From Deltaproteobacteria bacterium (GTDB taxonomy: Bacteria > Desulfobacterota > Deferrimicrobia > Deferrimicrobiales > Deferrimicrobiaceae), in NCBI GenBank assembly GCA_016218975.1, contig JACRCO010000069.1, forward strand, positions 1-64,000: a stretch of DNA of 64,000 bases. Reading direction: 5' to 3'. The notes beneath the pieces were generated by a model. The model saw only the letters and a list, made by a program, of their open reading frames with translations, ran no database searches and had not been told where the DNA came from. This document shows, in pieces, positions 1 through 64,000 of this stretch; the first letter of the stretch is position 1, and every line of letters begins with the position of its first letter. Position numbers and translations under genes: made by a program.

Positions 1-118
1 ATCTGATCTGCGGGCCAGACTCGAAGGTCTCAGCTGAAGCACAGATTCACCTTCCCCCCTCCGCCTCGGCGTCCCGAGGCAGATTCAATAAACAAGATCG
101 AAGATACCAATTCAAGAT

Positions 119-142
119 ACAAGCTGAAGCGGAGCGTTATGT
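119..142 (+). repeat. Right half of an attC site (left half not visible)
   Basis: The GCTGAAGCGGAGCGTT motif ending in GTTATGT (136-142) matches the right arm of the complete attC sites further along, for example the one ending at 4565. No matching RYYYAAC left arm is seen in bases 1-118, so the site is partial or strongly diverged. A short perfect hairpin (7-bp stem, 63-69 with 74-80) lies just upstream. It marks the left end of the first recognisable cassette. Confidence 0.6.
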
Positions 143-273
143 GCTCAATGAACAACCCTCACAGAATGAATGTTATAGGAAATAGAGCGGCATGACGTCG
201 ATGACAGAAGTTAACGGCTCTGCATATCAACCAATCAAGGAGAGTCAAAATGAGTTGATCAAATAGTCTGTGT

Positions 274-642
274 ATGATGATCGTATGCTTGATCTTTGCC
301 GGTTATGTGGCCGGAGCAAATCAGGCAGCGGGTGCTGATAACGGGATCGCCGGAAAATATTTTCTTTCAGTAGACCCGTTCCAATATATTCAACTGCACC
401 CCGATGGTACTTGTCTTGCGGGCGCAAGGGAGCTTACCCCCAGCGGTACGTTTAAAGGGAGCATCACGGTGCTTAAGATGACCTATGGAGTAAAGGGGGA
501 TATCATTACGCTGACAGGGGGACCTCAAGGGAACAGCATTGACTTCAGGCTCGAAGGCAATGCCCTTGTGCCGCTGCAGAAACAGAGAGGCACACCTGCC
601 ATGAAGAAGGCCATGGAAGGATCAAAATATATAAGAAGATAG
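274..642 (+). CDS. Small exported protein, integron cassette gene, 5' end possibly damaged
   Basis: I do not recognise this 122-residue protein. Its N terminus is hydrophobic and signal-like (IVCLIFAGYVAG), followed by a soluble region of about 95 residues, so export is likely. A good Shine-Dalgarno (AAGGAG, 237-242) is placed for an ATG at 250, in the same frame, but codon 3 of that longer form is TGA. The readable start is therefore ATG 274, which has no Shine-Dalgarno of its own. A nonsense mutation or reinitiation could explain this. The gene lies just after a partial attC, which fits a cassette gene. Confidence 0.55.
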   Translation: MMIVCLIFAGYVAGANQAAGADNGIAGKYFLSVDPFQYIQLHPDGTCLAGARELTPSGTFKGSITVLKMTYGVKGDIITLTGGPQGNSIDFRLEGNALVPLQKQRGTPAMKKAMEGSKYIRR

Positions 643-707
643 GCTTTTCATCCCTGTATGAAGCCGAGGTGTTCGATGAAGTAGCGAGCAGATCAAGGAG
701 GAATACC

Positions 708-1094
708 GTGAGATCCTTCATTGTCGTCTGTCTTTTGATGCTGGCAGTCGGCTCGGCAGGCGCCGAGCTTGGCACGGCGGTTGTCGAGACTCGGCCATAC
801 AGTCAGAACAACGCCTCGCTTGAGGTGAGCATGTGGGATGTGGGCGGGGGCAACTTCTTCAGGCCGAACGCGAATATCATACTGAACATTCATGGGGCAA
901 GGGCATCAAGGGTTACGCTCTCATCGCTCGACAGCAATGGTGTCCTGACGGAGATCCAGGCTCTTTCCTGCCGGGACGGGGAGAGGGTCAACTTCAACAC
1001 AAAATACAACATTGGCGGCACCCGCGCCTTGGTGATCCGACTATTTGACGCTCGGAACAACATGTTGGCTGAACTGACAAGGAATGTTCCTTAG
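708..1094 (+). CDS. Small exported protein of unknown function
   Basis: This is a 128-residue protein with a clear signal peptide: a basic start, the hydrophobic run FIVVCLLMLAVGS, then a probable signal peptidase cut near AGA-EL. GTG 708 is chosen because AAGGAGG lies a few bases upstream, while the earlier ATG at 669 has no ribosome site. The mature part is rich in beta-type sequence with aromatic and Asn residues and has no motif I know. It follows the preceding small exported gene in the same direction with a 65-base gap and may share its transcript. Confidence 0.65.
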   Translation: MRSFIVVCLLMLAVGSAGAELGTAVVETRPYSQNNASLEVSMWDVGGGNFFRPNANIILNIHGARASRVTLSSLDSNGVLTEIQALSCRDGERVNFNTKYNIGGTRALVIRLFDARNNMLAELTRNVP

Positions 1095-1167
1095 CAGCGG
1101 CCGGGAGTCCGTGTTTCATGCGGTTCCTTGGGGCGACGAGGTTCCTCCTTGTCCATATTCCATCAAT

Positions 1168-1194
1168 AAAAAAGGCCCGTATTATTTCCGGGTC
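1168..1194. terminator. Hairpin with T-run, likely terminator
   Basis: A 6-bp stem (1174-1179 with 1189-1194, one G-T pair) with a 9-base loop is flanked on the left by AAAAAA. Read on the minus strand it ends in six T; read on the plus strand it has only a short T tract. It sits 80 bases after the exported-protein gene. The rest of 1095-1367 holds no gene I can support. Confidence 0.4.
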
Positions 1195-1367
1195 TTTCGA
1201 AGATGTTCGGGCTTCTGAACGAGAGGCGAACGGCGCCCAAGCTAACGCACGGCCTGTCGAGCCATAGGCAAACCGAGCTGCCGTCCGCCAACGATCTCCG
1301 CTTCGACAATGCTCGAATCGGAGGCTGAAGGCAAGATACAAGGCATACAACCATAGGTGGTAAAGAA

Positions 1368-1979
1368 ATGATCGTGTCCGTGATTCTCGCGCACCCAAAT
1401 TCCCAGAGCTTCAATCATGCAATCGCGCGGACTGCCGCGGATGAACTGAGTCGGAACGGACACGAGGTCCGCTTTCATGATTTGTGCGCGGAAAAATTTG
1501 ACCCGATTCTATCGAGCGCGGAAATCCCGGACACGGCCGTTGTTCCAAATATAATCGAAACTCATTGCCGGGAGGTTGCTTCTGCCGATGGAATTGTCAT
1601 AGTTCATCCAAATTGGTGGGGACAACCTCCCGCCATTTTGAAGGGATGGATCGACAGAGTATTACGTCCTGGGGTTGCATATAACTTTCTGGAAGGGAAC
1701 GCTGGTGAAGGGATTCCGATCGGATTATTAAAGGCGAAAGTTGCTATCGTCTTTAATACATCGAATACACCAGAAGAACGAGAACAGGAAGTATTTGGTG
1801 ACCCACTCGAACTCATATGGAGACAATGCATATTTGATCTTTGTGGGGTAAATAATTTCTGTCGGGAAATGTTTCGGGTTGTTGTCACAAGCACGCAAAG
1901 TGAACGTGCTGAATGGTTAGAAAAGGTTAAGAAAACGATCAATATTTATTTTCCTCAAGAATTATATGTTGATGCCTAA
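1368..1979 (+). CDS. NAD(P)H-dependent oxidoreductase, flavodoxin-like fold (Flavodoxin_2 type)
   Basis: This 203-residue protein has the flavodoxin-2 / NAD(P)H quinone reductase pattern. It starts with a beta strand and loop VILAHPNSQSFNHA that binds FMN/FAD phosphate. IVIVHPNWWGQPPAILKGWIDRV follows near residues 76-98, and a conserved RVL-PG-AY segment after that. Such enzymes make two-electron reductions of quinones or similar substrates using FMN or FAD in the cytoplasm. The stop codon lies inside the left end of the following attC, the usual layout of an integron cassette. Base composition is lower in GC than the core genes to the right. Confidence 0.8.
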   Translation: MIVSVILAHPNSQSFNHAIARTAADELSRNGHEVRFHDLCAEKFDPILSSAEIPDTAVVPNIIETHCREVASADGIVIVHPNWWGQPPAILKGWIDRVLRPGVAYNFLEGNAGEGIPIGLLKAKVAIVFNTSNTPEEREQEVFGDPLELIWRQCIFDLCGVNNFCREMFRVVVTSTQSERAEWLEKVKKTINIYFPQELYVDA

Positions 1980-2047
1980 CAACGGGCTGAATCTGACGGC
2001 TAACCTCTTTCTCGTTCAGTTCCCGCAGCTTAGCCCGAGCGTTAGAC
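1974..2047 (+). repeat. attC recombination site (74 bp)
   Basis: The site runs from GCCTAAC (1974-1980) to GTTAGAC (2041-2047). An internal dyad (GGGCTGA-ATCTG pairing with CAGCTTAGCCC) has the unpaired base expected of attC hairpins. The stop codon of the preceding oxidoreductase gene is inside the left core site. Confidence 0.85.
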
Positions 2048-2121
2048 GCACTTTCATTTTTACACCGTAGGCACCTTGCCATGTGTTTCTGCCAGTGGTA
2101 CTCTTAGATGTACTATAGGAG

Positions 2122-2406
2122 GTGACTCTGATTGGCAAGGTGCCGAATATCATTCCGATCTCCGATCTTCGCCAAGATGCAGCAGCTATTGTGAAGCGTG
2201 TCCGGGTCTCGAAAGAGCCGGTTTTTATCACGCAGCGGGGGCGATCTGCTGTGGTGATAGAGAGTACCGAGTCATATGAAAAGAAGGAACACGATCTCGA
2301 ACTTCTTCGCCTCTTGGCCCAGGGGGACAGGGAAATTGCAGCGGGGAAGGGGTACGATCTCGACACGGTTATGGCGGAATTGGATTCCCTGCTCGCGGAA
2401 GGCTAA
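2122..2406 (+). CDS. Phd/YefM-family antitoxin
   Basis: This antitoxin of about 92 residues has the Phd/YefM N-terminal signature: NIIPISDLRQDAAAIVKRV, then EPVFITQRGRSAVVIES. The C-terminal tail is charged and probably binds and neutralises the toxin encoded directly after it (stop 2404-2406, toxin ATG 2407). Family members also repress their own promoter. GTG 2122 is the first conventional start, but it overlaps the Shine-Dalgarno AGGAGG (2117-2122). Actual initiation may be at CTG 2128 or ATT 2131, five to eight bases after the SD. This is a complete antitoxin-toxin cassette between two attC sites. Confidence 0.8.
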   Translation: MTLIGKVPNIIPISDLRQDAAAIVKRVRVSKEPVFITQRGRSAVVIESTESYEKKEHDLELLRLLAQGDREIAAGKGYDLDTVMAELDSLLAEG

Positions 2407-2712
2407 ATGGCGAAAATACTATTCACGCCATCCGCTCGCGCCCAGATCATTTCCGCTATCAATTATATCCAGAGAGAAAATCGTGAAGCCGCTCGTCGTT
2501 TCCGGCGGCGTGTTGAAACCGTCTTGCGACGGTTGAACAAGTTTCCTGACTCCGGGCGGCAGATCCCAGAGTTTCCAAGTCTTCCGCACAGGGAAGATAT
2601 CGTTGCGCCATATCGATTTTTCTATCGCGCCGTTGGGAAAAAAGTATGGATTGTCGCGGTGTGGCATGGGGCGCAACTCCCCGAAGTTCCAGAAAATATT
2701 GAAGGCGTCTAA
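2407..2712 (+). CDS. RelE/ParE-family toxin
   Basis: This 101-residue toxin has the ParE/RelE fold pattern. FTPSARAQIISAINYI opens the N-terminal helices, RRFRRRVETVLRRL follows, then GRQIPEF and a C-terminal VAPYRFFYRAVGKKVWIVAVWHG core. ParE members poison gyrase and RelE members cut mRNA on the ribosome; sequence alone does not decide between them, though the form resembles ParE. It abuts the antitoxin gene with no gap. The stop codon lies inside the next attC-like site, so this pair is one cassette. Confidence 0.85.
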   Translation: MAKILFTPSARAQIISAINYIQRENREAARRFRRRVETVLRRLNKFPDSGRQIPEFPSLPHREDIVAPYRFFYRAVGKKVWIVAVWHGAQLPEVPENIEGV

Positions 2713-2779
2713 CTACCGGCTGGAGCTGCCGGCTCGCCATTGTTGAGGCATGAGCGCCCGCAGAAGCGGAGCGTCTGGC
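2707..2779 (+). repeat. Degenerate attC site
   Basis: The left end GTCTAAC (2707-2713) is intact. The right end is GTCTGGC (2773-2779) instead of GTTRRRY. The internal arms CCGGCTGGAGCTGCCGGC and CCGCAGAAGCGGAGC match the other sites. It is probably decayed at the right core. Confidence 0.65.
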
Positions 2780-2860
2780 CCGGCTATGCCGGGAATGATG
2801 AGAACCGATGGAAGATTTGATATCCTGCTTCGCAGAATGGTGTGAAGAGGACGGATTGCA

Positions 2861-3097
2861 TTGCCGACGATAAAAATTATCGGGGCGTATCGGTTTTTCT
2901 TTTATAGCAACGAGGGAGAGGAGCCACCGCATATTCATGTGACGAGGGAAAAGAGCTCGGCAAAGTTTTGGCTTCGACCTATTCGGCTTGCATATTCCAA
3001 CGGATTCAAGGGGGCGGAACTTCGTAATTTGGAAAAAATCGTCACGAGATATCAGGCACAATTTCTGGAGGCATGGGATGCGTACTTCAAAGGCTGA
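2861..3097 (+). CDS. DUF4160 domain protein
   Basis: This 78-residue protein has the DUF4160 pattern: PTIKIIGAYRFFFYSNEGEEPPHIHV, with the conserved EPPHIHV motif near residues 20-26, and a C-terminal RNLEKIV...FLEAW. DUF4160 proteins are usually paired with DUF2442, and the pair is often listed as a putative toxin-antitoxin type module; activity is not proven here. TTG 2861 is used because no ATG lies upstream in frame and the family begins MP-I. It overlaps the next gene by 20 bases and sits between attC sites as one cassette. Confidence 0.8.
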   Translation: MPTIKIIGAYRFFFYSNEGEEPPHIHVTREKSSAKFWLRPIRLAYSNGFKGAELRNLEKIVTRYQAQFLEAWDAYFKG

Positions 3098-3350
3098 AGT
3101 TATTCCGCGTGCTCAAGCCGTGAAAGTAACGGCAGATGATCTGATCGTGGAACTGACTGATGGAAGGAGCATTATCGTTCCGTTGGCTTGGTTCCCGCGG
3201 TTACTTCATGCGACTACTGCACAACGAAGGAAATGGGAATTTGTAGGGGAAGGCGAAGGAATCCATTGGCCATTGATCGATGAGGATCTTAGTGTGGCAG
3301 GACTACTTCGCGGAACCCCCGCACCACAAAAATCTCGCCGAGCGGGCTAA
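3078..3350 (+). CDS. DUF2442 domain protein
   Basis: This 90-residue DUF2442 protein contains AVKVTADDLIVELTDGRSIIVPLAWFPRLLHAT followed by RRKWEFVGEGEGIHWPLIDEDLSVAGLL, the whole family core. DUF2442 usually accompanies DUF4160, and the two may act as partners. ATG 3078 was chosen because the homologous core begins shortly after it; the reading frame extends upstream only inside the DUF4160 gene. The stop codon TAA lies in the left end of the following attC, so both genes form one cassette. Confidence 0.8.
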   Translation: MRTSKAEVIPRAQAVKVTADDLIVELTDGRSIIVPLAWFPRLLHATTAQRRKWEFVGEGEGIHWPLIDEDLSVAGLLRGTPAPQKSRRAG

Positions 3351-3455
3351 CAACGGGTTGAAGCTGACGGCTCCTTCGTCGGTCGCGCTTTTTATCTCTC
3401 CTCGTCGGGAAAAAGCGTTCCCTCCTCGGCCCGCAGCTTAGCGCGAGCGTTAGAC
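3345..3455 (+). repeat. attC recombination site (111 bp)
   Basis: It runs from GGCTAAC (3345-3351) to GTTAGAC (3449-3455). Its arms CGGGTTGAAGCTGACGGC and GCAGCTTAGCGCGAGC are separated by a longer centre (CTCCTTCGTCGG...CTCCTCGTCGG). The 3' end of the DUF2442 gene is inside the left arm. Confidence 0.85.
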
Positions 3456-3478
3456 CGGCATAGAGGTATAAATACAAA

Positions 3479-3619
3479 ATGTGTCAGCGCAAACGAGTAT
3501 TAGCATTAGTCCTCATCATCGTGTCATTTGCGCCCATTCAAAATTCACATTCCAATACAGTATGTTCAGTTGATACACAAGACGAAATATACCTAATAAA
3601 TAATTGTAATTACAATTAA
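3479..3619 (+). CDS. Possible 46-residue exported peptide (small cassette ORF)
   Basis: Between two attC sites the only sensible reading frame encodes 46 residues. It begins MCQRKRVLALVLIIVSFAP, a basic N terminus plus a hydrophobic stretch typical of a signal peptide, followed by a short polar tail with two Cys. A weak AGAGG lies about 11 bases upstream of ATG 3479. The cassette is visibly AT-rich compared with the core genome. No family is recognised. The frame is short enough to be chance, but position and the signal-like start favour a real small secreted peptide. Confidence 0.35.
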   Translation: MCQRKRVLALVLIIVSFAPIQNSHSNTVCSVDTQDEIYLINNCNYN

Positions 3620-3675
3620 GACGAAATATAAATACACATTAGTAGAGCACAGTTGGTGGTGATAAAAATATTTCC

Positions 3676-3749
3676 GTCTAACTACCGCTTGCAGATGACG
3701 GCTCGCATCTTTTTCGATGAGCGCCCGCAGTTCAGCCGGAGCGTTGGGC
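3676..3749 (+). repeat. attC recombination site (74 bp)
   Basis: It runs from GTCTAAC (3676-3682) to GTTGGGC (3743-3749), with arms CCGCTTGCAGATGACGGC and GCCCGCAGTTCAGCCGGAGC. It closes the small AT-rich cassette and precedes the VapBC cassette. Confidence 0.85.
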
Positions 3750-3842
3750 AGAAAAAAAAGCTGAGTTGGAGAACCAAATTGGAGTGTTGCATTCCTCGAC
3801 GAGTTGTGTAGGATTATGTGTAGATGCTGATGGGGGTGCATT

Positions 3843-4043
3843 ATGCCGACGAATCTTCATATCGAAACGAAATTGCTCGAGGAGGCGCAACGGTTGGGGC
3901 AACACCGCACGAAACGCGAAACGGTCAACGAGGCGTTGCGCGAATATATCCAGTATAGGAAACGCTTGCAAGCGGTGAAGGCGTTCGGAACGATCGATTT
4001 TGACCCGGGCTATGATTACAAGAAAATGCGGAAAGCCCGTTGA
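3843..4043 (+). CDS. vapB: VapB-type antitoxin
   Basis: This 66-residue antitoxin has the VapB pattern: MPTNLHIETKLLEEAQRLG forms a ribbon-helix-helix DNA-binding unit, TKRETVNEALREYI follows, and FDPGYDYKKMRKAR is a toxin-binding tail. It represses its operon and blocks the PIN nuclease encoded next. Its stop codon overlaps the TTG start of vapC by two bases (TTGA), so translation is coupled. GGGGG lies upstream of ATG 3843 as a weak ribosome site. The pair lies between two intact attC sites. Confidence 0.85.
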   Translation: MPTNLHIETKLLEEAQRLGQHRTKRETVNEALREYIQYRKRLQAVKAFGTIDFDPGYDYKKMRKAR

Positions 4044-4459
4044 TCGTTGTCGACACGTCGGTTTGGTCGCTGGCATTTCGGCGGCGCAACTGGCCGAAGG
4101 GGGTTATGCCAGGGGTTGTCCAACTCTTGGAGAAATTGACTCGCGACAAACAACGAGTGGTCGTCCCAGGCATAGTTAATCAGGAACTATTGTCCGGGAT
4201 CAAAGAGCCATCTCAAGCAGAGAAAATAATGGGGATTATGGAAGGGTACCCCATACTATTGGCAACCCAGGACCATCACATAAAAGCGGCAAATATTTCT
4301 AACGTTTGCAGAAAAGCGGGTGTTTCAGCCGCAACTGTCGATTGTCTGATTGCGGCTCAATGCATTATGGAAAAAGGAATTCTACTCACGATGGATGATG
4401 ATTTTTCCCTCATGGCAAGACATTGTACGTTACGACTTTATCCGATTCCAATTGATTGA
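4040..4459 (+). CDS. vapC: VapC-type PIN-domain toxin
   Basis: This 139-residue PIN nuclease has the acidic residues expected for metal binding: IVVDTSVW (Asp5), a Glu in GIVNQELLSGI (near residue 49), Asp in ATVDCLIAAQC (near 100) and DDDFSLMAR (near 118-120). VapC toxins cut specific tRNAs or rRNA. The start is TTG 4040, overlapping the vapB stop. Downstream it runs into a complete attC at 4495. All key residues appear present, so the toxin is probably active. Confidence 0.85.
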   Translation: MIVVDTSVWSLAFRRRNWPKGVMPGVVQLLEKLTRDKQRVVVPGIVNQELLSGIKEPSQAEKIMGIMEGYPILLATQDHHIKAANISNVCRKAGVSAATVDCLIAAQCIMEKGILLTMDDDFSLMARHCTLRLYPIPID

Positions 4460-4494
4460 ATATTACGCCACTTTCGCGGTGTTTTTTTTATTCT

Positions 4495-4565
4495 GCCCAA
4501 CTACCGCTTGCAACTGACGGCTCGCACCTTTCTCGCTGGGCGCCCGCTGAAGCGGAGCGTTAGGA
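4495..4565 (+). repeat. attC recombination site (71 bp)
   Basis: It runs from GCCCAAC (4495-4501) to GTTAGGA (4559-4565), with arms CCGCTTGCAACTGACGGC and GCCCGCTGAAGCGGAGC. It ends the VapBC cassette. Confidence 0.85.
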
Positions 4566-4602
4566 GCACGATATTAGCGAAGATCAATAATGATATGACG
4601 GC

Positions 4603-4638
4603 TTGACGCTATGGCGTCATGGCGGTATGATGGGCATA
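4603..4638 (+). promoter_or_regulatory. Cassette promoter with built-in palindromic operator
   Basis: A near-consensus sigma-70 promoter is visible: TTGACG (4603-4608), a 17-base spacer, and TATGAT (4626-4631). A perfect inverted repeat TGACGC-TATG-GCGTCA (4604-4619) overlaps the -35 box and spacer, as expected of an antitoxin operator. The predicted transcription start falls at or next to ATG 4638, so the mRNA would be leaderless. Confidence 0.65.
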
Positions 4639-4871
4639 TGAAAACAGCGATGAAAAGAGCAACGGTATATTTCGATTCCCAGATCCACAGGGCTCTGCGT
4701 CTTAAGGCCGCCGAAACGGAACTATCCGTCTCGGAATTGGTCAACAAGGCTGTAAAGTTGAGCTTGGCTGAAGACGCTGAAGATTTGGCCGCTTTTGAGG
4801 AGCGAGCCCACGAACCGAATCTTGCCTTCGAGGATTTCCTTAAGGATCTGCGGAAACGTGGCAAGCTATAG
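4638..4871 (+). CDS. Ribbon-helix-helix type antitoxin
   Basis: This 77-residue protein has an N-terminal RHH pattern (KRATVYFDSQIHRALRLKAAETELSVSELVNKAV). A charged C-terminal half (FEDFLKDLRKRGKL) is typical of the toxin-binding tail. It should repress its own promoter through the palindrome at 4604-4619 and neutralise the RelE-type toxin encoded next. ATG 4638 is preferred because the promoter places transcription start there; ATG 4650 is an alternative. It overlaps the toxin gene by 14 bases. Confidence 0.8.
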   Translation: MKTAMKRATVYFDSQIHRALRLKAAETELSVSELVNKAVKLSLAEDAEDLAAFEERAHEPNLAFEDFLKDLRKRGKL

Positions 4872-5115
4872 GCTTTCCATCAAGCCGTCTGCCGCCAAAG
4901 AGATAGAAGCCCTCCCTAAAAACGATCGTATCCGCATTATCAAGCGGATAAAAGGCCTCGCTGAAAATCCTAGACCTCCTGGTTCCGAGAAGTTAACAGG
5001 AAATGACAAATATCGTGTCCGCCAGGGGCAGTATCGAATTGTTTACTCGGTTTCAGAACAAGAGCTTATTGTTTTGGTTGTTAAAGTTGCACATCGTCGT
5101 GAAGTTTATCGGTGA
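4858..5115 (+). CDS. RelE/ParE-family toxin
   Basis: This 85-residue toxin has the RelE core: SYRLSIKPSAAKEIEALPKNDRIRIIKRI, then GSEKLTGNDKYRVRQGQYRIVYSV and VVKVAHRREVYR. The KYRVR-G-YRIVY and HRREVY motifs match mRNA-cleaving RelE proteins. GTG 4858 starts inside the antitoxin gene, which couples translation. The stop codon is just before the following attC (5120). The antitoxin-toxin pair has its own promoter and forms a complete, probably functional cassette. Confidence 0.85.
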   Translation: MASYRLSIKPSAAKEIEALPKNDRIRIIKRIKGLAENPRPPGSEKLTGNDKYRVRQGQYRIVYSVSEQELIVLVVKVAHRREVYR

Positions 5116-5119
5116 CGGC

Positions 5120-5247
5120 ACCTAACTACGCGCTGAAGCTGGCGGCTCCTTCGGGTCACAGTTCTTGCAATTTGACGGCAGCTTGAAAAGCTTTGTCCTT
5201 CGGGGCAAGACCAGTGCCCCTCGACCCGCTTAGCGCGAGCGTTATAC
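5120..5247 (+). repeat. attC recombination site (128 bp)
   Basis: It runs from ACCTAAC (5120-5126) to GTTATAC (5241-5247), with arms CGCGCTGAAGCTGGCGGC and GACCCGCTTAGCGCGAGC. The long centre is closely related to that of the site at 7263, for example the shared CAAGACCAGTGC. Confidence 0.85.
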
Positions 5248-5520
5248 GGACTTTTGATGGGTATTGAATTGCTTGAAGCTTCGCCTCCACAACTTTTCGG
5301 ATCGAAGAGATAACATCATCTCGCCCTCCGTCACGAAGCTCCAAGCATACTGTGAATACCGGATCCCGCCAGAACTCATCAGCCCGATCGTTCATATGAA
5401 TAACTACAAATCCTCGGGTGTCAGGCCCGTTCGCTTCCCGATGCGGGCCAACATACGAGGACCAATTTCTTCACGGTCGTGAAAGGAAAAAATGAAGTCC
5501 GGAAATCCAGGTTATGAGAG
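5248..5520 (-). pseudogene. Unrecognised, probably broken minus-strand cassette ORF
   Basis: The stretch 5248-5612 has no intact plus-strand gene. On the minus strand two partly overlapping open frames look coding. One contains FHDREEIGPRMLARIGKRTG and ends at a TAG. The other starts at ATG 5395 with MNDRADEFWRDPVFTVCLEL and runs on into the preceding attC. Neither has a clear ribosome site, and both give sensible amino acid composition over the same bases. This could be a decayed gene with a frameshift. I know no family for it. Confidence 0.25.
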
Positions 5521-5612
5521 CGTGCGGTGGGAACCGGATTGACGTTTGATCGTCTAACCGATTCGAAGTAGAGATGCTAATACCTGTCTGGCGCGGCTAC
5601 TACGCCATTCGC

Positions 5613-5819
5613 TCATGCGGCTTCAAATGAAATGGTCGTTAGATCCGGTCCCGCCTCTCCGTTTTCTATACGATCCGCAATCACGCGCAGGGCAAGTGCT
5701 TGGACCCGCGGTTTCGCCTCTTCGAGGGTTTTTCCATAGCACATAACACCTGGGAGTTCGATCACCTCGGCGATCCAACGCCCATCAGACTCTTGCTCAT
5801 TCTCGACCAAGAACTTCAT
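5613..5819 (-). CDS. hicB: HicB-type antitoxin, apparently without its HicA
   Basis: This 68-residue protein has the HicB partial RNase-H fold pattern: MKFLVENEQESDGRWIAEVI, then LPGVMCYGKTLEEAKPRVQALALRVIADRIENGE. HicB antitoxins neutralise the double-stranded-RNA-binding toxin HicA. ATG 5819 has AAGGAG a suitable distance upstream on the minus strand; a longer frame exists but runs into transposase-derived sequence. No HicA gene is visible on either side. The upstream side is occupied by a truncated ISL3-type transposase, so the partner may have been lost. Confidence 0.7.
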   Translation of the reverse strand: MKFLVENEQESDGRWIAEVIELPGVMCYGKTLEEAKPRVQALALRVIADRIENGEAGPDLTTISFEAA

Positions 5820-6029
5820 GGCCTCGACTCCTTTCCCCTTCGCACTATCATACGCATTTTCCATATCGCTGGCGATAGCCGGCTCTTCAGAATTTGTAGT
5901 GGGTTGACGGGTTTTTGGGGTCACGGCCGTCAGTTTGTTTGTCGCTCTTTTCCATCTGTCGGATAATGTTGTCCGCCACGGCGCTTTTGAACGTCGTTTG
6001 TTCCCCGGAACGCGCAGCGGAGGGAGCCG

Positions 6030-6308
6030 ATGCAGGACCGTGAGCTGTACGCCCGGATTCTGGGTATCACCGACCCGTGGCAGGTGGAGCGAGTCGAGTT
6101 GAAGTTGGAGATCGGAGAGGTGCATATCGTTCTCGGGCACGCCCCCGACTTGCGCTGGCCATGTCCGGAGTGCGGCGCTTCGTGCACGCTGCACGATCAT
6201 CAGCCGGAGCGGCAGTGGCGGCATTTGGACACGTGCCAGTACAAGACGATCCTTCACACGGCTCCGCCGCGCAGCAACTGCCCCGAGCATGGGCCGCGCC
6301 CGGAATAA
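6030..6308 (+). pseudogene. Truncated ISL3-family transposase (N-terminal fragment)
   Basis: The 92-residue frame holds the N-terminal zinc-binding part of ISL3-type transposases: LYARILGITDPWQVERVELKL, then WPCPECGASCTLHDHQPERQWRHLDTCQY and CPEHGPRP. The catalytic DDE part, normally another 300 or more residues, is absent; the frame ends at 6308 and normal-looking toxin-antitoxin sequence starts about 35 bases later. Bases from roughly 5900 to 6029 probably belong to the same element, but I cannot define its end. This is a remnant of an insertion that interrupted the cassette array. Confidence 0.7.
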
Positions 6309-6342
6309 AGTGTTACCTATCAGCCCGATCATTCACTGAAAC

Positions 6343-6597
6343 CTATTTATTGTAGACTTCTTTCCTGTTGCCTATCCTCAATATGATTACTTCCTCCCCG
6401 ATAAGAACGTAAATAATGCGATAGTCCCCAAGCCGATATTTTCTGAGTCCAGCAAACTTGCCTTTCAGTACTGGAATGGAATCAGGATGCTTTAATAAGT
6501 CTTTTTCTATTTTATCCATAATGCGGGAAGCTTCTGGCTTGCCTAATTTTTTTAGATCTTTCAGGACCGATTTTTTATAAACGATCCTATAAGCCAA
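6343..6597 (-). CDS. RelE/ParE-family toxin
   Basis: This 84-residue toxin begins AYRIVYKKSVLKDLKKLGK and has the LKGKFAGLRKYRLGDYRIIYVLIGEEVIILRIGNRKEVYNK core of RelE-type mRNA interferases. The conserved KYR-GDYRIIY and NRKEVY motifs are intact. It reads leftward and overlaps its antitoxin gene by 11 bases. The downstream attC expected for this inverted cassette is missing; the truncated transposase lies there instead. The toxin looks complete. Confidence 0.85.
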   Translation of the reverse strand: MAYRIVYKKSVLKDLKKLGKPEASRIMDKIEKDLLKHPDSIPVLKGKFAGLRKYRLGDYRIIYVLIGEEVIILRIGNRKEVYNK

Positions 6598-6805
6598 GTG
6601 CTTTTCTCATTTCTTCGCTTGTAATAACGTGATCAGACTTGTCTCGCAGTCGATCAAGGGCGACTTGGAGATCGGCGTAATCCTCAAGGTAAACCTCCAA
6701 TGCCTTTTGCAATATGTACGACCTCGGCCTGTCCGTCTCCTTGGCGATACCTTCCAGTTGTTTCGCCAACCCATCAGGTAGTCGGATCGATATTGCGACA
6801 CTCAT
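6587..6805 (-). CDS. CopG/RHH-type antitoxin
   Basis: This 72-residue antitoxin contains SVAISIRLPDGLAKQLEGIAKETDRPRSYILQKALEVYLEDY, a ribbon-helix-helix DNA-binding unit, followed by an acidic tail. ATG 6805 is preceded by AGGAGGTGTCGCC, a strong ribosome site, which rules out the longer frame. It is translationally coupled to the RelE toxin (11-base overlap). It should bind the toxin and autoregulate the pair. The gene begins 85 bases after an attC read on the minus strand, consistent with an inverted cassette. Confidence 0.85.
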   Translation of the reverse strand: MSVAISIRLPDGLAKQLEGIAKETDRPRSYILQKALEVYLEDYADLQVALDRLRDKSDHVITSEEMRKALGL

Positions 6806-6889
6806 GGCGACACCTCCTGCATTCTTTGTATTACATTGTACGCAATGTCGCCAACGATTGCAATGGTTGCTCTCCAAATAAAGTTGAAA

Positions 6890-7008
6890 ATCTAACAATG
6901 CGCTTAAGCGGGCCGAGGGCCGCGCTTTTTAGCCCCGCGGCCCAGGATCTTCAACGCCCGCGGCAATTGCTAAAAGCGTGACCCGAAGGAACCGTCAGCT
7001 TTATGCGG
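6890..7008 (-). repeat. attC site in inverted orientation, left arm shortened
   Basis: Read on the minus strand, it begins GCATAAAGCTGACGGTTCCT and ends CGCTTAAGCGCATTGTTAGAT (GTTAGAT at 6896-6890). The sequence resembles the plus-strand sites, but about ten bases of the left core appear deleted. The stop codon of the BrnA-like gene lies in its left end. It shows that this part of the array is inverted. Confidence 0.7.
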
Positions 7009-7219
7009 CGGGATCCCACTTGATAGATAGACGTCTTCCCGCCCCAGCACAGTCGCGTAAATAAAGATTAATAAGCGTCTGATAGGGCATTCCCAAGTCA
7101 GCAGCCATTTTCTTAAAATAGTTGATAGTATTTTCGTCAAGGCGGATCGTAACCTGCTTCTTGAAATGCTTCGCGTACGGGTTACTCTTCGCCTTGGAAA
7201 AATCGTATTCCTTTCTCAT
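7001..7219 (-). CDS. BrnA/CopG-like antitoxin, no toxin partner seen
   Basis: This 72-residue protein has an antitoxin pattern close to BrnA: EYDFSKAKSNPYAKHFKKQVTIRLDENTINYFKKMA, then LGMPYQTLINLYLRDCA. The part after KKQVTIRLD is the RHH-type DNA-binding unit. BrnA normally follows a BrnT toxin gene, but only about 40 bases lie between this ATG and the head-to-head attC at 7263. It is therefore an orphan here. The stop codon falls in the inverted attC. Confidence 0.65.
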   Translation of the reverse strand: MRKEYDFSKAKSNPYAKHFKKQVTIRLDENTINYFKKMAADLGMPYQTLINLYLRDCAGAGRRLSIKWDPAA

Positions 7220-7262
7220 TTTTAGAGTGACGCTTGACGTGAATATGGCCATCGGATAGCAG

Positions 7263-7387
7263 CATCCAACTACCGCTTGCAGCTGGCGGTTCCTTCGGGT
7301 CACGGCTCTTGCATTTTGACGGCAGATTGAAATACCAAGGCTGTCGGGACAAGACCAGTGCTACGCCGCCTGCAGCTTTAACCTGGC
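7263..7387 (+). repeat. Degenerate attC site, right core lost
   Basis: The left end ATCCAAC (7263-7269) and the centre are homologous to the complete site at 5120-5247. The right arm stops at CGCCTGCAGCTTTAACCTGG without a GCGTTRRRY core. It faces the inverted attC at 6890-7008, marking the right border of the inverted segment. Confidence 0.6.
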
Positions 7388-7434
7388 AGACAGGTACTTG
7401 GAAGTCCACAAAATAACAATACGGTGGAGATTCC

Positions 7435-7875
7435 GTGTTGAATAAATTCAAGCCGATGGATTCCGATTACGAGGCACGCATCCGATCCAGTTTCGAAAAA
7501 CAAGTTGTCATGAAGACGATCGGCGCGGCCCTGACCAAAATCACGCCCGGAGAAGTGGTGATCGAATTCGCTTACGATATGTCGCTTACACAGCAGCACG
7601 GGTACGTCCATGCCGGCGTGGTAACGACGGTTGTCGATAGCGCATGCGGCTATGCTGCGTACACCCTGATGGCCCCGGATTCCGAAGTGTTGACCATTGA
7701 GTACAAAGTGAACTTCATGTATCCGGCCAGAGGCGAGCGATTCAAAGGAATAGGAAGGGTATTGAGATCCGGACGGACCGTCACGGTGTGCTCTGGGGAC
7801 GTAGTCGCAGTTGAGAACGGTAAGGAAAAAGTTGTGGCGACCATGCTGGCAACAATGATCTCGGTGGTCAAATAA
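7435..7875 (+). CDS. PaaI-type hotdog thioesterase
   Basis: This 146-residue hotdog-fold protein has the PaaI/YdiI-type active region QQHGYVHAGVVTTVVDSACGYAA (near residues 58-80) and a C-terminal strand set VNFMYPARGERFKGIGRVLRSGRTVTVCSGDVVA. Such enzymes hydrolyse acyl-CoA thioesters, often aryl or hydroxyaryl ones. GTG 7435 is the first conventional start in frame; ATG 7447 is possible. It lies between two degenerate attC sites, so it is probably the cargo of an old cassette. Confidence 0.8.
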   Translation: MLNKFKPMDSDYEARIRSSFEKQVVMKTIGAALTKITPGEVVIEFAYDMSLTQQHGYVHAGVVTTVVDSACGYAAYTLMAPDSEVLTIEYKVNFMYPARGERFKGIGRVLRSGRTVTVCSGDVVAVENGKEKVVATMLATMISVVK

Positions 7876-7901
7876 ACATGCTGTGCTACAAGCATTTCGC
7901 T

Positions 7902-7975
7902 GCCAAACCGCCTATAGCTGACGGCTCGCCCATGTTGGGGCATGAACACCCGCAACCGAAACGGAGGGGTCGGAG
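7902..7975 (+). repeat. Degenerate attC-like site
   Basis: GCCAAAC (7902-7908) through GTCGGAG (7969-7975), with arms CCGCCTATAGCTGACGGC and CCCGCAACCGAAACGGAGG, matches the attC layout with several changes in the core bases. It closes the thioesterase cassette. Confidence 0.5.
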
Positions 7976-8007
7976 TACATACTGCATGAAATGAGGATAG
8001 GGGGAAA

Positions 8008-8463
8008 ATGAGAAAGATCTATTGGGACGACTTGCAAGAGGGGGAACGCCTTTTGTGCAGTCCCATTGTTTTCAAGAAGGAAGAAATAATCGGCTTCGCG
8101 GTCCGATTTGACCCGCTGCCGTTTCATGTCGATGAAGAAATTGCGAAGGCGTCGATTTTCGGAGGACTCATAGCGTCTTCGCTTCATACGCTTTCGGCGT
8201 GCACCCGCGCCGTGGTGGATGCCCAAGGCAACCTGGCCATATTGAGCGGACTGGGAATTGATGAGGTTAAGCTTTTCAACCCTGTCCGGCCGGGAGATGT
8301 TCTTTCCGTTGAAGCGTATTGGTCGGATCTCAAACGATCACGCAGCAAACCGGACCGGGGAATCGGAAATTTGAAGTGCAAGGTTTCAAACCAACGGGGA
8401 GAGCAGGTTGCCGTATATGGCTACAAATATTTGGTGGCTTGCCGCGATCCCGATACGGAATGA
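8008..8463 (+). CDS. MaoC-like (R)-hydratase / acyl dehydratase
   Basis: This 151-residue MaoC-like hotdog protein begins KIYWDDLQEGERLLCSP and carries the family helix region FDPLPFHVDEEIAKASIFGGLIASSLHTLSACTRAV, where D and H of DPLPFHVD act in hydration of enoyl thioesters. VRPGDVLSVEAYW follows. GGGGGAAA lies just before ATG 8008. Its stop overlaps the start of the next gene (ATGA at 8460-8463), so the two are translationally coupled. Together with the thioesterase upstream this suggests acyl-CoA chemistry; the substrate is unknown. Confidence 0.8.
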   Translation: MRKIYWDDLQEGERLLCSPIVFKKEEIIGFAVRFDPLPFHVDEEIAKASIFGGLIASSLHTLSACTRAVVDAQGNLAILSGLGIDEVKLFNPVRPGDVLSVEAYWSDLKRSRSKPDRGIGNLKCKVSNQRGEQVAVYGYKYLVACRDPDTE

Positions 8464-9482
8464 CCGGTCCGGCACCGCAAGGCTTGCCGGACGGACGCAT
8501 GGTGACCGATCAATTGGAGATGACGGCCGCACGAAATAAAGCTCCATTGCACGTGGTTACCGGCGCTTTCGGATACTCCGGGAAGTACATTGCCCGGCGG
8601 CTCATGGCCGAGGGCGTTCGGTTGCGTACGTTGACGAATTCGATCGATCGGGAAAATGAATTCGGGAACGCGCTGGAAATCCACCCTTACAACTTCGAAA
8701 ATCCGGAGGTGCTTGCGGGATCGCTGGCGGACGCTTCGGTGCTTTACAACACCTATTGGGTACGGTTTGACCACAAGGAATTCAATCATGACAAAGCCTT
8801 GCGGAATACGCTTACGCTTATCGGAGCGGCGAAGAAAGCGGGAGTCAAGCGGATCGTCCACACAAGCATAACGAACCCGTCGGAAGATTCGGATCTCCCG
8901 TATTTCAAGTGCAAGGCGTTATTGGAGCGGGCTGTAAGGGACTCCGGTATCCCGTACGCAATCCTGCGCCCGACCGTGTTGTTCGGCAAGGAAGACATAC
9001 TTATCAACAACATCGCCTGGATGCTCAGGTGCTTTCCCGTTTTCGCAATCTTCGGCGACGGAAAGTACAAGCTTCAGCCGATCTACGTGGATGACTTTGC
9101 GGCTCTCGCGGTCGAGCAGGGGAAAAAAAGCGGTCATGCGACGATCGATGCCGTCGGGCCGGAAACGTTCGCTTACAGAGAACTTGTCGAGGCCATCGGA
9201 TGCGCAATCGGAAAGAAAAAATCGTTGATTAACGTACCGCCGCAGCTGGTATATCTTATCGGCCGTCTCGTCGGGGCAGTGGTCGGAGACGTTGTGATTA
9301 CCATGGAGGAGATTCGGGGTCTCATGGCGAACCGGTTGTATACAAGCTCATCTCCGGCCGGACCGACTCGCTTCACCGACTGGATGGCGGATCATGCGGG
9401 CGAACTCGGCAAGCATTACTCGAGCGAGCTGGCGCGGCGGCGCGACCGCAGAACAGGCTATGATGTCTTGCGAAAAATATGA
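8460..9482 (+). CDS. NAD(P)-binding protein, NmrA/atypical SDR epimerase type
   Basis: This protein of about 340 residues has an N-terminal Rossmann motif (VVTGAFGYSGKYIARRL) near residues 30-46. SDR-like landmarks follow: HTSITNPS, YFKCKALLERAVRDSGIPYAILRPTVLFG, then PIYVDDFAAL. There is no classical YxxxK, which places it with NmrA-type or complex I NDUFA9-like atypical SDRs that bind NAD(P) and reduce, isomerise or only sense nucleotides. ATG 8460 overlaps the MaoC-like stop (ATGA). A second possible start lies near ATG 8499. Confidence 0.75.
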   Translation: MTGPAPQGLPDGRMVTDQLEMTAARNKAPLHVVTGAFGYSGKYIARRLMAEGVRLRTLTNSIDRENEFGNALEIHPYNFENPEVLAGSLADASVLYNTYWVRFDHKEFNHDKALRNTLTLIGAAKKAGVKRIVHTSITNPSEDSDLPYFKCKALLERAVRDSGIPYAILRPTVLFGKEDILINNIAWMLRCFPVFAIFGDGKYKLQPIYVDDFAALAVEQGKKSGHATIDAVGPETFAYRELVEAIGCAIGKKKSLINVPPQLVYLIGRLVGAVVGDVVITMEEIRGLMANRLYTSSSPAGPTRFTDWMADHAGELGKHYSSELARRRDRRTGYDVLRKI

Positions 9483-9555
9483 GGGAGAACGGGAAGAATC
9501 CGATCGGCGCCGTCCTGCAACGGCCAAGGTCAGGTAGCCTGTGATATAAAGATCG

Positions 9556-9607
9556 GGCAACCGATTGCAGATGTCGGCCGTACTGGTCGGGACCCGGGAG
9601 CGCATAA
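9556..9607 (+). repeat. Possible highly decayed attC remnant
   Basis: GGCAACCGATTGCAGATGTC resembles the left arms of the attC sites (TAACTACCGCTTGCAGATGACGG), and GGGAGCGCATAACC could be a right end, but the dyad is poor. The rest of 9483-9658 shows nothing I can identify. Confidence 0.2.
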
Positions 9608-9658
9608 CCAGGACGGTGCGTCAAGCGGTGGCCCACGGCCCGAACCGGAGGACAATCC

Positions 9659-10525
9659 ATGCGGATAACTGAACGCGTCCATGCATTGAAATTACCGTTT
9701 CAGGTGACGACGCCGGCAGGCGTCAAGATAGACAGGTACGTTTATGTGTATGTAATCTTCGGGAAGCGAATAATCCTTGTCGACAGCGGTGTTGCGAATT
9801 CGGAGCGCGCAATATTCGAGTACATTCGGAAAGAGGGGCGGGATCCCGAAGATATATCCTGCTTGCTCCTCACTCATTCCCACCCCGATCACATCGGAGC
9901 CGCGCGCGCCGTCAAGGAAGCGACGGGATGTTCGGTCCATGCCCACCAATACGAAAAATCGTGGATCGAAAATGTCGAACTGCAAGCGAAGGAACGACCC
10001 GTTCCCGGTTTCGACGCCCTCGTCGGCGGTTCCGTAACCGTTGATCGATTATTGGAAGCTGGGGAAAAGTTCGAGATGGACGAAAACATTTTGGTCGATG
10101 TTTTTCATACCCCCGGGCATTCGAAGGGTTCGATCTCTCTTCGCCTGCAACCGGAGGGGATTCTGTTTACGGGGGATGCTATTCCGGTTCCCGGCGATAT
10201 CCCGATCTATGAGGATGTCGAATCAACGGTCAGGTCCATAAAAATTCTTATGAATCTCGAGGGAACCAGGTATCTGCTTGCCTCCTGGGACGATCCCCGA
10301 CAGGGAGAAAAGATCGACATGCTTTTTCGTTCAAGCCTGGAATATTTGCGGCGGATTTACGACGCGGTTTCGAAGGTCGCGGTTCCAGGATTGGCCCCTA
10401 TGGAATTGTGCCTGCGGGTTCTGGATGATATAGGGCTGCCCAAGGCTGTCGCCAATCCACTGCTGGCGGCGGCATTCGTGTCGCATTCGAAGGTGCGTGC
10501 GAAAAACGATTTGTTCATCGCCTGA
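9659..10525 (+). CDS. MBL-fold metallo-hydrolase
   Basis: This 288-residue protein has the metallo-beta-lactamase fold: IILVDSG near residues 38-44, the metal-binding motif THSHPDHIG at 72-80, HTPGHSKGSI supplying another His, and FTGDAIP supplying the bridging Asp. Such proteins bind two Zn or Fe ions and hydrolyse varied substrates such as lactones, thioesters and glyoxalase II substrates. The C-terminal 90 residues are helical, as in many glyoxalase-like members. It lies in a same-direction run of metabolic genes; no substrate can be named. Confidence 0.8.
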   Translation: MRITERVHALKLPFQVTTPAGVKIDRYVYVYVIFGKRIILVDSGVANSERAIFEYIRKEGRDPEDISCLLLTHSHPDHIGAARAVKEATGCSVHAHQYEKSWIENVELQAKERPVPGFDALVGGSVTVDRLLEAGEKFEMDENILVDVFHTPGHSKGSISLRLQPEGILFTGDAIPVPGDIPIYEDVESTVRSIKILMNLEGTRYLLASWDDPRQGEKIDMLFRSSLEYLRRIYDAVSKVAVPGLAPMELCLRVLDDIGLPKAVANPLLAAAFVSHSKVRAKNDLFIA

Positions 10526-10627
10526 CGTTCGCTTGCCGGCGGCGATCGGCAAGCCTTAAGACGCCGGTCCGAATCGTGGCCGGAGCCACGGGCGTTATCG
10601 AACGATATCGCAGAAAGCGAATCCCGA

Positions 10628-11431
10628 ATGAGCGAGAAATACGTGCATGGCTACACGCCGAGGGAAAGCCTGAGACTTATCGACCAGGCCACGACTCTGG
10701 CGGACAAGCTGCATTCGGACACGGTGTATCCGTCGGGAAGCAGTGTGCTCGAAGCGGGGTGCGGCATCGGCGCGCAGACGGTCCTGTTGGCGCGCAATAA
10801 CCCGGACGCGTCGATTACCTCCGTGGATTTATCGGAGGATTCGCTTCGCGCAGCGAACGAGCGCCTTTCTTCGCAGGGCATCACGAACGTTACATTCCTC
10901 CAAAGCGATATATTCCACTTGCCGTTCGGTGATGAAAGCTTCGATCATGTATTCGTCTGCTTTCTTCTCGAGCATCTGCCGAACCCGGTAGATGCGTTGC
11001 TTTGCCTGCGAAGGGTCTTGAGAAAGGGGGGGACGATCACCGTGATAGAGGGAGATCACGGTTCCACGTACTTCCATCCCGACAGCGCTCTCGCGAGGGA
11101 AACGATCCGGTGTTTGATAGACATACAGGCCGGAATGGGCGGGAATTCACTTATAGGAAGACAGCTGTATCCGTTGTTGAAGGAATCGCGATACCACGAG
11201 ATAAGCGTATCTCCCCGAATGATTTATGTGGATTCAAGCAAGCCTGACCTTGTCGAGGGTTTTACGAAAAACACTTTTATCGCGATGGTCGAAGGAGTCA
11301 GGGAGCAGGCGATACGTGCAGGTCTGATCGAAGTGGAAAAATGGGACCGGGGAATAAGGGACTTGTTCGGAACTACGGAGGAAGGCGGGACGTTCGTATA
11401 CACTTTTTTCAAGGGAGTTGCTTCGAAATAA
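10628..11431 (+). CDS. SAM-dependent methyltransferase (UbiE/class I type)
   Basis: This 267-residue class I methyltransferase has motif I VLEAGCGIGAQT (residues 40-51), an acidic residue after the second strand (SITSVDLSEDSL) and motif IV-like FDHVFVCFLLEHLPNPVDAL. LRRVLRKGGTITVIEGDHG follows. The fold binds S-adenosylmethionine. The C-terminal half probably shapes the acceptor site, which I cannot identify. It reads in the same direction as the MBL hydrolase (102-base gap) and the amidohydrolase (28-base gap). Confidence 0.8.
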   Translation: MSEKYVHGYTPRESLRLIDQATTLADKLHSDTVYPSGSSVLEAGCGIGAQTVLLARNNPDASITSVDLSEDSLRAANERLSSQGITNVTFLQSDIFHLPFGDESFDHVFVCFLLEHLPNPVDALLCLRRVLRKGGTITVIEGDHGSTYFHPDSALARETIRCLIDIQAGMGGNSLIGRQLYPLLKESRYHEISVSPRMIYVDSSKPDLVEGFTKNTFIAMVEGVREQAIRAGLIEVEKWDRGIRDLFGTTEEGGTFVYTFFKGVASK

Positions 11432-11459
11432 GAGGGACGCACCGCCATCGCGCAGGTGA

Positions 11460-12233
11460 ATGAGAGTGATAAACCGGCAAATATTCGACTCCCACCTGCA
11501 CATCATCGACCCGGCGTTCCCGCTTGTGCCGAACAGGGGATATCTGCCCGAACCGTTCACCGTCGTCGATTACCGCAAGGCCGTGCGTCCGCTGGGCGTT
11601 ACCGGCGGCGCGGTCGTTTCCGGATCCTTCCAGGCTTTCGATCAGGGGTATCTTGTAGATGCGCTCGCGCGTCTTGGCCCTACGTTCGTCGGCGTAACGC
11701 AGTTGCCGGTATCGGTTTCCGACGCGGAAATCCTTCGCCTCGACGAAAAAGGCGTGAGAGCGGTCCGGTTCAACCTGAAGCGCGGCGGCTCCGAGTCGGT
11801 CGAGCACCTCGAGTCGTTCGCGAAGCGGATCTTCGATCTTGCCCGCTGGCATGTGGAACTGTACGTGGATTCCCGCGAACTTCCGGGATTACAGGGGCCT
11901 TTGCTGCGTCTGCCGGCCGTCAGTATAGACCATCTGGGGCTGTCGAAAGAGGGCTTCCCCGCATTACTTCGACTGGCGGAAAAAGGCGTTCACGTCAAGG
12001 CCACGGGGTTCGGTCGCGTCGATTTTCCGGTTGGCGATGCCCTTCGTGCCATCCATGCCGCGAATCCGCATGCCCTCATGTTCGGGACCGACCTGCCGTC
12101 GACGAGGGCGCCGCGTCCCTTCCAGGCCGGCGATATCGAACTGATCTTCAAATCGCTCGGAGACGGTGACGCGGAAAGGACGCTTCTGTCCAACGCCGCC
12201 CGGTTTTATCGTCTTCCTGAATATGCGCCTTGA
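11460..12233 (+). CDS. Amidohydrolase-family TIM-barrel protein
   Basis: This 257-residue amidohydrolase_2-type protein has FDSHLHIID near the N terminus (His12, His14), SIDHLG in the middle and MFGTDLPSTRAPRPF near the C terminus (Asp). These match the metal-binding residues of 2-pyrone-4,6-dicarboxylate hydrolase and related decarboxylases or lactonases. It is somewhat short for the family (typically 270-330). ATG 11460 begins right after GCGCAGGTGA, a weak ribosome site. It ends a run of small-molecule enzymes. Confidence 0.75.
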   Translation: MRVINRQIFDSHLHIIDPAFPLVPNRGYLPEPFTVVDYRKAVRPLGVTGGAVVSGSFQAFDQGYLVDALARLGPTFVGVTQLPVSVSDAEILRLDEKGVRAVRFNLKRGGSESVEHLESFAKRIFDLARWHVELYVDSRELPGLQGPLLRLPAVSIDHLGLSKEGFPALLRLAEKGVHVKATGFGRVDFPVGDALRAIHAANPHALMFGTDLPSTRAPRPFQAGDIELIFKSLGDGDAERTLLSNAARFYRLPEYAP

Positions 12234-12326
12234 CCATCGTCCGAAGCCGGGCGCCTGCGTGAACCATCCATATTTCTATCGTTGACGCGCCATGGCGGGT
12301 CATCGTGAGAGAAGGAGGGATGCCGA

Positions 12327-12653
12327 ATGAAAACGACGATCGCTGCGGCGGCGTTTCTGATCTTTTTCGCCGCTATGGCGTGCGATGCGCAGGAAACAAG
12401 ACCATCGTCCGATGAACCTTACCCGGTCGTCCTTAAGTTGGGCGAAACATTCAAGATCTGCCTTTCCGGACAGTTGGTCTGCCCGGCGACCGGCCCGATC
12501 TGCGACGATCTGAAAGTCGCCGCGCCCGTCGATACGCCGGACGGCCTGGCGTTCGAGGCTACTGGCCCTGGAACGACGCTTTGTTCGGCGGCGAACCCTT
12601 CCGGCATGAGGCGCGTATTCCGCATTCATGTGCGTAAGCAGGAAAAGAGATAG
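12327..12653 (+). CDS. Exported protein of unknown function
   Basis: This 108-residue protein has a clear signal peptide (MKTTIAAAAFLIFFAAMACDAQ), possibly a lipoprotein because AMAC resembles a lipobox. The mature part has four Cys (CLSGQLVC, GPICDD, LCSAAN) that could form disulfides or bind a ligand. No family is recognised. GAAGGAGGG lies upstream of ATG 12327. It stands apart from the enzyme run before it and faces the YjbQ gene. Confidence 0.65.
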   Translation: MKTTIAAAAFLIFFAAMACDAQETRPSSDEPYPVVLKLGETFKICLSGQLVCPATGPICDDLKVAAPVDTPDGLAFEATGPGTTLCSAANPSGMRRVFRIHVRKQEKR

Positions 12654-12707
12654 CGGCGGCAGGCAGACCGGCAATTTTCCGGTTCGCTCGAGGGGAGAGT
12701 AGCGAAT

Positions 12708-13109
12708 TTACTCCTGTGATGCGCGGATCAGGATGTTGCGGGTCCGCGGTCCGTCGAACTCGCATAGAAAGATCGCCTGCCACGTTCCAAGAACCAGCTG
12801 GCCGGCCTCTATGAATACCGAGACGGACGATCCAACCAGGCTGGCCTTCGCGTGGGCGTGGGCGTTTCCTTCGGTGTGCAGATAATTTCCATGGGACGGG
12901 GCCAGCGCTTCGAGGATATTGATAATGTCCCGACGGACGTTCGGATCGGCGTTCTCGTTTAAGGTCACCGCGGCGGTGGTGTGGGGGATGAAAATCGTGC
13001 ATGTGCCGCGCGCGACGCCGCTTTCACGAACCACGTGTCGAACGGTCGCAGTAATATCCACGAGCTGCTGCGCACTTTCCGTACGAACGGTAACGGTTTT
13101 GAGGCTCAT
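12708..13109 (-). CDS. YjbQ/UPF0047 family protein
   Basis: This 133-residue YjbQ-family protein has the conserved IFIPHTTAAVTLNENADPNVRRDI block and the HTEGNAHAHAKASLVGSS block, and ends with the usual GTWQAIFLCEFDGPRTR. Members have weak thiamine-phosphate synthase activity in E. coli tests; their true role is unsettled. ATG 13109 is preferred because AGAGGTGGGG precedes it; ATG 13127 would add six residues. It is convergent with the small exported protein gene. Confidence 0.85.
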   Translation of the reverse strand: MSLKTVTVRTESAQQLVDITATVRHVVRESGVARGTCTIFIPHTTAAVTLNENADPNVRRDIINILEALAPSHGNYLHTEGNAHAHAKASLVGSSVSVFIEAGQLVLGTWQAIFLCEFDGPRTRNILIRASQE

Positions 13110-13202
13110 CCCCACCTCTCTTGGCATCCCTTTGTAGCACAGGCCCTCCGGGGGGTCAAGGAATGATGCCTGTCGCCGAACTTCCCGCTATAATGTTTCT
13201 CC

Positions 13203-13823
13203 GTGGCTCCCGAGACATGCTTGATACTGGCCTCCGCTTCCCCGCGACGAAGGGAGCTGATGCGGTCAATAGGCGTCCCCTTCCGGGTGATTCCTTCCCG
13301 CATCGAAGAGATACCTCGCCCGGGAGAGGCACCGCTCCGGTTCGTGCGGCGGGCAGCCCGGGAGAAGGGGGAGGAGGTTTCCTCCCGCCACCCCGATGCG
13401 TTCGTCATTTCGGCGGATACCGTGGTCGTTGTCGGGGGGCGGCTTCTCGGGAAGCCCACGGACCGGCGGGAGGCGCACCGGATGCTTTCGCTGCTCGCGG
13501 GACGGGAGCACCGGGTGCATACGGCTGCGTGCCTTGTGCAGGAGCGGCGTGGATATATGGATGAGACCTGCGTGACAACGAGGGTGCGGTTTCGCCCGCT
13601 GACGGGCCGGGAGATCGCCGCGTATACGCGAACGGGTGAGTGCGACGACAAGGCGGGCGCATACGCCGCGCAGGGGGCGGGGAACCTCCTGATAGAAAGG
13701 ATCGCCGGCTCCTTCACGAACGTGGTCGGACTCCCGATGACTCAAACGCTTGCGATGCTTCAGCGGGCGCGCATACTCTCCGTTGCCCGAAGCGGTTCCG
13801 GCTGGTACGAGCTTGCGGGATAA
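13203..13823 (+). CDS. maf: Maf-type nucleoside triphosphate pyrophosphatase
   Basis: This 206-residue Maf protein has the N-terminal LILASASPRRRELM motif and VISADTVVVVGGRLLGKP with the catalytic Asp. CVTTRVRFRPLT and DDKAGAYAAQG complete the family set. Maf enzymes hydrolyse non-canonical or modified nucleotides such as dTTP, UTP and m7GTP in the cytoplasm and are linked to septum control. GTG 13203 is used because it directly precedes the conserved start. It is the first gene of a run maf-yggS-proC-yggT-DUF167. Confidence 0.9.
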   Translation: MAPETCLILASASPRRRELMRSIGVPFRVIPSRIEEIPRPGEAPLRFVRRAAREKGEEVSSRHPDAFVISADTVVVVGGRLLGKPTDRREAHRMLSLLAGREHRVHTAACLVQERRGYMDETCVTTRVRFRPLTGREIAAYTRTGECDDKAGAYAAQGAGNLLIERIAGSFTNVVGLPMTQTLAMLQRARILSVARSGSGWYELAG

Positions 13824-13826
13824 TGC

Positions 13827-14528
13827 ATGGAAGAGACGATAAAGGAACGCGTGGAAGCCGTCCTGGAGCGGATAGCGCGGGCAGCGTCCCGGTCCGGGCG
13901 TTCCCCGGAATCGGTGCGGCTGGTGGCGGTGTCGAAAACCCAGCCGGTCGAACGGATCGCCGAGGCGTACGAAGCGGGCCTTACTGTCTTCGGCGAGAAC
14001 TACGTCCAGGAGGCGGAAGAAAAGATCCGTGTGTTCCCCGAGGCGGAGTGGCACTTCATCGGGAAGCTCCAGGGGAACAAGGTCAAGAAAGCGGTTTCCC
14101 TGTTCGGATGGATCCAGACGGTCGATTCGAACCGGGCGCTGTCCGAGATCTCCCGCAGGTGTGAGGAAGCAGGCAAGACAATGCCGGTGCTCATCGAGGT
14201 CAACCTCGGGGGTGAAGAGAGCAAAGGGGGCGTATCACCGGTCGAGCTGCCGTTCCTGCTTGCATCGGCAGCGGGGTTGCCGGGTATCCATGTTAGGGGG
14301 CTCATGGCCATACCGCCGCTGACGGATGACCCCGGGGAAAGCAGGCCGCGGTTCGTTCGTCTGAGGGAGCTGCGGGACCGGTATGCTTCCAACTGCGGAA
14401 TGGAAGGGGAGAGGATGGAGCTGTCGATGGGGATGTCGAACGATTTCGAGGCGGCGATAGAGGAGGGGGCGACGATGGTCCGGATCGGCACCGCCATCTT
14501 CGGGATCCGCTCGCGGAGGGAACGATGA
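13827..14528 (+). CDS. YggS-family PLP homeostasis protein
   Basis: This 233-residue protein of the YggS/PROSC family binds pyridoxal phosphate and balances its free pool. The PLP lysine is in RLVAVSKTQPVE (near residue 37). ENYVQEAEEKI, EWHFIGKLQGNKVKK, SVDSNRA-type VDSNRALSEI and LSMGMSNDFEAAIEEGATMVRIGTAIFG are all present. It starts three bases after the maf stop and overlaps proC by four bases (ATGA). This neighbourhood with proC is common in many bacteria. Confidence 0.92.
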   Translation: MEETIKERVEAVLERIARAASRSGRSPESVRLVAVSKTQPVERIAEAYEAGLTVFGENYVQEAEEKIRVFPEAEWHFIGKLQGNKVKKAVSLFGWIQTVDSNRALSEISRRCEEAGKTMPVLIEVNLGGEESKGGVSPVELPFLLASAAGLPGIHVRGLMAIPPLTDDPGESRPRFVRLRELRDRYASNCGMEGERMELSMGMSNDFEAAIEEGATMVRIGTAIFGIRSRRER

Positions 14529-15328
14529 AAAAGGTAGGGTTCATCGGCGCCGGGAACATGGCGGAGGCGATGATCAGGGGAATGGTCGGCGCGAAACTGC
14601 TGCCCTCCCGGGGCATCTTTGTCCATGACGTGCGTCCGAAGCGAATGTCGGAGCTTTCCAGAATGTACGGCGTTTCCGTTTCAGCTTCCCTTGCGGACCT
14701 TGTCGGAAAGTGCGGGACGATAGTATTCTCCGTGAAACCGCAGGTCGTTCCGGATGTGCTGCGAAAGATGCCGAAGGACGGCGGGATGGGGAAGTTGTTC
14801 GTGTCGATCGCGGCCGGGGTAAAAACGGGTGTGTTCCTCTCCACGCTCGAAAACGCCCGCATCGTCAGAGCGATGCCGAACACCCCGGCGCAGGCAGGAA
14901 TGGGGAGCACGGGGCTATACTTCGCAGACGGAGTGACTGCCGCGCAGAAGGAGTGGGCGCGGAAAATCTTTTCTTCCTTCGGCATCGTGGCCGAGTTCGG
15001 GCGGGAGGATCTCCTTGACGTCGTGACCGCGCTGTCGGGTTCCGGACCTGCCTACGCCTTCCTGTTCATCGAAGCGCTGGCCGACGGAGCGGTCCGCAGC
15101 GGCATGGGACGGGAAGAGGCCTTGCGGCTCGCGGCCGCCACCGTGGAAGGTGCGGCGCGGATGGTGCGGGAATCGGGAAAGCATCCGGGGGAACTTAAGG
15201 ACATGGTCACCTCGCCGGGAGGAACCACGGCGGCGGGGGTCGCTGCGCTGGAGCGGGGGGCCTTCCGCGGGACGGTGATGGACGCGGTGTTCGCCGCCTG
15301 GCAGCGCTGCAAGGAACTCTCGACGTGA
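14525..15328 (+). CDS. proC: Pyrroline-5-carboxylate reductase
   Basis: This 267-residue ProC reduces pyrroline-5-carboxylate to proline with NAD(P)H. It has the N-terminal dinucleotide motif VGFIGAGNMAEAMI, then VRAMPNTPAQAGMG and the C-terminal signature ALSGSGPAYAFLFIEALADGAV and LKDMVTSPGGTTAAGVAALE. Length is normal. ATGA overlap with the yggS gene couples translation. The first two proline enzymes, proB and proA, are encoded far away at 47-49 kb. Confidence 0.95.
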   Translation: MKKVGFIGAGNMAEAMIRGMVGAKLLPSRGIFVHDVRPKRMSELSRMYGVSVSASLADLVGKCGTIVFSVKPQVVPDVLRKMPKDGGMGKLFVSIAAGVKTGVFLSTLENARIVRAMPNTPAQAGMGSTGLYFADGVTAAQKEWARKIFSSFGIVAEFGREDLLDVVTALSGSGPAYAFLFIEALADGAVRSGMGREEALRLAAATVEGAARMVRESGKHPGELKDMVTSPGGTTAAGVAALERGAFRGTVMDAVFAAWQRCKELST

Positions 15329-15338
15329 GGGGAATGCT

Positions 15339-15638
15339 ATGTTCGTCATGAAGAACCTGATCGTTGCGGTGGCCACGATCCTGGATTACGTGCTTTGGGC
15401 CTATATGTGGGTGCTCGTTATACGGGCCGTGCTCTCCTGGGTCAACCCGGATCCGTACAATCCCATCGTCCGTGCGCTCTACTCGATCACGGAGCCTGTC
15501 TTGTCCTTCCTGCGCCGTAAGTTCCCGCTGATGGCCGGCAGCATAGACTTCTCGCCTATGGTGGCGATCCTGGCCATCCTTTTCCTCCAGCACTTTCTCG
15601 TGAAAACGCTCCTCGACCTGGCCCTGCGGATCCCCTGA
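15339..15638 (+). CDS. YggT-family membrane protein
   Basis: This 99-residue YggT protein has two membrane segments, about residues 5-29 (LIVAVATILDYVLWAYMWVLVIRAV) and 68-90. The conserved VLSWVNPDPYNPIVRALYSITEPVLSFLRR lies between them. The family is common next to proC and division genes and has been tied to membrane or osmotic functions, but its biochemical role is unclear. It begins 10 bases after proC and ends two bases before the DUF167 gene. Confidence 0.88.
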   Translation: MFVMKNLIVAVATILDYVLWAYMWVLVIRAVLSWVNPDPYNPIVRALYSITEPVLSFLRRKFPLMAGSIDFSPMVAILAILFLQHFLVKTLLDLALRIP

Positions 15639-15639
15639 C

Positions 15640-15969
15640 GTGAAAATACGCGGGGGGGCGGAAAGCCTGCAGGGCGCCGCTTCGACGACGCTCTCCGTCC
15701 GAGTGCTTCCCCGCTCTTCGAAGGAAGAAGTGGCGGGGTTTGCCGAAGGAACGATTCGAGTCCGCTTGACCGCGCCTCCCGTGGAGAACAGGGCCAATGA
15801 AGCGCTTGTGCGCTTTCTTTCGAGAATTCTGGACGTCCCGCGCAGGTACGTGGAGATAGTGTCAGGCGGAACCGGCCGCAACAAGATCGTGCGTGTTTCG
15901 GGAATGACAAGAGAAGACATACTGAGAAAACTCGGTTTGAAGCACCCCACGGATCCGACTGAACGATGA
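15640..15969 (+). CDS. DUF167 (YggU) family protein
   Basis: This 109-residue DUF167 protein has the core TLSVRVLPRSSKEEVAGF, IRVRLTAPPVENRANEALVRFLSRILDVPRRYVEIVSGGTGRNKIVRV. GTG 15640 is the first start after the yggT stop. Length slightly exceeds the typical 95-100 because of an N-terminal extension and a short tail. Function is unknown; the family nearly always follows YggT, as here. Confidence 0.88.
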   Translation: MKIRGGAESLQGAASTTLSVRVLPRSSKEEVAGFAEGTIRVRLTAPPVENRANEALVRFLSRILDVPRRYVEIVSGGTGRNKIVRVSGMTREDILRKLGLKHPTDPTER

Positions 15970-15996
15970 TGGTTCTTGATAATGATAGGAGGGGGT

Positions 15997-16036
15997 GCCG
16001 GAGGGTTATTTTTGGGGTGGGGTATAACCCTCCGGC
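15997..16036. terminator. Perfect 13-bp inverted repeat between convergent genes
   Basis: GCCGGAGGGTTAT (15997-16009) pairs perfectly with 16024-16036 across a 14-base loop. It lies between the convergent DUF167 and ilvE genes, so a bidirectional terminator is likely, though no T-run follows. A second, tight dyad (TGCGTC, 16054-16059, with GACGCA, 16062-16067) lies close by. The rest of the gene-free stretch 15970-16231 is AT-rich and shows no gene. Confidence 0.4.
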
Positions 16037-16231
16037 TAAGGGCAGGGAAACGCTGCGTCAAGACGCAACGGTTCCGCTACATATTTATTCTACAGCAATA
16101 GGAATGCCAAATTTAACATAAATGAAAACACGTTAATAATCGATATGTTAAAGTTAGCAGGAAAATTTACTGGCGTTGTGAGTTGGTGAAATCACTCATT
16201 GCATGTGGTTATTTCGAAACATTTGGAATTC

Positions 16232-17305
16232 CTACTCCACTTTGTTTATCCAGCCATACCGGTCCGGAATCTCGCCGTACTGGATTCCCATGATTTCATT
16301 CTGGAGCTTTTGGGATAGCTCGCCGATCCGGCCACCGTTGACGGAGATCTCTTCCTCCTTATAGCTTAAAGCGCCGACGGGAGATATGACAGCGGCTGTG
16401 CCCGTACCGAAGGCCTCGCGCAGCGATCCGTTACCGGCGCCCCTGCGAACTTCCTCGATGGAAACCGGACGCTCCGACACTTCGAATCCCCAGTCGCTCG
16501 CGATGCGAAGGACGGAATCGCGCGTGACGCCTGGAAGGATCGACCCCGAAAGGGGAGGTGTGGCGATCTCGTCGCCGAAAACGAAGAAGATGTTCATGGT
16601 GCCGACTTCCTCGACGAATTCCCTCCGGCTGCCGTCGAGCCAAAGCACCTGATCGAAACCCTTTTCCTTCGCCGTCCGGGCGGCGAGGAGGCTTGCGGCG
16701 TAATTTCCGCCGGTCTTTGCTTCACCCACCCCGCCGACCGCAGCCCTGACGAAGCTCTGCTCGACCAGGATGCGGACCGGTTCGAACCCGCGCGCGTAGT
16801 AGTTGCCGACGGGTCCCGTGATGATGAAATACAGATACTCCGCCGACGGACGCACGCCGAGCCCCGGCTCGATCGCGATCATGGTGGGACGGATGTACAG
16901 CGAAGTTCCTCTGGAAACGGGAATCCAGTCGCGATCCACGCGCAACAGTTCGGAAACCGCCTGGAGTTGGACTTCCGGCGGGACCTCCTGCATGCAGAGC
17001 CTCGATGCCGACCGGTTCATCCGCTCGAAATTCATCAAGGGTCGAAAAAGGCAGATCCCGCCTCCCGCCCCCCGGTATGCCTTGAGCCCCTCGAAAATTT
17101 CCTGGCCGTAATGGAACACCATCGCCGCAGGATCAAGGGTTATCGGCCCGTACGGCACGATGCGGGCATTCCTCCAGCCGTGTTCCTGTCCGTATTCCAT
17201 GAGGAACATGTGGTCGGAGAAGATCTTCCCGAATCCCAGCGACGATTCGTCCGCCGGTTTTGCCCTCCTCTGCGAGGGCGTAGCGGGTTGGATCGCGATT
17301 TTCAT
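16232..17305 (-). CDS. ilvE: Branched-chain amino acid aminotransferase
   Basis: This 357-residue class IV aminotransferase of the BCAT-2 type exchanges amino groups between glutamate and branched-chain keto acids. Landmarks include FGKIFSDHMFLMEY, FHYGQEIFEGLKAYR, the PLP region EAKTGGNYAASLLA, GTMNIFFV and the phosphate-binding GTGTAAVISPVG. ATG 17305 is chosen for the ribosome site AGGAAGGA before it; the longer frame has none. It reads leftward, alone, and meets the DUF167 gene head-on. Confidence 0.93.
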   Translation of the reverse strand: MKIAIQPATPSQRRAKPADESSLGFGKIFSDHMFLMEYGQEHGWRNARIVPYGPITLDPAAMVFHYGQEIFEGLKAYRGAGGGICLFRPLMNFERMNRSASRLCMQEVPPEVQLQAVSELLRVDRDWIPVSRGTSLYIRPTMIAIEPGLGVRPSAEYLYFIITGPVGNYYARGFEPVRILVEQSFVRAAVGGVGEAKTGGNYAASLLAARTAKEKGFDQVLWLDGSRREFVEEVGTMNIFFVFGDEIATPPLSGSILPGVTRDSVLRIASDWGFEVSERPVSIEEVRRGAGNGSLREAFGTGTAAVISPVGALSYKEEEISVNGGRIGELSQKLQNEIMGIQYGEIPDRYGWINKVE

Positions 17306-17505
17306 CGATTGCCGTCCTTCCTGTTTTCTTCGGCTGGCGGCCGAAATGGCGCATCCCCTGACACGGATGAAAAAAATTATGGACTTATTGGAGCCGTCGT
17401 TCAAGAGAGTATCGGCTATGCAACGAATTAAAGAATTCGACCGAAATGCGCGATATACATATCGGTATGGGGACCGGCGCAGGTTTCGATCGAATGACGG
17501 GGCAG

Positions 17506-17805
17506 GGAATGGGGGAGAAGAAGAACTGTTGGGAAGTGATGCAGTGCGGGCGGGGTCCTGGAGGATCTAACGGCCACTTGTGTCCCGCGGCGAAGGAGAT
17601 TCGCCTGAACGGCATACATGGCGGATTGAACGGCGGCCGCGGATGTTGGGTCGTGGCCGGAACGTTATGCAAAGGAGAGGTCAGCGGAACGTTCGCGAAA
17701 AAGATGGAGAACTGTTTTACATGCCCCTTCTACCGGCAGGTACGGGGGGAGGAATCCAGCGTGACTCCCCACCAGGAACTGCTGATCCGCCTCCATAAGC
17801 AATAA
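17506..17805 (+). CDS. Small two-CW domain protein
   Basis: This protein of about 99 residues has the two-CW pattern: KKNCWEVMQCGRGPGG, then GGRGCWVVAGTLCKGEVSGTFAKKMENCFTCPFYRQVRGEE. The paired CW and CxxC-type cysteines suggest metal or redox sensing. The domain usually sits at the N terminus of chemoreceptors or signalling enzymes; here it stands alone. The frame extends to ATG 17446, but homologous sequence begins near ATG 17506. It precedes the tRNA-Leu region. Confidence 0.65.
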   Translation, partial: GMGEKKNCWEVMQCGRGPGGSNGHLCPAAKEIRLNGIHGGLNGGRGCWVVAGTLCKGEVSGTFAKKMENCFTCPFYRQVRGEESSVTPHQELLIRLHKQ

Positions 17806-17814
17806 TCAGGAGAG

Positions 17815-17836
17815 TGGTGCCGGAGGAGGGGGTCGA
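17815..17836 (+). repeat. 22-bp copy of the tRNA-Leu 3' end
   Basis: These 22 bases are identical to 17987-18008, which is the CCA end and part of the T arm of tRNA-Leu. The rest of the tRNA is not repeated: bases 17837-17986 do not fold as a tRNA. This is the typical form of an attachment-site duplication left by an integrated element. Confidence 0.6.
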
Positions 17837-17986
17837 CCGATCAGCCTCCGCGATCACGCGATCGGCCCCTGCGGCGGCTCGCCCGCCTGTCGCCCTCCAC
17901 AAGGTCGGGCTTTTCCTCACTAATCGTTCGGCGGCGGGCTCGCGTTCGCCCCCCTCCGGTCATGCACCATGCGACGAGCGAATAAA

Positions 17987-18073
17987 TGGTGCCGGAGGAG
18001 GGGGTCGAACCCTCATGACCTTGCGGTCACGGGATTTTGAGTCCCGCGCGTCTGCCAGTTCCACCACTCCGGC
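17987..18073 (-). tRNA. tRNA-Leu (anticodon CAA)
   Basis: The 87-base minus-strand sequence starts GCCGGAGTGGTGGAACTGGC and ends with an encoded CCA. The acceptor stem GCCGGAG pairs with CTCCGGC, the anticodon stem CGGGA...TCCCG holds loop CTCAAAA (anticodon CAA), and a long variable arm typical of tRNA-Leu (GTGACCGCAAGGTCAT) precedes the T arm GGGTTCGACCC. The CCA is genome-encoded. Confidence 0.95.
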
Positions 18074-18082
18074 GTAAAATCC

Positions 18083-18111
18083 TTTATACACTAAGGACTT
18101 TCGAAAGCCAA
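18083..18111 (-). promoter_or_regulatory. Promoter of tRNA-Leu
   Basis: On the minus strand TTGGCT (18111-18106), a 17-base spacer and TATAAA (18088-18083) lie just upstream of the tRNA 5' end at 18073, the right distance for a sigma-70 promoter. Confidence 0.55.
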
Positions 18112-18202
18112 CCGCTTCTTATTTTTACCATTATTCCTTAAGGATTTTTCAATCACTTGCCGAAAAGACATATCGAGCGGCCGGAAACGGTGCGGGGGTG
18201 CC

Positions 18203-20836
18203 ATGCGTCCGTTACACAGGTTGTCTGGAATGTGCGGCGCAGTAATGTTCGCCGTAACGGTCGCCTTATGTTTTATTCTCGGCCTGCTTCGTGAACCCAA
18301 CGTCGTTGCTATCATCGGGACGCTCCTTGCCGGGTTAGGTATCCTGTATGTCCTCCTGTGCATGATGATCCGGCGGGCGAACCGACTCATCGAGCAGAGC
18401 CGGGAGGACCTGCGTCTCTCGCAAAAAAAGGTCCAGTCTCAAAGGCTCGAGCTACTCAAACGGATCGGCGCCTCCGCGCTCGGGGAAGCGGGTGTCGAAG
18501 CCCTGCTCGATGCGGCGGCGCAGGACGTCCGCGGATTGCTGGAGCTGCCGCGCTGCGTTATCCGTCTCTTCGGGAACCCCGACAAGCTCGTGGAAAATTG
18601 CGCTCAGGGGTTTCCTTCCTCCGATCCGTTCTTTCCCTGGTCCCTGCGTCCCTCCGATTCGCGGGAAACCTATGAAAAAGGATCGGCTCTCGTCATCGAC
18701 GACATCCGGCAGTCGCCGCACCATGCGGAATGGAAAGAAACGGCCGAGCGTGTCCGCCTGGGTGCGTACATCGGCGTTCCGCTGAGGGTCCACGAAGACC
18801 TGGTCGGCATCCTGTATCTCGACAGCGACGAGCCCCATGCCTGGACCGAGGACGAAATAGGCACGGCGGAAGCGGTGGCGAAACAGATTTCCGTCGCGAT
18901 CCGGCACACACGGCTGTTCGAAATGCAGCAGGAGCTGTCGAGCAGGTTGCTGTCCCTGATGGATAATGTGCCGGGTGTGGTGTATCGGGGATTGCGGGAT
19001 TGGACCCTCACCCTCGCGGGGGCCGATATCGTCCGGCTTACCGGCCATCCGGCAAAAGATTTCCTGAACAGGACGGTCCGATGGCGCGACTTCATCCATC
19101 CGGACGACCTTGAAGGAGTCAAGCAAACCTTCCGGGAAGCCGTCGGCAGGGGCGAGAAGGTGCTCCGCGTCGAGTACAGGATCCGGCACAGGGACGGAAA
19201 CATCCGGTGGCTTGCGGACCGCCGCCAGCTCGTCTACGACGAATGCGGGGAATTCGCCTACGTCGACGGACTTCTCCTGGACATCACGAACCGCAAGAAG
19301 TCCGAAGAGGCGCTACGGCTCATGCAGTTCGCCGTGGACCGGGCGGGCGACGCGGCATACTGGATGGGCCCCGACGGGCGCCTTATTTACGTCAACGATC
19401 AGGCATGCAGGGTCCTGGGGTACACGCGGGACGAGCTGCTTTCCATGACGATCCACCAGATAAATCCGGAATTCCCGGAGGAAAAGTGGGCGGTCCATTG
19501 GGAGGATCTGCGAAAAAGGCAGTCCTATACGATCGAGTCCCGCCACAGAACGAAGGACGACCGGATCATTCCGGTCGAGGTCACCGTCAATTACCTCGAA
19601 TTCGGCGGAAGGGAATACAACTGCGTCTCCGCGCGGGACATCACGAAGCGCGTCGAGGCCCAGGAGATGAGCCGTTTTCTGGAATCGGAACTGCTGCAGT
19701 CCCAGAAAATGGAGGCGATCGGCAGCCTTGCAGGAGGCATCGCGCACGATTTCAACAACCTTCTGACGGGGATACTCGGCTACGCCAACCTGCTCAAGAT
19801 CAAGGCAAAACCGGGGAGCGAAGTACTCAAGGCCGCCAACGTGATCCAGGATGCCGCCGACCGCGCTTCCCAGCTTACGGCGCAGCTCCTCGGGTTCGCG
19901 AGAAGGGGGAAGAACCTGGCCGTACCGGTGAACATCCATCGGACGATCGAGGACGTCGCGAACATCCTCGAGCGGACGATGGATCGGCGCATCAGGATTC
20001 TCAAAATCTTCACCGGGGACGACGTCACGATCCTCGGCGACCCGACGCAGATGCAGCAGATGTTCATGAACATGGCCGTCAACGCCCGCGACGCGATGCC
20101 GGAAGGCGGGGTCCTGACGTTTTCCACGAACATCGTCCGTTTCGACGAGGCGGGCACAGGAAGCCACGCGGGCCTCGCGCAGGGCAACTACGCAAGGATA
20201 GACCTTTCCGATACCGGCAAGGGGATCCCCGCGGGCAACCTCGAAAAGATTTTCGACCCGTTCTATACGACTAAGGAGCAGGGGAAAGGGACGGGACTGG
20301 GACTTGCGATGGTATTCGGCATCGTGAAGAACCACGGGGGGCACGTCGAGGTGGAGAGCAAGGTCGGCGCCGGCACACACTTCCGGATCTTCCTGCCGCT
20401 TGCCGAAGGAACCGGGAAGTCCGAAGCTGCAGCTCTTTCACAATCCGGAAGCGTGGAGGCAGGAAGGGGAAGGGTCCTGCTGATCGACGACCAGGAGACA
20501 GTCAGGGAAGTGTGCAGCGCGATGCTTCAGACGCTTGGCTACATGGTCAGCACGGCCACGGACGGCAGGGAAGGTGTGGAACACTACCGGAGAAACGGGC
20601 GCGATATCGATCTCGTCATCATCGACATGATCATGCCGAACCTGGGCGGGCGCGACTGCTTCCGGGAGATAAAGGCGATCAACCCAGGCGTGCGGGCAAT
20701 TCTTTCCACCGGCTTCAGCCTGGACGGGGCCGTTCAGGAGATCATCGATGAAGGGATTTCGGGGTTCATCCAGAAACCCTACCGCCTGGAGCAGCTCTCC
20801 CGCGTCGTGTCGAAAGCCATGGGCAGGGACAACTGA
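18203..20836 (+). CDS. Hybrid sensor histidine kinase (TM-GAF-PAS-PAS-HisKA-HATPase-REC)
   Basis: This 877-residue hybrid kinase has two N-terminal membrane segments (about 9-28 and 33-55), a coiled region and a GAF domain (about 75-235). Two PAS-type domains follow (about 250-375 and 380-495), the second with MGPDGRLIYVNDQACRVLGYTRDELL. The dimerisation helix carries the phospho-His in GGIAHDFNNLLTG (His515). The ATPase shows NARDAMPEGG, DTGKGIP and GTGLGLAMVFGIV. A C-terminal receiver (from about 755) has acidic DD at 762-763 and the phospho-acceptor Asp808 in IIDMIMP. No dedicated response regulator is next to it. The signal is unknown. Confidence 0.92.
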   Translation: MRPLHRLSGMCGAVMFAVTVALCFILGLLREPNVVAIIGTLLAGLGILYVLLCMMIRRANRLIEQSREDLRLSQKKVQSQRLELLKRIGASALGEAGVEALLDAAAQDVRGLLELPRCVIRLFGNPDKLVENCAQGFPSSDPFFPWSLRPSDSRETYEKGSALVIDDIRQSPHHAEWKETAERVRLGAYIGVPLRVHEDLVGILYLDSDEPHAWTEDEIGTAEAVAKQISVAIRHTRLFEMQQELSSRLLSLMDNVPGVVYRGLRDWTLTLAGADIVRLTGHPAKDFLNRTVRWRDFIHPDDLEGVKQTFREAVGRGEKVLRVEYRIRHRDGNIRWLADRRQLVYDECGEFAYVDGLLLDITNRKKSEEALRLMQFAVDRAGDAAYWMGPDGRLIYVNDQACRVLGYTRDELLSMTIHQINPEFPEEKWAVHWEDLRKRQSYTIESRHRTKDDRIIPVEVTVNYLEFGGREYNCVSARDITKRVEAQEMSRFLESELLQSQKMEAIGSLAGGIAHDFNNLLTGILGYANLLKIKAKPGSEVLKAANVIQDAADRASQLTAQLLGFARRGKNLAVPVNIHRTIEDVANILERTMDRRIRILKIFTGDDVTILGDPTQMQQMFMNMAVNARDAMPEGGVLTFSTNIVRFDEAGTGSHAGLAQGNYARIDLSDTGKGIPAGNLEKIFDPFYTTKEQGKGTGLGLAMVFGIVKNHGGHVEVESKVGAGTHFRIFLPLAEGTGKSEAAALSQSGSVEAGRGRVLLIDDQETVREVCSAMLQTLGYMVSTATDGREGVEHYRRNGRDIDLVIIDMIMPNLGGRDCFREIKAINPGVRAILSTGFSLDGAVQEIIDEGISGFIQKPYRLEQLSRVVSKAMGRDN

Positions 20837-20905
20837 CTCCGCCGTCTCTTTTTCCGTACCTCCACACGCTGGAAAGCCGTTCGGTCTTAATGTAGAGTGG
20901 GGCCG

Positions 20906-21481
20906 ATGAATCCGCTCGACCTCGGCATAGTTGCGTTGTGCGTCGTCCTCGCGCTCTTCGGCCTGATGCGAGGATTCGTCCGTCAGGCGGCCTCCCTTAC
21001 GGGGCTCGTTCTCGGACACATTCTTGCCGTCAAATACAACGGGTGGGCGCAGAAGCTTCTACGTCTCGACTTTCCGCATGCCGGCATCGTCGCGTACCTC
21101 ATCGCGCTCCTGGCCGTTTACATCGCCGTCCGGCTGATCGGTCTACTCGTGGAACGCTGGGTCCGCGCCAGCAAGCTGTCGGGCACGGACCGGTTCCTGG
21201 GGGGCCTGGCGGGCGCGGTAAAAGGGTCGCTTGTATCCGTACTGCTGGTCTTCGTGCTCGTCGTCCTGCTGCCGCGGGACGCTTCGCTTCTGAAAAGCTC
21301 GAAGCTGGCTCCCCACGCGCTGGTAGCCGCGGGGTGGCTGGAGAAGACATTTCCCGAAAGGATCCGCGAGTCGTTCCGCGAGAAGATCGGACCCGGGGAA
21401 GCGCGTCCGCCGGAGAAGGGCGGAAGGAGCGGAACGGAATCCGTCCCGGCGGATCAATCGAAGAAGCGGTCAAGGAAGTAG
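20906..21481 (+). CDS. CvpA-family membrane protein
   Basis: This 191-residue CvpA-type protein has four predicted membrane segments, with the family signature PLDLGIVALCVVLALFGLMRGFVRQAASLTGLVLG at the start. The last 40 residues are a charged cytoplasmic tail. CvpA proteins affect colicin V export and envelope stress in enterics; the exact role is unknown. ATG 20906 is preferred over GTG 20897. Its 3' end overlaps the convergent gene at 21454 by 28 bases. Confidence 0.85.
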   Translation: MNPLDLGIVALCVVLALFGLMRGFVRQAASLTGLVLGHILAVKYNGWAQKLLRLDFPHAGIVAYLIALLAVYIAVRLIGLLVERWVRASKLSGTDRFLGGLAGAVKGSLVSVLLVFVLVVLLPRDASLLKSSKLAPHALVAAGWLEKTFPERIRESFREKIGPGEARPPEKGGRSGTESVPADQSKKRSRK

Positions 21482-22218
21482 TCGCGCAGGCACAGGGAGA
21501 GGTTTCCGGCGATGTCCCGCTTCGAGTTGGTCAGATAGAGCCTTCCTTTCCATCCGAACGTTTCCTTCTCTATCCGGTCCATGTCCGCGTCCTCGACACC
21601 TTCTTCCCGCAGCGCCTCCGAGAGCAGCGGCACGAGCTTGTCTTTCATGCGGAGGTGCGTGTCCACGAGAAGTATGGCGAAGTCGGGCGAGAGCATCCCG
21701 ACGCGCCGGACGAAGGCGCGGACCTCCTTCAGCTCGATATGCTTGGGCGGAGACGTCTTGGTCTCGACGTAAAGCAGTTTCCCCGAGAGGAGCGCAAGGA
21801 CGTCGAAGTCCCCGCCGCAGGAGAGGCCTGGAATCGTCACACCCCAGAGCGGCTCCGCCCGGAACTCCCGCCGCAGGATTTCGGCCACGAACCATTCGAA
21901 GGTGTCGCCGAAGTCGGTCACGGATTCCGCGAGAAGGCGGACCGTGCCGGACCTTCCCCGCTTCATGAACCCGAGGCGCTCCACTTCCCAAGCCATTTCC
22001 TCCACTGATTCGGGCGAGAAAAAGGGCCCGAGCCGCTCGGGAAGATACCGGTTCCGCAGAACCAGGATATCGCGCAGGAAAAGCCGGAAGGCGTAGGAAT
22101 GGAGGAGACGGAGGAAGGTCTCGCGTTTCCGCGCGCTGGGCAGATACGGGAGGAATGTCCTCCCTTCGACGCAGCTTTCTCCTGTCTCGAGGCCGCGCTG
22201 GGCAAGGGCGCGCGCCAC
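21454..22218 (-). CDS. Unknown protein with PD-(D/E)XK nuclease-like core
   Basis: This protein of 254 residues is not assigned to any named family I know. A restriction-enzyme-like core is visible. A helix with Glu108 is followed by GGDFDVLALLSGKLLYVETKT, where Asp139 and Glu152-x-Lys154 fit the PD-(D/E)XK metal site; FAILLVDTHLR comes next. GTG 22218, 24 bases after the thiC stop, is the best start; the longer frame only runs antiparallel logic through thiC and is not coding. It appears to be the last gene of the thiamine operon and overlaps cvpA tail to tail. Confidence 0.6.
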   Translation of the reverse strand: MARALAQRGLETGESCVEGRTFLPYLPSARKRETFLRLLHSYAFRLFLRDILVLRNRYLPERLGPFFSPESVEEMAWEVERLGFMKRGRSGTVRLLAESVTDFGDTFEWFVAEILRREFRAEPLWGVTIPGLSCGGDFDVLALLSGKLLYVETKTSPPKHIELKEVRAFVRRVGMLSPDFAILLVDTHLRMKDKLVPLLSEALREEGVEDADMDRIEKETFGWKGRLYLTNSKRDIAGNLSLCLRDYFLDRFFD

Positions 22219-22241
22219 GCCGGTGGAACCTGCAACGCGGG

Positions 22242-23531
22242 TTACGCGCGCCGTATGGCTTTTTGCGACGTTTTTATGGCGCACAGGTCCGCGCACATCG
22301 TGCAGACTGCCTCGTCGACCGTCGGAAGACTCCCCGACCTCATCCCTCTCGCCGTTTCCGGGTCGAGGGAGAGCTCGATCTGCGCCTTCCAGTCCAGCCG
22401 GCGGCGGGCATCCGCCATCATGTTGTCCCTCTCCATGGCACCGGGAATCCCGCGGGCGATGTCCGCGGCATGGGCCGCGATGCGGGATGCGATCACGCCG
22501 GTCCGGACGTCCTCCACCGAGGGGAGGCGCAGGTGCTCGGAAGGTGTGACGTAGCAGAGGAAATCCGCCCCGTTCCATGCGGCGATCGCCCCGCCGATTG
22601 CGGAAGTTATGTGGTCGTAACCAGGAGCGATGTCGGTAACCAGCGGCCCCAGGACGTAGAAGGGGGCGCCGTGGCAGAGGCGTTTCTGGAGTTGCACGTT
22701 GGCGGCGATCTGGTGCAGCGGCACGTGGCCCGGCCCTTCGATCATAACCTGAACGTCGCGTTTCCATGCGCGTTCCGTGAGTTCCCCCAGAACGATCAGC
22801 TCGTGCACCTGGGCGCGGTCGGTGGCGTCCGCAAGGCATCCGGGACGGAGGCCGTCGCCCAGGGAAATCGTGATGTCGTATTCACGGCAGATGTCCAGCA
22901 GCCGGTCGTAATGCTCGAAGAACGGGTTCTCTGCGCCGTTGAATTCCATCCATTCGGCCAGGAGCGATCCCCCGCGGCTGACGATGTCAAGCCGTCGCCC
23001 CTCGCGGACAAGGCGCGACAGCGCCTCCCTCGTGACTCCGCAGTGGACCGTCATGAAGTCGACGCCGTCCTCCGCCTGCTTCAGTATTCCGTCGAAGAAA
23101 TCTTCGGGGGAAAGTTCGACCCAGGATTTCCCGCGTGAGGCTGCATCTGCGGCTGCCTGGTAGACCGGTACGGTCCCCACCGGGACGGGGCATTCGGCGA
23201 GGATGGCCTTCCGGATCCCGTCGATCGGGCCGCCGGTGGAAAGGTCCATGACGGCATCCGCGCCTGCGGCGACGGCGACGCGGGTTTTTTCAAGCTCGGC
23301 GGATATGTCGGCCCGGTCGCGCGAGGTCCCCACGTTCGCGTTGATCTTGACGCGCAGCCCTTCGCCGATGGCCACGGGCCGGATGTCGCGCCGCTTGCGG
23401 TTCCGCGGGATGACCGCCCTGCCGGCCGCCACCAGCTCGTTCATCCTTTCCGGCGCGATCCTTTCCTCCGCGGCGGCTTTCGCAATTTCCGCGGGAATCC
23501 CCCCCGTCCTTGCCCGATGCAGCAACGTCAT
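22242..23531 (-). CDS. thiC: Phosphomethylpyrimidine synthase
   Basis: This 429-residue ThiC converts aminoimidazole ribotide to hydroxymethylpyrimidine phosphate by radical SAM chemistry. It has KINANVGTSRDRADI, DLSTGG, FMTVHCGVT, SRGGS, EGPGHVPLHQI and GPLVTDIAPGYDHITSAIGGA. The C-terminal cluster motif is CTMCADLC, that is CX2CX3C, one residue shorter than the CX2CX4C of well studied ThiC. It belongs to the short form without the N-terminal domain. ATG 23531 has AAGGAAGG before it. It lies fifth in the riboswitch-led operon. Confidence 0.93.
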   Translation of the reverse strand: MTLLHRARTGGIPAEIAKAAAEERIAPERMNELVAAGRAVIPRNRKRRDIRPVAIGEGLRVKINANVGTSRDRADISAELEKTRVAVAAGADAVMDLSTGGPIDGIRKAILAECPVPVGTVPVYQAAADAASRGKSWVELSPEDFFDGILKQAEDGVDFMTVHCGVTREALSRLVREGRRLDIVSRGGSLLAEWMEFNGAENPFFEHYDRLLDICREYDITISLGDGLRPGCLADATDRAQVHELIVLGELTERAWKRDVQVMIEGPGHVPLHQIAANVQLQKRLCHGAPFYVLGPLVTDIAPGYDHITSAIGGAIAAWNGADFLCYVTPSEHLRLPSVEDVRTGVIASRIAAHAADIARGIPGAMERDNMMADARRRLDWKAQIELSLDPETARGMRSGSLPTVDEAVCTMCADLCAIKTSQKAIRRA

Positions 23532-23586
23532 GGCGCACCTTCCTTTTCCGCTGCGTTCCGTTTCCGCTGCCTTCAGGTCTCCGCCT

Positions 23587-24207
23587 TCAGGCGAAGCGCT
23601 CCGTGAGTTCCCTTGCCGCCGCCCGCGGGTCCGCCGCCGCGACGATACCGGATATAAGCGCGATTCCGAAACACCCGGCACGCGCGACCTCCGCCGCGTT
23701 GTGCGCGGCCACTCCTCCCAGCGCGAATACCGGGATGCGGGCCTTACCGCATGCCTCCGCAAGCGCCGCGACGCCCAGCGGGCGGCCGAACGCCGCCTTC
23801 GAGGGCGTTGCGTAAACCGGCCCGAATGTCGCGAAATCCGCTCCTTCTTCTTCCGCTCCCCGCAGTTCCTCAAGACTATGGGCCGAGCAGCCGATGAGGG
23901 ACTCCTTGCCGAGCAGGCTCCTTGCTTCGCGCGGTGTGATCGAAAATACTCCCAGGTGGACGCCGTCCGCTCCGACCGACTTCGCGACGTCGGCCCTGTC
24001 GTTCACCAGGAGCTTCGCCCCGTACCGCGCCGTGGAGGCGCGCAGCTTTTCCGCGAGGCGGAACAGCTCCTTCCCCGGCAAGTCCTTCTCGCGCAATTGA
24101 ACGGCGCGTACGCCTCCCTCCAGCGCCTTTTCGACCGTTCCCGCAATATCCCCGCCGGAAGCCAGTTTCCGGTCCGTGATGAGGTATACGCGGAAATCGA
24201 CCTTCAA
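23587..24207 (-). CDS. thiE: Thiamine-phosphate synthase
   Basis: This 206-residue ThiE joins hydroxymethylpyrimidine diphosphate and thiazole phosphate. Landmarks are YLITDRKL, GGVRAVQLREKDLPGKEL, LLVNDRADVAKSVGADGVHLG, IGCSAHSLEEL, FATFGPVYATPSK and FALGGV. Length and motifs are typical. It lies 15 bases after thiG and 55 bases before thiC on the minus strand, within the TPP-riboswitch operon. No thiD or thiF gene lies in the operon. Confidence 0.93.
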   Translation of the reverse strand: MKVDFRVYLITDRKLASGGDIAGTVEKALEGGVRAVQLREKDLPGKELFRLAEKLRASTARYGAKLLVNDRADVAKSVGADGVHLGVFSITPREARSLLGKESLIGCSAHSLEELRGAEEEGADFATFGPVYATPSKAAFGRPLGVAALAEACGKARIPVFALGGVAAHNAAEVARAGCFGIALISGIVAAADPRAAARELTERFA

Positions 24208-24222
24208 CGGATGCTCCGCCGG

Positions 24223-24993
24223 TCAGAAGAAAGTTCCGTCCAGGGGCGACGAGGCCGTCGCGTACAGCTTCCTTGGGATCCGGCCCGCGAGAAACGCCTT
24301 GCGCCCTGCGGATACCGCCTCCCGCATCGCCTCCGCCATGGTCACCGGGTCCTTCGCGCCCGCGATCCCGGTGTTCATCAGTACCCCGTCGCTGCCGAGC
24401 TCCATCGCCACGGCGGCGTCGGAAGCAGTCCCCACGCCGGCGTCGACGATAACCGGCACCTTGACGGCGTCGATGAGGATCCGGAGGTTGAACGGATTGC
24501 GGATCCCGAGGCCCGAGCCGATCGGGGCAGCAAGCGGCATTACGGCCGCGCAGCCCGCGTCTTCCAGCTTCTTCGCCATGATGGGATCGTCGTTCGTATA
24601 TGGCAGGACGACGAACCCTTCCTTCACGAGGACCTTCGCCGCCGAGAGAAGCCCTTCGGTGTCCGGGAAAAGGGTCTTCTCGTCGCCGATCACTTCGAGC
24701 TTCACCATGTTCGACATGCCGGCCTCACGGGCGAGCAGGCAGGTGCGTATGGCGTCGTCCGCGGTGTAGCAGGCTGCCGTGTTCGGCAGGAGGGTGTATC
24801 GTTTCGGGTCTACGTGGTCGAGCAGCGATTCCATGCTCCGGTCCAGGTTGACCCGCCGCACCGCCACCGTTACGATATCCGCGCCGGAGGCCTCCAGCGC
24901 CCTTACCATCGTCGGGTAGTCGGGATATTTTCCCGTCCCGACGAGAAGCCGTGACCGGAACGTTTTTCCCGCGATCGAAAGCGGCGTATCCAT
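24223..24993 (-). CDS. thiG: Thiazole synthase
   Basis: This 256-residue ThiG makes thiazole phosphate from deoxyxylulose phosphate, ThiS thiocarboxylate and dehydroglycine. It starts [21 protein letters not shown] and contains [16 protein letters not shown] (imine-forming Lys region nearby), [34 protein letters not shown] and [35 protein letters not shown]. Two bases separate it from thiS. The dehydroglycine source is presumably the HydG/ThiH-like enzyme encoded upstream. Confidence 0.95.
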
Positions 24994-24995
24994 CG

Positions 24996-25196
24996 TTATC
25001 CACCTCCTACGAATGTGACTATCTCGATCCGGTCTCCCTCGGCGAGCTCCGTGCTTCCGAAATCGGCTTTTCTTACGAGGGCGCGGTTGCGCTCCACCGC
25101 CACCCTGGATTCCGGCAGCGAGAACTCGCGCAGAAGAGAAAGCACGGTGGCGCCTTCACCGATATTCCGGCATTCCCCATTGACGAGGATCTCCAT
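24996..25196 (-). CDS. thiS: Sulfur carrier protein ThiS
   Basis: This 66-residue beta-grasp protein begins [18 protein letters not shown] and ends in GG after FVGG, the C-terminal diglycine that carries the thiocarboxylate sulfur for ThiG. ATG 25196 is chosen for the SD (AGGA) nine bases before it. The adenylating partner ThiF is not in this operon. It lies between the HydG/ThiH-like gene and thiG. Confidence 0.92.
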
Positions 25197-25213
25197 CGGT
25201 TTCCGTCCTGACT

Positions 25214-26617
25214 TCAAAAATGATGGTCCCTTCCGCCTTCAAGCGTCATCGCAAGCTTTCGCTCGAACTCGGACAGCAGCGCCGATCCTTCCATCTCCAT
25301 CTTCGCTTCCCGGACCGCGGCAAGGCATTCTTCCCGCAGCGCGACGTCTTCCGTGGAAAGCGCGAACTCCGCGATCGAAAGCAGCGCGTTGGGGAGGCAG
25401 AATTCCCGGATGTGCCCGTCCACCGCCATTTCCGTGAACGTGTCTCCGGTGCGCTGCCGCCGGTAGCAGCTTGTGCAAAGGGATGGGAGGTATCCGCGCG
25501 CGAGCACCATTCGAACGATATCCTCCATCGGCCGCACGTCGTCCACCTCGAACTGCTCCGCTTCTTGACGCCGGACGCCCTCGCTGTACCCCCCGGGATC
25601 GGTTTTCGATCCCGCACTGATCTGTGATGCGCCGATGTCAAGCGTCCGCTCGCGCAGGGAAGCGGGCTCGCGGGTCGTCACGACGACCCCTGCCGAAGGA
25701 ACAGCCAGGCGATAGACGATGACGATCCTCTCGAACTCGGCGTCCGAAACCGGGCGGGGCGCACCCGTGAGCGGAGAACCGAAAGCATGCTTGAATCGCG
25801 GAACCGAGATCGTATGCGGGAATGTCCCGAACGATTCAAAAAGGTGCTCCGCGTGCCGGATGACGGAGAGAACCTCGAACCGGTAATCGTAGAGACCGAG
25901 GAGCGCTCCGATCCCGACGTCGCCGAACCCGGCCGCGATCGCACGGTCCATGCAGGTAAGACGCCAGGCGTAGTCCGATTTCGCCCCGGACGGATGCATG
26001 GCTGCATAGGTTTCCGGATGATACGTCTCCTGGAATACCTGGAAAACTCCCGCGCCTGCTTCCTTGATCGCGCGGAGATCGTCCACGTGCATGGGTGCGG
26101 CGTTCACGTGAAGGATGCGCATGCCGGTTTCCCTGTAGATCGCTCGAAGGACTTCGGCGATGTAGGCCGGCTGCGTTCGCACGGGATGTTCGCCGGTCAC
26201 AAGGAGCAGCCGGTGGAACCCTTTCCTTTCGAGGAAGCGCGCCTCGGCGGCGGCGGCCTGCGGCGAGAGGGTGATCCGCCGCGTCTCCCGGTTTTCCCGC
26301 CGGAAGCCGCAGTAGAGGCAGCTGTTTCCGCACTCGTTTGAAAGGTAGAGGGGGGCGAACAGGACGATCCTTCGCCCGAACACTTCCTCGCGCATCGCAC
26401 GGGCGGCCGCCGCGGCCGTTTCCCATACCAGTATGTCGTCGGTCAGAAGAAGCCTTGCCGCTTCGTGGTGGCGAAGTCTCCGGTGGGGAGACAGGGAGGA
26501 GAGCAGCGCGAACGCTTCCTTCCGGCGAAGCGGTTGCGCTCCTGCGAGCAATCTCGATATTTCATCCGCCGCAACGGGAAGTGCGGCGGAGTTCCGGATG
26601 TCGTTCCGCGGAAGCAT
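25214..26617 (-). CDS. HydG-type radical SAM tyrosine lyase in the thiamine operon (ThiH role likely)
   Basis: This 467-residue radical SAM enzyme belongs to the ThiH/HydG tyrosine lyases. The radical cluster motif is C96-x3-C100-x2-C103 in LSNECGNSCLYCGFRR. It is clearly closer to HydG than to the shorter ThiH: FQVFQETYHPETYAAMHPSG, VGIGALLGLYDYRFEVL, PHTISVPR with His268, and above all the C-terminal auxiliary cluster motif C381-x2-C384-x22-C407. HydG uses that cluster to make CO and cyanide for FeFe hydrogenase. Here the gene follows a TPP riboswitch and precedes thiS, thiG, thiE and thiC, so dehydroglycine supply for thiazole is the likely job. No hydE or hydF is in the window. Confidence 0.85.
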   Translation of the reverse strand: MLPRNDIRNSAALPVAADEISRLLAGAQPLRRKEAFALLSSLSPHRRLRHHEAARLLLTDDILVWETAAAAARAMREEVFGRRIVLFAPLYLSNECGNSCLYCGFRRENRETRRITLSPQAAAAEARFLERKGFHRLLLVTGEHPVRTQPAYIAEVLRAIYRETGMRILHVNAAPMHVDDLRAIKEAGAGVFQVFQETYHPETYAAMHPSGAKSDYAWRLTCMDRAIAAGFGDVGIGALLGLYDYRFEVLSVIRHAEHLFESFGTFPHTISVPRFKHAFGSPLTGAPRPVSDAEFERIVIVYRLAVPSAGVVVTTREPASLRERTLDIGASQISAGSKTDPGGYSEGVRRQEAEQFEVDDVRPMEDIVRMVLARGYLPSLCTSCYRRQRTGDTFTEMAVDGHIREFCLPNALLSIAEFALSTEDVALREECLAAVREAKMEMEGSALLSEFERKLAMTLEGGRDHHF

Positions 26618-26683
26618 CGAAAAGCCCCCTTGAATCTTGCAATAAGGAATAACCGCGCCCGGCAGGCACGGTTCGTGAAACCA

Positions 26684-26775
26684 GCTCCCTGCGCCGGCAT
26701 TACCCGGATCAGGTTCGACGGGTTGCCCGGGACTTTCCCCGGGCTCTCAGCGAATGGCACCCCAGGCGGTTGTGG
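26684..26775 (-). promoter_or_regulatory. TPP riboswitch (THI box)
   Basis: On the minus strand the aptamer landmarks follow in order: TGGGGTGCC, CTGAGA (26750-26745), a variable hairpin with CCCGGG, ACCC, AACCTGATCCGGGTAATG and CCGGCGCAGGGA. It ends about 65 bases before the first gene. It should lower expression of hydG/thiH-like, thiS, thiG, thiE and thiC when thiamine diphosphate is plentiful. Confidence 0.95.
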
Positions 26776-26781
26776 GTATAA

Positions 26782-26811
26782 ATGATACGCTCCGGCCCGG
26801 TTCGATGTCAA
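26782..26811 (-). promoter_or_regulatory. Promoter of the thiamine operon
   Basis: TTGACA (26811-26806), an 18-base spacer and TATCAT (26787-26782) on the minus strand place transcription start at about 26775, right at the 5' edge of the riboswitch. Confidence 0.65.
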
Positions 26812-26914
26812 ACCGATGCGCCTCGTTTCTTCCGCCGCCTTTACTTGGAGTGGGGCGGTAGAGTAGACTTTTTTAAAATACATTCCTGTTTTTACAGTGC
26901 GCGAGGTGTTCCTG

Positions 26915-28030
26915 TTGGCAAGGCCGACGACGGCTGAAATCAACCTCTCGGCGCTCCGGCATAATTACCGGATCCTCCGTTCCCTCCTCCCAGCCACCAC
27001 CGGCATTTTCGCCGTCGTGAAGGCGGACGCGTACGGCCACGGCGCCGTGGCGGCGTCCCGCGCGCTCGCCGAGGAAGGCGCCGGGATGTTCGGGGTCGCC
27101 ACGGTGGAAGAGGGTGTGGAGCTGAGGCAGGCGGGCATCCGGAACCCCGTCGTCGTGCTGGGAGGAGTGGACGAGCCGCAGGCCGAAGAGGCGCACGCCA
27201 ACGGCCTTTCCGCCGCCCTGTTCGATCCGGAGCAGATCCCGTATCTGGCGCGCACCGCCGCGGAGCGGGGGAAGCCGTTCTCCCTGCACCTGAAGGTCGA
27301 TACCGGCATGGGCCGGCTCGGTTTCCTGCCCGGCGAGAGTGCGAAGATGATCGATGCCGTGCGATCCCGCAAGGAGCTGCGGGTCGATGGATGGATGACG
27401 CACCTTTCCTCCGCGGACGGGCAGGGGAAGGAGGACCGCGAGTTCACACTTGGGCAGCTGGAAATCTTTTCGCGCGGGATCACGGCGGTGCGGGAAGCTT
27501 TCGGGCAGGGCGTTGCGGTGCACGCCCTGAACAGCGCCGGAATACTCTCCTTCCGCGAGTATGCGTTCGACATGGTCCGGCCCGGGATCGCGATGTACGG
27601 CAGCCTTCCCGCGGAAGGCCTGGGAGCCGGGCTCGGTCTCCGGCCGCCGATGCGGCTGGTGACCAAGATCGTGTCGGTGAAGGAGATTCCCCCGGACCAC
27701 CCGGTGAGCTATGGACGCACCTATCGCCGGCCCGAACGAAGGACGATCGCGGTGGTGCCGCTGGGTTACGCCGACGGGTACCGGCGTTCCTTCTCCGGAA
27801 AGGCGTCGATGGCCGTGATGGGGCAGCGTGCGCCTGTCGCAGGAAGGGTGTGCATGGATCACACGATGCTGGACGTGACCGGGATCCACGGCGTTCGCCC
27901 CGGCACGGATGTCGTGGTCATGGGGGAGGGCGCGGAGACCGCGGACGATCTCGCCCGCATCTCCGGGACCATTCCCTATGAGATCCTTACCCAGGTTGGA
28001 CGCCGTATCCCGAGGCGGATCGTTGGCTGA
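26915..28030 (+). CDS. alr: Alanine racemase
   Basis: This 371-residue Alr interconverts L- and D-alanine for peptidoglycan. It begins ARPTTAEINLSALRHNYRIL and has the PLP lysine in FAVVKADAYGHGAV (near residue 35), LKVDTGMGRLGF, NSAGIL, VRPGIAMYG, the catalytic Tyr in PVSYGRTYR and GRVCMDHTMLDVT. TTG 26915 is chosen because GAGGT lies six bases before it and it gives the usual N terminus; GTG 26897 is an alternative. It runs divergently from the thiamine operon and overlaps mlaE. Confidence 0.92.
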   Translation: MARPTTAEINLSALRHNYRILRSLLPATTGIFAVVKADAYGHGAVAASRALAEEGAGMFGVATVEEGVELRQAGIRNPVVVLGGVDEPQAEEAHANGLSAALFDPEQIPYLARTAAERGKPFSLHLKVDTGMGRLGFLPGESAKMIDAVRSRKELRVDGWMTHLSSADGQGKEDREFTLGQLEIFSRGITAVREAFGQGVAVHALNSAGILSFREYAFDMVRPGIAMYGSLPAEGLGAGLGLRPPMRLVTKIVSVKEIPPDHPVSYGRTYRRPERRTIAVVPLGYADGYRRSFSGKASMAVMGQRAPVAGRVCMDHTMLDVTGIHGVRPGTDVVVMGEGAETADDLARISGTIPYEILTQVGRRIPRRIVG

Positions 28031-28820
28031 CGAGGCGAAGAAAAACGGTTTTGCCGCAGCCCTGGAAGGGTTCGGCGCCCGGGTCTACCGCATGGTCGAG
28101 GACCTGGGAAACGTCTTCGTGCTCTTTCTGCAGTGCGTGAGCTGGCTGCTCCGGCCACCTTCGGAGTTCAAGAACATCATCAAGCAGATGGAGGAAGTGG
28201 GGATACGCTCGATGCCCGTCGTCCTCGTGACGGCGACTTTCACCGGGATGGTGCTGGCTCTCCAGAGCTGGTCGGGGTTCCAGAGGTTCCAGGCGACGAG
28301 CTTCGTCGGATCGGTGGTGGCGCTTTCCATAACGCGGGAACTGGGCCCGGTGTTCGCGGGACTCATGGTCTCCGGCCGCGTCGGAGCGGCCATGGCCGCG
28401 GAGCTTGGAACGATGAAGGTCACGGAGCAGATAGATGCGATGGTGACCCTGGCCACCAACCCGGTCAAGTATCTCGTGGTGCCGCGCGTGGTCGCCTCCA
28501 CGGCGGTGCTGCCTGTCCTGGTCATCTTCGCGGACCTGGTCGGAATTCTCGGCGGCTACTTCGTCGCCGTGTACCTGCTGGGGGCGAACCCTTACGTATA
28601 CGTCAACAAGACTTACCAGTACCTCGAGTTCAGGGACATCTACACGGGGCTGGTCAAGGCGGCGGTGTTCGGATTCCTCATAGCGCTCATCTCCTGCTAC
28701 AACGGGTTCATCGCGGAGGGGGGCGCCGAAGGGGTCGGCAGGGCAACTACGCGGGCGGTGGTGGCATCTTCCATGGTCGTGCTCATTTCGGACTACTTCA
28801 TGACGTCGTTGATGTTCTAA
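28023..28820 (+). CDS. mlaE: MlaE-type lipid transport permease
   Basis: This 265-residue MlaE/YrbE permease has an N-terminal interfacial helix and five membrane segments. It carries the family block FTGMVLALQSWSGFQRFQATSFVGSVVALSITRELGPVFAGLMVSGRVGAAMAAELGTMKVTEQIDA. It forms the inner-membrane part of the Mla/MCE lipid transporter with MlaF and MlaD encoded next. The start is TTG 28023, which overlaps the alr stop, so translation is coupled; no ATG fits the conserved start. The gene order alr-mlaEFD may allow shared control. Confidence 0.9.
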   Translation: MADEAKKNGFAAALEGFGARVYRMVEDLGNVFVLFLQCVSWLLRPPSEFKNIIKQMEEVGIRSMPVVLVTATFTGMVLALQSWSGFQRFQATSFVGSVVALSITRELGPVFAGLMVSGRVGAAMAAELGTMKVTEQIDAMVTLATNPVKYLVVPRVVASTAVLPVLVIFADLVGILGGYFVAVYLLGANPYVYVNKTYQYLEFRDIYTGLVKAAVFGFLIALISCYNGFIAEGGAEGVGRATTRAVVASSMVVLISDYFMTSLMF

Positions 28821-28830
28821 GGAGTCGAGG

Positions 28831-29643
28831 GTGCCGGCTATCGAAATCCGTGGGCTGTCGAAAAGGTTCGGCAGGAAGGTCGTTCTCGACGGCCTCGATC
28901 TGACGATCCCCCCGGGGAAGAACACGGTCGTCATCGGCGGCAGCGGAACCGGGAAATCGGTCCTCATCAAGTGCGTCGTGGGGCTTTTGCGGGCGGACGC
29001 CGGCGAGATCAGGATCGACGGCGAAGACGTTACGAAGATGGACGAGCGGGAGCTGGTCCGGGTCCGTAAAAAATTCGGCATGCTTTTCCAGGGAGCGGCG
29101 CTCTTCGACTCGATGAACGTGGAAGACAACGTGGCCTTCTCCCTGCGGCGGCTGCACAAATACCCGGAGGGACAGATCCGGAACGTCGTGGAGGAAAAGC
29201 TCGCCATGGTGGGGCTTTCGAGGATACAGGGTCTCATGCCGGCGGAGCTGTCCGGCGGGATGAAAAAGCGCGTCGGCCTTGCCCGCGCGATCGCTTCCGA
29301 GCCCGAGATCCTGCTTTACGACGAGCCGACCACGGGACTCGACCCCATAATGGCCGACGTCATAAACGAACTGATCATACGGCTGCGGGAATCGCTCGGG
29401 GTGACCTCGATATCCATCACCCACGACATGGCCTCGGCCTACAAGATCGCGGATTACATCGCGATGCTGTATAAAGGTAAGATCATCGAGGTGGGGACGC
29501 CGGAGGAAATCCGGCACAGCGCCAATCCCGTGGTATCCCAGTTCGTGGAGGGACGCGCGCAGGGGCCGATCACGGCCGAACACGAAGAGTTCATACGCTT
29601 CGTCCGCCGGTCGGGCGAAACCGGGGGCCAGGAGGAGCGGTAA
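28831..29643 (+). CDS. mlaF: MlaF-type ABC transporter ATP-binding protein
   Basis: This 270-residue ABC ATPase has Walker A GGSGTGKSVLIK (near 31-42), a Q-loop in MLFQGAALFDSM, signature LSGGMKKRVGLARAIASEPEILLYDEPTTGLDP covering Walker B, and the switch His in ISITHDM. The Mla-type GGMKKR signature and the neighbours MlaE and MlaD support a role in powering phospholipid movement across the envelope. GTG 28831 follows GGAGTCGAGG. It overlaps mlaD by one base (TAATG). Confidence 0.93.
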   Translation: MPAIEIRGLSKRFGRKVVLDGLDLTIPPGKNTVVIGGSGTGKSVLIKCVVGLLRADAGEIRIDGEDVTKMDERELVRVRKKFGMLFQGAALFDSMNVEDNVAFSLRRLHKYPEGQIRNVVEEKLAMVGLSRIQGLMPAELSGGMKKRVGLARAIASEPEILLYDEPTTGLDPIMADVINELIIRLRESLGVTSISITHDMASAYKIADYIAMLYKGKIIEVGTPEEIRHSANPVVSQFVEGRAQGPITAEHEEFIRFVRRSGETGGQEER

Positions 29644-31160
29644 TGTCGAGAGAGGCCAAAGTGGGGATCTTCGTCGTCCTTGGCCTGGTGATCCTCACGT
29701 ACTTCACGTTCCGCGTCAGCAAATGGGGAGGGATCGCGGAGCGGGGGTACAAGCTGAGCGTGGATTTCGAGAATGCCGGCGGGCTCGAGCCGAAAGCGAA
29801 CGTGAAGATGGCGGGGGTCCCGATCGGAAAGGTCGAGGAGATCCGCCTGGTGGGCGACCGCGCGAGGCTGGACCTTCGCATCGACTCCGGTATCCGCATT
29901 CCCGTCGATTCCGTCGCGTCGATCCAGACCCAGGGTCTGTTGGGGGAGAAATACGTCGAGATCATGCCCGGGAAGCGGGCGGACCAGACGCTGCCTCCCG
30001 GCGGCCGGATCGCCAATACGCAGCAGCCGGTGAACCTGGACGAGATGGTCCGAAAGCTATCCCTCATCGCGGACGACGTCAAGCGCTTCACCGATTCCCT
30101 TTCCAGTACGATAGGAACCGAAGAGGGCAAGCAGGCCATCGCGGAAATCCTCAAGAACGTCCGCGAGGCGAGCGCGGTCTTGAGGAACGTCTCCACGGCG
30201 AACGAGGAGCGGCTGAACCGCATACTGGTCAACGTGGACCGCTTGTCCGCGGACCTCTCGCAAATGGCATCCGCCAACAAGGAGGACGTTCGGGCGACGA
30301 TCGCCAACCTGCGGGCGTTCTCGCAGACGCTGAAGGAGGAGACCCCCCAGCTTGCCAAAAAACTCGAGGCGATGGGAGAGCAGGTGAGCGGGGTTTTCGG
30401 CGAGAACCGGGAAAACATCAAGGTGGCCATCGCGAACTTGAGCACCGCCTCAACGAAGCTCGACAACACGCTGGCCTCTGCGGAAAAGGTGATGGGGAGG
30501 ATAGAGCGGGGAGAGGGAACGCTCGGAAAGCTCGTGTCCGACAACACCACCATAGGTTCGCTCAACGACACCCTGGAAGGGATCAACCGGTACGTCAGGA
30601 AAACCGAATCCCTCAAGACGTTCCTGGATTACCGCCTCGAGTACCAGACCAAGCCTTCCGAGTACAAGCATTACGTGAACCTGCGGCTTCAGCCGTCCGC
30701 CGACAAGTATTATCTCCTCGGAGTCGTCGACGATCCCCGCGGGAGGGAGAGTTCGGACGAGACCACCTCGACGATCAACGGGGTGACAACGACTGAGCAG
30801 CGGACCACCTTCAGCAACAAGCTGAAGCTCAGCGCCCAGGTGGCGAAGCGTTTTTCGAGGCTGACGCTGCGCGGGGGCGTGCTCGAGAACACCGGAGGCG
30901 TGGGAGCGGACTTCGACGTCATCAGGGACAAGCTTTCGGTGGGAATCGACGCCTACGACTTCGCCCGGAAGGGTGACCAGCCCCCGCATTTGAAAGCGTA
31001 CGGCAACTATGATATCGTGAAAAACCTTTTCATCACCGGCGGCGTGGACGACATCCTAAACGACGAGAAAAACCTGAGGACCTTCTTCCTCGGCTTCGGG
31101 ATCAAGTTCGCGGATGAGGACCTGAAGACCTTGCTGGGGGCCGTCCCGATCCGGCCGTAA
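29643..31160 (+). CDS. mlaD: MlaD-type MCE protein with long C-terminal region
   Basis: This 505-residue protein has an N-terminal membrane anchor (EAKVGIFVVLGLVILTYFTF) and an MCE domain (about 38-118) with VDFENAGGLEPKANVKMAGVPIGKVEEI. A helical coiled-coil region follows (about 130-320). The last 185 residues are strand-rich with alternating hydrophobic residues, such as YKHYVNLRLQPSADKYYLLGV and FFLGFGIKFADEDL, which looks like an outer-membrane beta domain. MlaD carries lipids across the periplasm. Typical MlaD is about 180 residues, so this one may span the periplasm by itself; that is inference. Confidence 0.88.
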   Translation: MSREAKVGIFVVLGLVILTYFTFRVSKWGGIAERGYKLSVDFENAGGLEPKANVKMAGVPIGKVEEIRLVGDRARLDLRIDSGIRIPVDSVASIQTQGLLGEKYVEIMPGKRADQTLPPGGRIANTQQPVNLDEMVRKLSLIADDVKRFTDSLSSTIGTEEGKQAIAEILKNVREASAVLRNVSTANEERLNRILVNVDRLSADLSQMASANKEDVRATIANLRAFSQTLKEETPQLAKKLEAMGEQVSGVFGENRENIKVAIANLSTASTKLDNTLASAEKVMGRIERGEGTLGKLVSDNTTIGSLNDTLEGINRYVRKTESLKTFLDYRLEYQTKPSEYKHYVNLRLQPSADKYYLLGVVDDPRGRESSDETTSTINGVTTTEQRTTFSNKLKLSAQVAKRFSRLTLRGGVLENTGGVGADFDVIRDKLSVGIDAYDFARKGDQPPHLKAYGNYDIVKNLFITGGVDDILNDEKNLRTFFLGFGIKFADEDLKTLLGAVPIRP

Positions 31161-31163
31161 GCG

Positions 31164-31186
31164 CGGTCATTCGACCGAAAATTTTT
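31164..31186 (+). terminator. Possible weak terminator after mlaD
   Basis: A 5-bp stem CGGTC (31164-31168) with GACCG (31173-31177) is followed by AAAATTTTT. It separates the mla genes from purH. Confidence 0.35.
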
Positions 31187-31211
31187 GGACATGGCGAGAG
31201 GATAGCGCACC

Positions 31212-32774
31212 ATGGCGAGAATCCTGCGGGCGATTCTGAGCGTATCGGACAAAACCGGCATAGTGGAATTCGCGAAAGGCATTTCGCGTCTCGGCGTGGA
31301 ATTGTACGCCTCCGGCGGCACGGCGAAGCTGCTTAAGGAAAAGAAGGCGCCGGTCCGCCTCATCGAGGAGTACACCGGCTTCCCCGAGATGCTTGACGGG
31401 CGCGTCAAGACGCTCAACCCGAAGATCCACGGGGGGATCCTGGCGCTGCGGGACAACCCCGCCCACATGAAGACGATCGAATCGCACGGCATCGTGCCGT
31501 TCGACATGGTTGTGGTCAACCTCTACCCGTTCGAGGCGACGATCGGCAAGCAGGGTTGCACGCGCGCCGAGGCGATCGAGAACATCGACATCGGAGGCCC
31601 GTCGATGCTCCGGTCGGCGGCGAAGAACTGCCGGCACGTTGCCGTAGTCTGCAACCCGGCCGATTACGCGGACATCCTGGCGAAACTGAAAAAAGGGAAC
31701 GGAAACCTGGATCCGCAGACCATGGAGGAATTGGGACGGAAGGCTTTCGCGCTCACCGCCGCGTACGACGCCGCCATATCCAATTACCTGGGACGCGGGG
31801 AATCGGCCCAGGATGAATACCCGGCGACCTTCACCGCTCAATGGAAAAGGCTGCAGTCGCTTCGGTACGGCGAAAATCCGCACCAGAGCGCCGCATTCTA
31901 CGCGGACCTGAAGCTTTCGGACGAGCCGACCCTCGGCGGGGCGCGGCAGCTTCAGGGCAAGGAACTTTCCTACAACAACATCGTGGACATAGACGCGGCG
32001 CTCCAGCTTGCCATGGAGTTCTCCGATCCGGCGGCGGCCATCATAAAGCACACCAACCCTTCGGGGGTCGGGCTTTCGAAGCGCCGTTTGGTCGATGCCT
32101 TCAAGAAGGCGAGGGAGTGCGACCCGGTGTCCGCCTACGGAGGGGTTGTGGGATTCAACCGGCCCGTGGGGGCGGATACGGCCCGGGAGATCGCTTCGAC
32201 TTTTTTCGAGGCGGTCATCGCACCGGGCTACGACAGGACGGCGAAAAAAATCCTCTCCGCCAAGGCGAACCTCCGTGTGCTTGAGACCGGTGGAGAGTTC
32301 CGGTGGGGGAACCAGGCCGGTTTCGAGATGAAGAAGGTGAGCGGGGGACTTTTGCTGCAGGGCCGCGACCGGCACGTGCTCGATCCCGCGAATCTCAAGG
32401 TGGCGACGAAGCGCACTCCTACGCCGGAGGAACTCGAAGCGATGCTGTTCGCGTGGAAGGTCTGCAAGCACGTAAAGTCCAACGCCATCGTCTACGCCTT
32501 GAAGGACCGGACGGTCGGAGTGGGGGCGGGGCAGATGAGCCGCGTGGACTCGGCGAAGATCGCGGTGATGAAGGCCCAGCGGCCTACGAAGGGGACGGTG
32601 GTGGCGTCCGACGCATTCTTCCCGTTCCGGGACGGCCTGGACGCCGCCGCGGCGGCCGGGGCGACGGCGGCCATCCAGCCCGGCGGATCGGTGCGGGACG
32701 CGGAGGTGATCGCGGCCGCCGACGAGCACGGCATGGCCATGGTCTTCACCGGCGTCAGGCATTTCCGGCATTAG
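31212..32774 (+). CDS. purH: Bifunctional AICAR transformylase/IMP cyclohydrolase
   Basis: This 520-residue PurH carries out the last two steps to IMP. The N-terminal cyclohydrolase half has [54 protein letters not shown] and VVNLYPF. The transformylase half has [40 protein letters not shown] and [31 protein letters not shown]. Length is normal. It opens the purine group purH-purD-purE. Confidence 0.95.
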
Positions 32775-32814
32775 CTGTGGGGAACCTGCGGACATTTCAT
32801 CCAGGGGGGATCGC

Positions 32815-34101
32815 GTGGGACTGAAAGTTCTGGTCGTGGGTGGAGGCGGCAGGGAGCACGCGCTCGTCTGGAAGATCGCGCAGAGCCCGCTTGTGGAGAA
32901 GATTTTCGCGGCGCCTGGAAATCCGGGGATAGCGCGCAACGCGGAGCTGGTGCCTGTGACCGTCGACGAGGTGGGGAAGCTGCGGGACTTCGCCGTGGCG
33001 AACCGGATCGACCTGACCGTGGTCGGGCCCGAAGCGCCCCTGGTGGCGGGGCTCTCCGACGCGCTAGCGAAGGAAGGGCTTCTTGTGTGCGGGCCGAGCA
33101 AGGCGGCGGCGCAGCTCGAGGGCTCCAAGGTTTTCACGAAGAACATCCTGGCCAGGTACGGCATACCCACGGCGGATTTCCGGGTCTTCGACGAATACGA
33201 CGAAGCGGAAGCATACGTGCTGACGCATCGCCTTCCCGTCGTGATCAAGGCGGACGGGCTGGCCGCAGGAAAAGGGGTGGCGGTCGCCGGGACGTACGAG
33301 GAGGCGGTAGCGTTCCTAAAGGATGTCATGGAGAAGAGGATCTTCGGCGACGCCGGGGAACGGGTCGTCGTGGAAGATTGCCTTACAGGCGAAGAGGCTT
33401 CCTACATCGTCTTCACAGACGGCGAGAAGATCGTTCCCCTTCCCACGTCGCAGGACCACAAGCGGATCGGGGACGGTGACTCCGGACCCAATACCGGAGG
33501 CATGGGGGCGTATTCTCCGGCGCCGGTGGTGACGCCGGAGGTGGAGCAGAAGGCCATGAAGAAGATTTTCGAGCCTCTCCTCGCGGGCATGCGTGCGGAG
33601 GGGACCCCGTTCCGCGGTATCCTGTACGGCGGGCTGATGATCGAGCGCGGGGAGCCGAAGGTTCTCGAATTCAACGTGCGGTTCGGCGATCCCGAAGCGC
33701 AGCCGCTCTTCATGCGGCTTTCGAGCGACCTGGTGCCGCTTCTCATGCAATGCGCCCAGGGGAAGCTCACGGACGCGGTGATGAGGATCGACCCGCGCCC
33801 GACCGTGTGCATCGTGATGTCCTCGGGAGGCTACCCGGGTCCATACAAGAAGGGATTCCCCATTTCCGGGATCGAGGAAGCGGAAAATGAGGGCGGCGTC
33901 CAGGTGTTCCACGCCGGCACCGCGGTGAAGGACGGACGGCTGGTGAGCAACGGCGGGCGCGTGCTGGGCGTGACGGCTGTGGACAAGGACATCCGCAGCG
34001 CGATCGAGCGCGGGTACCGGGCCGCCGAAAAGATATCCTGGGAAGGGGCGTACTTCCGCCGGGACATCGGGCGGAGGGCGCTGGAGCGAAGCGGGGCTTG
34101 A
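32815..34101 (+). CDS. purD: Phosphoribosylamine-glycine ligase
   Basis: This 428-residue ATP-grasp enzyme joins phosphoribosylamine and glycine. It begins LKVLVVGGGGREHALVWKIA, has VVGPEAPLV, GPSKAAAQLEGSK, VIKADGLAAGKGV, PLPTSQDHKRIGDGDSGPNTGGMGAYSP and LEFNVRFGDPEAQP. GTG 32815 gives the standard start; an SD (CAGGGGGGA) lies before it. It is followed by purE after 10 bases. Confidence 0.95.
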   Translation: MGLKVLVVGGGGREHALVWKIAQSPLVEKIFAAPGNPGIARNAELVPVTVDEVGKLRDFAVANRIDLTVVGPEAPLVAGLSDALAKEGLLVCGPSKAAAQLEGSKVFTKNILARYGIPTADFRVFDEYDEAEAYVLTHRLPVVIKADGLAAGKGVAVAGTYEEAVAFLKDVMEKRIFGDAGERVVVEDCLTGEEASYIVFTDGEKIVPLPTSQDHKRIGDGDSGPNTGGMGAYSPAPVVTPEVEQKAMKKIFEPLLAGMRAEGTPFRGILYGGLMIERGEPKVLEFNVRFGDPEAQPLFMRLSSDLVPLLMQCAQGKLTDAVMRIDPRPTVCIVMSSGGYPGPYKKGFPISGIEEAENEGGVQVFHAGTAVKDGRLVSNGGRVLGVTAVDKDIRSAIERGYRAAEKISWEGAYFRRDIGRRALERSGA

Positions 34102-34111
34102 AAGGACTTTA

Positions 34112-34600
34112 ATGTCCGGCAAAATCCTCATCCTCATGGGAAGCAAGTCGGACGCGGAGGCCATGGGAGAGGCCGCGCGTATCCTCGAATCGCTCGGGAT
34201 ACCTTCGGACTCGACGGTTGCCTCGGCCCACCGTTCCCCCGCCCGCACCCAGAAGCTGGCGCGGGACGCGGAGGGGAACGGATATTCCGTGATCATCGCG
34301 GGGGCCGGGGCGGCAGCGCACCTTGCGGGCGTCGTCGCGGCGGAGACCGTGCTGCCGGTCATCGGGGTGCCGCTGGCGAGCTCCCCCTTGTCGGGGCTCG
34401 ATTCGCTGTTGTCCACCGCGCAGATGCCGGGAGGCGTCCCGGTCGCAACCATGGCCGTCGGGAAAGCGGGTGCGCAGAACGCCGCGTACCTTGCGGCGCA
34501 GATCCTGGCGCTGTCGGACCCGAAGATCAGGAAGAAATTGAAGGAGCGCCGCAGGAAAATGGCGGAGGCCGTCGCAGCGTCGGCGATGGAGATCGGGTGA
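34112..34600 (+). CDS. purE: N5-carboxyaminoimidazole ribonucleotide mutase
   Basis: This 162-residue class I PurE has ILMGSKSDAEAM (residues 6-17), TVASAHRSPARTQKL with the catalytic His, IIAGAGAAAHLAGVVAAETVLPVIGVPL and the STAQMPGGVPVATMAVGKAGAQNAAYLAA block. It moves the carboxyl group in N5-CAIR to form CAIR. A separate PurK is not in the window. It overlaps the following DUF89 gene by four bases (GTGA). Confidence 0.95.
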   Translation: MSGKILILMGSKSDAEAMGEAARILESLGIPSDSTVASAHRSPARTQKLARDAEGNGYSVIIAGAGAAAHLAGVVAAETVLPVIGVPLASSPLSGLDSLLSTAQMPGGVPVATMAVGKAGAQNAAYLAAQILALSDPKIRKKLKERRRKMAEAVAASAMEIG

Positions 34601-35460
34601 TCTTCATTTCGCCGGAGTGCTTCCCCTGTTTCCTTCGGCAGGCGGATCTCGCGGCCCGGGCGCATGGAGCTTCGGAGGCGCAGAGGAACGGGCTCGCTGC
34701 GCGGATTTCGGCGATGCTCTCCGACCTCCCGCCAAACGGGGTTCCCGCCGAGATCGCCACGCGCCTCCAGGCGATCGTTCGCGAAGAGCTGGATACCCCC
34801 GATCCGTTCCTCGCGGTCAAGCGCAGGGAGCTTGACCGGTTTTCCGAAACGTCGAGACGCGCCGAGGAGATCGTCGCGGCATCTCCCGACCCGCTGGCGG
34901 CGGCGGTGAAAGTGGCGGTTTTCGGGAACATCATGGACTCCGGCATCATCGAGCGGGATTGCATCGAAAAGGAATTCGACGGGTTCGCGGGGCCGGCGGG
35001 AGTCGCCGAGGTTCCGCAAGGGCTTCTCGAAAGGATCCGCGGAGCGAAGCGGATAGGCGTCCTTCTCGACAATGCCGGCGAGGCCGCGTTCGACGTTCCC
35101 CTCCTCGCGCGGCTCGGCGCGGACGGCAGGAAGCTCTGGATCGGCGCCAAGGGCGGCCCGGTCATAGACGACCTGACGGCGGAAGAAGCGCGCAGGATCG
35201 GGCTTTCGATGTACGGAGAGATCGTCTCCAACGGCAACCAGGGTGTAGGCACCATCCTGGATCTCTGCACGCCGGAGTTCCGGGACCGGATCGATTCTTC
35301 CGACCTGATCCTTTCCAAGGGGCAGGCCAATTTCGAGACGCTAACGGGGCGGGCGCAGAACGCGGTGTTCCTCCTGCGCTGCAAGTGCCCCGTGGTGTCC
35401 CGCGCTCTCGGGAAGCCTGAGGGAGACATCGTCATACTGGACGGCGCGGCGACGGCATGA
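34597..35460 (+). CDS. DUF89 (ARMT1-like) phosphatase
   Basis: This 287-residue DUF89 protein has the N-terminal ECFPCFLRQA motif with two Cys, the metal-site signature LLDNAGEAAFDVPLL (Asp and Asn ligands, near residues 150-165), an Asp in VIDDLTAEEAR and LILSKGQANFETL. DUF89 enzymes are metal-dependent phosphatases thought to remove damaged sugar phosphates or phosphopantetheine intermediates. The CxxC form is typical of the archaeal-bacterial subgroup. GTG 34597 overlaps the purE stop; its own stop overlaps the next gene (ATGA). Confidence 0.85.
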   Translation: MIFISPECFPCFLRQADLAARAHGASEAQRNGLAARISAMLSDLPPNGVPAEIATRLQAIVREELDTPDPFLAVKRRELDRFSETSRRAEEIVAASPDPLAAAVKVAVFGNIMDSGIIERDCIEKEFDGFAGPAGVAEVPQGLLERIRGAKRIGVLLDNAGEAAFDVPLLARLGADGRKLWIGAKGGPVIDDLTAEEARRIGLSMYGEIVSNGNQGVGTILDLCTPEFRDRIDSSDLILSKGQANFETLTGRAQNAVFLLRCKCPVVSRALGKPEGDIVILDGAATA

Positions 35461-36116
35461 CCCGCCTGGCGCGCTTCGACGGGACGCACGTCGCATATTT
35501 CCCCCCCGGGATCGTCGAGTCGCTCCTGGCGGGCGGGATGGTTATCTATCCCACGGATACGCTGTACGGCCTGGGAGTGGATCCTCGTTCCGGGGAGGGA
35601 TTGCAGAAGCTCATTGCGTTGAAGGGGAGGGAGAACAGGAAACCCATACCTCTCCTTCTCGACGGCCCCGGCCGGGCCTCCCTTTGGGCGTCGCATATCC
35701 CAGGGGCTGCGTCGCGATTGATGGAAAAATACTGGCCGGGGGGACTGACGATCGTGATGCCATCCTGGCCGGACGTGCCGGCAGGGATCACTGGGGGCAG
35801 CGGCACCGTCGGGCTGAGGGTGCCGGACCACCCGATCCCGAGGGCGCTGGCGAAAGCTCTGGGGGGTGCGATAACCGGAACGTCGGCGAACCGGGCGGGA
35901 AATCCGGGCAACTGGAATACACCCGAGGAGATCGTGCTGGAATTCACCGGAGAGGTGGATTGGGTCCTCTGGGATGGGCCGGCGCCTTCGCCCGCTGCGG
36001 ACGCTTCCCGGTCTCCCGGCTCGACGGTGGTTCGGGTAGAGGGAAACGATATCTTGCTTCTGCGGGAGGGGGCGATCCCTTTCCGCGGCATCACCGAATA
36101 TTTGAAGAAGGGATAA
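35457..36116 (+). CDS. L-threonylcarbamoyladenylate synthase (YrdC/TsaC type)
   Basis: This 219-residue YrdC-domain protein makes threonylcarbamoyl-AMP for the t6A tRNA modification. It has VIYPTDTLYGLGVDP, LKGRENRKPIPLLLDG (KxRxxxKP), YWPGGLTIVM, GTVGLRVPDHPI and GTSANRAGNP. The C-terminal SPGSTVVRVEGNDILLLREGAI is also typical. It overlaps the DUF89 gene by ATGA and ends four bases before the DUF1015 gene, so the three are probably co-transcribed with the pur genes. Confidence 0.92.
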   Translation: MTRLARFDGTHVAYFPPGIVESLLAGGMVIYPTDTLYGLGVDPRSGEGLQKLIALKGRENRKPIPLLLDGPGRASLWASHIPGAASRLMEKYWPGGLTIVMPSWPDVPAGITGGSGTVGLRVPDHPIPRALAKALGGAITGTSANRAGNPGNWNTPEEIVLEFTGEVDWVLWDGPAPSPAADASRSPGSTVVRVEGNDILLLREGAIPFRGITEYLKKG

Positions 36117-36120
36117 CGCC

Positions 36121-37455
36121 ATGGCGATCGTCGCTCCGTTTCAAGGAATCCACTACGACCCCGGGAAGGTCGGAGACCTTTCCAGGGTAGTCTCCCAGCC
36201 TTACGACGTGATATCTCCGGAGGAGCAGAAGGCCCTTCACCAGCGGCATCCCCGCCAGATCGTCCGGGTCGACTTCGGTCTTGCGAAGGAAGGGGACGGC
36301 CCGCAGGAGAACAAGTACACCCGCGCAGCCGCCCACTACAGCCAATGGCTCTCCGAGGGGACGCTGGTGCAGGATTCCCGGCCCGCTTTCTACTACTACG
36401 AGCAGGAATTCACCATCGCCGGGAAGGGAACCTTCGTCCGCAAGGGGTTTCTGGGGGCCCTGCGCCTCTCCGCTTTCGGCGAAGGGGAAGTGCTGCCTCA
36501 CGAGAAGACGCTTTCCCGGCCGAAGGAAGACCGGCTGGCCCTCATGCGCGTAACTGACGCGAACATGAGCCCGATCTTCGGGCTCTTCTCAGACCCGAAG
36601 GACGAAGTACTTGCCGCGATGCGGAAGGGGATGGGAGCCGCGCCCGATTTCACCGCGACCGACGACCTGGGAATCCTGCACAGGGTATGGACCGTGGCGG
36701 ATCCGGCGGTCCAGAAGTCCGCGGCGGCGAAAATGGCTGACAAAAAGGTATTCATCGCGGACGGCCACCATCGGTACGAGACCGCCCTGGCGTTCCGTGA
36801 GGAGATGCGGAAAAAATTCGGGAAACGTGAAGACGCAGCGTACGAGCACGTCCTGATGTTCCTGTGCAACATGGACGACCAGGGGATCGTTATTCTCCCC
36901 ACCCATCGCGGGGTGCACTCCCTCCCTTCCTTCTCCGAGAACGATTTCGCCGCGAAAGTGCGCGCCGTGCTGCCCATGGAAACCCGCGACGGGTCGCCGG
37001 AGGACGCGATCCGGGCCCTGGAAGCCGCCGGGAAGAAGGGTAAGGCTATCGCCTGGACCGCGGGGGGGGGGAAATTCCACCTGGTCGCTTTCCCCGACAT
37101 CGAGAATTTCTGCGCGGAGCGGTTGGCCAAATTCCCGGCGCAACTCCGCAGCCTGGACGTCGTGCTCCTGCACGGATTCCTGCTGGAGCAAGTGCTGGGC
37201 GTCACCCCGGATGCGGTGACTGCGGGGACCTGCGTCAAGTATTACAAGGACCCGGCGAAAGCGGTATCGGACCTGTCGAGCGGAGCGATCCAGGCCGGAT
37301 TTTTCCTCAATTCCGTGACCGTCGAAGAATTCCGGAACGTGTCGCTCTCAGGCCACGTGCTCCCGCAGAAGTCCACGTTCTTCTACCCGAAGATCCTGAC
37401 CGGCCTCCTGATCTTCTCCACGCGCGGTGATGAGCGGGTCCCGGCGCAGGCATAA
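36121..37455 (+). CDS. DUF1015 family protein
   Basis: This 444-residue DUF1015 protein begins PFQGIHYDPGKVGDLSRVVSQPYDVISPEEQ and has the typical EKTLSRPKEDRLALMRVTDANMSPIFGLF and FIADGHHRYETALAFREEM blocks. The family is widespread, of unknown biochemical activity, and is often near amino acid or phosphoserine metabolism genes. It lies four bases after the tsaC-type gene and overlaps the next gene by 29 bases. Confidence 0.88.
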   Translation: MAIVAPFQGIHYDPGKVGDLSRVVSQPYDVISPEEQKALHQRHPRQIVRVDFGLAKEGDGPQENKYTRAAAHYSQWLSEGTLVQDSRPAFYYYEQEFTIAGKGTFVRKGFLGALRLSAFGEGEVLPHEKTLSRPKEDRLALMRVTDANMSPIFGLFSDPKDEVLAAMRKGMGAAPDFTATDDLGILHRVWTVADPAVQKSAAAKMADKKVFIADGHHRYETALAFREEMRKKFGKREDAAYEHVLMFLCNMDDQGIVILPTHRGVHSLPSFSENDFAAKVRAVLPMETRDGSPEDAIRALEAAGKKGKAIAWTAGGGKFHLVAFPDIENFCAERLAKFPAQLRSLDVVLLHGFLLEQVLGVTPDAVTAGTCVKYYKDPAKAVSDLSSGAIQAGFFLNSVTVEEFRNVSLSGHVLPQKSTFFYPKILTGLLIFSTRGDERVPAQA

Positions 37456-38278
37456 AGAGGGCGTTGAGGGGCGGAAGCGGGCGCTCCCGCGGGCGGGGAC
37501 CTGCCCGCCTTCGCCCGTCCGGCAAAATGCCGAAGCCCATCGGGACCGCGACGGGGCGGCCTTCGCCTCGCTCACCATCCGCCAGCCGCAGAGCGGCTAC
37601 CGTTTCTCGATCGACTCGGTGCTCCTTGCCGATTTCGCATCGGCCTTCTGCGGAGAAGTGGTCCTTGACCTCGGAACCGGCTGCGGAGTGGCACTTCTGC
37701 TGCTTTCGAGGATGTGCGGGTCCTTAAGGTACGGCGTCGGAGTGGAGGTACAGCGTGAGCTGTACGAATTCGCCAGGGGAAACATAGAGGAAAACGGTTT
37801 TTCGGGGAGCCTCTCCGCAGTCCACGGCGATTTCAGGGAAAAACTCCCCGGGTTGTCGGGTGGGTCTTTCGACCTTGTCATCTCCAATCCCCCATACCGC
37901 AGGGTCGGAGACGGCAGGAGAAATCCGGATCCGCAAAAGGAAATCGCCCGCCACGAAGTGATGTGCACGATGCCCGAGCTCTTCAGATCGGCGGGCAGGT
38001 ATCTCTCCCCGACGGGGCGGTTCGCGATGCTGGGACTTCCACAGCGGCTGGGCGAGATGCTCTCCTGCGCGACGGCCGAGAGGATCTTCCCGGACACACT
38101 GCGGTTCGTGCATCCGTATCCGGACAAGCCCGCCAACCTCCTGTTGTTCGCGGCGAGCCGCCGCAAGCCCCCCGAGTTCTCCGTCCTCCCCCCTCTTGCC
38201 GTCTATTCGGAAAAGGGACGTTATCACCCCGACGTGGAACGGATCTACCAGGCCGTCAATCCCGCTTCGCCAGATTGA
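37427..38278 (+). CDS. SAM-dependent methyltransferase, TrmN6/YfiC-like
   Basis: This protein of up to 283 residues is a class I methyltransferase. [27 protein letters not shown] (motif I), [15 protein letters not shown], and [15 protein letters not shown] contain the NPPY motif of N6-adenine methyltransferases; the closest form is tRNA1(Val) A37 methyltransferase. The first 45 residues are low-complexity and may not be translated; TTG or GTG starts further in are possible. The 3' end overlaps the msrB remnant on the other strand. Confidence 0.8.
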
Positions 38279-38404
38279 GCGCCGCGGAATTCATGCAGTA
38301 ACGCAGGCCGGTCGGCTTCGGTCCGTCGGGAAAAACGTGCCCCAGGTGGGCGTCGCAGCGCGCGCACAGCACCTCCGTGCGCCGCATGAAAATGGTGAAG
38401 CGGG
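38256..38404 (-). pseudogene. 3' remnant of msrB (peptide methionine-R-sulfoxide reductase)
   Basis: The minus strand encodes only the C-terminal end of Msr[21 protein letters not shown], then [21 protein letters not shown] and a normal stop at 38256. The catalytic Cys region (RYCMNSAAL) and one zinc CxxC pair are present, but the N-terminal two thirds are missing, and the upstream bases belong to the DUF721 gene. It appears cut at about 38404. It cannot make a whole enzyme. Confidence 0.75.
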
Positions 38405-38854
38405 CTAACGCTTCCGCGAGGCGATTCGGCGGGCGATGGAGCGGAGGATCCGGCGGGTTTCGGGGTCGGCAATGCCCTCCATTCCCTCCGGATCGGGGAC
38501 GAGCGGGAGGGGTTCCTTTCGCTGCCGTTCTGCCTCCCGGCCGTCCTCTTCACCTGAGGCGAGGGACCCCACGGAAAAGCGTATGTCCTTCACGGAATCC
38601 GTCCCGAGGGCAGTGTTCGCCTGTTCGATCATGAAGGGTTTTTTGAGATGCAGCTCCTGGGCCCACGCATGGTTTTGCACGAGCACCGTGAGAACCCCGT
38701 TTTTCAGCTTCAAGGGGGAGGTCTTTTCGGAAAGAAGAGGACCGACGATACCGGGCCAGGCCGCGCGGAGGCGGACCGTCCACGCAATCGAGGCGAAGCC
38801 CTGGCCGGAAAGGAGTTCTTCGAGGAAATCGGAGATCCTTGCAGCCCGTTTCAT
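38405..38854 (-). CDS. DUF721 (DciA-like) protein
   Basis: This 149-residue DUF721 protein has [59 protein letters not shown], the full domain, followed by a charged C-terminal tail. The related DciA proteins help load the replicative helicase; the family is broad, so this role is only possible here. ATG 38854 has AGGAAGGG upstream; the longer frame is shadow. It overlaps the preceding membrane protein gene by ATGA, and its end abuts the msrB remnant. Confidence 0.75.
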
Positions 38855-39114
38855 GCCGTGCCCTTCCTGCGGTGGCGCATCCTGCCGCCGGCGTACTGCC
38901 CTATCAGCGTGCAGATTATGATCAGGGGTATCGCCCATGCAGATACGTGATTGCTGATACGGAGGAACGCTATCAAGGGAACGGACAGATGGATATAGAC
39001 GAACCACATGAGGGAAAACTTCCGTGTGCCTTCCCGGAGGTACCCGAGGGGAAGGTTGATGACCAGGGCGGCGAGGCCTATCAGGGAGGCATGGAGCGTG
39101 ATGGCGTCGCTCAT
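38851..39114 (-). CDS. Small membrane protein of unknown function
   Basis: This 87-residue protein has three likely membrane segments: about 8-27 (LHASLIGLAALVINLPLGYL), 34-52 (LMWFVYIHLSVPLIAFLRI) and 57-76 (AWAIPLIIICTLIGQYAG). A basic tail ([10 protein letters not shown]) follows. I know no family with certainty. Its stop overlaps the start of the DUF721 gene (ATGA), so the two are co-translated. The start is at ATG 39114, with a palindromic AT-rich promoter region upstream. Confidence 0.7.
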   Translation of the reverse strand: MSDAITLHASLIGLAALVINLPLGYLREGTRKFSLMWFVYIHLSVPLIAFLRISNHVSAWAIPLIIICTLIGQYAGGRMRHRRKGTA

Positions 39115-39144
39115 GAAGGGTGGCCGCAGGAAGTCATCGAATAT

Positions 39145-39156
39145 CCATTATAATGG
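39145..39156. promoter_or_regulatory. Palindromic -10-like element between divergent genes
   Basis: CCATTATAATGG is a 12-bp palindrome containing TATAAT on both strands, midway between the leftward membrane-protein gene and the rightward DUF3343 gene. It could serve as -10 box for both. No convincing -35 box is seen on either side. Confidence 0.35.
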
Positions 39157-39189
39157 CAAGACGGCCGCAACGGTGAAAGAGGAGGATTC

Positions 39190-39456
39190 TTGGCGCGTCC
39201 GGCTTCGGCGGAAATGGTGCTGATATTCCGGGGAACCCACCAGGTCATGTCGGCGGAAAAGCATTTGAAAAAAAAGGGCGTGGCGATGCGCCTGATCCCC
39301 GTGCCCCGGCGGCTTGCTTCCGACTGCGGCCTCGCAATCCGGATACCGGGGGACCAGCAGGCGAAGGCTCGGGAAACGCTTGCGGCAGCGAAACTTCTTC
39401 CCCAATCGGCCCACATCTTGCGGGAAAAGGAGAAGTACGAGAAAGTACCTTTTTGA
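39190..39456 (+). CDS. DUF3343 protein, putative Se/S carrier-like
   Basis: This 88-residue DUF3343 protein contains VLIFRGTHQVMSAEKHLKKKGVAMRLIPVPRRLASDCGLAIRI. The Cys in SDCGLA (near residue 46) is the family's conserved one. DUF3343 proteins occur near SelD, YedF and NifS-like genes and are proposed to carry selenium or sulfur. TTG 39190 follows a strong SD (AGAGGAGG). It reads toward the lytic transglycosylase and the class V aminotransferase, the latter a possible sulfur or selenium donor. Confidence 0.8.
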   Translation: MARPASAEMVLIFRGTHQVMSAEKHLKKKGVAMRLIPVPRRLASDCGLAIRIPGDQQAKARETLAAAKLLPQSAHILREKEKYEKVPF

Positions 39457-39556
39457 ACCGATGTTTCATATCATTGGGTTGGAGTCGATATTGGGCTTGA
39501 CAAGTCGAAATTGGCCAATCAAAATAAGTATTTATTTGAGTTGTGCCGGAGGTGGG

Positions 39557-41425
39557 GTGCGCAAGGGAAGATCATACCCGGGTTTCCTTGGAATTACCGT
39601 TCTTGCCCTCCTGATAACATTTACGGTATCCGGGGTCGCCGGAGAACCGCCGGCGCTTCAGGGATCGCAGGCGTCCAGCCCGGTTTCCCTGCCCCCATCG
39701 GCCCCTGCAACCAGGCCGGTCCCCCCGGACTTGAATACAAACGCGGTACAGTCTTCGAGCATTCAGGCGGCTCCGAAGGAATCGGCATCCTCCGCCCAAC
39801 CGGCGGGTTCCCCTGCAGCGAGCGTCGAAACGCACTCCACCAAGCCCTTGCCGCTTCCCGTCTCTATCGTTTCCAACCCGAAACCTGTTCCCGTCCTTTC
39901 CGCGCCGGCGGAAGAAAAGGAACCGGACCGCGTCCTGTCGCACACTGAGGTAGACCACGAACTGGCAAAGGAGAAGGACGAAGGAAAAGCGGGGGACACG
40001 TCGGGATTCTTCGTCAGCGCCAAAGGGGAAACCGGGAACCAGGAGGAAGGTCTCTACGACGGCCTCATGGGCCGAATCGGAATGTGGATGCGCTATTTTC
40101 AGACCACCGGCAGGGGGAAATTCGAGCTGTACCTGACCAGGTCCGGAAAATACGCGGACATGATGCGGGGAATCCTGGCCAAGTACGGCATGCCGGGCGA
40201 CCTCATATACCTCGCTCTCATCGAGAGCGGTTTTTCCCCGAAGGCCTATTCGGTGGCTAAGGCCGCGGGCCCCTGGCAGTTCATCGCCGAGACCGGCCGC
40301 CGGTACGGGCTGCGCATAGATTGGTGGACCGACGAACGACGGGACTACGAAAAATCTACCCACGCCGCCGCTTCGTACCTGAAGGAGTTGTACGACATGT
40401 TCGACTCCTGGCCGCTGGCCACCGCCGCGTACAACGCGGGGGAAGGGAAGATCCTCCGTGCGGTGAACCGTTACAATTCCGCCGATTTCGTGGAGTTGAT
40501 CCGCCACCGTTACCTGAAGCAGGAAACGAAGGATTACGTTCCGAAGATGATAGCCGCCCTGACGATCGCCAAGGAGCCGGAGAAATTCGGGTTCGGGGAC
40601 GTGAAGTACGAGGCGCCGCTGGAGTTCGACAAGGCCACCGTTCCCGGCGGAACGGGGCTCGCGGCCCTGGGCAAGGTGATCGGCGTCCCCTACGAATCGC
40701 TGCGCGAGTGGAATCCCGAGCTTCGGCGGTTTTGCACCCCCCCCAACCGGGAGACTTACGAGCTTCGTCTTCCCAAGGGATACGGAAGAATCGTCGAGGA
40801 GCGGATGGAGGAGATCCGGGCGAACACACGGGTGACGTTCCTGCTCCACTCGGTAAAGAAGGGAGAAACGCTATCCTCCCTCGCCGAAAGGTACCAGACT
40901 CCGGCATCCACCCTCCAGGAACTGAACGGGATGAAGAAGCCCGGCCTGGGGCGCAATGCGCGCATCATCATCCCCGTGGTGGGACTGTCCCAGGAGGAAG
41001 CCGTTCCGGGTAAGGAGGTCTCAGCGCAGCAGGTGGAAGCGGCGTTCAAGCGGCTGGATGACGGGACCCGGAAGAGCCGTATCGTAAAGGTAAGGAAAGG
41101 GGAGTCCCTGAAGGCCGTCGCGAACCGGGCGGGCGTTTCCGTCGATGATCTTGCCGAGGCGAACGGCTTGAGCGTAAAGAGCCGCGTGAAGGCGGGCAGG
41201 AAACTTAAAGTTCCGGGCGGCGGCGTCATCGTGGCGAAGAAAGGATCCGCCGCGGAGCATGACGGAAAGAAGGAGATGCGGCACGTGGTTCGGCGCGGCG
41301 ACACCCTTTCGAGGATCTCAAGGGTTTACGGCGTTTCCCTCGAAAAACTGAGCGAGAAAAACAGCATGAAACATGGGCAGGTTCTGGTCCCGGGGCGCGT
41401 CCTGCTCATACCGGTAGGGTCTTAA
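39557..41425 (+). CDS. Lytic transglycosylase with LysM repeats (MltD-like)
   Basis: This 622-residue exported protein has a signal-like N terminus (RKGRSYPGFLGITVLALLITFTVSG) and a Pro/Ser/Ala-rich linker to about residue 150. An SLT domain follows with YLALIESGFSPKAYSVAKAAGPWQFI (catalytic Glu) and YNAGEGKI. Three LysM domains come at the C terminus: HSVKKGETLSSLAERYQT, KVRKGESLKAVANRAGV and HVVRRGDTLSRISRVYGV. It cuts peptidoglycan glycan strands in the periplasm. GTG 39557 is the start that gives a proper signal peptide; the SD GGAGGT is rather close. Confidence 0.88.
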   Translation: MRKGRSYPGFLGITVLALLITFTVSGVAGEPPALQGSQASSPVSLPPSAPATRPVPPDLNTNAVQSSSIQAAPKESASSAQPAGSPAASVETHSTKPLPLPVSIVSNPKPVPVLSAPAEEKEPDRVLSHTEVDHELAKEKDEGKAGDTSGFFVSAKGETGNQEEGLYDGLMGRIGMWMRYFQTTGRGKFELYLTRSGKYADMMRGILAKYGMPGDLIYLALIESGFSPKAYSVAKAAGPWQFIAETGRRYGLRIDWWTDERRDYEKSTHAAASYLKELYDMFDSWPLATAAYNAGEGKILRAVNRYNSADFVELIRHRYLKQETKDYVPKMIAALTIAKEPEKFGFGDVKYEAPLEFDKATVPGGTGLAALGKVIGVPYESLREWNPELRRFCTPPNRETYELRLPKGYGRIVEERMEEIRANTRVTFLLHSVKKGETLSSLAERYQTPASTLQELNGMKKPGLGRNARIIIPVVGLSQEEAVPGKEVSAQQVEAAFKRLDDGTRKSRIVKVRKGESLKAVANRAGVSVDDLAEANGLSVKSRVKAGRKLKVPGGGVIVAKKGSAAEHDGKKEMRHVVRRGDTLSRISRVYGVSLEKLSEKNSMKHGQVLVPGRVLLIPVGS

Positions 41426-41426
41426 G

Positions 41427-42587
41427 ATTTTCGATCCTCGCGCTTTTCTTTACCTCGACAACGCGGCGACTTCCCTTCCGAAACCACGGGGGGTGGCGGA
41501 TGCCGTCCGCAATGCGATTCTGCGGGCGGGAAACCCGGGGCGTTCGGCCCACGCCCTGTCGATCCGTTCCGCGCGCGACCTGTTCGAGGCGCGCGAAAGG
41601 GTTGCCCGCTTCTTCGGCGCCACCGACAGTTCCCGATTCGTATTCACCGAAAACGCAACAACGGCGCTGAACATCGCGATCAAGGGGATCTTAAGGCCCG
41701 GCGACCACGCGGTGACTACTTCCGTCGAACACAATTCGGTGATGCGACCCTTAAGGAGGATGGAAGACGGGGGGGTGTCGGTGACGGTTGTGCAGGCGGG
41801 ACGCGACGGTTCGGTCGACGCGAAGGCGGTCCTGTCCGCCGTCCGGCGGAACACGCGGCTGATTGCGATGGTCCATGCGTCCAACGTTTCCGGGGCGATT
41901 CAACCCGTCGGCGAAATCGCGCGCAAGGCGCGCCGTCTTGGCGTGTACACGCTGGTCGACGCGGCCCAGACGGCGGGCTCGCTGCCGATCGACCTCGCGG
42001 ACCTTCCGGCGGATCTCGTTGCCGCTCCGGGTCACAAGGGACTCCTGGGGCCCCAGGGGACGGGATTCCTGTACGTCCGCGACAGGGTACCTCTCGTGCC
42101 TCTTATCGAGGGCGGGACGGGAAGCCGCTCCGAGAACGACCGCCAACCGGATTTTTTCCCCGACGCGCTCGAATCGGGAACGCAGAACAGCGTGGGGGTG
42201 GCGGGACTTGCCGTTTCCCTTTCCTGGCTTCTGCGCAGGGGGGTGGAGGACATCCGGAAGAAGGAGGCGGGACTGCTGGCGCAGGCGATCGAAGGCCTGG
42301 AGCGCATCCCGCGCGTGACCGTATTCGGACCGAAGGACCCGGCGCGGTGCGTGTCCGTGCTTTCATTCCTGGTGGAGGGGATGGACCCCGCGGAAACGGG
42401 ACGGCGGCTTGAGAAGGACTTCGGCATTCTCGTTCGGGCGGGGTTGCACTGCTCCCCCAATACTCACCGGACGATGGGAACGTTTCCGGAAGGCACGGTG
42501 CGCGTGAGCCCCGGGCCGTTCACGACCCGGCGGGAGATTGCGCGTTTCCTCGCTGCGATGCGGAGGATCAGCGCTTCACGCCGATAA
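41427..42587 (+). CDS. Class V aminotransferase / cysteine desulfurase-like
   Basis: This protein of about 386 residues has the full class V pattern: [67 protein letters not shown], the PLP lysine in [20 protein letters not shown] and the C-terminal [15 protein letters not shown] with the catalytic-loop Cys. It should release sulfur or selenium from Cys or Sec. The standard N-terminal LDNAATS lies upstream of the first GTG (41493). Initiation must be earlier, most likely at ATT 41427, one base after the preceding stop, with GGTAGGG upstream. Confidence 0.85.
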
Positions 42588-43092
42588 GGGACGCCCGACC
42601 GAGGATGGAGGTCGTCGAGCGCCCGGGGACGAAGCGCAGCGCCTTGACGCTGCCGCCACGCGAGCGGACGAACTCCGAGCCGACGATATCCTTTCCCTTC
42701 CAGTCGCCCCCCTTGACGAGGACGTCGGGCACGACACGGCGGATCAGGGCTTCCGGCGTATCCTCCCTGAATATCACGACGTAGGAGACGCAGGCGAGCG
42801 ACGCCAGCACGTACGCGCGATCTTTCTCCCCCTGCACGGGCCGTCCTTCCCCTTTCAACCTTCTCACGGAGGCGTCCGTGTTGACGCCGACGACCAGCAC
42901 GTCCCCCATTCCCGACGCCTGCCGAAGGTACCGCGCATGGCCTGCGTGAAGTATGTCGAAGCACCCGTTCGTGAATACGATCCGCTTTCCCTCGCGGCGC
43001 AGGCGCGAGAAGAAGGGGGCGACCTTACCCGAAGGGATTATTTTTTTTGACGGGTCGGCCGATAGGCGTGAACGTTCCTGTCCTGCGCGCAC
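42568..43092 (-). CDS. Heptose-1-phosphate adenylyltransferase (RfaE2/HldE-C type)
   Basis: This protein of about 174 residues is a cytidylyltransferase-fold enzyme. [20 protein letters not shown] carries the HxGH nucleotide site (residues 49-52). [48 protein letters not shown] and [11 protein letters not shown] are typical of RfaE2, which activates heptose phosphate for lipopolysaccharide core. The kinase half of HldE is absent, so that step is encoded elsewhere. GTG 43092, inside the nitrilase gene, is the best start. The 3' end overlaps the aminotransferase gene tail to tail. Confidence 0.85.
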
Positions 43093-43841
43093 GGGATCCT
43101 CCTCCTGACCTTTTCTATCTCCGCAGGGTCGATCGTCGCCGTCGCCAGCCCTTCCTCCTCCCCGCAGGCGGCCAATTGCGCGCCCCAGGGAGACACGATC
43201 ATCGATCCCCCCGCGAACCGGAAGTCCCCCGATCGTTCGACGGCGTTGGAGGCGAGGACGAAGAGCTGGTTCTCCACAGCCCTCGCCGTGATCAACAGAT
43301 CCCAATGGGCCTTTCGGATGGACGGCCACTGCGCGCTGACGCAAAAGAGAGACGCCCCTTCCAGGAAATATTTTCGCGACAGCTCGGGGAACCGCAGGTC
43401 GTAGCATATGAGGGGACCGACGCTCCCGACAGCGGTCTCGACGACGCGGGCGCCGGTCCCTTTCAGGAAGTGCAGGTGCTCGCCTGAAGGCTGGAACAGG
43501 TGGGCCTTCCGGTATTTACCTGCGATCGTGCCGTCGCGGTCGATCGTGTACAGCGTGTTGTACACGGATCCGCCTTTCCTCTCGGGGAGGGAACCGGCAA
43601 TAGCCATGCGATGCCCCGATGCAAATGCGCGAAGCCTTTTCAGCATTCCGGGAGTGGTGGATGAGAGCGCAACCAGCCTGTCGTAGGCGAAACCGGTGCT
43701 CCACATCTCCGGCAGTACGCAGAGTGCCGCCCCGCTTGCGGCGGCTTTCCCGAGAAGGGCGAAGGCGCGCGCGGTGTTGGCGTCCACGTTTCCCATGTCG
43801 ATGCGGAACTGTACGACGGACGCCTGGAACGGTCGGGTCAT
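43038..43841 (-). CDS. Carbon-nitrogen hydrolase (nitrilase family, omega-amidase-like)
   Basis: This 267-residue nitrilase-superfamily enzyme has the catalytic triad Glu45 ([10 protein letters not shown]), Lys112 (GKYRKAHLF) and Cys146 ([12 protein letters not shown]). [16 protein letters not shown] and [10 protein letters not shown] complete the pattern, closest to omega-amidase/Nit2 forms that hydrolyse alpha-ketoglutaramate or related amides. Length is typical. It reads leftward just after comF (21-base gap) and overlaps the adenylyltransferase gene by 55 bases. Confidence 0.88.
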
Positions 43842-43862
43842 CTGCTCTCCGGATTCGTGTAT

Positions 43863-44600
43863 TCAGGGGACGGCGCGGGCCACCGTCAGCACCACTATAT
43901 TCTTCGCCCCCGCGGTTTTCAAGGCGCGCGCGGCTTCCCTGGCCGTGGCCCCGGATGTGTAGACGTCGTCCAGCAGCAGGACGTCGCCGGGCGCTGCAAT
44001 TCCCTCAGGAACCAGGAAGGCGCCGCGGACGTTTTCCTCCCTGACTTTGATTTTCAGCCCCGCCTGGGGGCGGTTGCCGCCGGACCGCCTGAGTGCCCCG
44101 GGATCGAACTGCCACCTCGCACGCCGCGAAAGGGCCGCACCGACGAGCGCGGGCAGGTTGAATCCGCGCCGGAAATATTTGAGCGGCCGGATCGGTACCG
44201 GGACGACGGACGGCCGGAAGCCGTCCGGAAAGCGGTCGGCCCACTTTCCACGGATCGCCTCGAACAGCCGGTCAGCCAGCGCTTCCGCGGGCAGGAAGCG
44301 GCGGGCGTACTTCGCCCCGCGTATCCCTTCGCGGACATGTCCTTCATACACGAACAGGGAACGGGCGAAAAGGAACGGGGGTGGAACGGGGCAGGACCGG
44401 CAGGCAGGGGGCTTGTTTTCCGGCCAACCGCCGTGGCGCAGGAATTCGCCGCACGAGGGGCATTCGTCCCCGGCCCACGCGGGCCACCCGCGAACGTCCG
44501 CGCGGGAAAAACCGCCTCGCAGGAGGGGAACCAGCGCGTTGAAGTTGCGTATTTCCGCAAGGAATCCACGGAGGGCACGACGGGGAAACGTCTCGCGCAG
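43863..44600 (-). CDS. comF: ComF-family amidophosphoribosyltransferase-like protein
   Basis: This protein of about 245 residues has an N-terminal zinc-ribbon (CPSCGEFLRHGG...CRSCPVP), a middle FVYEGHVREGIRGAKYARRF segment and the C-terminal phosphoribosyltransferase signature VLLLDDVYTSGATAREAARAL. ComF is needed for DNA uptake in transformable bacteria and is widely conserved. The start is uncertain: no ATG, GTG or TTG fits between the lapB stop and the conserved region, so CTG 44600 is used provisionally. It is separated from lapB by about 50 bases. Confidence 0.82.
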   Translation of the reverse strand: MRETFPRRALRGFLAEIRNFNALVPLLRGGFSRADVRGWPAWAGDECPSCGEFLRHGGWPENKPPACRSCPVPPPFLFARSLFVYEGHVREGIRGAKYARRFLPAEALADRLFEAIRGKWADRFPDGFRPSVVPVPIRPLKYFRRGFNLPALVGAALSRRARWQFDPGALRRSGGNRPQAGLKIKVREENVRGAFLVPEGIAAPGDVLLLDDVYTSGATAREAARALKTAGAKNIVVLTVARAVP

Positions 44601-44649
44601 CCGGTCCGAATCCGCTGCAGCGGAGGCTTGGAGAGAAAAGCGTGCTAAA

Positions 44650-45981
44650 TCAGCGGATGGAAGCCGGGATTGCGTACTCCCGGCTGCCGTGGTCGATGGC
44701 GTACCCGTTCCAGGTTCCGCATGCGGCGCAGCGAGGCGCCCACTTGATGGTGCCTTTGCCGCATTTCGAACAGCGGAATGGGATAAGATAGCGCCGCTTG
44801 TAGGCAAAGGCGCGCTGGTAGTGCTGGCAGGCGGGTTCATATCGGCCCCTCCGCCGGAACGCCTCCGCGAGGAGGATGTGCACCGACTCCCGCTCCGGCT
44901 CCAGCGACTCCGCCTTCAACAACTGTTCCACCGCCTCGTCGTTCATCTCGAGACGCAGGAAGAATTTTCCCATGAACAGGTTGGCGTCGAAGTCGGACGG
45001 GATCTCCTGGAGCAGCTCTGTGTAGACGGCGATCACGGACTGTGGATTCACCGTCTCGACGCCCAGGTCCTCGAGCTTGATGAGGAAGACCGCGTTGTGC
45101 GTGGCCCGGTAGCCCTTGATGAGCAGGTCGGTGGCTTCCTCGAGGTTTCCGCGCGACCGCTTGTGCTCGGAAAGGGCGATGTACGAGGGGGAGAATTGCG
45201 GCTGCTCCTTGATAAGGTCCCGCAGTCGCCGTTCCGCGTCGTCGGTCTTCCCTTCGGCCATACGTACCACGGCCTTCTCGTAACGGAGAGCGATGAAAAG
45301 ATCCTGGTCCGCTGCGGACGCGGACTTCCCGTTCCGTTTCATGATCTTCTTCTGCATCGCGTACGCCGGAACCATTTCGTTGCGGAGAATGTGGATGTCC
45401 CGCAGTCCCTCCCAGGCGCGGGGGTTTTCCCCCTCGCTGTCCTCTATGGTTTCAAGGAGGGAAAGGGCGTTGTCCAGGTCGTTCATCCGCCGGTAAAGCG
45501 CGGCAAGACGGAAGAAGACGGAGAGGTCCGAGGGATCGATCTGCTTCAGACGGGTCAGCGCCTTCACCGCTTCGAGCGAATTTCCCCGTTCCGTCTCCAC
45601 CGCGGAGAGAAGCTCGAGGGCTTCGCGGTCGTCCGGATTGACGGACAGGCTGCGCTCCAGCTCCTTTACCGCTTCGTCGAGCATCCCCCTCCTGTGGAAG
45701 TCCTGCGCCTTGGCCACCCGGGCGCGGGCCGCCTCCTTGCGCTGCTTTTCCCTGCGCTCCTTCCAGTTCTTCGACGCGAGGGTGACGTCCTTGACCAGCG
45801 TGCCCAGGATGACGAGCGCCGCTCCGAGCGAGAAGGAGAGGATGGCGAGCTCGCTTACGCTCACCTCCGCCATGCGCGTGGCGGAGAAGAAGAACTGGAT
45901 ATGCTGGCCGTTAAGGAGGGAAATGTAGGTGAATCCCACCAGGATGATGACGAAAAGCAGGAAGAGCAGGCGGACGGCCAT
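44650..45981 (-). CDS. lapB: LapB-type TPR protein with N-terminal LapA-like membrane domain
   Basis: This 443-residue protein has two N-terminal membrane segments (about 3-22 and 44-65) that look like LapA (DUF1049). TPR repeats follow from about 85 to 385, and then a rubredoxin-type metal site CSKCG...CAACGTWN near 395-415. LapB regulates lipopolysaccharide synthesis by controlling LpxC turnover. In enterics LapA and LapB are separate proteins; here they seem fused. It follows the rsfS gene with a 17-base gap in the same direction. Confidence 0.85.
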   Translation of the reverse strand: MAVRLLFLLFVIILVGFTYISLLNGQHIQFFFSATRMAEVSVSELAILSFSLGAALVILGTLVKDVTLASKNWKERREKQRKEAARARVAKAQDFHRRGMLDEAVKELERSLSVNPDDREALELLSAVETERGNSLEAVKALTRLKQIDPSDLSVFFRLAALYRRMNDLDNALSLLETIEDSEGENPRAWEGLRDIHILRNEMVPAYAMQKKIMKRNGKSASAADQDLFIALRYEKAVVRMAEGKTDDAERRLRDLIKEQPQFSPSYIALSEHKRSRGNLEEATDLLIKGYRATHNAVFLIKLEDLGVETVNPQSVIAVYTELLQEIPSDFDANLFMGKFFLRLEMNDEAVEQLLKAESLEPERESVHILLAEAFRRRGRYEPACQHYQRAFAYKRRYLIPFRCSKCGKGTIKWAPRCAACGTWNGYAIDHGSREYAIPASIR

Positions 45982-45998
45982 GCAGGGTCCCTCCGGGG

Positions 45999-46349
45999 TT
46001 ATGGCTCCTCTGGGAGGGGGATCTCAGGGGCCGATCCCCACAACCGGTCGAAGTTGTAGAAATCCCTCACGCTGGAAAGAAATACATGCACCACGAAATC
46101 GCCGTAGTCGAGCAGGGCCCACCGCCCCTCGCGGATCCCCTCCAGCCCCAGCGGCCGGACTCCTTCTTTTTTAAGCGACTCCTCGATGTGATGGGCGACG
46201 GCGGCGACCTGCCGGTCGGACGTTCCCGAGCAAAGGAGGAAGTAATCGGTGAAGGAGGCCCACTCCCGTACGTCCAGTGCGCGGATGTCGGCGGCCTTCT
46301 TTTCCCGGGCGAGCCGCGCGCACCGGAGCAGCGTTTCCCTTGTCCCTAT
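45999..46349 (-). CDS. rsfS: Ribosomal silencing factor RsfS
   Basis: This RsfS/Iojap protein of about 116 residues has ARLAREKKAADIRALDVREWASFTDYFLLCSGTSDRQVAAVAHHIEESLKKEG, then GLEGIREGRWALLDYGDFVVHVFLSSVRDFYNFDRLW. It binds uL14 and keeps ribosomal subunits apart in starvation. No ATG, GTG or TTG gives this start. The best placed codon is ATA 46349, overlapping the nadD stop as ATAG with GGGAGGG upstream; a CTG inside is the alternative. Order nadD-rsfS is the common one. Confidence 0.88.
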   Translation of the reverse strand: MGTRETLLRCARLAREKKAADIRALDVREWASFTDYFLLCSGTSDRQVAAVAHHIEESLKKEGVRPLGLEGIREGRWALLDYGDFVVHVFLSSVRDFYNFDRLWGSAPEIPLPEEP

Positions 46350-47029
46350 GACCGTCTTCCCTCCCCAGGATCGAGGTAAAGCCCATGGTCGTAAATATAC
46401 CGTTCCACATCCGGCGGGACGAGTCCCCGGATGCACTTGCCCGTCCGAACTTTCTCCCGGATGGAGCTCGAGGAAATCTCCAGGGCCGGCAGCGACGGAC
46501 AGAACAGCCGTCTTCCGCCGGCGATGCGGTAACTTTTCCCCTTCCAACTATAGCAATGAGGCTCCTCTTTTTCAATACGGACCCCGGCCGGGGAAGCGGG
46601 CTCGGCGTCGGAGCCCGGGCGGGGAAGAAGTATGAAATCGCAAGCGGAAAGGAGTTCCTCGTACCGGTGCCAGGTCGAGATCTCGGCGAAGGCGTCGGCG
46701 CCGATGATGAAAATGAATTCGGAGGAAGGGGAGTCGCGCCGGAAGTCCATGACCGTCAACAGGGAGTAGGAAGCCCCGCCGCGCCGGACCTCGACGTCGG
46801 AAACCTCCAACCCGGAGATGCCGGTTGTGGCGGCGGCGACCATCGCCAGCCGGTGGCGGTCCTCCGTAAGGGGCTGCTTCGGCTTGTGGGGCGGGCGGTG
46901 CGAAGGGAAGAGCACGACTCGGGGCAGCCCCAGCGCCTCCTTCACCTCCACCGCCATCCGCAGGTGCCCGTTGTGGACCGGGTCGAAGGTGCCGCCGAAG
47001 AGCGCGACCGATGTCGCCCCGGGGTTCAC
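46346..47029 (-). CDS. nadD: Nicotinate-nucleotide adenylyltransferase
   Basis: This 227-residue NadD makes deamido-NAD from nicotinate mononucleotide. FGGTFDPVHNGHLRM contains the HxGH motif (His19, His22). RPPHKP and the C-terminal PALEISSSSIREKVRTGKCIRGLVPPDVERYI (ISSTxIR-type) are conserved. GTG 47029 is directly after the proA stop at 47030. The order proA-nadD-rsfS is typical of Desulfuromonadota. Confidence 0.93.
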   Translation of the reverse strand: MNPGATSVALFGGTFDPVHNGHLRMAVEVKEALGLPRVVLFPSHRPPHKPKQPLTEDRHRLAMVAAATTGISGLEVSDVEVRRGGASYSLLTVMDFRRDSPSSEFIFIIGADAFAEISTWHRYEELLSACDFILLPRPGSDAEPASPAGVRIEKEEPHCYSWKGKSYRIAGGRRLFCPSLPALEISSSSIREKVRTGKCIRGLVPPDVERYIYDHGLYLDPGEGRRS

Positions 47030-48289
47030 TTATTCCCGGACCTGGCCGTCCCCGAATGCGACGAACTTAGTCGTGGTCAGCTCTTCGAGGCCCATCGGGC
47101 CGAAGGCGTGGATCTTGGTTGTGCTGATCCCGATCTCCGCGCCCAGGCCGAGCTGGAACCCGTCGTTGAACCGGGTGGATGCGTTTACGAGCACCAGGGA
47201 AGAGTCCACCTCGCGAACGAACCGCATCGCCCTTGCGTGGTCCTTCGTGAGGATCGCCTCGGTATGCAGCGACCCGTAGCGGCGGATATGCTCCATCGCC
47301 GCATCCATCGACGGTACCACCCGGACGGCCAGGATCAGGTCCAGGTATTCCGTCCCCCAGTCGTTTTCCGTTGCGGGTTTCGCGCCGGGCACCAGACGCA
47401 CCGTTTCGGGGCATCCGCGGATTTCGACGCCTCTCTTCGCAAGCTCGGCCGCGATTTCCGGGAGAAACCGCGGGGCCGCCTTCTCGTGAACGAGGAGCGT
47501 TTCCATGGCGTTGCAGACGCCCGGGCGCTGGACCTTGGCGTTGACGCAGATAGAGACCGCCTGCGCGAAGTCGGCGTTCTCGTCGACGAAAATGTGGCAG
47601 ACTCCCTTGTAGTGCTTGATCACCGGGATACGGGATTTCTCCGCCACGCTTCGGATGAGCCCCTCCCCCCCGCGCGGGATGATAAGGTCGATGTATTCCT
47701 CGGCCGCGAGCATGACGTCGATCGCCGACCGGTCCGTCCGCCCGATGACCGACACCGCGTCCGCCGGCAGGCCGCTCGCCGAGAGCGCATCGCGCAGGAT
47801 CTGCGCGATGGACGTATTGGAATGGATGGCCTCCGACCCTCCGCGAAGAACCACGGAGTTCCCCGACTTTACGCACAAAGCCGCCGCGTCCGCCGTCACG
47901 TTCGGCCGGGACTCGTAAATGATCCCCACGACGCCCAGCGGTATGCGCATCCTGCCGACCAGCAGGCCGTTGGGCCGCCGCCACATCCGAAGGACTTCGC
48001 CGACCGGGTCTGGCAGGGCTATCACTTCCTCGATCCCGTCCGCCATCTGACCGATCCGCGCGTCGGTGAGCAGGAGACGGTCGAGCATCGCGGCGGAAAG
48101 CCCCTTCGCCTTTCCGGCGGCCATGTCCTTTCCGTTCTCGTTCTTAAGCCACTCCGACCGCTCGCGAAGCCCCATCGCCATTCCGGCGAGCGCCGCGTTC
48201 TTCGCGGAGGCGGACGCGCGCGCCAGTCCGGCCGCCGCAGCCTTCGCCTGGCGACAGGTTGCTTCTACGCTTTCCTTAATCGAAGTCAT
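47030..48289 (-). CDS. proA: Gamma-glutamyl phosphate reductase
   Basis: This 419-residue ProA reduces glutamyl-5-phosphate to the semialdehyde, the second step to proline. It has [84 protein letters not shown] with the active Cys, and [45 protein letters not shown] 48289 overlaps the proB stop (ATGA). Confidence 0.95.
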
Positions 48290-49473
48290 CAAATGCGCTC
48301 CTGTTTCGCTGCGCCGTCGCGCAAAATGGTGAGGTTGTCGCGGTGTACCACTTCCGACGGGGTCTCCTGCCCGAGGATCGCCCTGACCTCCGCGCTCTTC
48401 CGGCCCATGCCCCTGTCCACATCTTCGCGTGACCAGGAGGAGATCCCCCGTGCGAAGACCCGGCCTTTCCGGTCGCCGATGGACACCGTGTCGCCCTTCC
48501 TGAACGTGCCGACGGCTCCCAGGATCCCGGCGGGAAGCAGGCTCTTCCCTCCATGCAGGAGCACTTTCCTCGCCCCGTCGTCCACGATAATCGTCCCGTG
48601 CGTCTGCCGCGCGTGCGCGATCCACATCTTTCGGCTGGGCGCCCGTGAAGTCCCGCGCGGCAGGATCAGGGTGCCGGTGTCTTTTCCTTCGAGGACGTCG
48701 ATGATGGAGCGGCGGGACCGACCGTTCGCGATGGCTACCGGGGTTCCCCAGTCGGCGACGACGCGCGCCGCGAGCAGTTTCGATTTCATCCCGCCGGTGC
48801 CCACCTCCCCGCTGTGACTGCCGCCGGATACCTTGAGCAGCGAATCGTCGATCGCCGAGAGCAGGGGGATCCGCCTGGCGTCGGAGAAGCGGCGGGGGTC
48901 CTTCGTGCAAAGCCCGTCGCTGTCTGTCAGAAGCAGCAGCAGGTCCGCGCCCATCAATTGTGTCACCAGCGCGGCAAGGTGATCGTTGTCGCCCAGCCGG
49001 ATCTCCTCCGTCGCCACCGTGTCGTTCTCGTTGACGATCGGGACGATGCCTCGGGAGAGCAGCGTCTCCATCGTGTTCTTCGCGTTCAGATACCGCTCCC
49101 TGTTTTCGAAGTCCTCGTGAGTGAGGAGGAGCTGCCCTACTTTCAGCCCCCGCCGCTCGAACGCCCGCTCGTATGCTCGCATCAGGGTGGTCTGCCCCAC
49201 GGCGGCGGCGGCCTGCTTAAGAGCGATCGTCCTGGGGCGGTCGGCCATCCCGAGCTTCCTGCGGCCGGCGGCGATGGCGCCCGAGGTAACTACGACGACT
49301 TCCGTCCCCCGCTCGTCCCGGATCCGAGCCACCTGCTCCGCAAGGGAGCGGATCGTCGCGCCCCGCAGGCCCTGCGTGGCGTCGGTCAGCGTGCCGCTGC
49401 CCAGCTTGACGATGATCCGGCGCACCTTTCTCGAAGCGAGAAACGCGCTCCTGTCCGTCGTCTCAGTCCGCAT
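48289..49473 (-). CDS. proB: Glutamate 5-kinase
   Basis: This 394-residue ProB phosphorylates glutamate as the first step of proline synthesis. The kinase domain shows [43 protein letters not shown] and [29 protein letters not shown]-terminal PUA domain (about 285-375) is present. It overlaps obgE by 11 bases and proA by ATGA, so the operon is tightly packed. ProC is encoded elsewhere at 14.5 kb. Confidence 0.95.
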
Positions 49474-50473
49474 CGCCCTTTCGTTCCTTTCTCAGCGCCG
49501 CAAGCCCGTCCAGCAGCGCCGTGATGCCGCTGCCGGTGGCGGCGGAAATATAATAGGCATCCCCCTCCGGTAAATTCAACAGCTCGCGGGCTTCCTTCGC
49601 GGATTCCCCGGCGCCCGTCACGTCCGTCTTGTTGAAGGCGAGAAGCGTCGGCCGCTGCGCCAGCTCCGGCCGAAATTTCTCCATCTCGTCGCGGACGATC
49701 CGATAGGCCTCCGCGATTTCTTCCGCGGAACGCGCGGAGTCCAGCACGTGGACGAGAGCTTCCGTTCTCTCGGCGTGCTTCAGGAAGCGGTGGCCGAGGC
49801 CCGCCCCTTTGTGGGCGCCCTCGATAAGCCCCGGCAGGTCGGCAACCACGAATTCCTCGTCCCTGTGCAGCACAACCCCAAGAACGGGAGACAGGGTGGT
49901 GAAGGGGTAATCGGCGATCTTCGGCCGCGCCCTCGAAATCCGCGATAGCAGGGTGGACTTCCCCGCGTTGGGAAGTCCCACAAGTCCGACGTTCGCTATC
50001 AGCTTGAGGGAAAGCCTGAGCTTCCGCTCCTCGCCCGGCCTGCCCGGATCCGCCCGGTCCGGCGCCTGGCGGGTCGAGGAGACGAAAACTGCGTTGCCGC
50101 GGCCTCCGCGCCCTCCCGTGGCGGCGACAAGCGTCTCACCCGGCTTCGTGAGATCGGCGATGAGATCGCCGTTCTCGTCGTCGTAGACGAGCGTGCCCGG
50201 GGGAACGGAAACGACCAGGTCGGGGGCGTTTTTCCCGTGCATGCATTTTCCCATGCCGTGCCGGCCGCGCTTCGCCTTGAAGATTTTCCGGTACCGGAAG
50301 TCGAGCAGGGTGGAAAGGTGAGGGCTGACCTGGAGGAGAACGTTTCCGCCGTTTCCGCCGTTTCCGCCGTCGGGGCCGCCCCGCGGGACGAACTTCTCCC
50401 TGCGGAAGCTTGAGCATCCCCGGCCGCCGTCACCCGCGCGAACGGTGATGGCGGCCTCGTCGATGAAATGCAT
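49463..50473 (-). CDS. obgE: Obg-family GTPase
   Basis: This 336-residue Obg GTPase aids 50S ribosome assembly and stress control. The glycine-rich Obg fold is at the N terminus ([34 protein letters not shown]). The G domain has [40 protein letters not shown] and FNKTDV. It lacks the longer C-terminal extension of some forms. It follows rpmA by 15 bases, the universal order rplU-rpmA-obgE. Confidence 0.95.
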
Positions 50474-50488
50474 GAAGGAGCAGGAGAC

Positions 50489-50746
50489 TCAGGAAAGAGC
50501 GAGGACGGACACCTTCTTGCGGTCCTTGCCGAGTCTTTCGAACCGGACCGTGCCGTCGATCAGGGCGAACAGGGTGTGGTCCCTGCCGATGCCCACGTTC
50601 TCGCCGGGGTGCATCGGCGTTCCCCTCTGGCGGACGAGGATCGATCCCGCGGTGACGTATTGGCCGCCGCCCCGCTTCACGCCGAGCCGCTTGCTGTGGC
50701 TGTCACGCCCGTTCCGTGAGCTTCCGACACCTTTTTTATGCGCCAT
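50489..50746 (-). CDS. rpmA: Ribosomal protein bL27
   Basis: This 85-residue bL27 has [42 protein letters not shown] and [24 protein letters not shown]. The N-terminal AHKKG tail reaches the peptidyl transferase centre. It lies 27 bases after rplU. Confidence 0.97.
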
Positions 50747-50773
50747 ATTCCCTCGACCTTCCCCCCGGGGGGA

Positions 50774-51088
50774 TCACCCCACCAGGATCTCCTGGACGGA
50801 GAGCTTGGTGAACGGCTGCCGGTGGCCCGCCTTCCGGGCGTATCCCTTGCGCCGCTTGTATTTGTAGATGACGATCTTTTTCCCCTTGCCGTCTCCAAGC
50901 GATGTGCAGACGACCTTCGCATTGGGGACGGTGGGAGTTCCCACGACCGTTCCGCTTTCGGAAGAGACGAGCAGCACGTCCGTCAGTTCGACGGTCGCGC
51001 CGGCCTCGACCGGCAGTTTCTCCACGCTTACGATTTCGCCGGGGGAAACGCGCAGCTGCTTCCCGCCGGACCTTACCACAGCGTACAT
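50774..51088 (-). CDS. rplU: Ribosomal protein bL21
   Basis: This 104-residue bL21 has [33 protein letters not shown], and [26 protein letters not shown] 51088 gives the standard start; an upstream ATG adds 12 residues without support. It is the first gene after a strong promoter. Confidence 0.97.
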
Positions 51089-51124
51089 TTCTCTACCCCC
51101 GTCATTCCGCAATCGGAATTGCAT

Positions 51125-51153
51125 AATATAGAAGAGCCAAGTCCGCCTGTCAA
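51125..51153 (-). promoter_or_regulatory. Promoter of the rplU-rpmA-obgE-proBA operon
   Basis: On the minus strand a consensus TTGACA (51153-51148), a 17-base spacer and TATATT (51130-51125) lie about 35 bases before rplU. A short dyad (ATTCCGATTGCGGAAT) follows in the leader. Confidence 0.75.
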
Positions 51154-51188
51154 CTCCGAAAAGGCGCCGGACCGGTGGTATTATCTAT

Positions 51189-52217
51189 ATGCTGTCGATT
51201 TCTCCGGGGGAAACGAGCTGCGTGTCGAGGAACGTATTGATCGTCGGAGGAGGACCGGCCGGGCTTCTGCTTGCGTACCATCTGCGCGAGCAGGGGATAG
51301 ATTACAAGGTGCTGGAGCGTGGAAAGATCGCCCAGTCGTGGAGATCGATGCGGCCGGGGATGGTGCTCCTGTCCCCCGCGGTACCCGGAACCGACTGGAC
51401 TTCCCTGACACTCAAGCATCCTATCTGGGCGCTTCCCAGGACCCGGAGGCCGTTTCCGTCCCGTGAGGATTTCCTTTGTTACGTGGAAGCGTTCGCCCGC
51501 GAGAACGGCCTTAACGTTGCGGAGAACACCGCCGTCATGCGGGTGTCCGCGGAACCGGGAAAATTCATCGCATCGACAACCGGTGGGGAGGAATCCTGCC
51601 GGTTCCTCGTGCTGGCATCCGGGGCGTCGACCGAGCCGGCGTTCCCGGACGTCCCCGGGATCGGGAACAACCCGAGGGTTGTTCACTCCTGCGACTTCGT
51701 CAATTGCACCGCTTACGCGGGCAAACGCGTGCTTGTCGTGGGAGGGGGGAACTCCGCCGCGGAAATAGCGATCGACTTGGCCGGCACGGCGACAGTCACC
51801 ATGTGCACCAGGGGGCCGATCCGCTATTTCAGCGAAACGGGGAACCTTGAGGACATCCGCGGGGCTTCGGAGAGCGTGCTGAAGGAACTGTTCAAGTTCG
51901 GGATAGTCCGCCTTCGCGAGGACGATCCCGTAGTTTCCGTCTCCTACCGCAGGATCAGCTACCGGGGCGGCGACGAACGCGAGTACGACTGGATCATGTG
52001 CGCGACGGGCTACCGGCCGAAGTGCATACCGCTGTCGGGCGGTGAACTGAGGGTCGACCCCGACGGTTACCCCGCGATCTCAAACGCCGGAGAGACCAGC
52101 GTCCCGGGACTGTACGCCTGCGGCTCGCTGGCACGCTTCAACCGGCGCTGCGCCTTCATCCACGGCTTCCGCAATTACGTGGAGAATGTGCTCTGGGACA
52201 TCGCCGACCGGTTATAG
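51189..52217 (+). CDS. FAD-dependent oxidoreductase, monooxygenase-like
   Basis: This flavoprotein of up to 342 residues has an N-terminal FAD motif VLIVGGGPAGLLLAYHL, a second dinucleotide motif VLVVGGGNSAAEIAIDLA (near 178-195) and a C-terminal GLYACGSLA segment with the ATG motif CATGYRPKC. This matches flavin-containing monooxygenase or thioredoxin-reductase-like proteins. The first 11 residues lack homology and GTG 51222 is a likely true start. It reads away from the rplU operon and ends with a 6-base overlap with the comM gene. Confidence 0.8.
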   Translation: MLSISPGETSCVSRNVLIVGGGPAGLLLAYHLREQGIDYKVLERGKIAQSWRSMRPGMVLLSPAVPGTDWTSLTLKHPIWALPRTRRPFPSREDFLCYVEAFARENGLNVAENTAVMRVSAEPGKFIASTTGGEESCRFLVLASGASTEPAFPDVPGIGNNPRVVHSCDFVNCTAYAGKRVLVVGGGNSAAEIAIDLAGTATVTMCTRGPIRYFSETGNLEDIRGASESVLKELFKFGIVRLREDDPVVSVSYRRISYRGGDEREYDWIMCATGYRPKCIPLSGGELRVDPDGYPAISNAGETSVPGLYACGSLARFNRRCAFIHGFRNYVENVLWDIADRL

Positions 52218-53747
52218 CGCCGGCTCCGGTTCATTGGTTCGGGCGAAGTCGGGGAGGCGGAACTGGATCGCCTCCGCGATGTGGGGCAGCGCGACCGTTT
52301 TTTCCGCGGCTATGTCGGCGATCGTCCTTCCGATCCGTGCCACCTTGCAAATAGCCCTTCCGGAGAGTCCGAAACGGTCCGCGGCGCGGGTCAGAAGCGA
52401 TCTCGCTTCCGGCGAAAGGTGGGACGCCAGTTCCGGGAAGGAAGCTCTCACCTCACCGTTGGTCCGGCGGGGACGACGGGCGTACCTCCTTTCCTGGATT
52501 TTCCGGCACCGCATCACGCGTTCACGCACCGCCGACGTCGGTTCTCCTTCACCGGAGCGGCACCAATCTGTTCCCGCCAGCGGGGGGACGGAAACCGCCA
52601 GATCTATCCGGTCAAGCAGCGGCCCCGAGAATTTCCCCGCGAATTGCGAGATCTGGTGAGGGGAACAGCGGCAGATCCGCCGGGAATGGCCGGCGTTTCC
52701 GCAGGGGCAGGGATTGGTCGCCGCGACGAGAAGGAAGCGGCAGGGGAATCTGTAGACGTTGCCCGCCCGGGCGATGCGGATCTCTCCGGATTCGATGGGC
52801 TGCCTGAGCGCTTCCCTGGCATCGCGACGGAACTCGGAAAACTCGTCGAGGAACAGCACACCGCCGTGGGCGAACGTGATCTCGCCCGGTCGGGGGGGAT
52901 TGCCGCCGCCGATAAGTCCTGCGGGCGTTACCGTGTGGTGCGGCGCGCGAAAAGGCCGCCGCGCAATGAGGCGAGGCCAGGGAGGCTCGCCGGCCGCACT
53001 GTAGACCTGCGCCGTTTCCAGCGCCTCGCCGTCCGAAAAATCCGGAAGGATGCCCGGTATCCGTTCGGCGAGCATCGTCTTGCCGCACCCCGGCGTTCCG
53101 GCGAGGAGAAGCGCATGGCCGCCCGCCGCCGCGATCTCCAGGGCGCGCCGCGCCGTCGGCTGCCCGACGACGTCGCGCAGATCAGGTAATTCCCCTTCCG
53201 GGGGGACGGTCTCGGGCGCCGGGGAAGGGGGGCGAGAACCTCCACCCAGGACGGAGACCGCATCCCGCAGCGTTCCAGCCGCGATCACGTCGATGCCGGG
53301 GACGAGAATCGCTTCGGACGCATTGGAGGATGGGACCAGGAGCCCATCGAGGGAAAGCCGTTGCGCGAGGAGTCCCTGCGAAAGGACCCCCCGGACCGAT
53401 TTGATGGATCCGTCGAGAGATAATTCCCCCGCGACGAGGTACTTGCCTATGGCTTCCGCCGGAAGCAATCCTTCAGCGCAAAGAATGGAAAGCGCGATGG
53501 GGAGGTCGAGCAGCGCGCTCTCCTTCCGCAGGTCGGCAGGCGCGAGGTTTATTGTCACCTTTCGACCGGGGAACGGGAACCCGGAGTTGCGGATGGCGGC
53601 GCGGATGCGGTCCCCGCTTTCGCGCACCGGCGTGCCGGGAAGCCCCACGATAGTGTAGGAGGGGAGGCCCTGCGAGATGTCGGTTTCCACTTCGACGGGG
53701 ACGGCGTCGATTCCCATGAGCGTGGAAGCGCGGACGCGGACGAGCAT
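52212..53747 (-). CDS. YifB/ComM-type Mg-chelatase-like ATPase
   Basis: This 511-residue YifB/ComM protein has an N-terminal Lon-protease-like domain (about 1-170: MGIDAVPVEVETDISQGLPSYTIVGLPG). An AAA+ domain follows with Walker A LLAGTPGCGKTMLAERIPGILP and Walker B GVLFLDEFSEF, and a C-terminal Mg-chelatase-like helical part (CRCSPHQISQFAGKFSGPLLDRIDL). ComM is a helicase that helps branch migration during natural transformation. Together with comF it hints at, but does not prove, DNA uptake. Confidence 0.92.
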   Translation of the reverse strand: MLVRVRASTLMGIDAVPVEVETDISQGLPSYTIVGLPGTPVRESGDRIRAAIRNSGFPFPGRKVTINLAPADLRKESALLDLPIALSILCAEGLLPAEAIGKYLVAGELSLDGSIKSVRGVLSQGLLAQRLSLDGLLVPSSNASEAILVPGIDVIAAGTLRDAVSVLGGGSRPPSPAPETVPPEGELPDLRDVVGQPTARRALEIAAAGGHALLLAGTPGCGKTMLAERIPGILPDFSDGEALETAQVYSAAGEPPWPRLIARRPFRAPHHTVTPAGLIGGGNPPRPGEITFAHGGVLFLDEFSEFRRDAREALRQPIESGEIRIARAGNVYRFPCRFLLVAATNPCPCGNAGHSRRICRCSPHQISQFAGKFSGPLLDRIDLAVSVPPLAGTDWCRSGEGEPTSAVRERVMRCRKIQERRYARRPRRTNGEVRASFPELASHLSPEARSLLTRAADRFGLSGRAICKVARIGRTIADIAAEKTVALPHIAEAIQFRLPDFARTNEPEPAL

Positions 53748-53965
53748 GGCCCTCCTTTCCCTTGCCGGCGAAATCGACGATCATTAGGACAGAGCAGCAA
53801 ATCCCGTACCGGGTTACCCGCAACAAGGTAATACGCCACAGGGCGCTCACGTGCCCGACATGCCTCACGGGGTACCCCCTGCGGCTTACGCGACATATTC
53901 CGGTCATTCCGGGTACGACAGGCGGAACCGTAAGGTCGGATTTTCGAACGGGGGCGGGGAAGGGG

Positions 53966-54958
53966 TCAGCGTTCGAGCATGTAATAGAATCCCGAAGGCT
54001 TGACGCGGTATCCCATTTTCTCGAGGAACGACTTGGCGAGCTCCCGGATCCCGCGGACCGGGTCGGAAAGGCAGCTCTCGAGCCGGCGCAGGGATTCGTG
54101 GTCCAGCATGAACGGCCCCCCCTTCCGCCTGGAAAGGCGGGTGACCCATTCCTGCAGTGCGAGAAAACGCACCCGCTCGTCCTGGTCGCCCAGGCCGGCA
54201 TCGCTCCATTTGACGGATTCGCCCGAGAGCAGGAGACCCCGGAACGCCTCCACGCGCAGTTCGGGATCTTTCGTCGTGTCCCATACCTGCCGGAAGAGGG
54301 ACATGGCCGCGGATGGGTCGGATTCGACGAGCCCCCGTATGGCGTAGAGTCTCACGAGGGGGTCTTCGTCCTTCACGCTCTCGATGAGAGGGATCGTCGC
54401 ATCCGGCGTCCGCAGGCGCGCGAGCGCCTCGGCGCTCAATGCCCGCACCTCGGGCGAGGGGTCTCTGAAAAGCGCGGCGGTGAGATACGGAACGTACGCG
54501 AGCTTTCCCATGCGGCCCATTGCGCGGGCGCATTCCGCCCGGACGAGAGGGTTGGAATCGTTCTGGAGATGTTCCGTGAGGGCAGGTTGAGGGCCGGGAA
54601 ATTTAAGCAGGCCGATCCCTTCGGCGGCGGCCCGCCGAACCGCCGGGGATGGATCGGAAGACAGCCGGCCGAGGAACACTTTATGCGCCTCGGAATCTCC
54701 GAGGATCGCAAGGGCGCCCAGGCTTCGCTGCCGTACCCTTTCGTGCGCATCCCCCGCCGCCATCGTTCTCAGGAATGGGATCGCTTCCTTGTCGCGGCTC
54801 CACATCACCTGCTCTATCCAGGGTATCCGGTCGCAGGAATCGGCGGCCGCCCTGCAGTTCGGGGGACGAGGCAGGACTGCGGAAGCGGAATTCGCGAACA
54901 GGCAAAGAATGGCGGATGCGGCAAGCGCCGGGGCGAATTTGAAGGAGCGTCGTTTCAT
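53966..54958 (-). CDS. Exported HEAT-repeat protein
   Basis: This 330-residue protein has a signal peptide (MKRRSFKFAPALAASAILCLFANSASA) and then at least six HEAT-like helical repeats, such as DPSPAVRRAAAEGIGLLKFP, NPLVRAECARAMGRMG, DPSPEVRALSAEALARLR and DPLVRLYAIRGLVES. HEAT repeats bind other proteins. It is the last gene of a leftward run of exported proteins and starts nine bases after the TonB-C gene. After it, 53748-53965 shows nothing I can identify. Confidence 0.85.
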   Translation of the reverse strand: MKRRSFKFAPALAASAILCLFANSASAVLPRPPNCRAAADSCDRIPWIEQVMWSRDKEAIPFLRTMAAGDAHERVRQRSLGALAILGDSEAHKVFLGRLSSDPSPAVRRAAAEGIGLLKFPGPQPALTEHLQNDSNPLVRAECARAMGRMGKLAYVPYLTAALFRDPSPEVRALSAEALARLRTPDATIPLIESVKDEDPLVRLYAIRGLVESDPSAAMSLFRQVWDTTKDPELRVEAFRGLLLSGESVKWSDAGLGDQDERVRFLALQEWVTRLSRRKGGPFMLDHESLRRLESCLSDPVRGIRELAKSFLEKMGYRVKPSGFYYMLER

Positions 54959-54967
54959 ACCGTCCGC

Positions 54968-55879
54968 CTACATTTCCGGGTGGAAGACGAACGGGAAGAC
55001 GACACGCACCGCCGTTCCGCGGGATTTGGGAAATTTCCAGTGCGCGATCTTTTTGACCACGGCGTCGTCCAGTGCCGGCCAGTTCACGCCGCTCTGGCGG
55101 ATCTCAGGCGATTCCACCGATCCGTCCGGGCGGATGACGAACGACACGACGATCTTGCCGCTCAAGGAGGGATTTTTCAGCAATTCCCTGTTGTAGGCGT
55201 ACCGGATGCCGCTTCGGTAGCTCGACACCCTGGAAGCGATGGCGCCGGTGGTCCGGTTTTCATCGTCGATCCCTCCGCTGATTTCGGCGTCCAGACCGGA
55301 ATCGGTCCGGAAAACCTGCGAGGAAAGGACGCGCGAAGCCCTCGGCGCCGTGGCCACCTGCTTCCCGATTCCGGGAGCCCTGCCGACTTTCGCCGGGTCT
55401 TCTCCTCCCGATGCGGGATTGTACGGGACAGTCTGCGCACCCTTCGATGCGACGCGGATCTCGCGGGGGATCTTTATCCCGCTTAGCGGATCGGCCCCGG
55501 CGTCACCCCCTCTTTCCCTGGCGAGCATCCTGAGGATTCCCCGTTTGGCGACCTTCTCGCGGATCGCCTCACGCGAAGGAACGGGGCTCGGCGCGGGAGG
55601 CGCCCCTCCCGGGCCGACATGCGCAGCCGGGGGCGGGGGAGGCGCCTTTTCCACCGGCAGCATGGGTATCTTCGGAAGCTCCTGCGAAGGTATCTCGGCG
55701 ATGTCCACCTGCAGGAAATCCTCGGGAGTCGCCGGCCGCGATTGCCAGTATGGACTGGTCAGGAGGCCCGCGATGTGAAGAGCGACGGACAACAGGAGCC
55801 CTATGCGGAAAAACCGCTGCTGCCTCGAATCCAACGAGCAGAAGAATCCGGCGGAATCAGGGCCGGGATCCCCGTTCAT
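54968..55879 (-). CDS. TonB C-terminal domain protein
   Basis: This 303-residue protein has one N-terminal membrane segment (FFRIGLLLSVALHIAGLL, about residues 26-43) and a Pro-rich periplasmic stretch (EKAPPPPPAAHVGPGGAPPA). At the C terminus is a TonB-type domain: LSGKIVVSFVIRPDGSVESPEIRQSGVNWPALDDAVVKKIAHWKFP. TonB-like proteins connect an inner-membrane motor to outer-membrane partners. No ExbB, ExbD or TolQ gene is present in the window. The start at ATG 55879 overlaps the previous stop (ATGA). Confidence 0.85.
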   Translation of the reverse strand: MNGDPGPDSAGFFCSLDSRQQRFFRIGLLLSVALHIAGLLTSPYWQSRPATPEDFLQVDIAEIPSQELPKIPMLPVEKAPPPPPAAHVGPGGAPPAPSPVPSREAIREKVAKRGILRMLARERGGDAGADPLSGIKIPREIRVASKGAQTVPYNPASGGEDPAKVGRAPGIGKQVATAPRASRVLSSQVFRTDSGLDAEISGGIDDENRTTGAIASRVSSYRSGIRYAYNRELLKNPSLSGKIVVSFVIRPDGSVESPEIRQSGVNWPALDDAVVKKIAHWKFPKSRGTAVRVVFPFVFHPEM

Positions 55880-56151
55880 TCCGGAAAATCCTCCGTGCCG
55901 CGGCATTCCCGCAGGAGGTTTTCCTTGCCATCCCGCCGGTAGCGAACGGGAAGGAGGCGGAACCTGGCCTTTGGGAGGAAAAAGAGGACGCCGGGATGTT
56001 CTGCGCTTCCCGTTATCCTCACCTCTTCGAGACGGTGGATGTTCTTTCCGTCAGGCCTTCGCTGCGGTTTCGCGGCCTTCGGATTCTCTCCGAAAGCGAG
56101 TGAGACCGAGAGAAGGAGGATCACCGCCGCGGCTGCGATTTTTCCAGCCAT
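55876..56151 (-). CDS. Small exported protein in the TPR/TonB run
   Basis: This 91-residue protein has a signal peptide (MAGKIAAAAVILLLSVSLAFGE) and a basic mature part with GVLFFLPKARFRLLPVRYRRDG. No family is recognised. ATG 56151 lies inside the end of the TPR lipoprotein gene, and the stop overlaps the TonB-C start. The tight packing suggests its product works with both neighbours. Confidence 0.65.
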   Translation of the reverse strand: MAGKIAAAAVILLLSVSLAFGENPKAAKPQRRPDGKNIHRLEEVRITGSAEHPGVLFFLPKARFRLLPVRYRRDGKENLLRECRGTEDFPE

Positions 56152-57272
56152 TCGATCCACTTGCCGACCTCGTCCTTTCTCAGGCCCCCCAAAGTAACAT
56201 ATCGGCGATAACATTCCAGGGCTTCAGCCGTTCTCCCCTCGTAGATCTCGCGGAAAATGCCGAGGCCGATCCAGCCCTGCGGCATCTCCGGTTTCTCCTT
56301 CACGGCTTTTTCGAGGCTTTCGCGGGCCTCTTTCCATTTCCCCCGCTCCATGCGCACAAGCCCCGCGTTGGCGTGGATCTCCGGGAAGAAATCCGCGTCC
56401 TCCGGGTTCCGCGTGAGGATGATTTCCGCTCCGGGAAGGTTCCCCTTTCGGTATTCCATGAACGCTGCAAGGTTGGCCGCCTGCGCCGCCATTCGCCGCT
56501 GGGCGGCCGGGACGTTGTCCAACGGAGGAAGCCGGTCGGATTCCCTTTCCCATGCGAATCGGGATGCGGCGACGGGCAGCAGGCCGGCGGCTTCCGGGGA
56601 CATTTCCGATGCGTAACTGCGGGCCGCCGTCACGTTTCCCTTACGGTAAGCGAGGACGGCCATGTTCCAGGGAAGGGAGGGAACGGCTGACTTTCTTGCC
56701 CGCATCGATAAAAGGAGCATGGCCGCACGGTCGGTGTCGCCAAGCTCCACCAGGGCGGCGGCCACGTTCGCCGCAAGCTCGGGAAGCATCCCGGGCGGGA
56801 GCCCCGCTCCGGCGGGCAGGACACGGTCGGCCAGCATGCGCGCGTTCCGCAGGTCCCCCCGCATTATGTAGATACCAAGGAGGTTCGCCGCGCCCGCCTC
56901 GTGCACCGGGGTGCGTTCCGCGAGCCTGCGATACCGGTCGGCCGCCGCCTCGATATCCCCTCCGAGGTGCAGCAGGACACCCTGGTGGAAGATAGCGTCC
57001 GCCTCCCAGGGGCTTCCTTCCAGCGCTATCCACAGCGGAAGCGCATCCTTCCCCGCGCCGCGCGAGATCGCCTCCTTCGTCCGTTCGATCGCCGACGCGT
57101 AGGCTTTGGCGTATTCCTGCCGTTTCTTCGCCTCGTCGGCAGGCGCCGCGGCGGATTCCTTCCTGACTTCGCTGGGAGGCGCCGGCAGCAGGACGCCTGT
57201 CCTGGGGGCGCATGCGCAGAGGAACAGGGCGGCCGCGATAGCCGTCGCCGGGGCAGCGAGGCGTAATATCAC
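56121..57272 (-). CDS. TPR lipoprotein
   Basis: This 383-residue protein begins with a lipoprotein signal (LRLAAPATAIAAALFLCACAP), placing it in the membrane by a lipid anchor. TPR-like helical pairs follow, for example DAIFHQGVLLHLGGDIEAAADRYRRLAER, ANLLGIYIMRGDLRNARMLADRV and EIHANAGLVRMERGKWKEARESLEKAV. GTG 57272 overlaps the stop of the upstream 1432-residue gene (GTGA). The frame extends upstream but only as shadow. Confidence 0.8.
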   Translation of the reverse strand: MILRLAAPATAIAAALFLCACAPRTGVLLPAPPSEVRKESAAAPADEAKKRQEYAKAYASAIERTKEAISRGAGKDALPLWIALEGSPWEADAIFHQGVLLHLGGDIEAAADRYRRLAERTPVHEAGAANLLGIYIMRGDLRNARMLADRVLPAGAGLPPGMLPELAANVAAALVELGDTDRAAMLLLSMRARKSAVPSLPWNMAVLAYRKGNVTAARSYASEMSPEAAGLLPVAASRFAWERESDRLPPLDNVPAAQRRMAAQAANLAAFMEYRKGNLPGAEIILTRNPEDADFFPEIHANAGLVRMERGKWKEARESLEKAVKEKPEMPQGWIGLGIFREIYEGRTAEALECYRRYVTLGGLRKDEVGKWIEWLEKSQPRR

Positions 57273-60200
57273 GGCGCGCTCCTCTCTATTATTCCGCGAA
57301 ATACCGGGACGGCCAGGACGGGGAATGCGTACTCCCCCTTTTTTCCGTAGCGCGCGGGGCGGAGGGCTTTCAGCCGCTGCAGGCTTTTCTCCACCCATTC
57401 GGAACGGAAGTCGCCCGCGACGGCCTGCCGGAGGTTCCTCGCATACGCCTCCACCGCCTTTTCCTCGATCGGTGCGGCTTTTTCCTCGAGCAGGAAACCG
57501 TACTCATCACGCTCCGGATCGGACAATCCTTTAGGCGGAGGAGAAGACAGGATGGCGGAACGGAAATCCTCGAACGCCTCCCCGAGCCTGTGCAGCGATG
57601 CGGAAACGATCGTTGCGTCTCCCCATCGGATCGCCTCGACGTAAAGATTCGCAGAGACCTCAAGGGCGCCCTGTTTTGCGGGGAAAGACTTTTCGAAGGG
57701 CGGGGCGATCGATAGCTCCCGGTATTTCCGTAAACGGAATTCCGCGCGCTGGAACAGCGCGCTGCCCGCAAGCGCCGGAGCGGCCTCCGGCGCGGCATCA
57801 TGCGCGGAGACCGCCTCCCCGTAATAACGATCGGATTCCTGCATCCTTCCTTCCGCCCGGGCGCTCTCCCCTGCGCGAAAAAGGCATTGCACACGAAGCG
57901 CCGGAGTTATCCCGGGCAGGCCGGCGGCCGCCGCAAGGTTTTTTCTCGCGCGCTGTTCATCCTTTCCCCGGGAGAACAGCCCGGCGGCCCGGAGCAGGTT
58001 CTCCGTGCGGTCCTCGAGCGATGCCCCGGCAACGGACGCGAGCCGTTCGTATCGGTCTCCCGCGGCCGGCATGTTCCCCGCCTTTTCAAAAATGCTCGCC
58101 AGCCTCCTCGTTGCATCGATGGAAAGGTCCGGGTCCGAATTCGACGATTCGACCGTAAGCAATGCCGCAACGGCCTCCGCGCTCTTTCCCGCCTGCGCAT
58201 AGGCCGTTCCCGCCCGTAACCGGGCGACAGGCGCGATTTCCAGCGAGGGGAACTCCCGATCGACGGCCGAGAAAATCGCCGCCGCCTCCGCCGCCCGGGA
58301 GGAGGGGAGCTTTTCGGCACGCCGGAAGAGCGAGAAGCCAATCCACTTCGCGGCTTCCTTCGCCTCTTCCGGCGCAGGTCCCGCCGCAAGGAGGGCCCGG
58401 AACGCTTTCTCGGCTTCCGCGAAGTCCTCCTTTTCGAAGTACGCGTCGCCTGCGAGGCGGAGGGCGGCGCGGAGTTCGACCGGAGTGCGGGCGAGCACCG
58501 CAGCCCTGTCGGCGGCTTCGGCCGCAAGAACAGGCTGCCGGAGGTTTGCGTGCGCCCGTGCCCGGTCCATGCTTACAAGGTATATCCGCTCGCCTCGGGG
58601 AAAGGATCGTTCGTACTCCCGGCAGAGACGAATGACCTCTTCCCGGGAAGGCGCGTCGGCGGGGGATGAGACGTCCTTGGCGGACTGGACGGCCATATAC
58701 CGTGAGGCTTCTCCTCTTGCACCGCGGGGACGGAGGGCGACCGCCTCGAAGGCCGCGGCAGCCTCGCGCTTACTTCCGTCCTCGAACAGCAGCCATGCCC
58801 GCTGGTAAGCGATCTCCTCCGCCTTCGGCGATGATGGATACAGCGAAAGGGATGCGTCGTAAAGCGACAGCACGGTGCGGCGGTCGCCCGGAGGCGACTG
58901 CCGGGATCGCGCGTGGAAATAAAAAGCCGCGGTGCGCAAGGCCTCCTCGGAAACGGCGTCCGCCCTGACCGCTTCTTCCCGGGTCCTTAAGGTATGCGCA
59001 CGCCATGCGCTACCGGTACCGAAGAGCAGGTGGAACTTCGCCTTGCGCGCGTGACTTTCCTCTTCCCTGCCGGCCTTCAGGAGCGCATCCGCCGCGGTCA
59101 TTTCCGCGGCGATCCTTTCCGCCGCCGTGGAGTATTTCCTCCCCAACCGGTCTGCTACCGATACCGCCTCCGCGTAATGATTCTGCGTCACCTGGAGATC
59201 CTGTATAAGGAGCAGGAGGGCGGGCGCGTATGCCGATCCCCCGCGCCGCTCGAGCAGCGCCTCCGCATCGACGTCCATCTTCCCTTCCACAAGAGAGCGT
59301 GCTGCCATCGCGAGCGCTTCGGCGGGGACTCCGCCGGTGCGCCGCGCGTCCGGCGATAACAGAATGGAGGAAAGGAACGGCTCGACCGCCTCCCGGGGGC
59401 GTCCCTGGAGAAATATGGACCAGCCCGCCTTGAAAAGGGCGGTTGACCTTATTTCGGGGGCGGCGGCGCCCGACACCCGACCGTAGGATTCTTCGGCGCC
59501 GGGAAAATCGTATTCATCGAACGCGTATTCTCCCAGCCTCAAGTTGATCTCGTCGGCGAACCGTGTGCCGGGGTTGCGCGCAAGCAGCGCCTTCATGGTC
59601 ATCACTGCGTTGTCCGCCTCGCCGTTTTCCTGGAAGGAGAGCGCTAGCCCGTAGGCAGCCTGCTCCCAATAAGGGCTGTCCGGATACTCCTCGATCACCC
59701 TCCGGAAGAGGGATGCCGGAACGGAGTAGTCGGATTTCCCCCCGGGAACTTCCTCCTTCCCGAGGTACCGGGATTCCTCTTCCTCGTAGCGCAGCTCCGC
59801 AAGGGCGTACAGCGCTTCGTCGGCTACGGGGCCGCGGTCGCCCGGAGCGGGAAGTATCGCTTGCCAGTGCCCGATCGCTTCCGCGAGAAGGTCCTGCCTC
59901 CGGTCTTCCAGCCGCCATTCCGTCGCCGCCCGCGCTGCAAGGTACCGCGCATTGAACTCGCTCCGGCCGATCGCCGCAAGCAGCTCCCCTACCGCACCGG
60001 AAAGCTCGCGCCGGGCCGCCGCATGCGTTTCCGATTTTCGCCCGGCGAGCTTCAATGAATCGTCGTCGAGGCGCTTGCGGTACGCATCCAGCGTCGCCTC
60101 CCATACGGCAAGCTCCTCCCGCGCCGCTTTCAGGGACGGATCGGCTCCCTGCGCCTTCGAGGCCGTCATGGCCATGGCCTCTGCGGCGATTTCGGCCTTC

Positions 60201-61567
60201 TCGAGCTGGACCGAAAGGCGGGCCACGTATTCCGCCTTCCAACCGTTCCTGATCACCGCCTTGCGGATCGCCGCCATGCCCTCAAGGGCGTAAAGCGCGT
60301 CTTCGATCCCCGCGAGCCGCCGCCGGGCGTAGAGGAGCATCCTCCTGTCATCCGGGCGAAGGGCATGCGCGGAATCCCCGCTTTCCACCGCGTCAGCCGC
60401 GGTCCGGATGCGCGCGATGCGGTCGTGGATTTCCATGGATTTCGCGTCCACCTTCCCGATCAGCGCGGATCGTCGAGGATCCATCTTCGCTCCCCACGAG
60501 GGCAGCGAAAGGGAACGGGCGGATTCGCGGAGCCTCTCCCTCATGGCCCGGATCTCGCCGCCGCCGTCCTGCGCCGCCTTGACGATCTCTCCGGCGCGGC
60601 GAATCCCTCCTTCCACGGACCGCTTGCGCAAGACCGTTCCATCCTTCGCGGCGGCGATGCGGCGGGAAAGGTCCACGATTTCCGACTCGAGCTTGCGATG
60701 CCCTTCGTGGAGCGCGGATGCGGAGAGGAACCGCCCTCCCGCCGCAAGGAACCTTCCCGCGTCCTCGTCATACGGAAAGAGAGCGGACAAGGATTTCCAA
60801 AGGCGGTCCGCTCCATCCACGGTGCCGTCCCAAAAAGCTCTGCGTTCCGCCTCCGTTTTCCAGCGGGCCGAGGTAGAGAGCGCTTCCTTCGCCGCGGCGA
60901 GGGAGCCGTGATGGTCCTTCCGCGCTTGTAGCGCAAACGCCAGCGCTTCGAGCGTCGCCGCCCGTTCAGGGAACCTTTCCGCCGCCATGTTATCGACGGC
61001 GGCCTTCAGGTCCCTGGGGTCCGCCGTCGCAACCCCGGCGCGGGAGAGCGAAAGGGCATTTGCGGGGAACGACGGGAATCCGGGCTTCGCGAGCGGCCGG
61101 AAGGCGGCTGCGGCATCCGCGGCGTCTCCCGCAGCGAGGTATCCGGAAAGGAAAGCGGCCGCACCGGGGGAGAAGGCGGACACAGCCGATACACGGCGAT
61201 AGTATTCGGCCGCCTTGTCGTATTCCTTTCGCCGCCGATGGATGTTTCCGGCTTCGAAGAATGCCTCCGAACGTGCCGGTTCCCTCGTCGCCTCAACCTC
61301 TTCCGCGAGAAGGAAGAGGGCAAGGTCGGAACGGCCCGCATCCGCAAGCCGGCGCATCAGAACCGGAAGCAGGGGGGAACCGGCCCGGGCTGCGGGAGGA
61401 AGCCCAAGGAAATTCCGCATCGCCTCCCTCGGCATCCCGCGTCCCAGAAATGCTTCGGGGGAGAGAGCCACGGGCGAAGAAGGGGGGCCTGCCCAAGCCG
61501 CGCCGCACCACAGGAATAACGAGGCGACGATAGCGAGGCTTGGGATTATCGGACGTTCCCCCGGCAA
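57269..61567 (-). CDS. Large exported TPR-repeat protein (1432 residues)
   Basis: This 1432-residue protein has a signal peptide (IPSLAIVASLFLWCGAAWAG) followed almost entirely by helical TPR-like repeats. Examples are RREYDKAAEYYRRVSAV-type HRRRKEYDKAAEYYRRV near residue 110, FPGAEESYGRVSG near 690 and KEDFAEAEKAFRALLAAG near 1050. The middle third is long coiled-coil rich (for example KLESEIVDLSRRIAAAKDG). It may be a scaffold in the periplasm. It is the largest gene of the window, four bases after the previous gene's stop. Confidence 0.85.
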   Translation of the reverse strand: MPGERPIIPSLAIVASLFLWCGAAWAGPPSSPVALSPEAFLGRGMPREAMRNFLGLPPAARAGSPLLPVLMRRLADAGRSDLALFLLAEEVEATREPARSEAFFEAGNIHRRRKEYDKAAEYYRRVSAVSAFSPGAAAFLSGYLAAGDAADAAAAFRPLAKPGFPSFPANALSLSRAGVATADPRDLKAAVDNMAAERFPERAATLEALAFALQARKDHHGSLAAAKEALSTSARWKTEAERRAFWDGTVDGADRLWKSLSALFPYDEDAGRFLAAGGRFLSASALHEGHRKLESEIVDLSRRIAAAKDGTVLRKRSVEGGIRRAGEIVKAAQDGGGEIRAMRERLRESARSLSLPSWGAKMDPRRSALIGKVDAKSMEIHDRIARIRTAADAVESGDSAHALRPDDRRMLLYARRRLAGIEDALYALEGMAAIRKAVIRNGWKAEYVARLSVQLEKAEIAAEAMAMTASKAQGADPSLKAAREELAVWEATLDAYRKRLDDDSLKLAGRKSETHAAARRELSGAVGELLAAIGRSEFNARYLAARAATEWRLEDRRQDLLAEAIGHWQAILPAPGDRGPVADEALYALAELRYEEEESRYLGKEEVPGGKSDYSVPASLFRRVIEEYPDSPYWEQAAYGLALSFQENGEADNAVMTMKALLARNPGTRFADEINLRLGEYAFDEYDFPGAEESYGRVSGAAAPEIRSTALFKAGWSIFLQGRPREAVEPFLSSILLSPDARRTGGVPAEALAMAARSLVEGKMDVDAEALLERRGGSAYAPALLLLIQDLQVTQNHYAEAVSVADRLGRKYSTAAERIAAEMTAADALLKAGREEESHARKAKFHLLFGTGSAWRAHTLRTREEAVRADAVSEEALRTAAFYFHARSRQSPPGDRRTVLSLYDASLSLYPSSPKAEEIAYQRAWLLFEDGSKREAAAAFEAVALRPRGARGEASRYMAVQSAKDVSSPADAPSREEVIRLCREYERSFPRGERIYLVSMDRARAHANLRQPVLAAEAADRAAVLARTPVELRAALRLAGDAYFEKEDFAEAEKAFRALLAAGPAPEEAKEAAKWIGFSLFRRAEKLPSSRAAEAAAIFSAVDREFPSLEIAPVARLRAGTAYAQAGKSAEAVAALLTVESSNSDPDLSIDATRRLASIFEKAGNMPAAGDRYERLASVAGASLEDRTENLLRAAGLFSRGKDEQRARKNLAAAAGLPGITPALRVQCLFRAGESARAEGRMQESDRYYGEAVSAHDAAPEAAPALAGSALFQRAEFRLRKYRELSIAPPFEKSFPAKQGALEVSANLYVEAIRWGDATIVSASLHRLGEAFEDFRSAILSSPPPKGLSDPERDEYGFLLEEKAAPIEEKAVEAYARNLRQAVAGDFRSEWVEKSLQRLKALRPARYGKKGEYAFPVLAVPVFRGIIERSAP

Positions 61568-61570
61568 GCG

Positions 61571-62080
61571 CTACTTTTCCCGGACCGGGGCGAGGACCGG
61601 CTCGGATTTCCCGGGAATCGGGGATACGTTCAGTTTAAGCACGAAGGTTTCGCCTTTTTTAAGGATTGCCTGGAAGTCGGCCGACGGCGCGACGGTCCAG
61701 GATGGATGCACGATCTCGAACCGGGCGGAATACGTACCGGGGAGGAGCGGGGCCTGGAAGCCAAGCGGAGCGCCACCCGAGAACGCGTCCCTTTCGGACT
61801 TCGTCCAATCCCGTTCATTTTCCGTTTTCCCGCCGATCGACAGGCGTCCGGAAAACGGCGCGGGGAACCCGGCCCCGCCGACTATTTCCACGCGGATCGC
61901 GGTGGCCTTGGGCGCAGCGGCCAGGTCCTGGATGCGGTCGAGCTCCGAAGACATCGCGTCCATTTCCTTGATGATCGACGAGAGGTCCTTTTCTATCGCT
62001 TCCAGGGAATCTCCTTCGGCAAGCAGGATTGCGGGATGGAGCAACAGGAGCAGGAGAACGGCGGTTCCGAATCGGTTCAT
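61571..62080 (-). CDS. Small exported protein
   Basis: This 169-residue protein has a signal peptide (NRFGTAVLLLLLLHPAILLAEG), a short acidic helix (AIEKDLSSIIKEMDAMSSELDRI), and a C-terminal part with strands (TYSARFEIVHPSW, GETFVLKLNVSPIPGK), perhaps an Ig-like or PEGA-type fold. ATG 62080 follows GAGGAA; two earlier ATG exist. It lies 18 bases after the DUF2135 gene and three bases before the large TPR gene. Confidence 0.65.
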   Translation of the reverse strand: MNRFGTAVLLLLLLHPAILLAEGDSLEAIEKDLSSIIKEMDAMSSELDRIQDLAAAPKATAIRVEIVGGAGFPAPFSGRLSIGGKTENERDWTKSERDAFSGGAPLGFQAPLLPGTYSARFEIVHPSWTVAPSADFQAILKKGETFVLKLNVSPIPGKSEPVLAPVREK

Positions 62081-62098
62081 GGCCATTCCTCGCACTAA

Positions 62099-63571
62099 TT
62101 AATGTTTCAGTTCCCGGATCGTTCCCGCCGGGAGAGCCACCTGGACCAGTTCCACGCTTTTCACGGCGGGAGACACGACGATCGGACCGAAGACGCGGAC
62201 GCATTTGCGGGAAGGGGAACCCGCGAACATCACGACGGTCAGGTAGGCGCGGCACGGTTTTTTCCCCCGATAGTACTCGACGGAAAAGGTGTAATAACCC
62301 GTCGCGATCCTGTCGATGGTGAATACTTCCGGTCCGAACCCTGCGCGGTTGTCCAGCAGCAGCTTTCCTTCGGGGATCGCCCTTGCGTGCTCGAGGACGC
62401 TGGGGGCGTCGTACCAGGTGTGGCGCCCGCGGTCGTCGGTTATATGGAGATCGAGATCCACGTCGTCCTCGTCCCAATGCAGGATCGCCATAAGCGGGCG
62501 CTCGGCGATCCCTCTTGCGGTTACCCTGCGCTCCTCGCTCACGCCGGTCCTGCCTTCACGGTCTTCGGCTTCCACCGTGAAGACGTCCTCATCGGTTATC
62601 ATCGCCGCCGGCTGCTCGAATGTTCCGTCCCGGCGAAAACGGATCCGTATCGGGGTATCGTTCTGTATCAGGTACGCCGCCTGCAGCGGGGTCCGGCTTT
62701 CGATCCTGCCGTGCACGTTTATGACGGGGGAGCGGGATACGTCCACCACGGCGTTCCTCGGCGGTGAACCGAGCTCGATGGAAGGCTTCGGCGGCGCGTA
62801 AAGAACGGTGCGGGAAGCGTGCAGGGCGCGGCCGTAAGGGTCCAGTCCCGTGACCACGATCCGGTTTTCGCCGGGACGGAGCGATATGGGCACTTCGAAT
62901 TTCCCCCCGTACACGGCGGCGGTCTTCGTTTCCTGGCCGATCGAAATGGAAACCGTGCGCACGTCGCCTTCCACGGAACCCGAGAGGACATGGCGCGCCT
63001 GCTCGGTCTTCTCCACGGCCGGCTCGAGGATGCGCAGTTTCCCCTCGGGAGGAAGCTCCTCCCGCTCGTCCGCCGCGATCTCGCGGTCCATGAGCCACGG
63101 ACCGCCCTGTACGCCCTTCATGGTGACCTTTTGCGCTGCGGCGAAACCGTCCCAGCGGGGGCGCTCGAAGAGTCCTTCGTCCGCGATTCCCGGCACGATC
63201 AGTATCCTGTCCTGCCGTATGCCGGATTCGCGCAGCCTCTCCGCAACGGCGTGGGAAAGTTCAAGCGCGAAATCGGCGTTTTCCTCCTTCCGTCCGATCG
63301 GGTCGATGGAAACCTGCACGATCAGGAAAATTCGACGGTCCTTTTTCATACGTTCGCGAAAATATGAAACATCGCGAAGCTGGGCGGGAGACCATTTCGA
63401 CGGGAGTAGTTCATTGAGCGGGAAGGCCGTCTCAAATAGAATGTGGGGAGTGATTTCCGGTCCGAGGACGCCGGGATAAATCGCCGTGCGTTCCCCGGCC
63501 GGGACGGCGCCGGGGGCGAACAGGCATGCCGCGCAAGCCAGAAACACAAGGATGGCGGCGCGAAGGATCAT
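62099..63571 (-). CDS. Exported protein with C-terminal DUF2135-like domain
   Basis: This 490-residue protein has a signal peptide (MILRAAILVFLACAACLFAPGAVPAG). A region of about 150 residues resembles the OmpA-type end of other proteins (IFLIVQVSIDPIG, DRILIVPGI). Ig-like strands follow around 200-340 (LRPGENRIVVTGLDPYGR). At the C terminus is a DUF2135/YfaP-type domain, LHWDEDDVDLDLHITDDRGRHTWY, LDNRAGFGPEVFTI and YTFSVEYY. It heads the leftward run of exported proteins. The upstream gap to moaC is 83 bases. Confidence 0.78.
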   Translation of the reverse strand: MILRAAILVFLACAACLFAPGAVPAGERTAIYPGVLGPEITPHILFETAFPLNELLPSKWSPAQLRDVSYFRERMKKDRRIFLIVQVSIDPIGRKEENADFALELSHAVAERLRESGIRQDRILIVPGIADEGLFERPRWDGFAAAQKVTMKGVQGGPWLMDREIAADEREELPPEGKLRILEPAVEKTEQARHVLSGSVEGDVRTVSISIGQETKTAAVYGGKFEVPISLRPGENRIVVTGLDPYGRALHASRTVLYAPPKPSIELGSPPRNAVVDVSRSPVINVHGRIESRTPLQAAYLIQNDTPIRIRFRRDGTFEQPAAMITDEDVFTVEAEDREGRTGVSEERRVTARGIAERPLMAILHWDEDDVDLDLHITDDRGRHTWYDAPSVLEHARAIPEGKLLLDNRAGFGPEVFTIDRIATGYYTFSVEYYRGKKPCRAYLTVVMFAGSPSRKCVRVFGPIVVSPAVKSVELVQVALPAGTIRELKH

Positions 63572-63654
63572 GGTTCTCCTGTCCCGAGGGGTCCGCTCCG
63601 ATAGACATCATAGAATACCGGGGGCGTTTTACAACCCAAGGAAGGCGGAAAAAC

Positions 63655-64000
63655 GTGAGGAATACCGGAAAGGCGAGCATGGCCGACGTTTCGGGAAAGC
63701 CCGCCACCGCGCGGGAGGCGATTTCGGAGGGATGGGTGCTGCTGTCGGGCAGGGCTTGGGAAATGATCGGGAAAGGGGAGATCCCCAAGGGGGACGTCCT
63801 TGCCGTTGCGCGTGTCGCGGGGATCATGGCGGCGAAGTCGACCCCGCGGATCCTCCCGCTTTGCCATCCCCTGCCGCTTTCTTCCGTGAGGGTGGACTTC
63901 TCGCTTCCGGAACCGGGGAAGGTCCGGATAGAGGCGGGAGTCAAGACGGTCGCATCCACGGGTGTGGAAATGGAGGCCCTGACAGCCGTGGCGGCCGCGG
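63655..64000 (+). CDS. moaC: Cyclic pyranopterin monophosphate synthase, partial at window end
   Basis: The first 115 residues of MoaC are present: ASMADVSGKPATAREAISEG, KGDVLAVARVAGIMAAKSTPRILPLCHPLPLSSVRVDF and STGVEMEALTAVA. MoaC converts the GTP-derived intermediate to cyclic pyranopterin monophosphate in molybdenum cofactor synthesis. GTG 63655 follows AAGGAAGG. The frame is open at base 64000. It runs divergently from the exported-protein operon. Confidence 0.93.
   Translation, partial: MRNTGKASMADVSGKPATAREAISEGWVLLSGRAWEMIGKGEIPKGDVLAVARVAGIMAAKSTPRILPLCHPLPLSSVRVDFSLPEPGKVRIEAGVKTVASTGVEMEALTAVAAA

Follow-up and report, generated by a model that had tools for sequence, protein, structure and literature searches.

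The window, that is, the whole stretch of 64,000 nucleotides that was analysed, contains on its reverse strand a thiamine operon headed by a TPP riboswitch (RF00059, positions 26669-26774), which was found by cmscan over the complete model (positions 1-105) with a score of 67.6 bits (gathering threshold 54.3, E-value 3.9e-11). It is separated by 51 nt from the ATG start codon of a gene for a HydG-type radical SAM tyrosine lyase of 467 aa (25214-26617), which stands in the place of ThiH and is followed on the same strand by thiS, thiG, thiE and thiC in this order. ThiS (24996-25217), the sulphur carrier, has 73 aa with a GGG end (TIGR01683, 68.3 bits, cut-off 37.45), and according to the ORF coordinates the start of its gene overlaps the 3' end of the HydG-type gene. 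The thiazole synthase ThiG (24223-24993, 256 aa) matches PF05690 with 369 bits, the thiamine phosphate synthase ThiE (23587-24207, 206 aa) matches TIGR00693 with 192 bits (cut-off 145.1) and the HMP-P synthase ThiC (22242-23534) matches NF009895 with 647.6 bits (cut-off 410) over residues 115-541. Since the latter family match begins only at residue 115, the true start of thiC is probably located at about 23534 and not at the start of the frame at 23873. The initial annotation had already placed a HydG-type gene behind a TPP riboswitch in a thiamine operon; the full-length riboswitch match and the four thi genes downstream bear this out.

HydG and ThiH form the textbook pair of tyrosine lyases, distinguished by the C-terminal cluster with which HydG splits dehydroglycine to CO and cyanide. 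The 467-aa protein scored 371.9 bits with the HydG equivalog model of NCBIfam (TIGR03955), above the cut-off of 312.15, and 298.9 bits with the ThiH equivalog model (TIGR02351), below the cut-off of 380. The radical-SAM motif CX3CX2C corresponds to C96/C100/C103. The HydG features named in the initial annotation, i.e., the auxiliary-cluster motif CX2CX22C (C381-T-S-C384-X22-C407) and the His of P267-H268-T-I-S-V-P-R, were found exactly at these residues, and its statement that the first gene after the riboswitch is not a short ThiH agrees with the two model scores and with about 90 additional C-terminal residues. The best matches in the PDB were HydG structures (4wcx and 4rtb), with ThiH (7pd1) in third place at half the score. 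An AlphaFold2 model built from 55 sequences reached a pLDDT of 95.5 (15 close sequences gave only 67.8) and was superimposed on HydG 4wcx with a TM score of 0.93 across 460 alignment columns. The TM score with ThiH 7pd2 was 0.71, the lower value being due to the last domain, which is absent from ThiH.

Residues were compared among 83 thi-type sequences, to which the 467-aa protein belongs, 59 HydG and 18 ThiH sequences. The three cysteines C381, C384 and C407 and H268, on which the auxiliary cluster would sit, are kept in all 83 thi-type sequences; the His of the PHT[IV]SVPR motif occurs in 83/83 thi-type, 59/59 HydG and 0/18 ThiH sequences, the latter having Ile or Val at position 268 and no C-terminal region. 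The residues T315, R316, R322, S334 and S337, whose equivalents are named as tyrosine-binding for ThiH (PMC9046217), are present in the HydG-type protein. Position 172 is occupied by Asn in the thi-type proteins as in HydG, and by Glu in ThiH. At position 140, Val occurs in 83/83 thi-type sequences, Glu in most HydG and Leu in ThiH, V140 being found also in 18 of the 59 HydG sequences. A Glu or Asp at the position of TcThiH 128 is described as compensating an Asn at the position of TcThiH 158 (PMC9046217). Both known carboxylate-binding glutamates are thus absent from the HydG-type protein (V140, N172), and HydG of C. hydrogenoformans, which is encoded beside HydF, likewise has V and N at positions 140 and 172. 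Further marks of the thi clade are I168 and H170, where HydG has Arg and Asn, so that the signature of the clade reads V140, I168, H170, V191; judging from this pattern, carboxylate binding may have passed to H170.

In a maximum-likelihood tree of 58 proteins, ThiH was separated from HydG plus the thi-type proteins by a branch with 100/100 support. The phylogeny of ThiH and HydG proposed as a check in the initial annotation therefore places the thi-type proteins on the HydG side, and descent from a ThiH with an acquired domain, which this branch does not support, is improbable. The thi-type rows formed one clade (support 88/80, or 99/97 without L134). The hydrogenase-linked rows (L217, L221, L223, L235, L236, L241 and L249) were confirmed as such by their HydE, HydF or hydrogenase neighbours. 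HydG as a single clade was not rejected (p-AU 0.347), and the thi clade may be nested within HydG or sister to it. The crystallised HydG of C. hydrogenoformans, considered as a member of the thi clade on account of its V140, was rejected as such, as it is placed outside this clade and its gene adjoins that of HydF. Within HydG, the rows L137, L215, L218, L219 and L251 form a subgroup with strong support that mostly carries Gly or Asp instead of the middle auxiliary-cluster cysteine; HydF adjoins in L218 and HydE in L251.

Regarding the source genome (2.95 Mb, 97.6% complete), a search with the HydG profile returned this gene and two weak matches below 18 bits only, so that no second HydG or ThiH is present genome-wide; a second ThiH elsewhere in the genome was considered and rejected, as ThiH proteins elsewhere are detected by the same profile with 168-231 bits. 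Neither HydF, HydE nor ThiO (TIGR02352) was found over its cut-off in this genome, nor any [FeFe]-hydrogenase (PF02906). The initial annotation had seen no hydE, hydF or hydrogenase gene in the window and had regarded a true ThiH together with hydEF and a hydrogenase elsewhere as the case that would speak against it; the genome-wide search (HydE and HydF by cut-off) found none of these. With no second HydG or ThiH and no ThiO, the HydG-type gene is the sole visible source of dehydroglycine. A ThiF-family E1 is encoded in the genome and the GG tail of ThiS is kept, so that sulphur can be delivered by the usual route. If the protein were an ordinary [FeFe]-hydrogenase maturase under TPP control, providing CO and cyanide for the H-cluster, the passed HydG cut-off and the retained cluster cysteines and His, both features of the CO/CN site, would be accounted for; such a maturase would, however, have nothing to serve in the absence of HydE, HydF and an [FeFe]-hydrogenase, and no source of dehydroglycine would remain for thiamine synthesis.

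Among the 24 genomes of the family Deferrimicrobiaceae, 15 contain a HydG-type gene, seven a short ThiH, two neither and none both. In all 15 HydG-type cases a TPP riboswitch was found upstream and thiS-thiG downstream, with thiE and thiC wherever the contig extends far enough. The seven short ThiH genes (168-212 bits with the HydG model) are arranged differently, as thiS-thiG-thiH(-thiE) or thiG-thiH. [FeFe]-hydrogenase (PF02906) was found in 0/24 family genomes, as were HydE and ThiO over their cut-offs; many of the genomes surveyed in this study are MAGs, and absences are therefore incomplete.

A scan of public genomes with one genome per species yielded 79 relatives, in the main MAGs of Nitrospirota and Deltaproteobacteria/Myxococcota, along with Moorella and a few others; the nine closest were again genomes of the family. 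Within the retrieved DNA, thiG was present in 68 of the 79 relatives. Regarding the eleven without it, a ThiS-ThiF fusion gene lies next to three (L072, L083, L088), two are directly preceded by a TPP riboswitch of their own (L080, L090) and two belong to other HydG groups (L136, L137). A TPP riboswitch over the curated threshold was detected in 22 of the 26 distant thi-linked loci scanned. The recurrence of the thi-operon arrangement in 15/15 HydG-type family genomes and 68/79 relatives (partly overlapping sets) is far beyond chance. In six loci of Deltaproteobacteria/Myxococcota (L073, L075, L089, L105, L107, L128) a gap of about 0.8-1 kb between thiG and thiE would fit one gene. The thi-type H genes of L070 and L135 and the second copies in G030, G031 and G035 contain an in-frame stop or a frameshift, caused by assembly error or decay.

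A short ThiH was found in none of the 50 relatives' genomes examined; one sub-threshold match (226 bits, profile positions 7-195) was interpreted as part of a fragmented canonical HydG. HydF occurred in seven of the 50 genomes (in one of them partial and below the cut-off), and all seven contain an additional HydG of 478-678 bits as compared with 360-468 bits for the thi-type copy. [FeFe]-hydrogenases were confined to the seven genomes with HydF, to G035 and to two weak matches in G047, a possible exception, as this genome has neither HydF nor a second HydG. These two [FeFe]-hydrogenase-like proteins are encoded at L260 1452-3101 and at G047:C127:1904-2599; the former contains a DRTGG domain and has a dicluster at its N-terminus. 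Moorella has one gene of each type, a HydG of 642 bits and a separate thi-type protein of 434 bits in a thiE-thiS-thiG-H operon, and is thus a ready test organism. Among 149 Bacillota sampled, many that encode HydG have instead a short ThiH as a separate gene (about 180-230 bits). The suggestion in the initial annotation that the thiamine level controls a hydrogenase maturase is not upheld, given the lack of [FeFe]-hydrogenase throughout the 24 family genomes and the separate, better-scoring canonical HydG of the HydF-bearing organisms, and an ordinary maturase is accordingly considered very improbable.

Two loci, L240 (1-6371) and L239 (4902-7920) of the genomes G057 and G028, encode a second HydG with a canonical score among [NiFe]-hydrogenase genes, the neighbours being the [NiFe] large subunit, its cytochrome b and a HypC-HydE fusion in L240, and the HycI protease and a CobW/HypB-type protein in L239. 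Neither HydF nor an [FeFe]-hydrogenase was found in the two genomes, in which HydE and HydG may serve [NiFe]-hydrogenase maturation; where the CO for this maturation comes from under anaerobic conditions is still debated (PMC12134894). The gene following hydG-hydF in C. hydrogenoformans and a relative (L217 1553-3748 and L235 8474-10738) encodes a sigma-54 activator fused to a monomeric [FeFe]-hydrogenase-like part, perhaps a sensor of H2 or of the H-cluster. The neighbourhoods of L239 and L240 lend some plausibility to the thought that the thi-type enzyme is a source of CO or cyanide for some other metal cofactor, e.g., that of [NiFe]-hydrogenase, and lies in a thi operon for other reasons, although the HydG copies concerned are different ones. 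A [NiFe] large subunit is missing from seven of the HydG-type family genomes (G001-G006 and G008), five of which are 96-100% complete; this removes [NiFe]-hydrogenase as the acceptor of CO or cyanide there, and only two weak pieces of the large subunit (45-57 bits, one frame) were found in the source genome. As it would also leave the TPP control and the thi operon unexplained, a supply to another cofactor is hardly credible.

The partner protein points in the same direction as the operon. The tree of ThiG, which compares HydG-type-partnered with ThiH-partnered ThiG and leaves out the ThiG of ThiO-type bacteria, needs only one change to separate the sequences according to the type of H protein they accompany (support 100/98), a value as low as this being reached in 0/500 shuffles, and ThiG of Moorella groups with the HydG-type partners, apart from other Bacillota. 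This split is what a matched pair of H protein and ThiG would give.

Taken together, a tyrosine lyase that belongs to the HydG branch by descent very probably serves as the 2-iminoacetate (dehydroglycine) synthase for ThiG and does the job of ThiH. When TPP is low, the riboswitch would permit expression of the H-S-G-E-C operon; the radical-SAM barrel would cleave L-tyrosine to p-cresol and dehydroglycine (2-iminoacetate), and the latter would be passed to ThiG and joined with the sulphur of the ThiS thiocarboxylate and deoxyxylulose phosphate to form the thiazole. Production of dehydroglycine and p-cresol and the hand-over to ThiG are described for ThiH (PMC9046217), and the HydG-type protein is presumed from its sequence to perform both. 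The option in the initial annotation that HydG-like proteins can supply dehydroglycine to ThiG is strongly supported by comparative evidence, namely the thi operons with TPP control across phyla, the replacement of ThiH by the HydG-type protein, the co-segregation of ThiG and the lack of HydF, HydE, [FeFe]-hydrogenase and ThiO.

The retained second cluster may be explained by the holding of dehydroglycine, by folding or by a second product. A two-purpose enzyme, which provides dehydroglycine for ThiG and additionally uses its auxiliary cluster for genuine CO/CN or Fe-complex chemistry, would agree with the invariance of the three cysteines and H268 (83/83) and with that of S379, Y385, R389, G391 and N410 near the cluster cysteines (23/23 thinned thi rows). 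The remainder of the auxiliary region is, however, looser in the thi clade (mean identity 53% vs 61% in HydG), whereas the barrel is tighter (57% vs 52%), and no candidate acceptor of CO or cyanide was found in the source genome, which makes a double function unlikely. The pattern of fixed ligands in a relaxed region fits a retained cluster whose use has changed. Purely as a guess, the cluster could bind or shelter dehydroglycine rather than split it to CO and cyanide. That the auxiliary cluster and the extra iron of the HydG-type enzyme take part in thiazole synthesis in several phyla, e.g., by holding dehydroglycine on the iron for the matching ThiG clade, is given slightly less than an even chance; if true, the HydG cluster would have a second biological use beyond hydrogenase maturation.

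The literature searched, which covered few subscription papers, contained no description of a HydG-type protein encoded in a thi operon; the only remark in ProPhylo (PMC3226654) is that BLAST lists contain ThiH and HydG intermingled. Gaps in thiH had already been seen in anaerobes, as Geobacter was reported to lack this gene in two genome papers (PMC545781, PMC3543383). The HydG-type replacement in thiamine operons of several phyla points to an unrecognised thiazole route for vitamin B1. Furthermore, as the clade retains the cluster site and yet appears to work for thiamine, the presence of the cluster does not imply hydrogenase maturation, and the thi clade offers a natural system for studying what determines if dehydroglycine is preserved or broken down. 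The HydG equivalog model misnames the thi-type genes as hydrogenase maturases in genomes without a hydrogenase, which misleads predictions of H2 metabolism and of vitamin auxotrophy.

Compared with known systems, the protein resembles HydG (TIGR03955; PDB 4wcx from T. italicus, 4rtb from C. hydrogenoformans) in the fold over the full length with the cluster domain at the C-terminus, in CX2CX22C, in the His for the extra iron, in N172 and in its side of the tree; unlike HydG, the thi-type protein lies in a TPP-controlled thi operon without a HydE, HydF or hydrogenase partner and forms a separate clade with its own V140, I168, H170 and V191. With ThiH (TIGR02351; PDB 7pd1 from T. carboxydivorans) it shares the genome context, the TPP control, the partners ThiS and ThiG and the five tyrosine-binding residues, but it differs by the C-terminal extension with the auxiliary cluster motif, by Asn for Glu at position 172, by His for Ile/Val at position 268 and by a score under the ThiH cut-off. 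The glycine oxidase ThiO would supply the same dehydroglycine, but is an unrelated enzyme whose cut-off was not exceeded in the 24 family genomes, 15 of which have the HydG-type gene in its thi operon.
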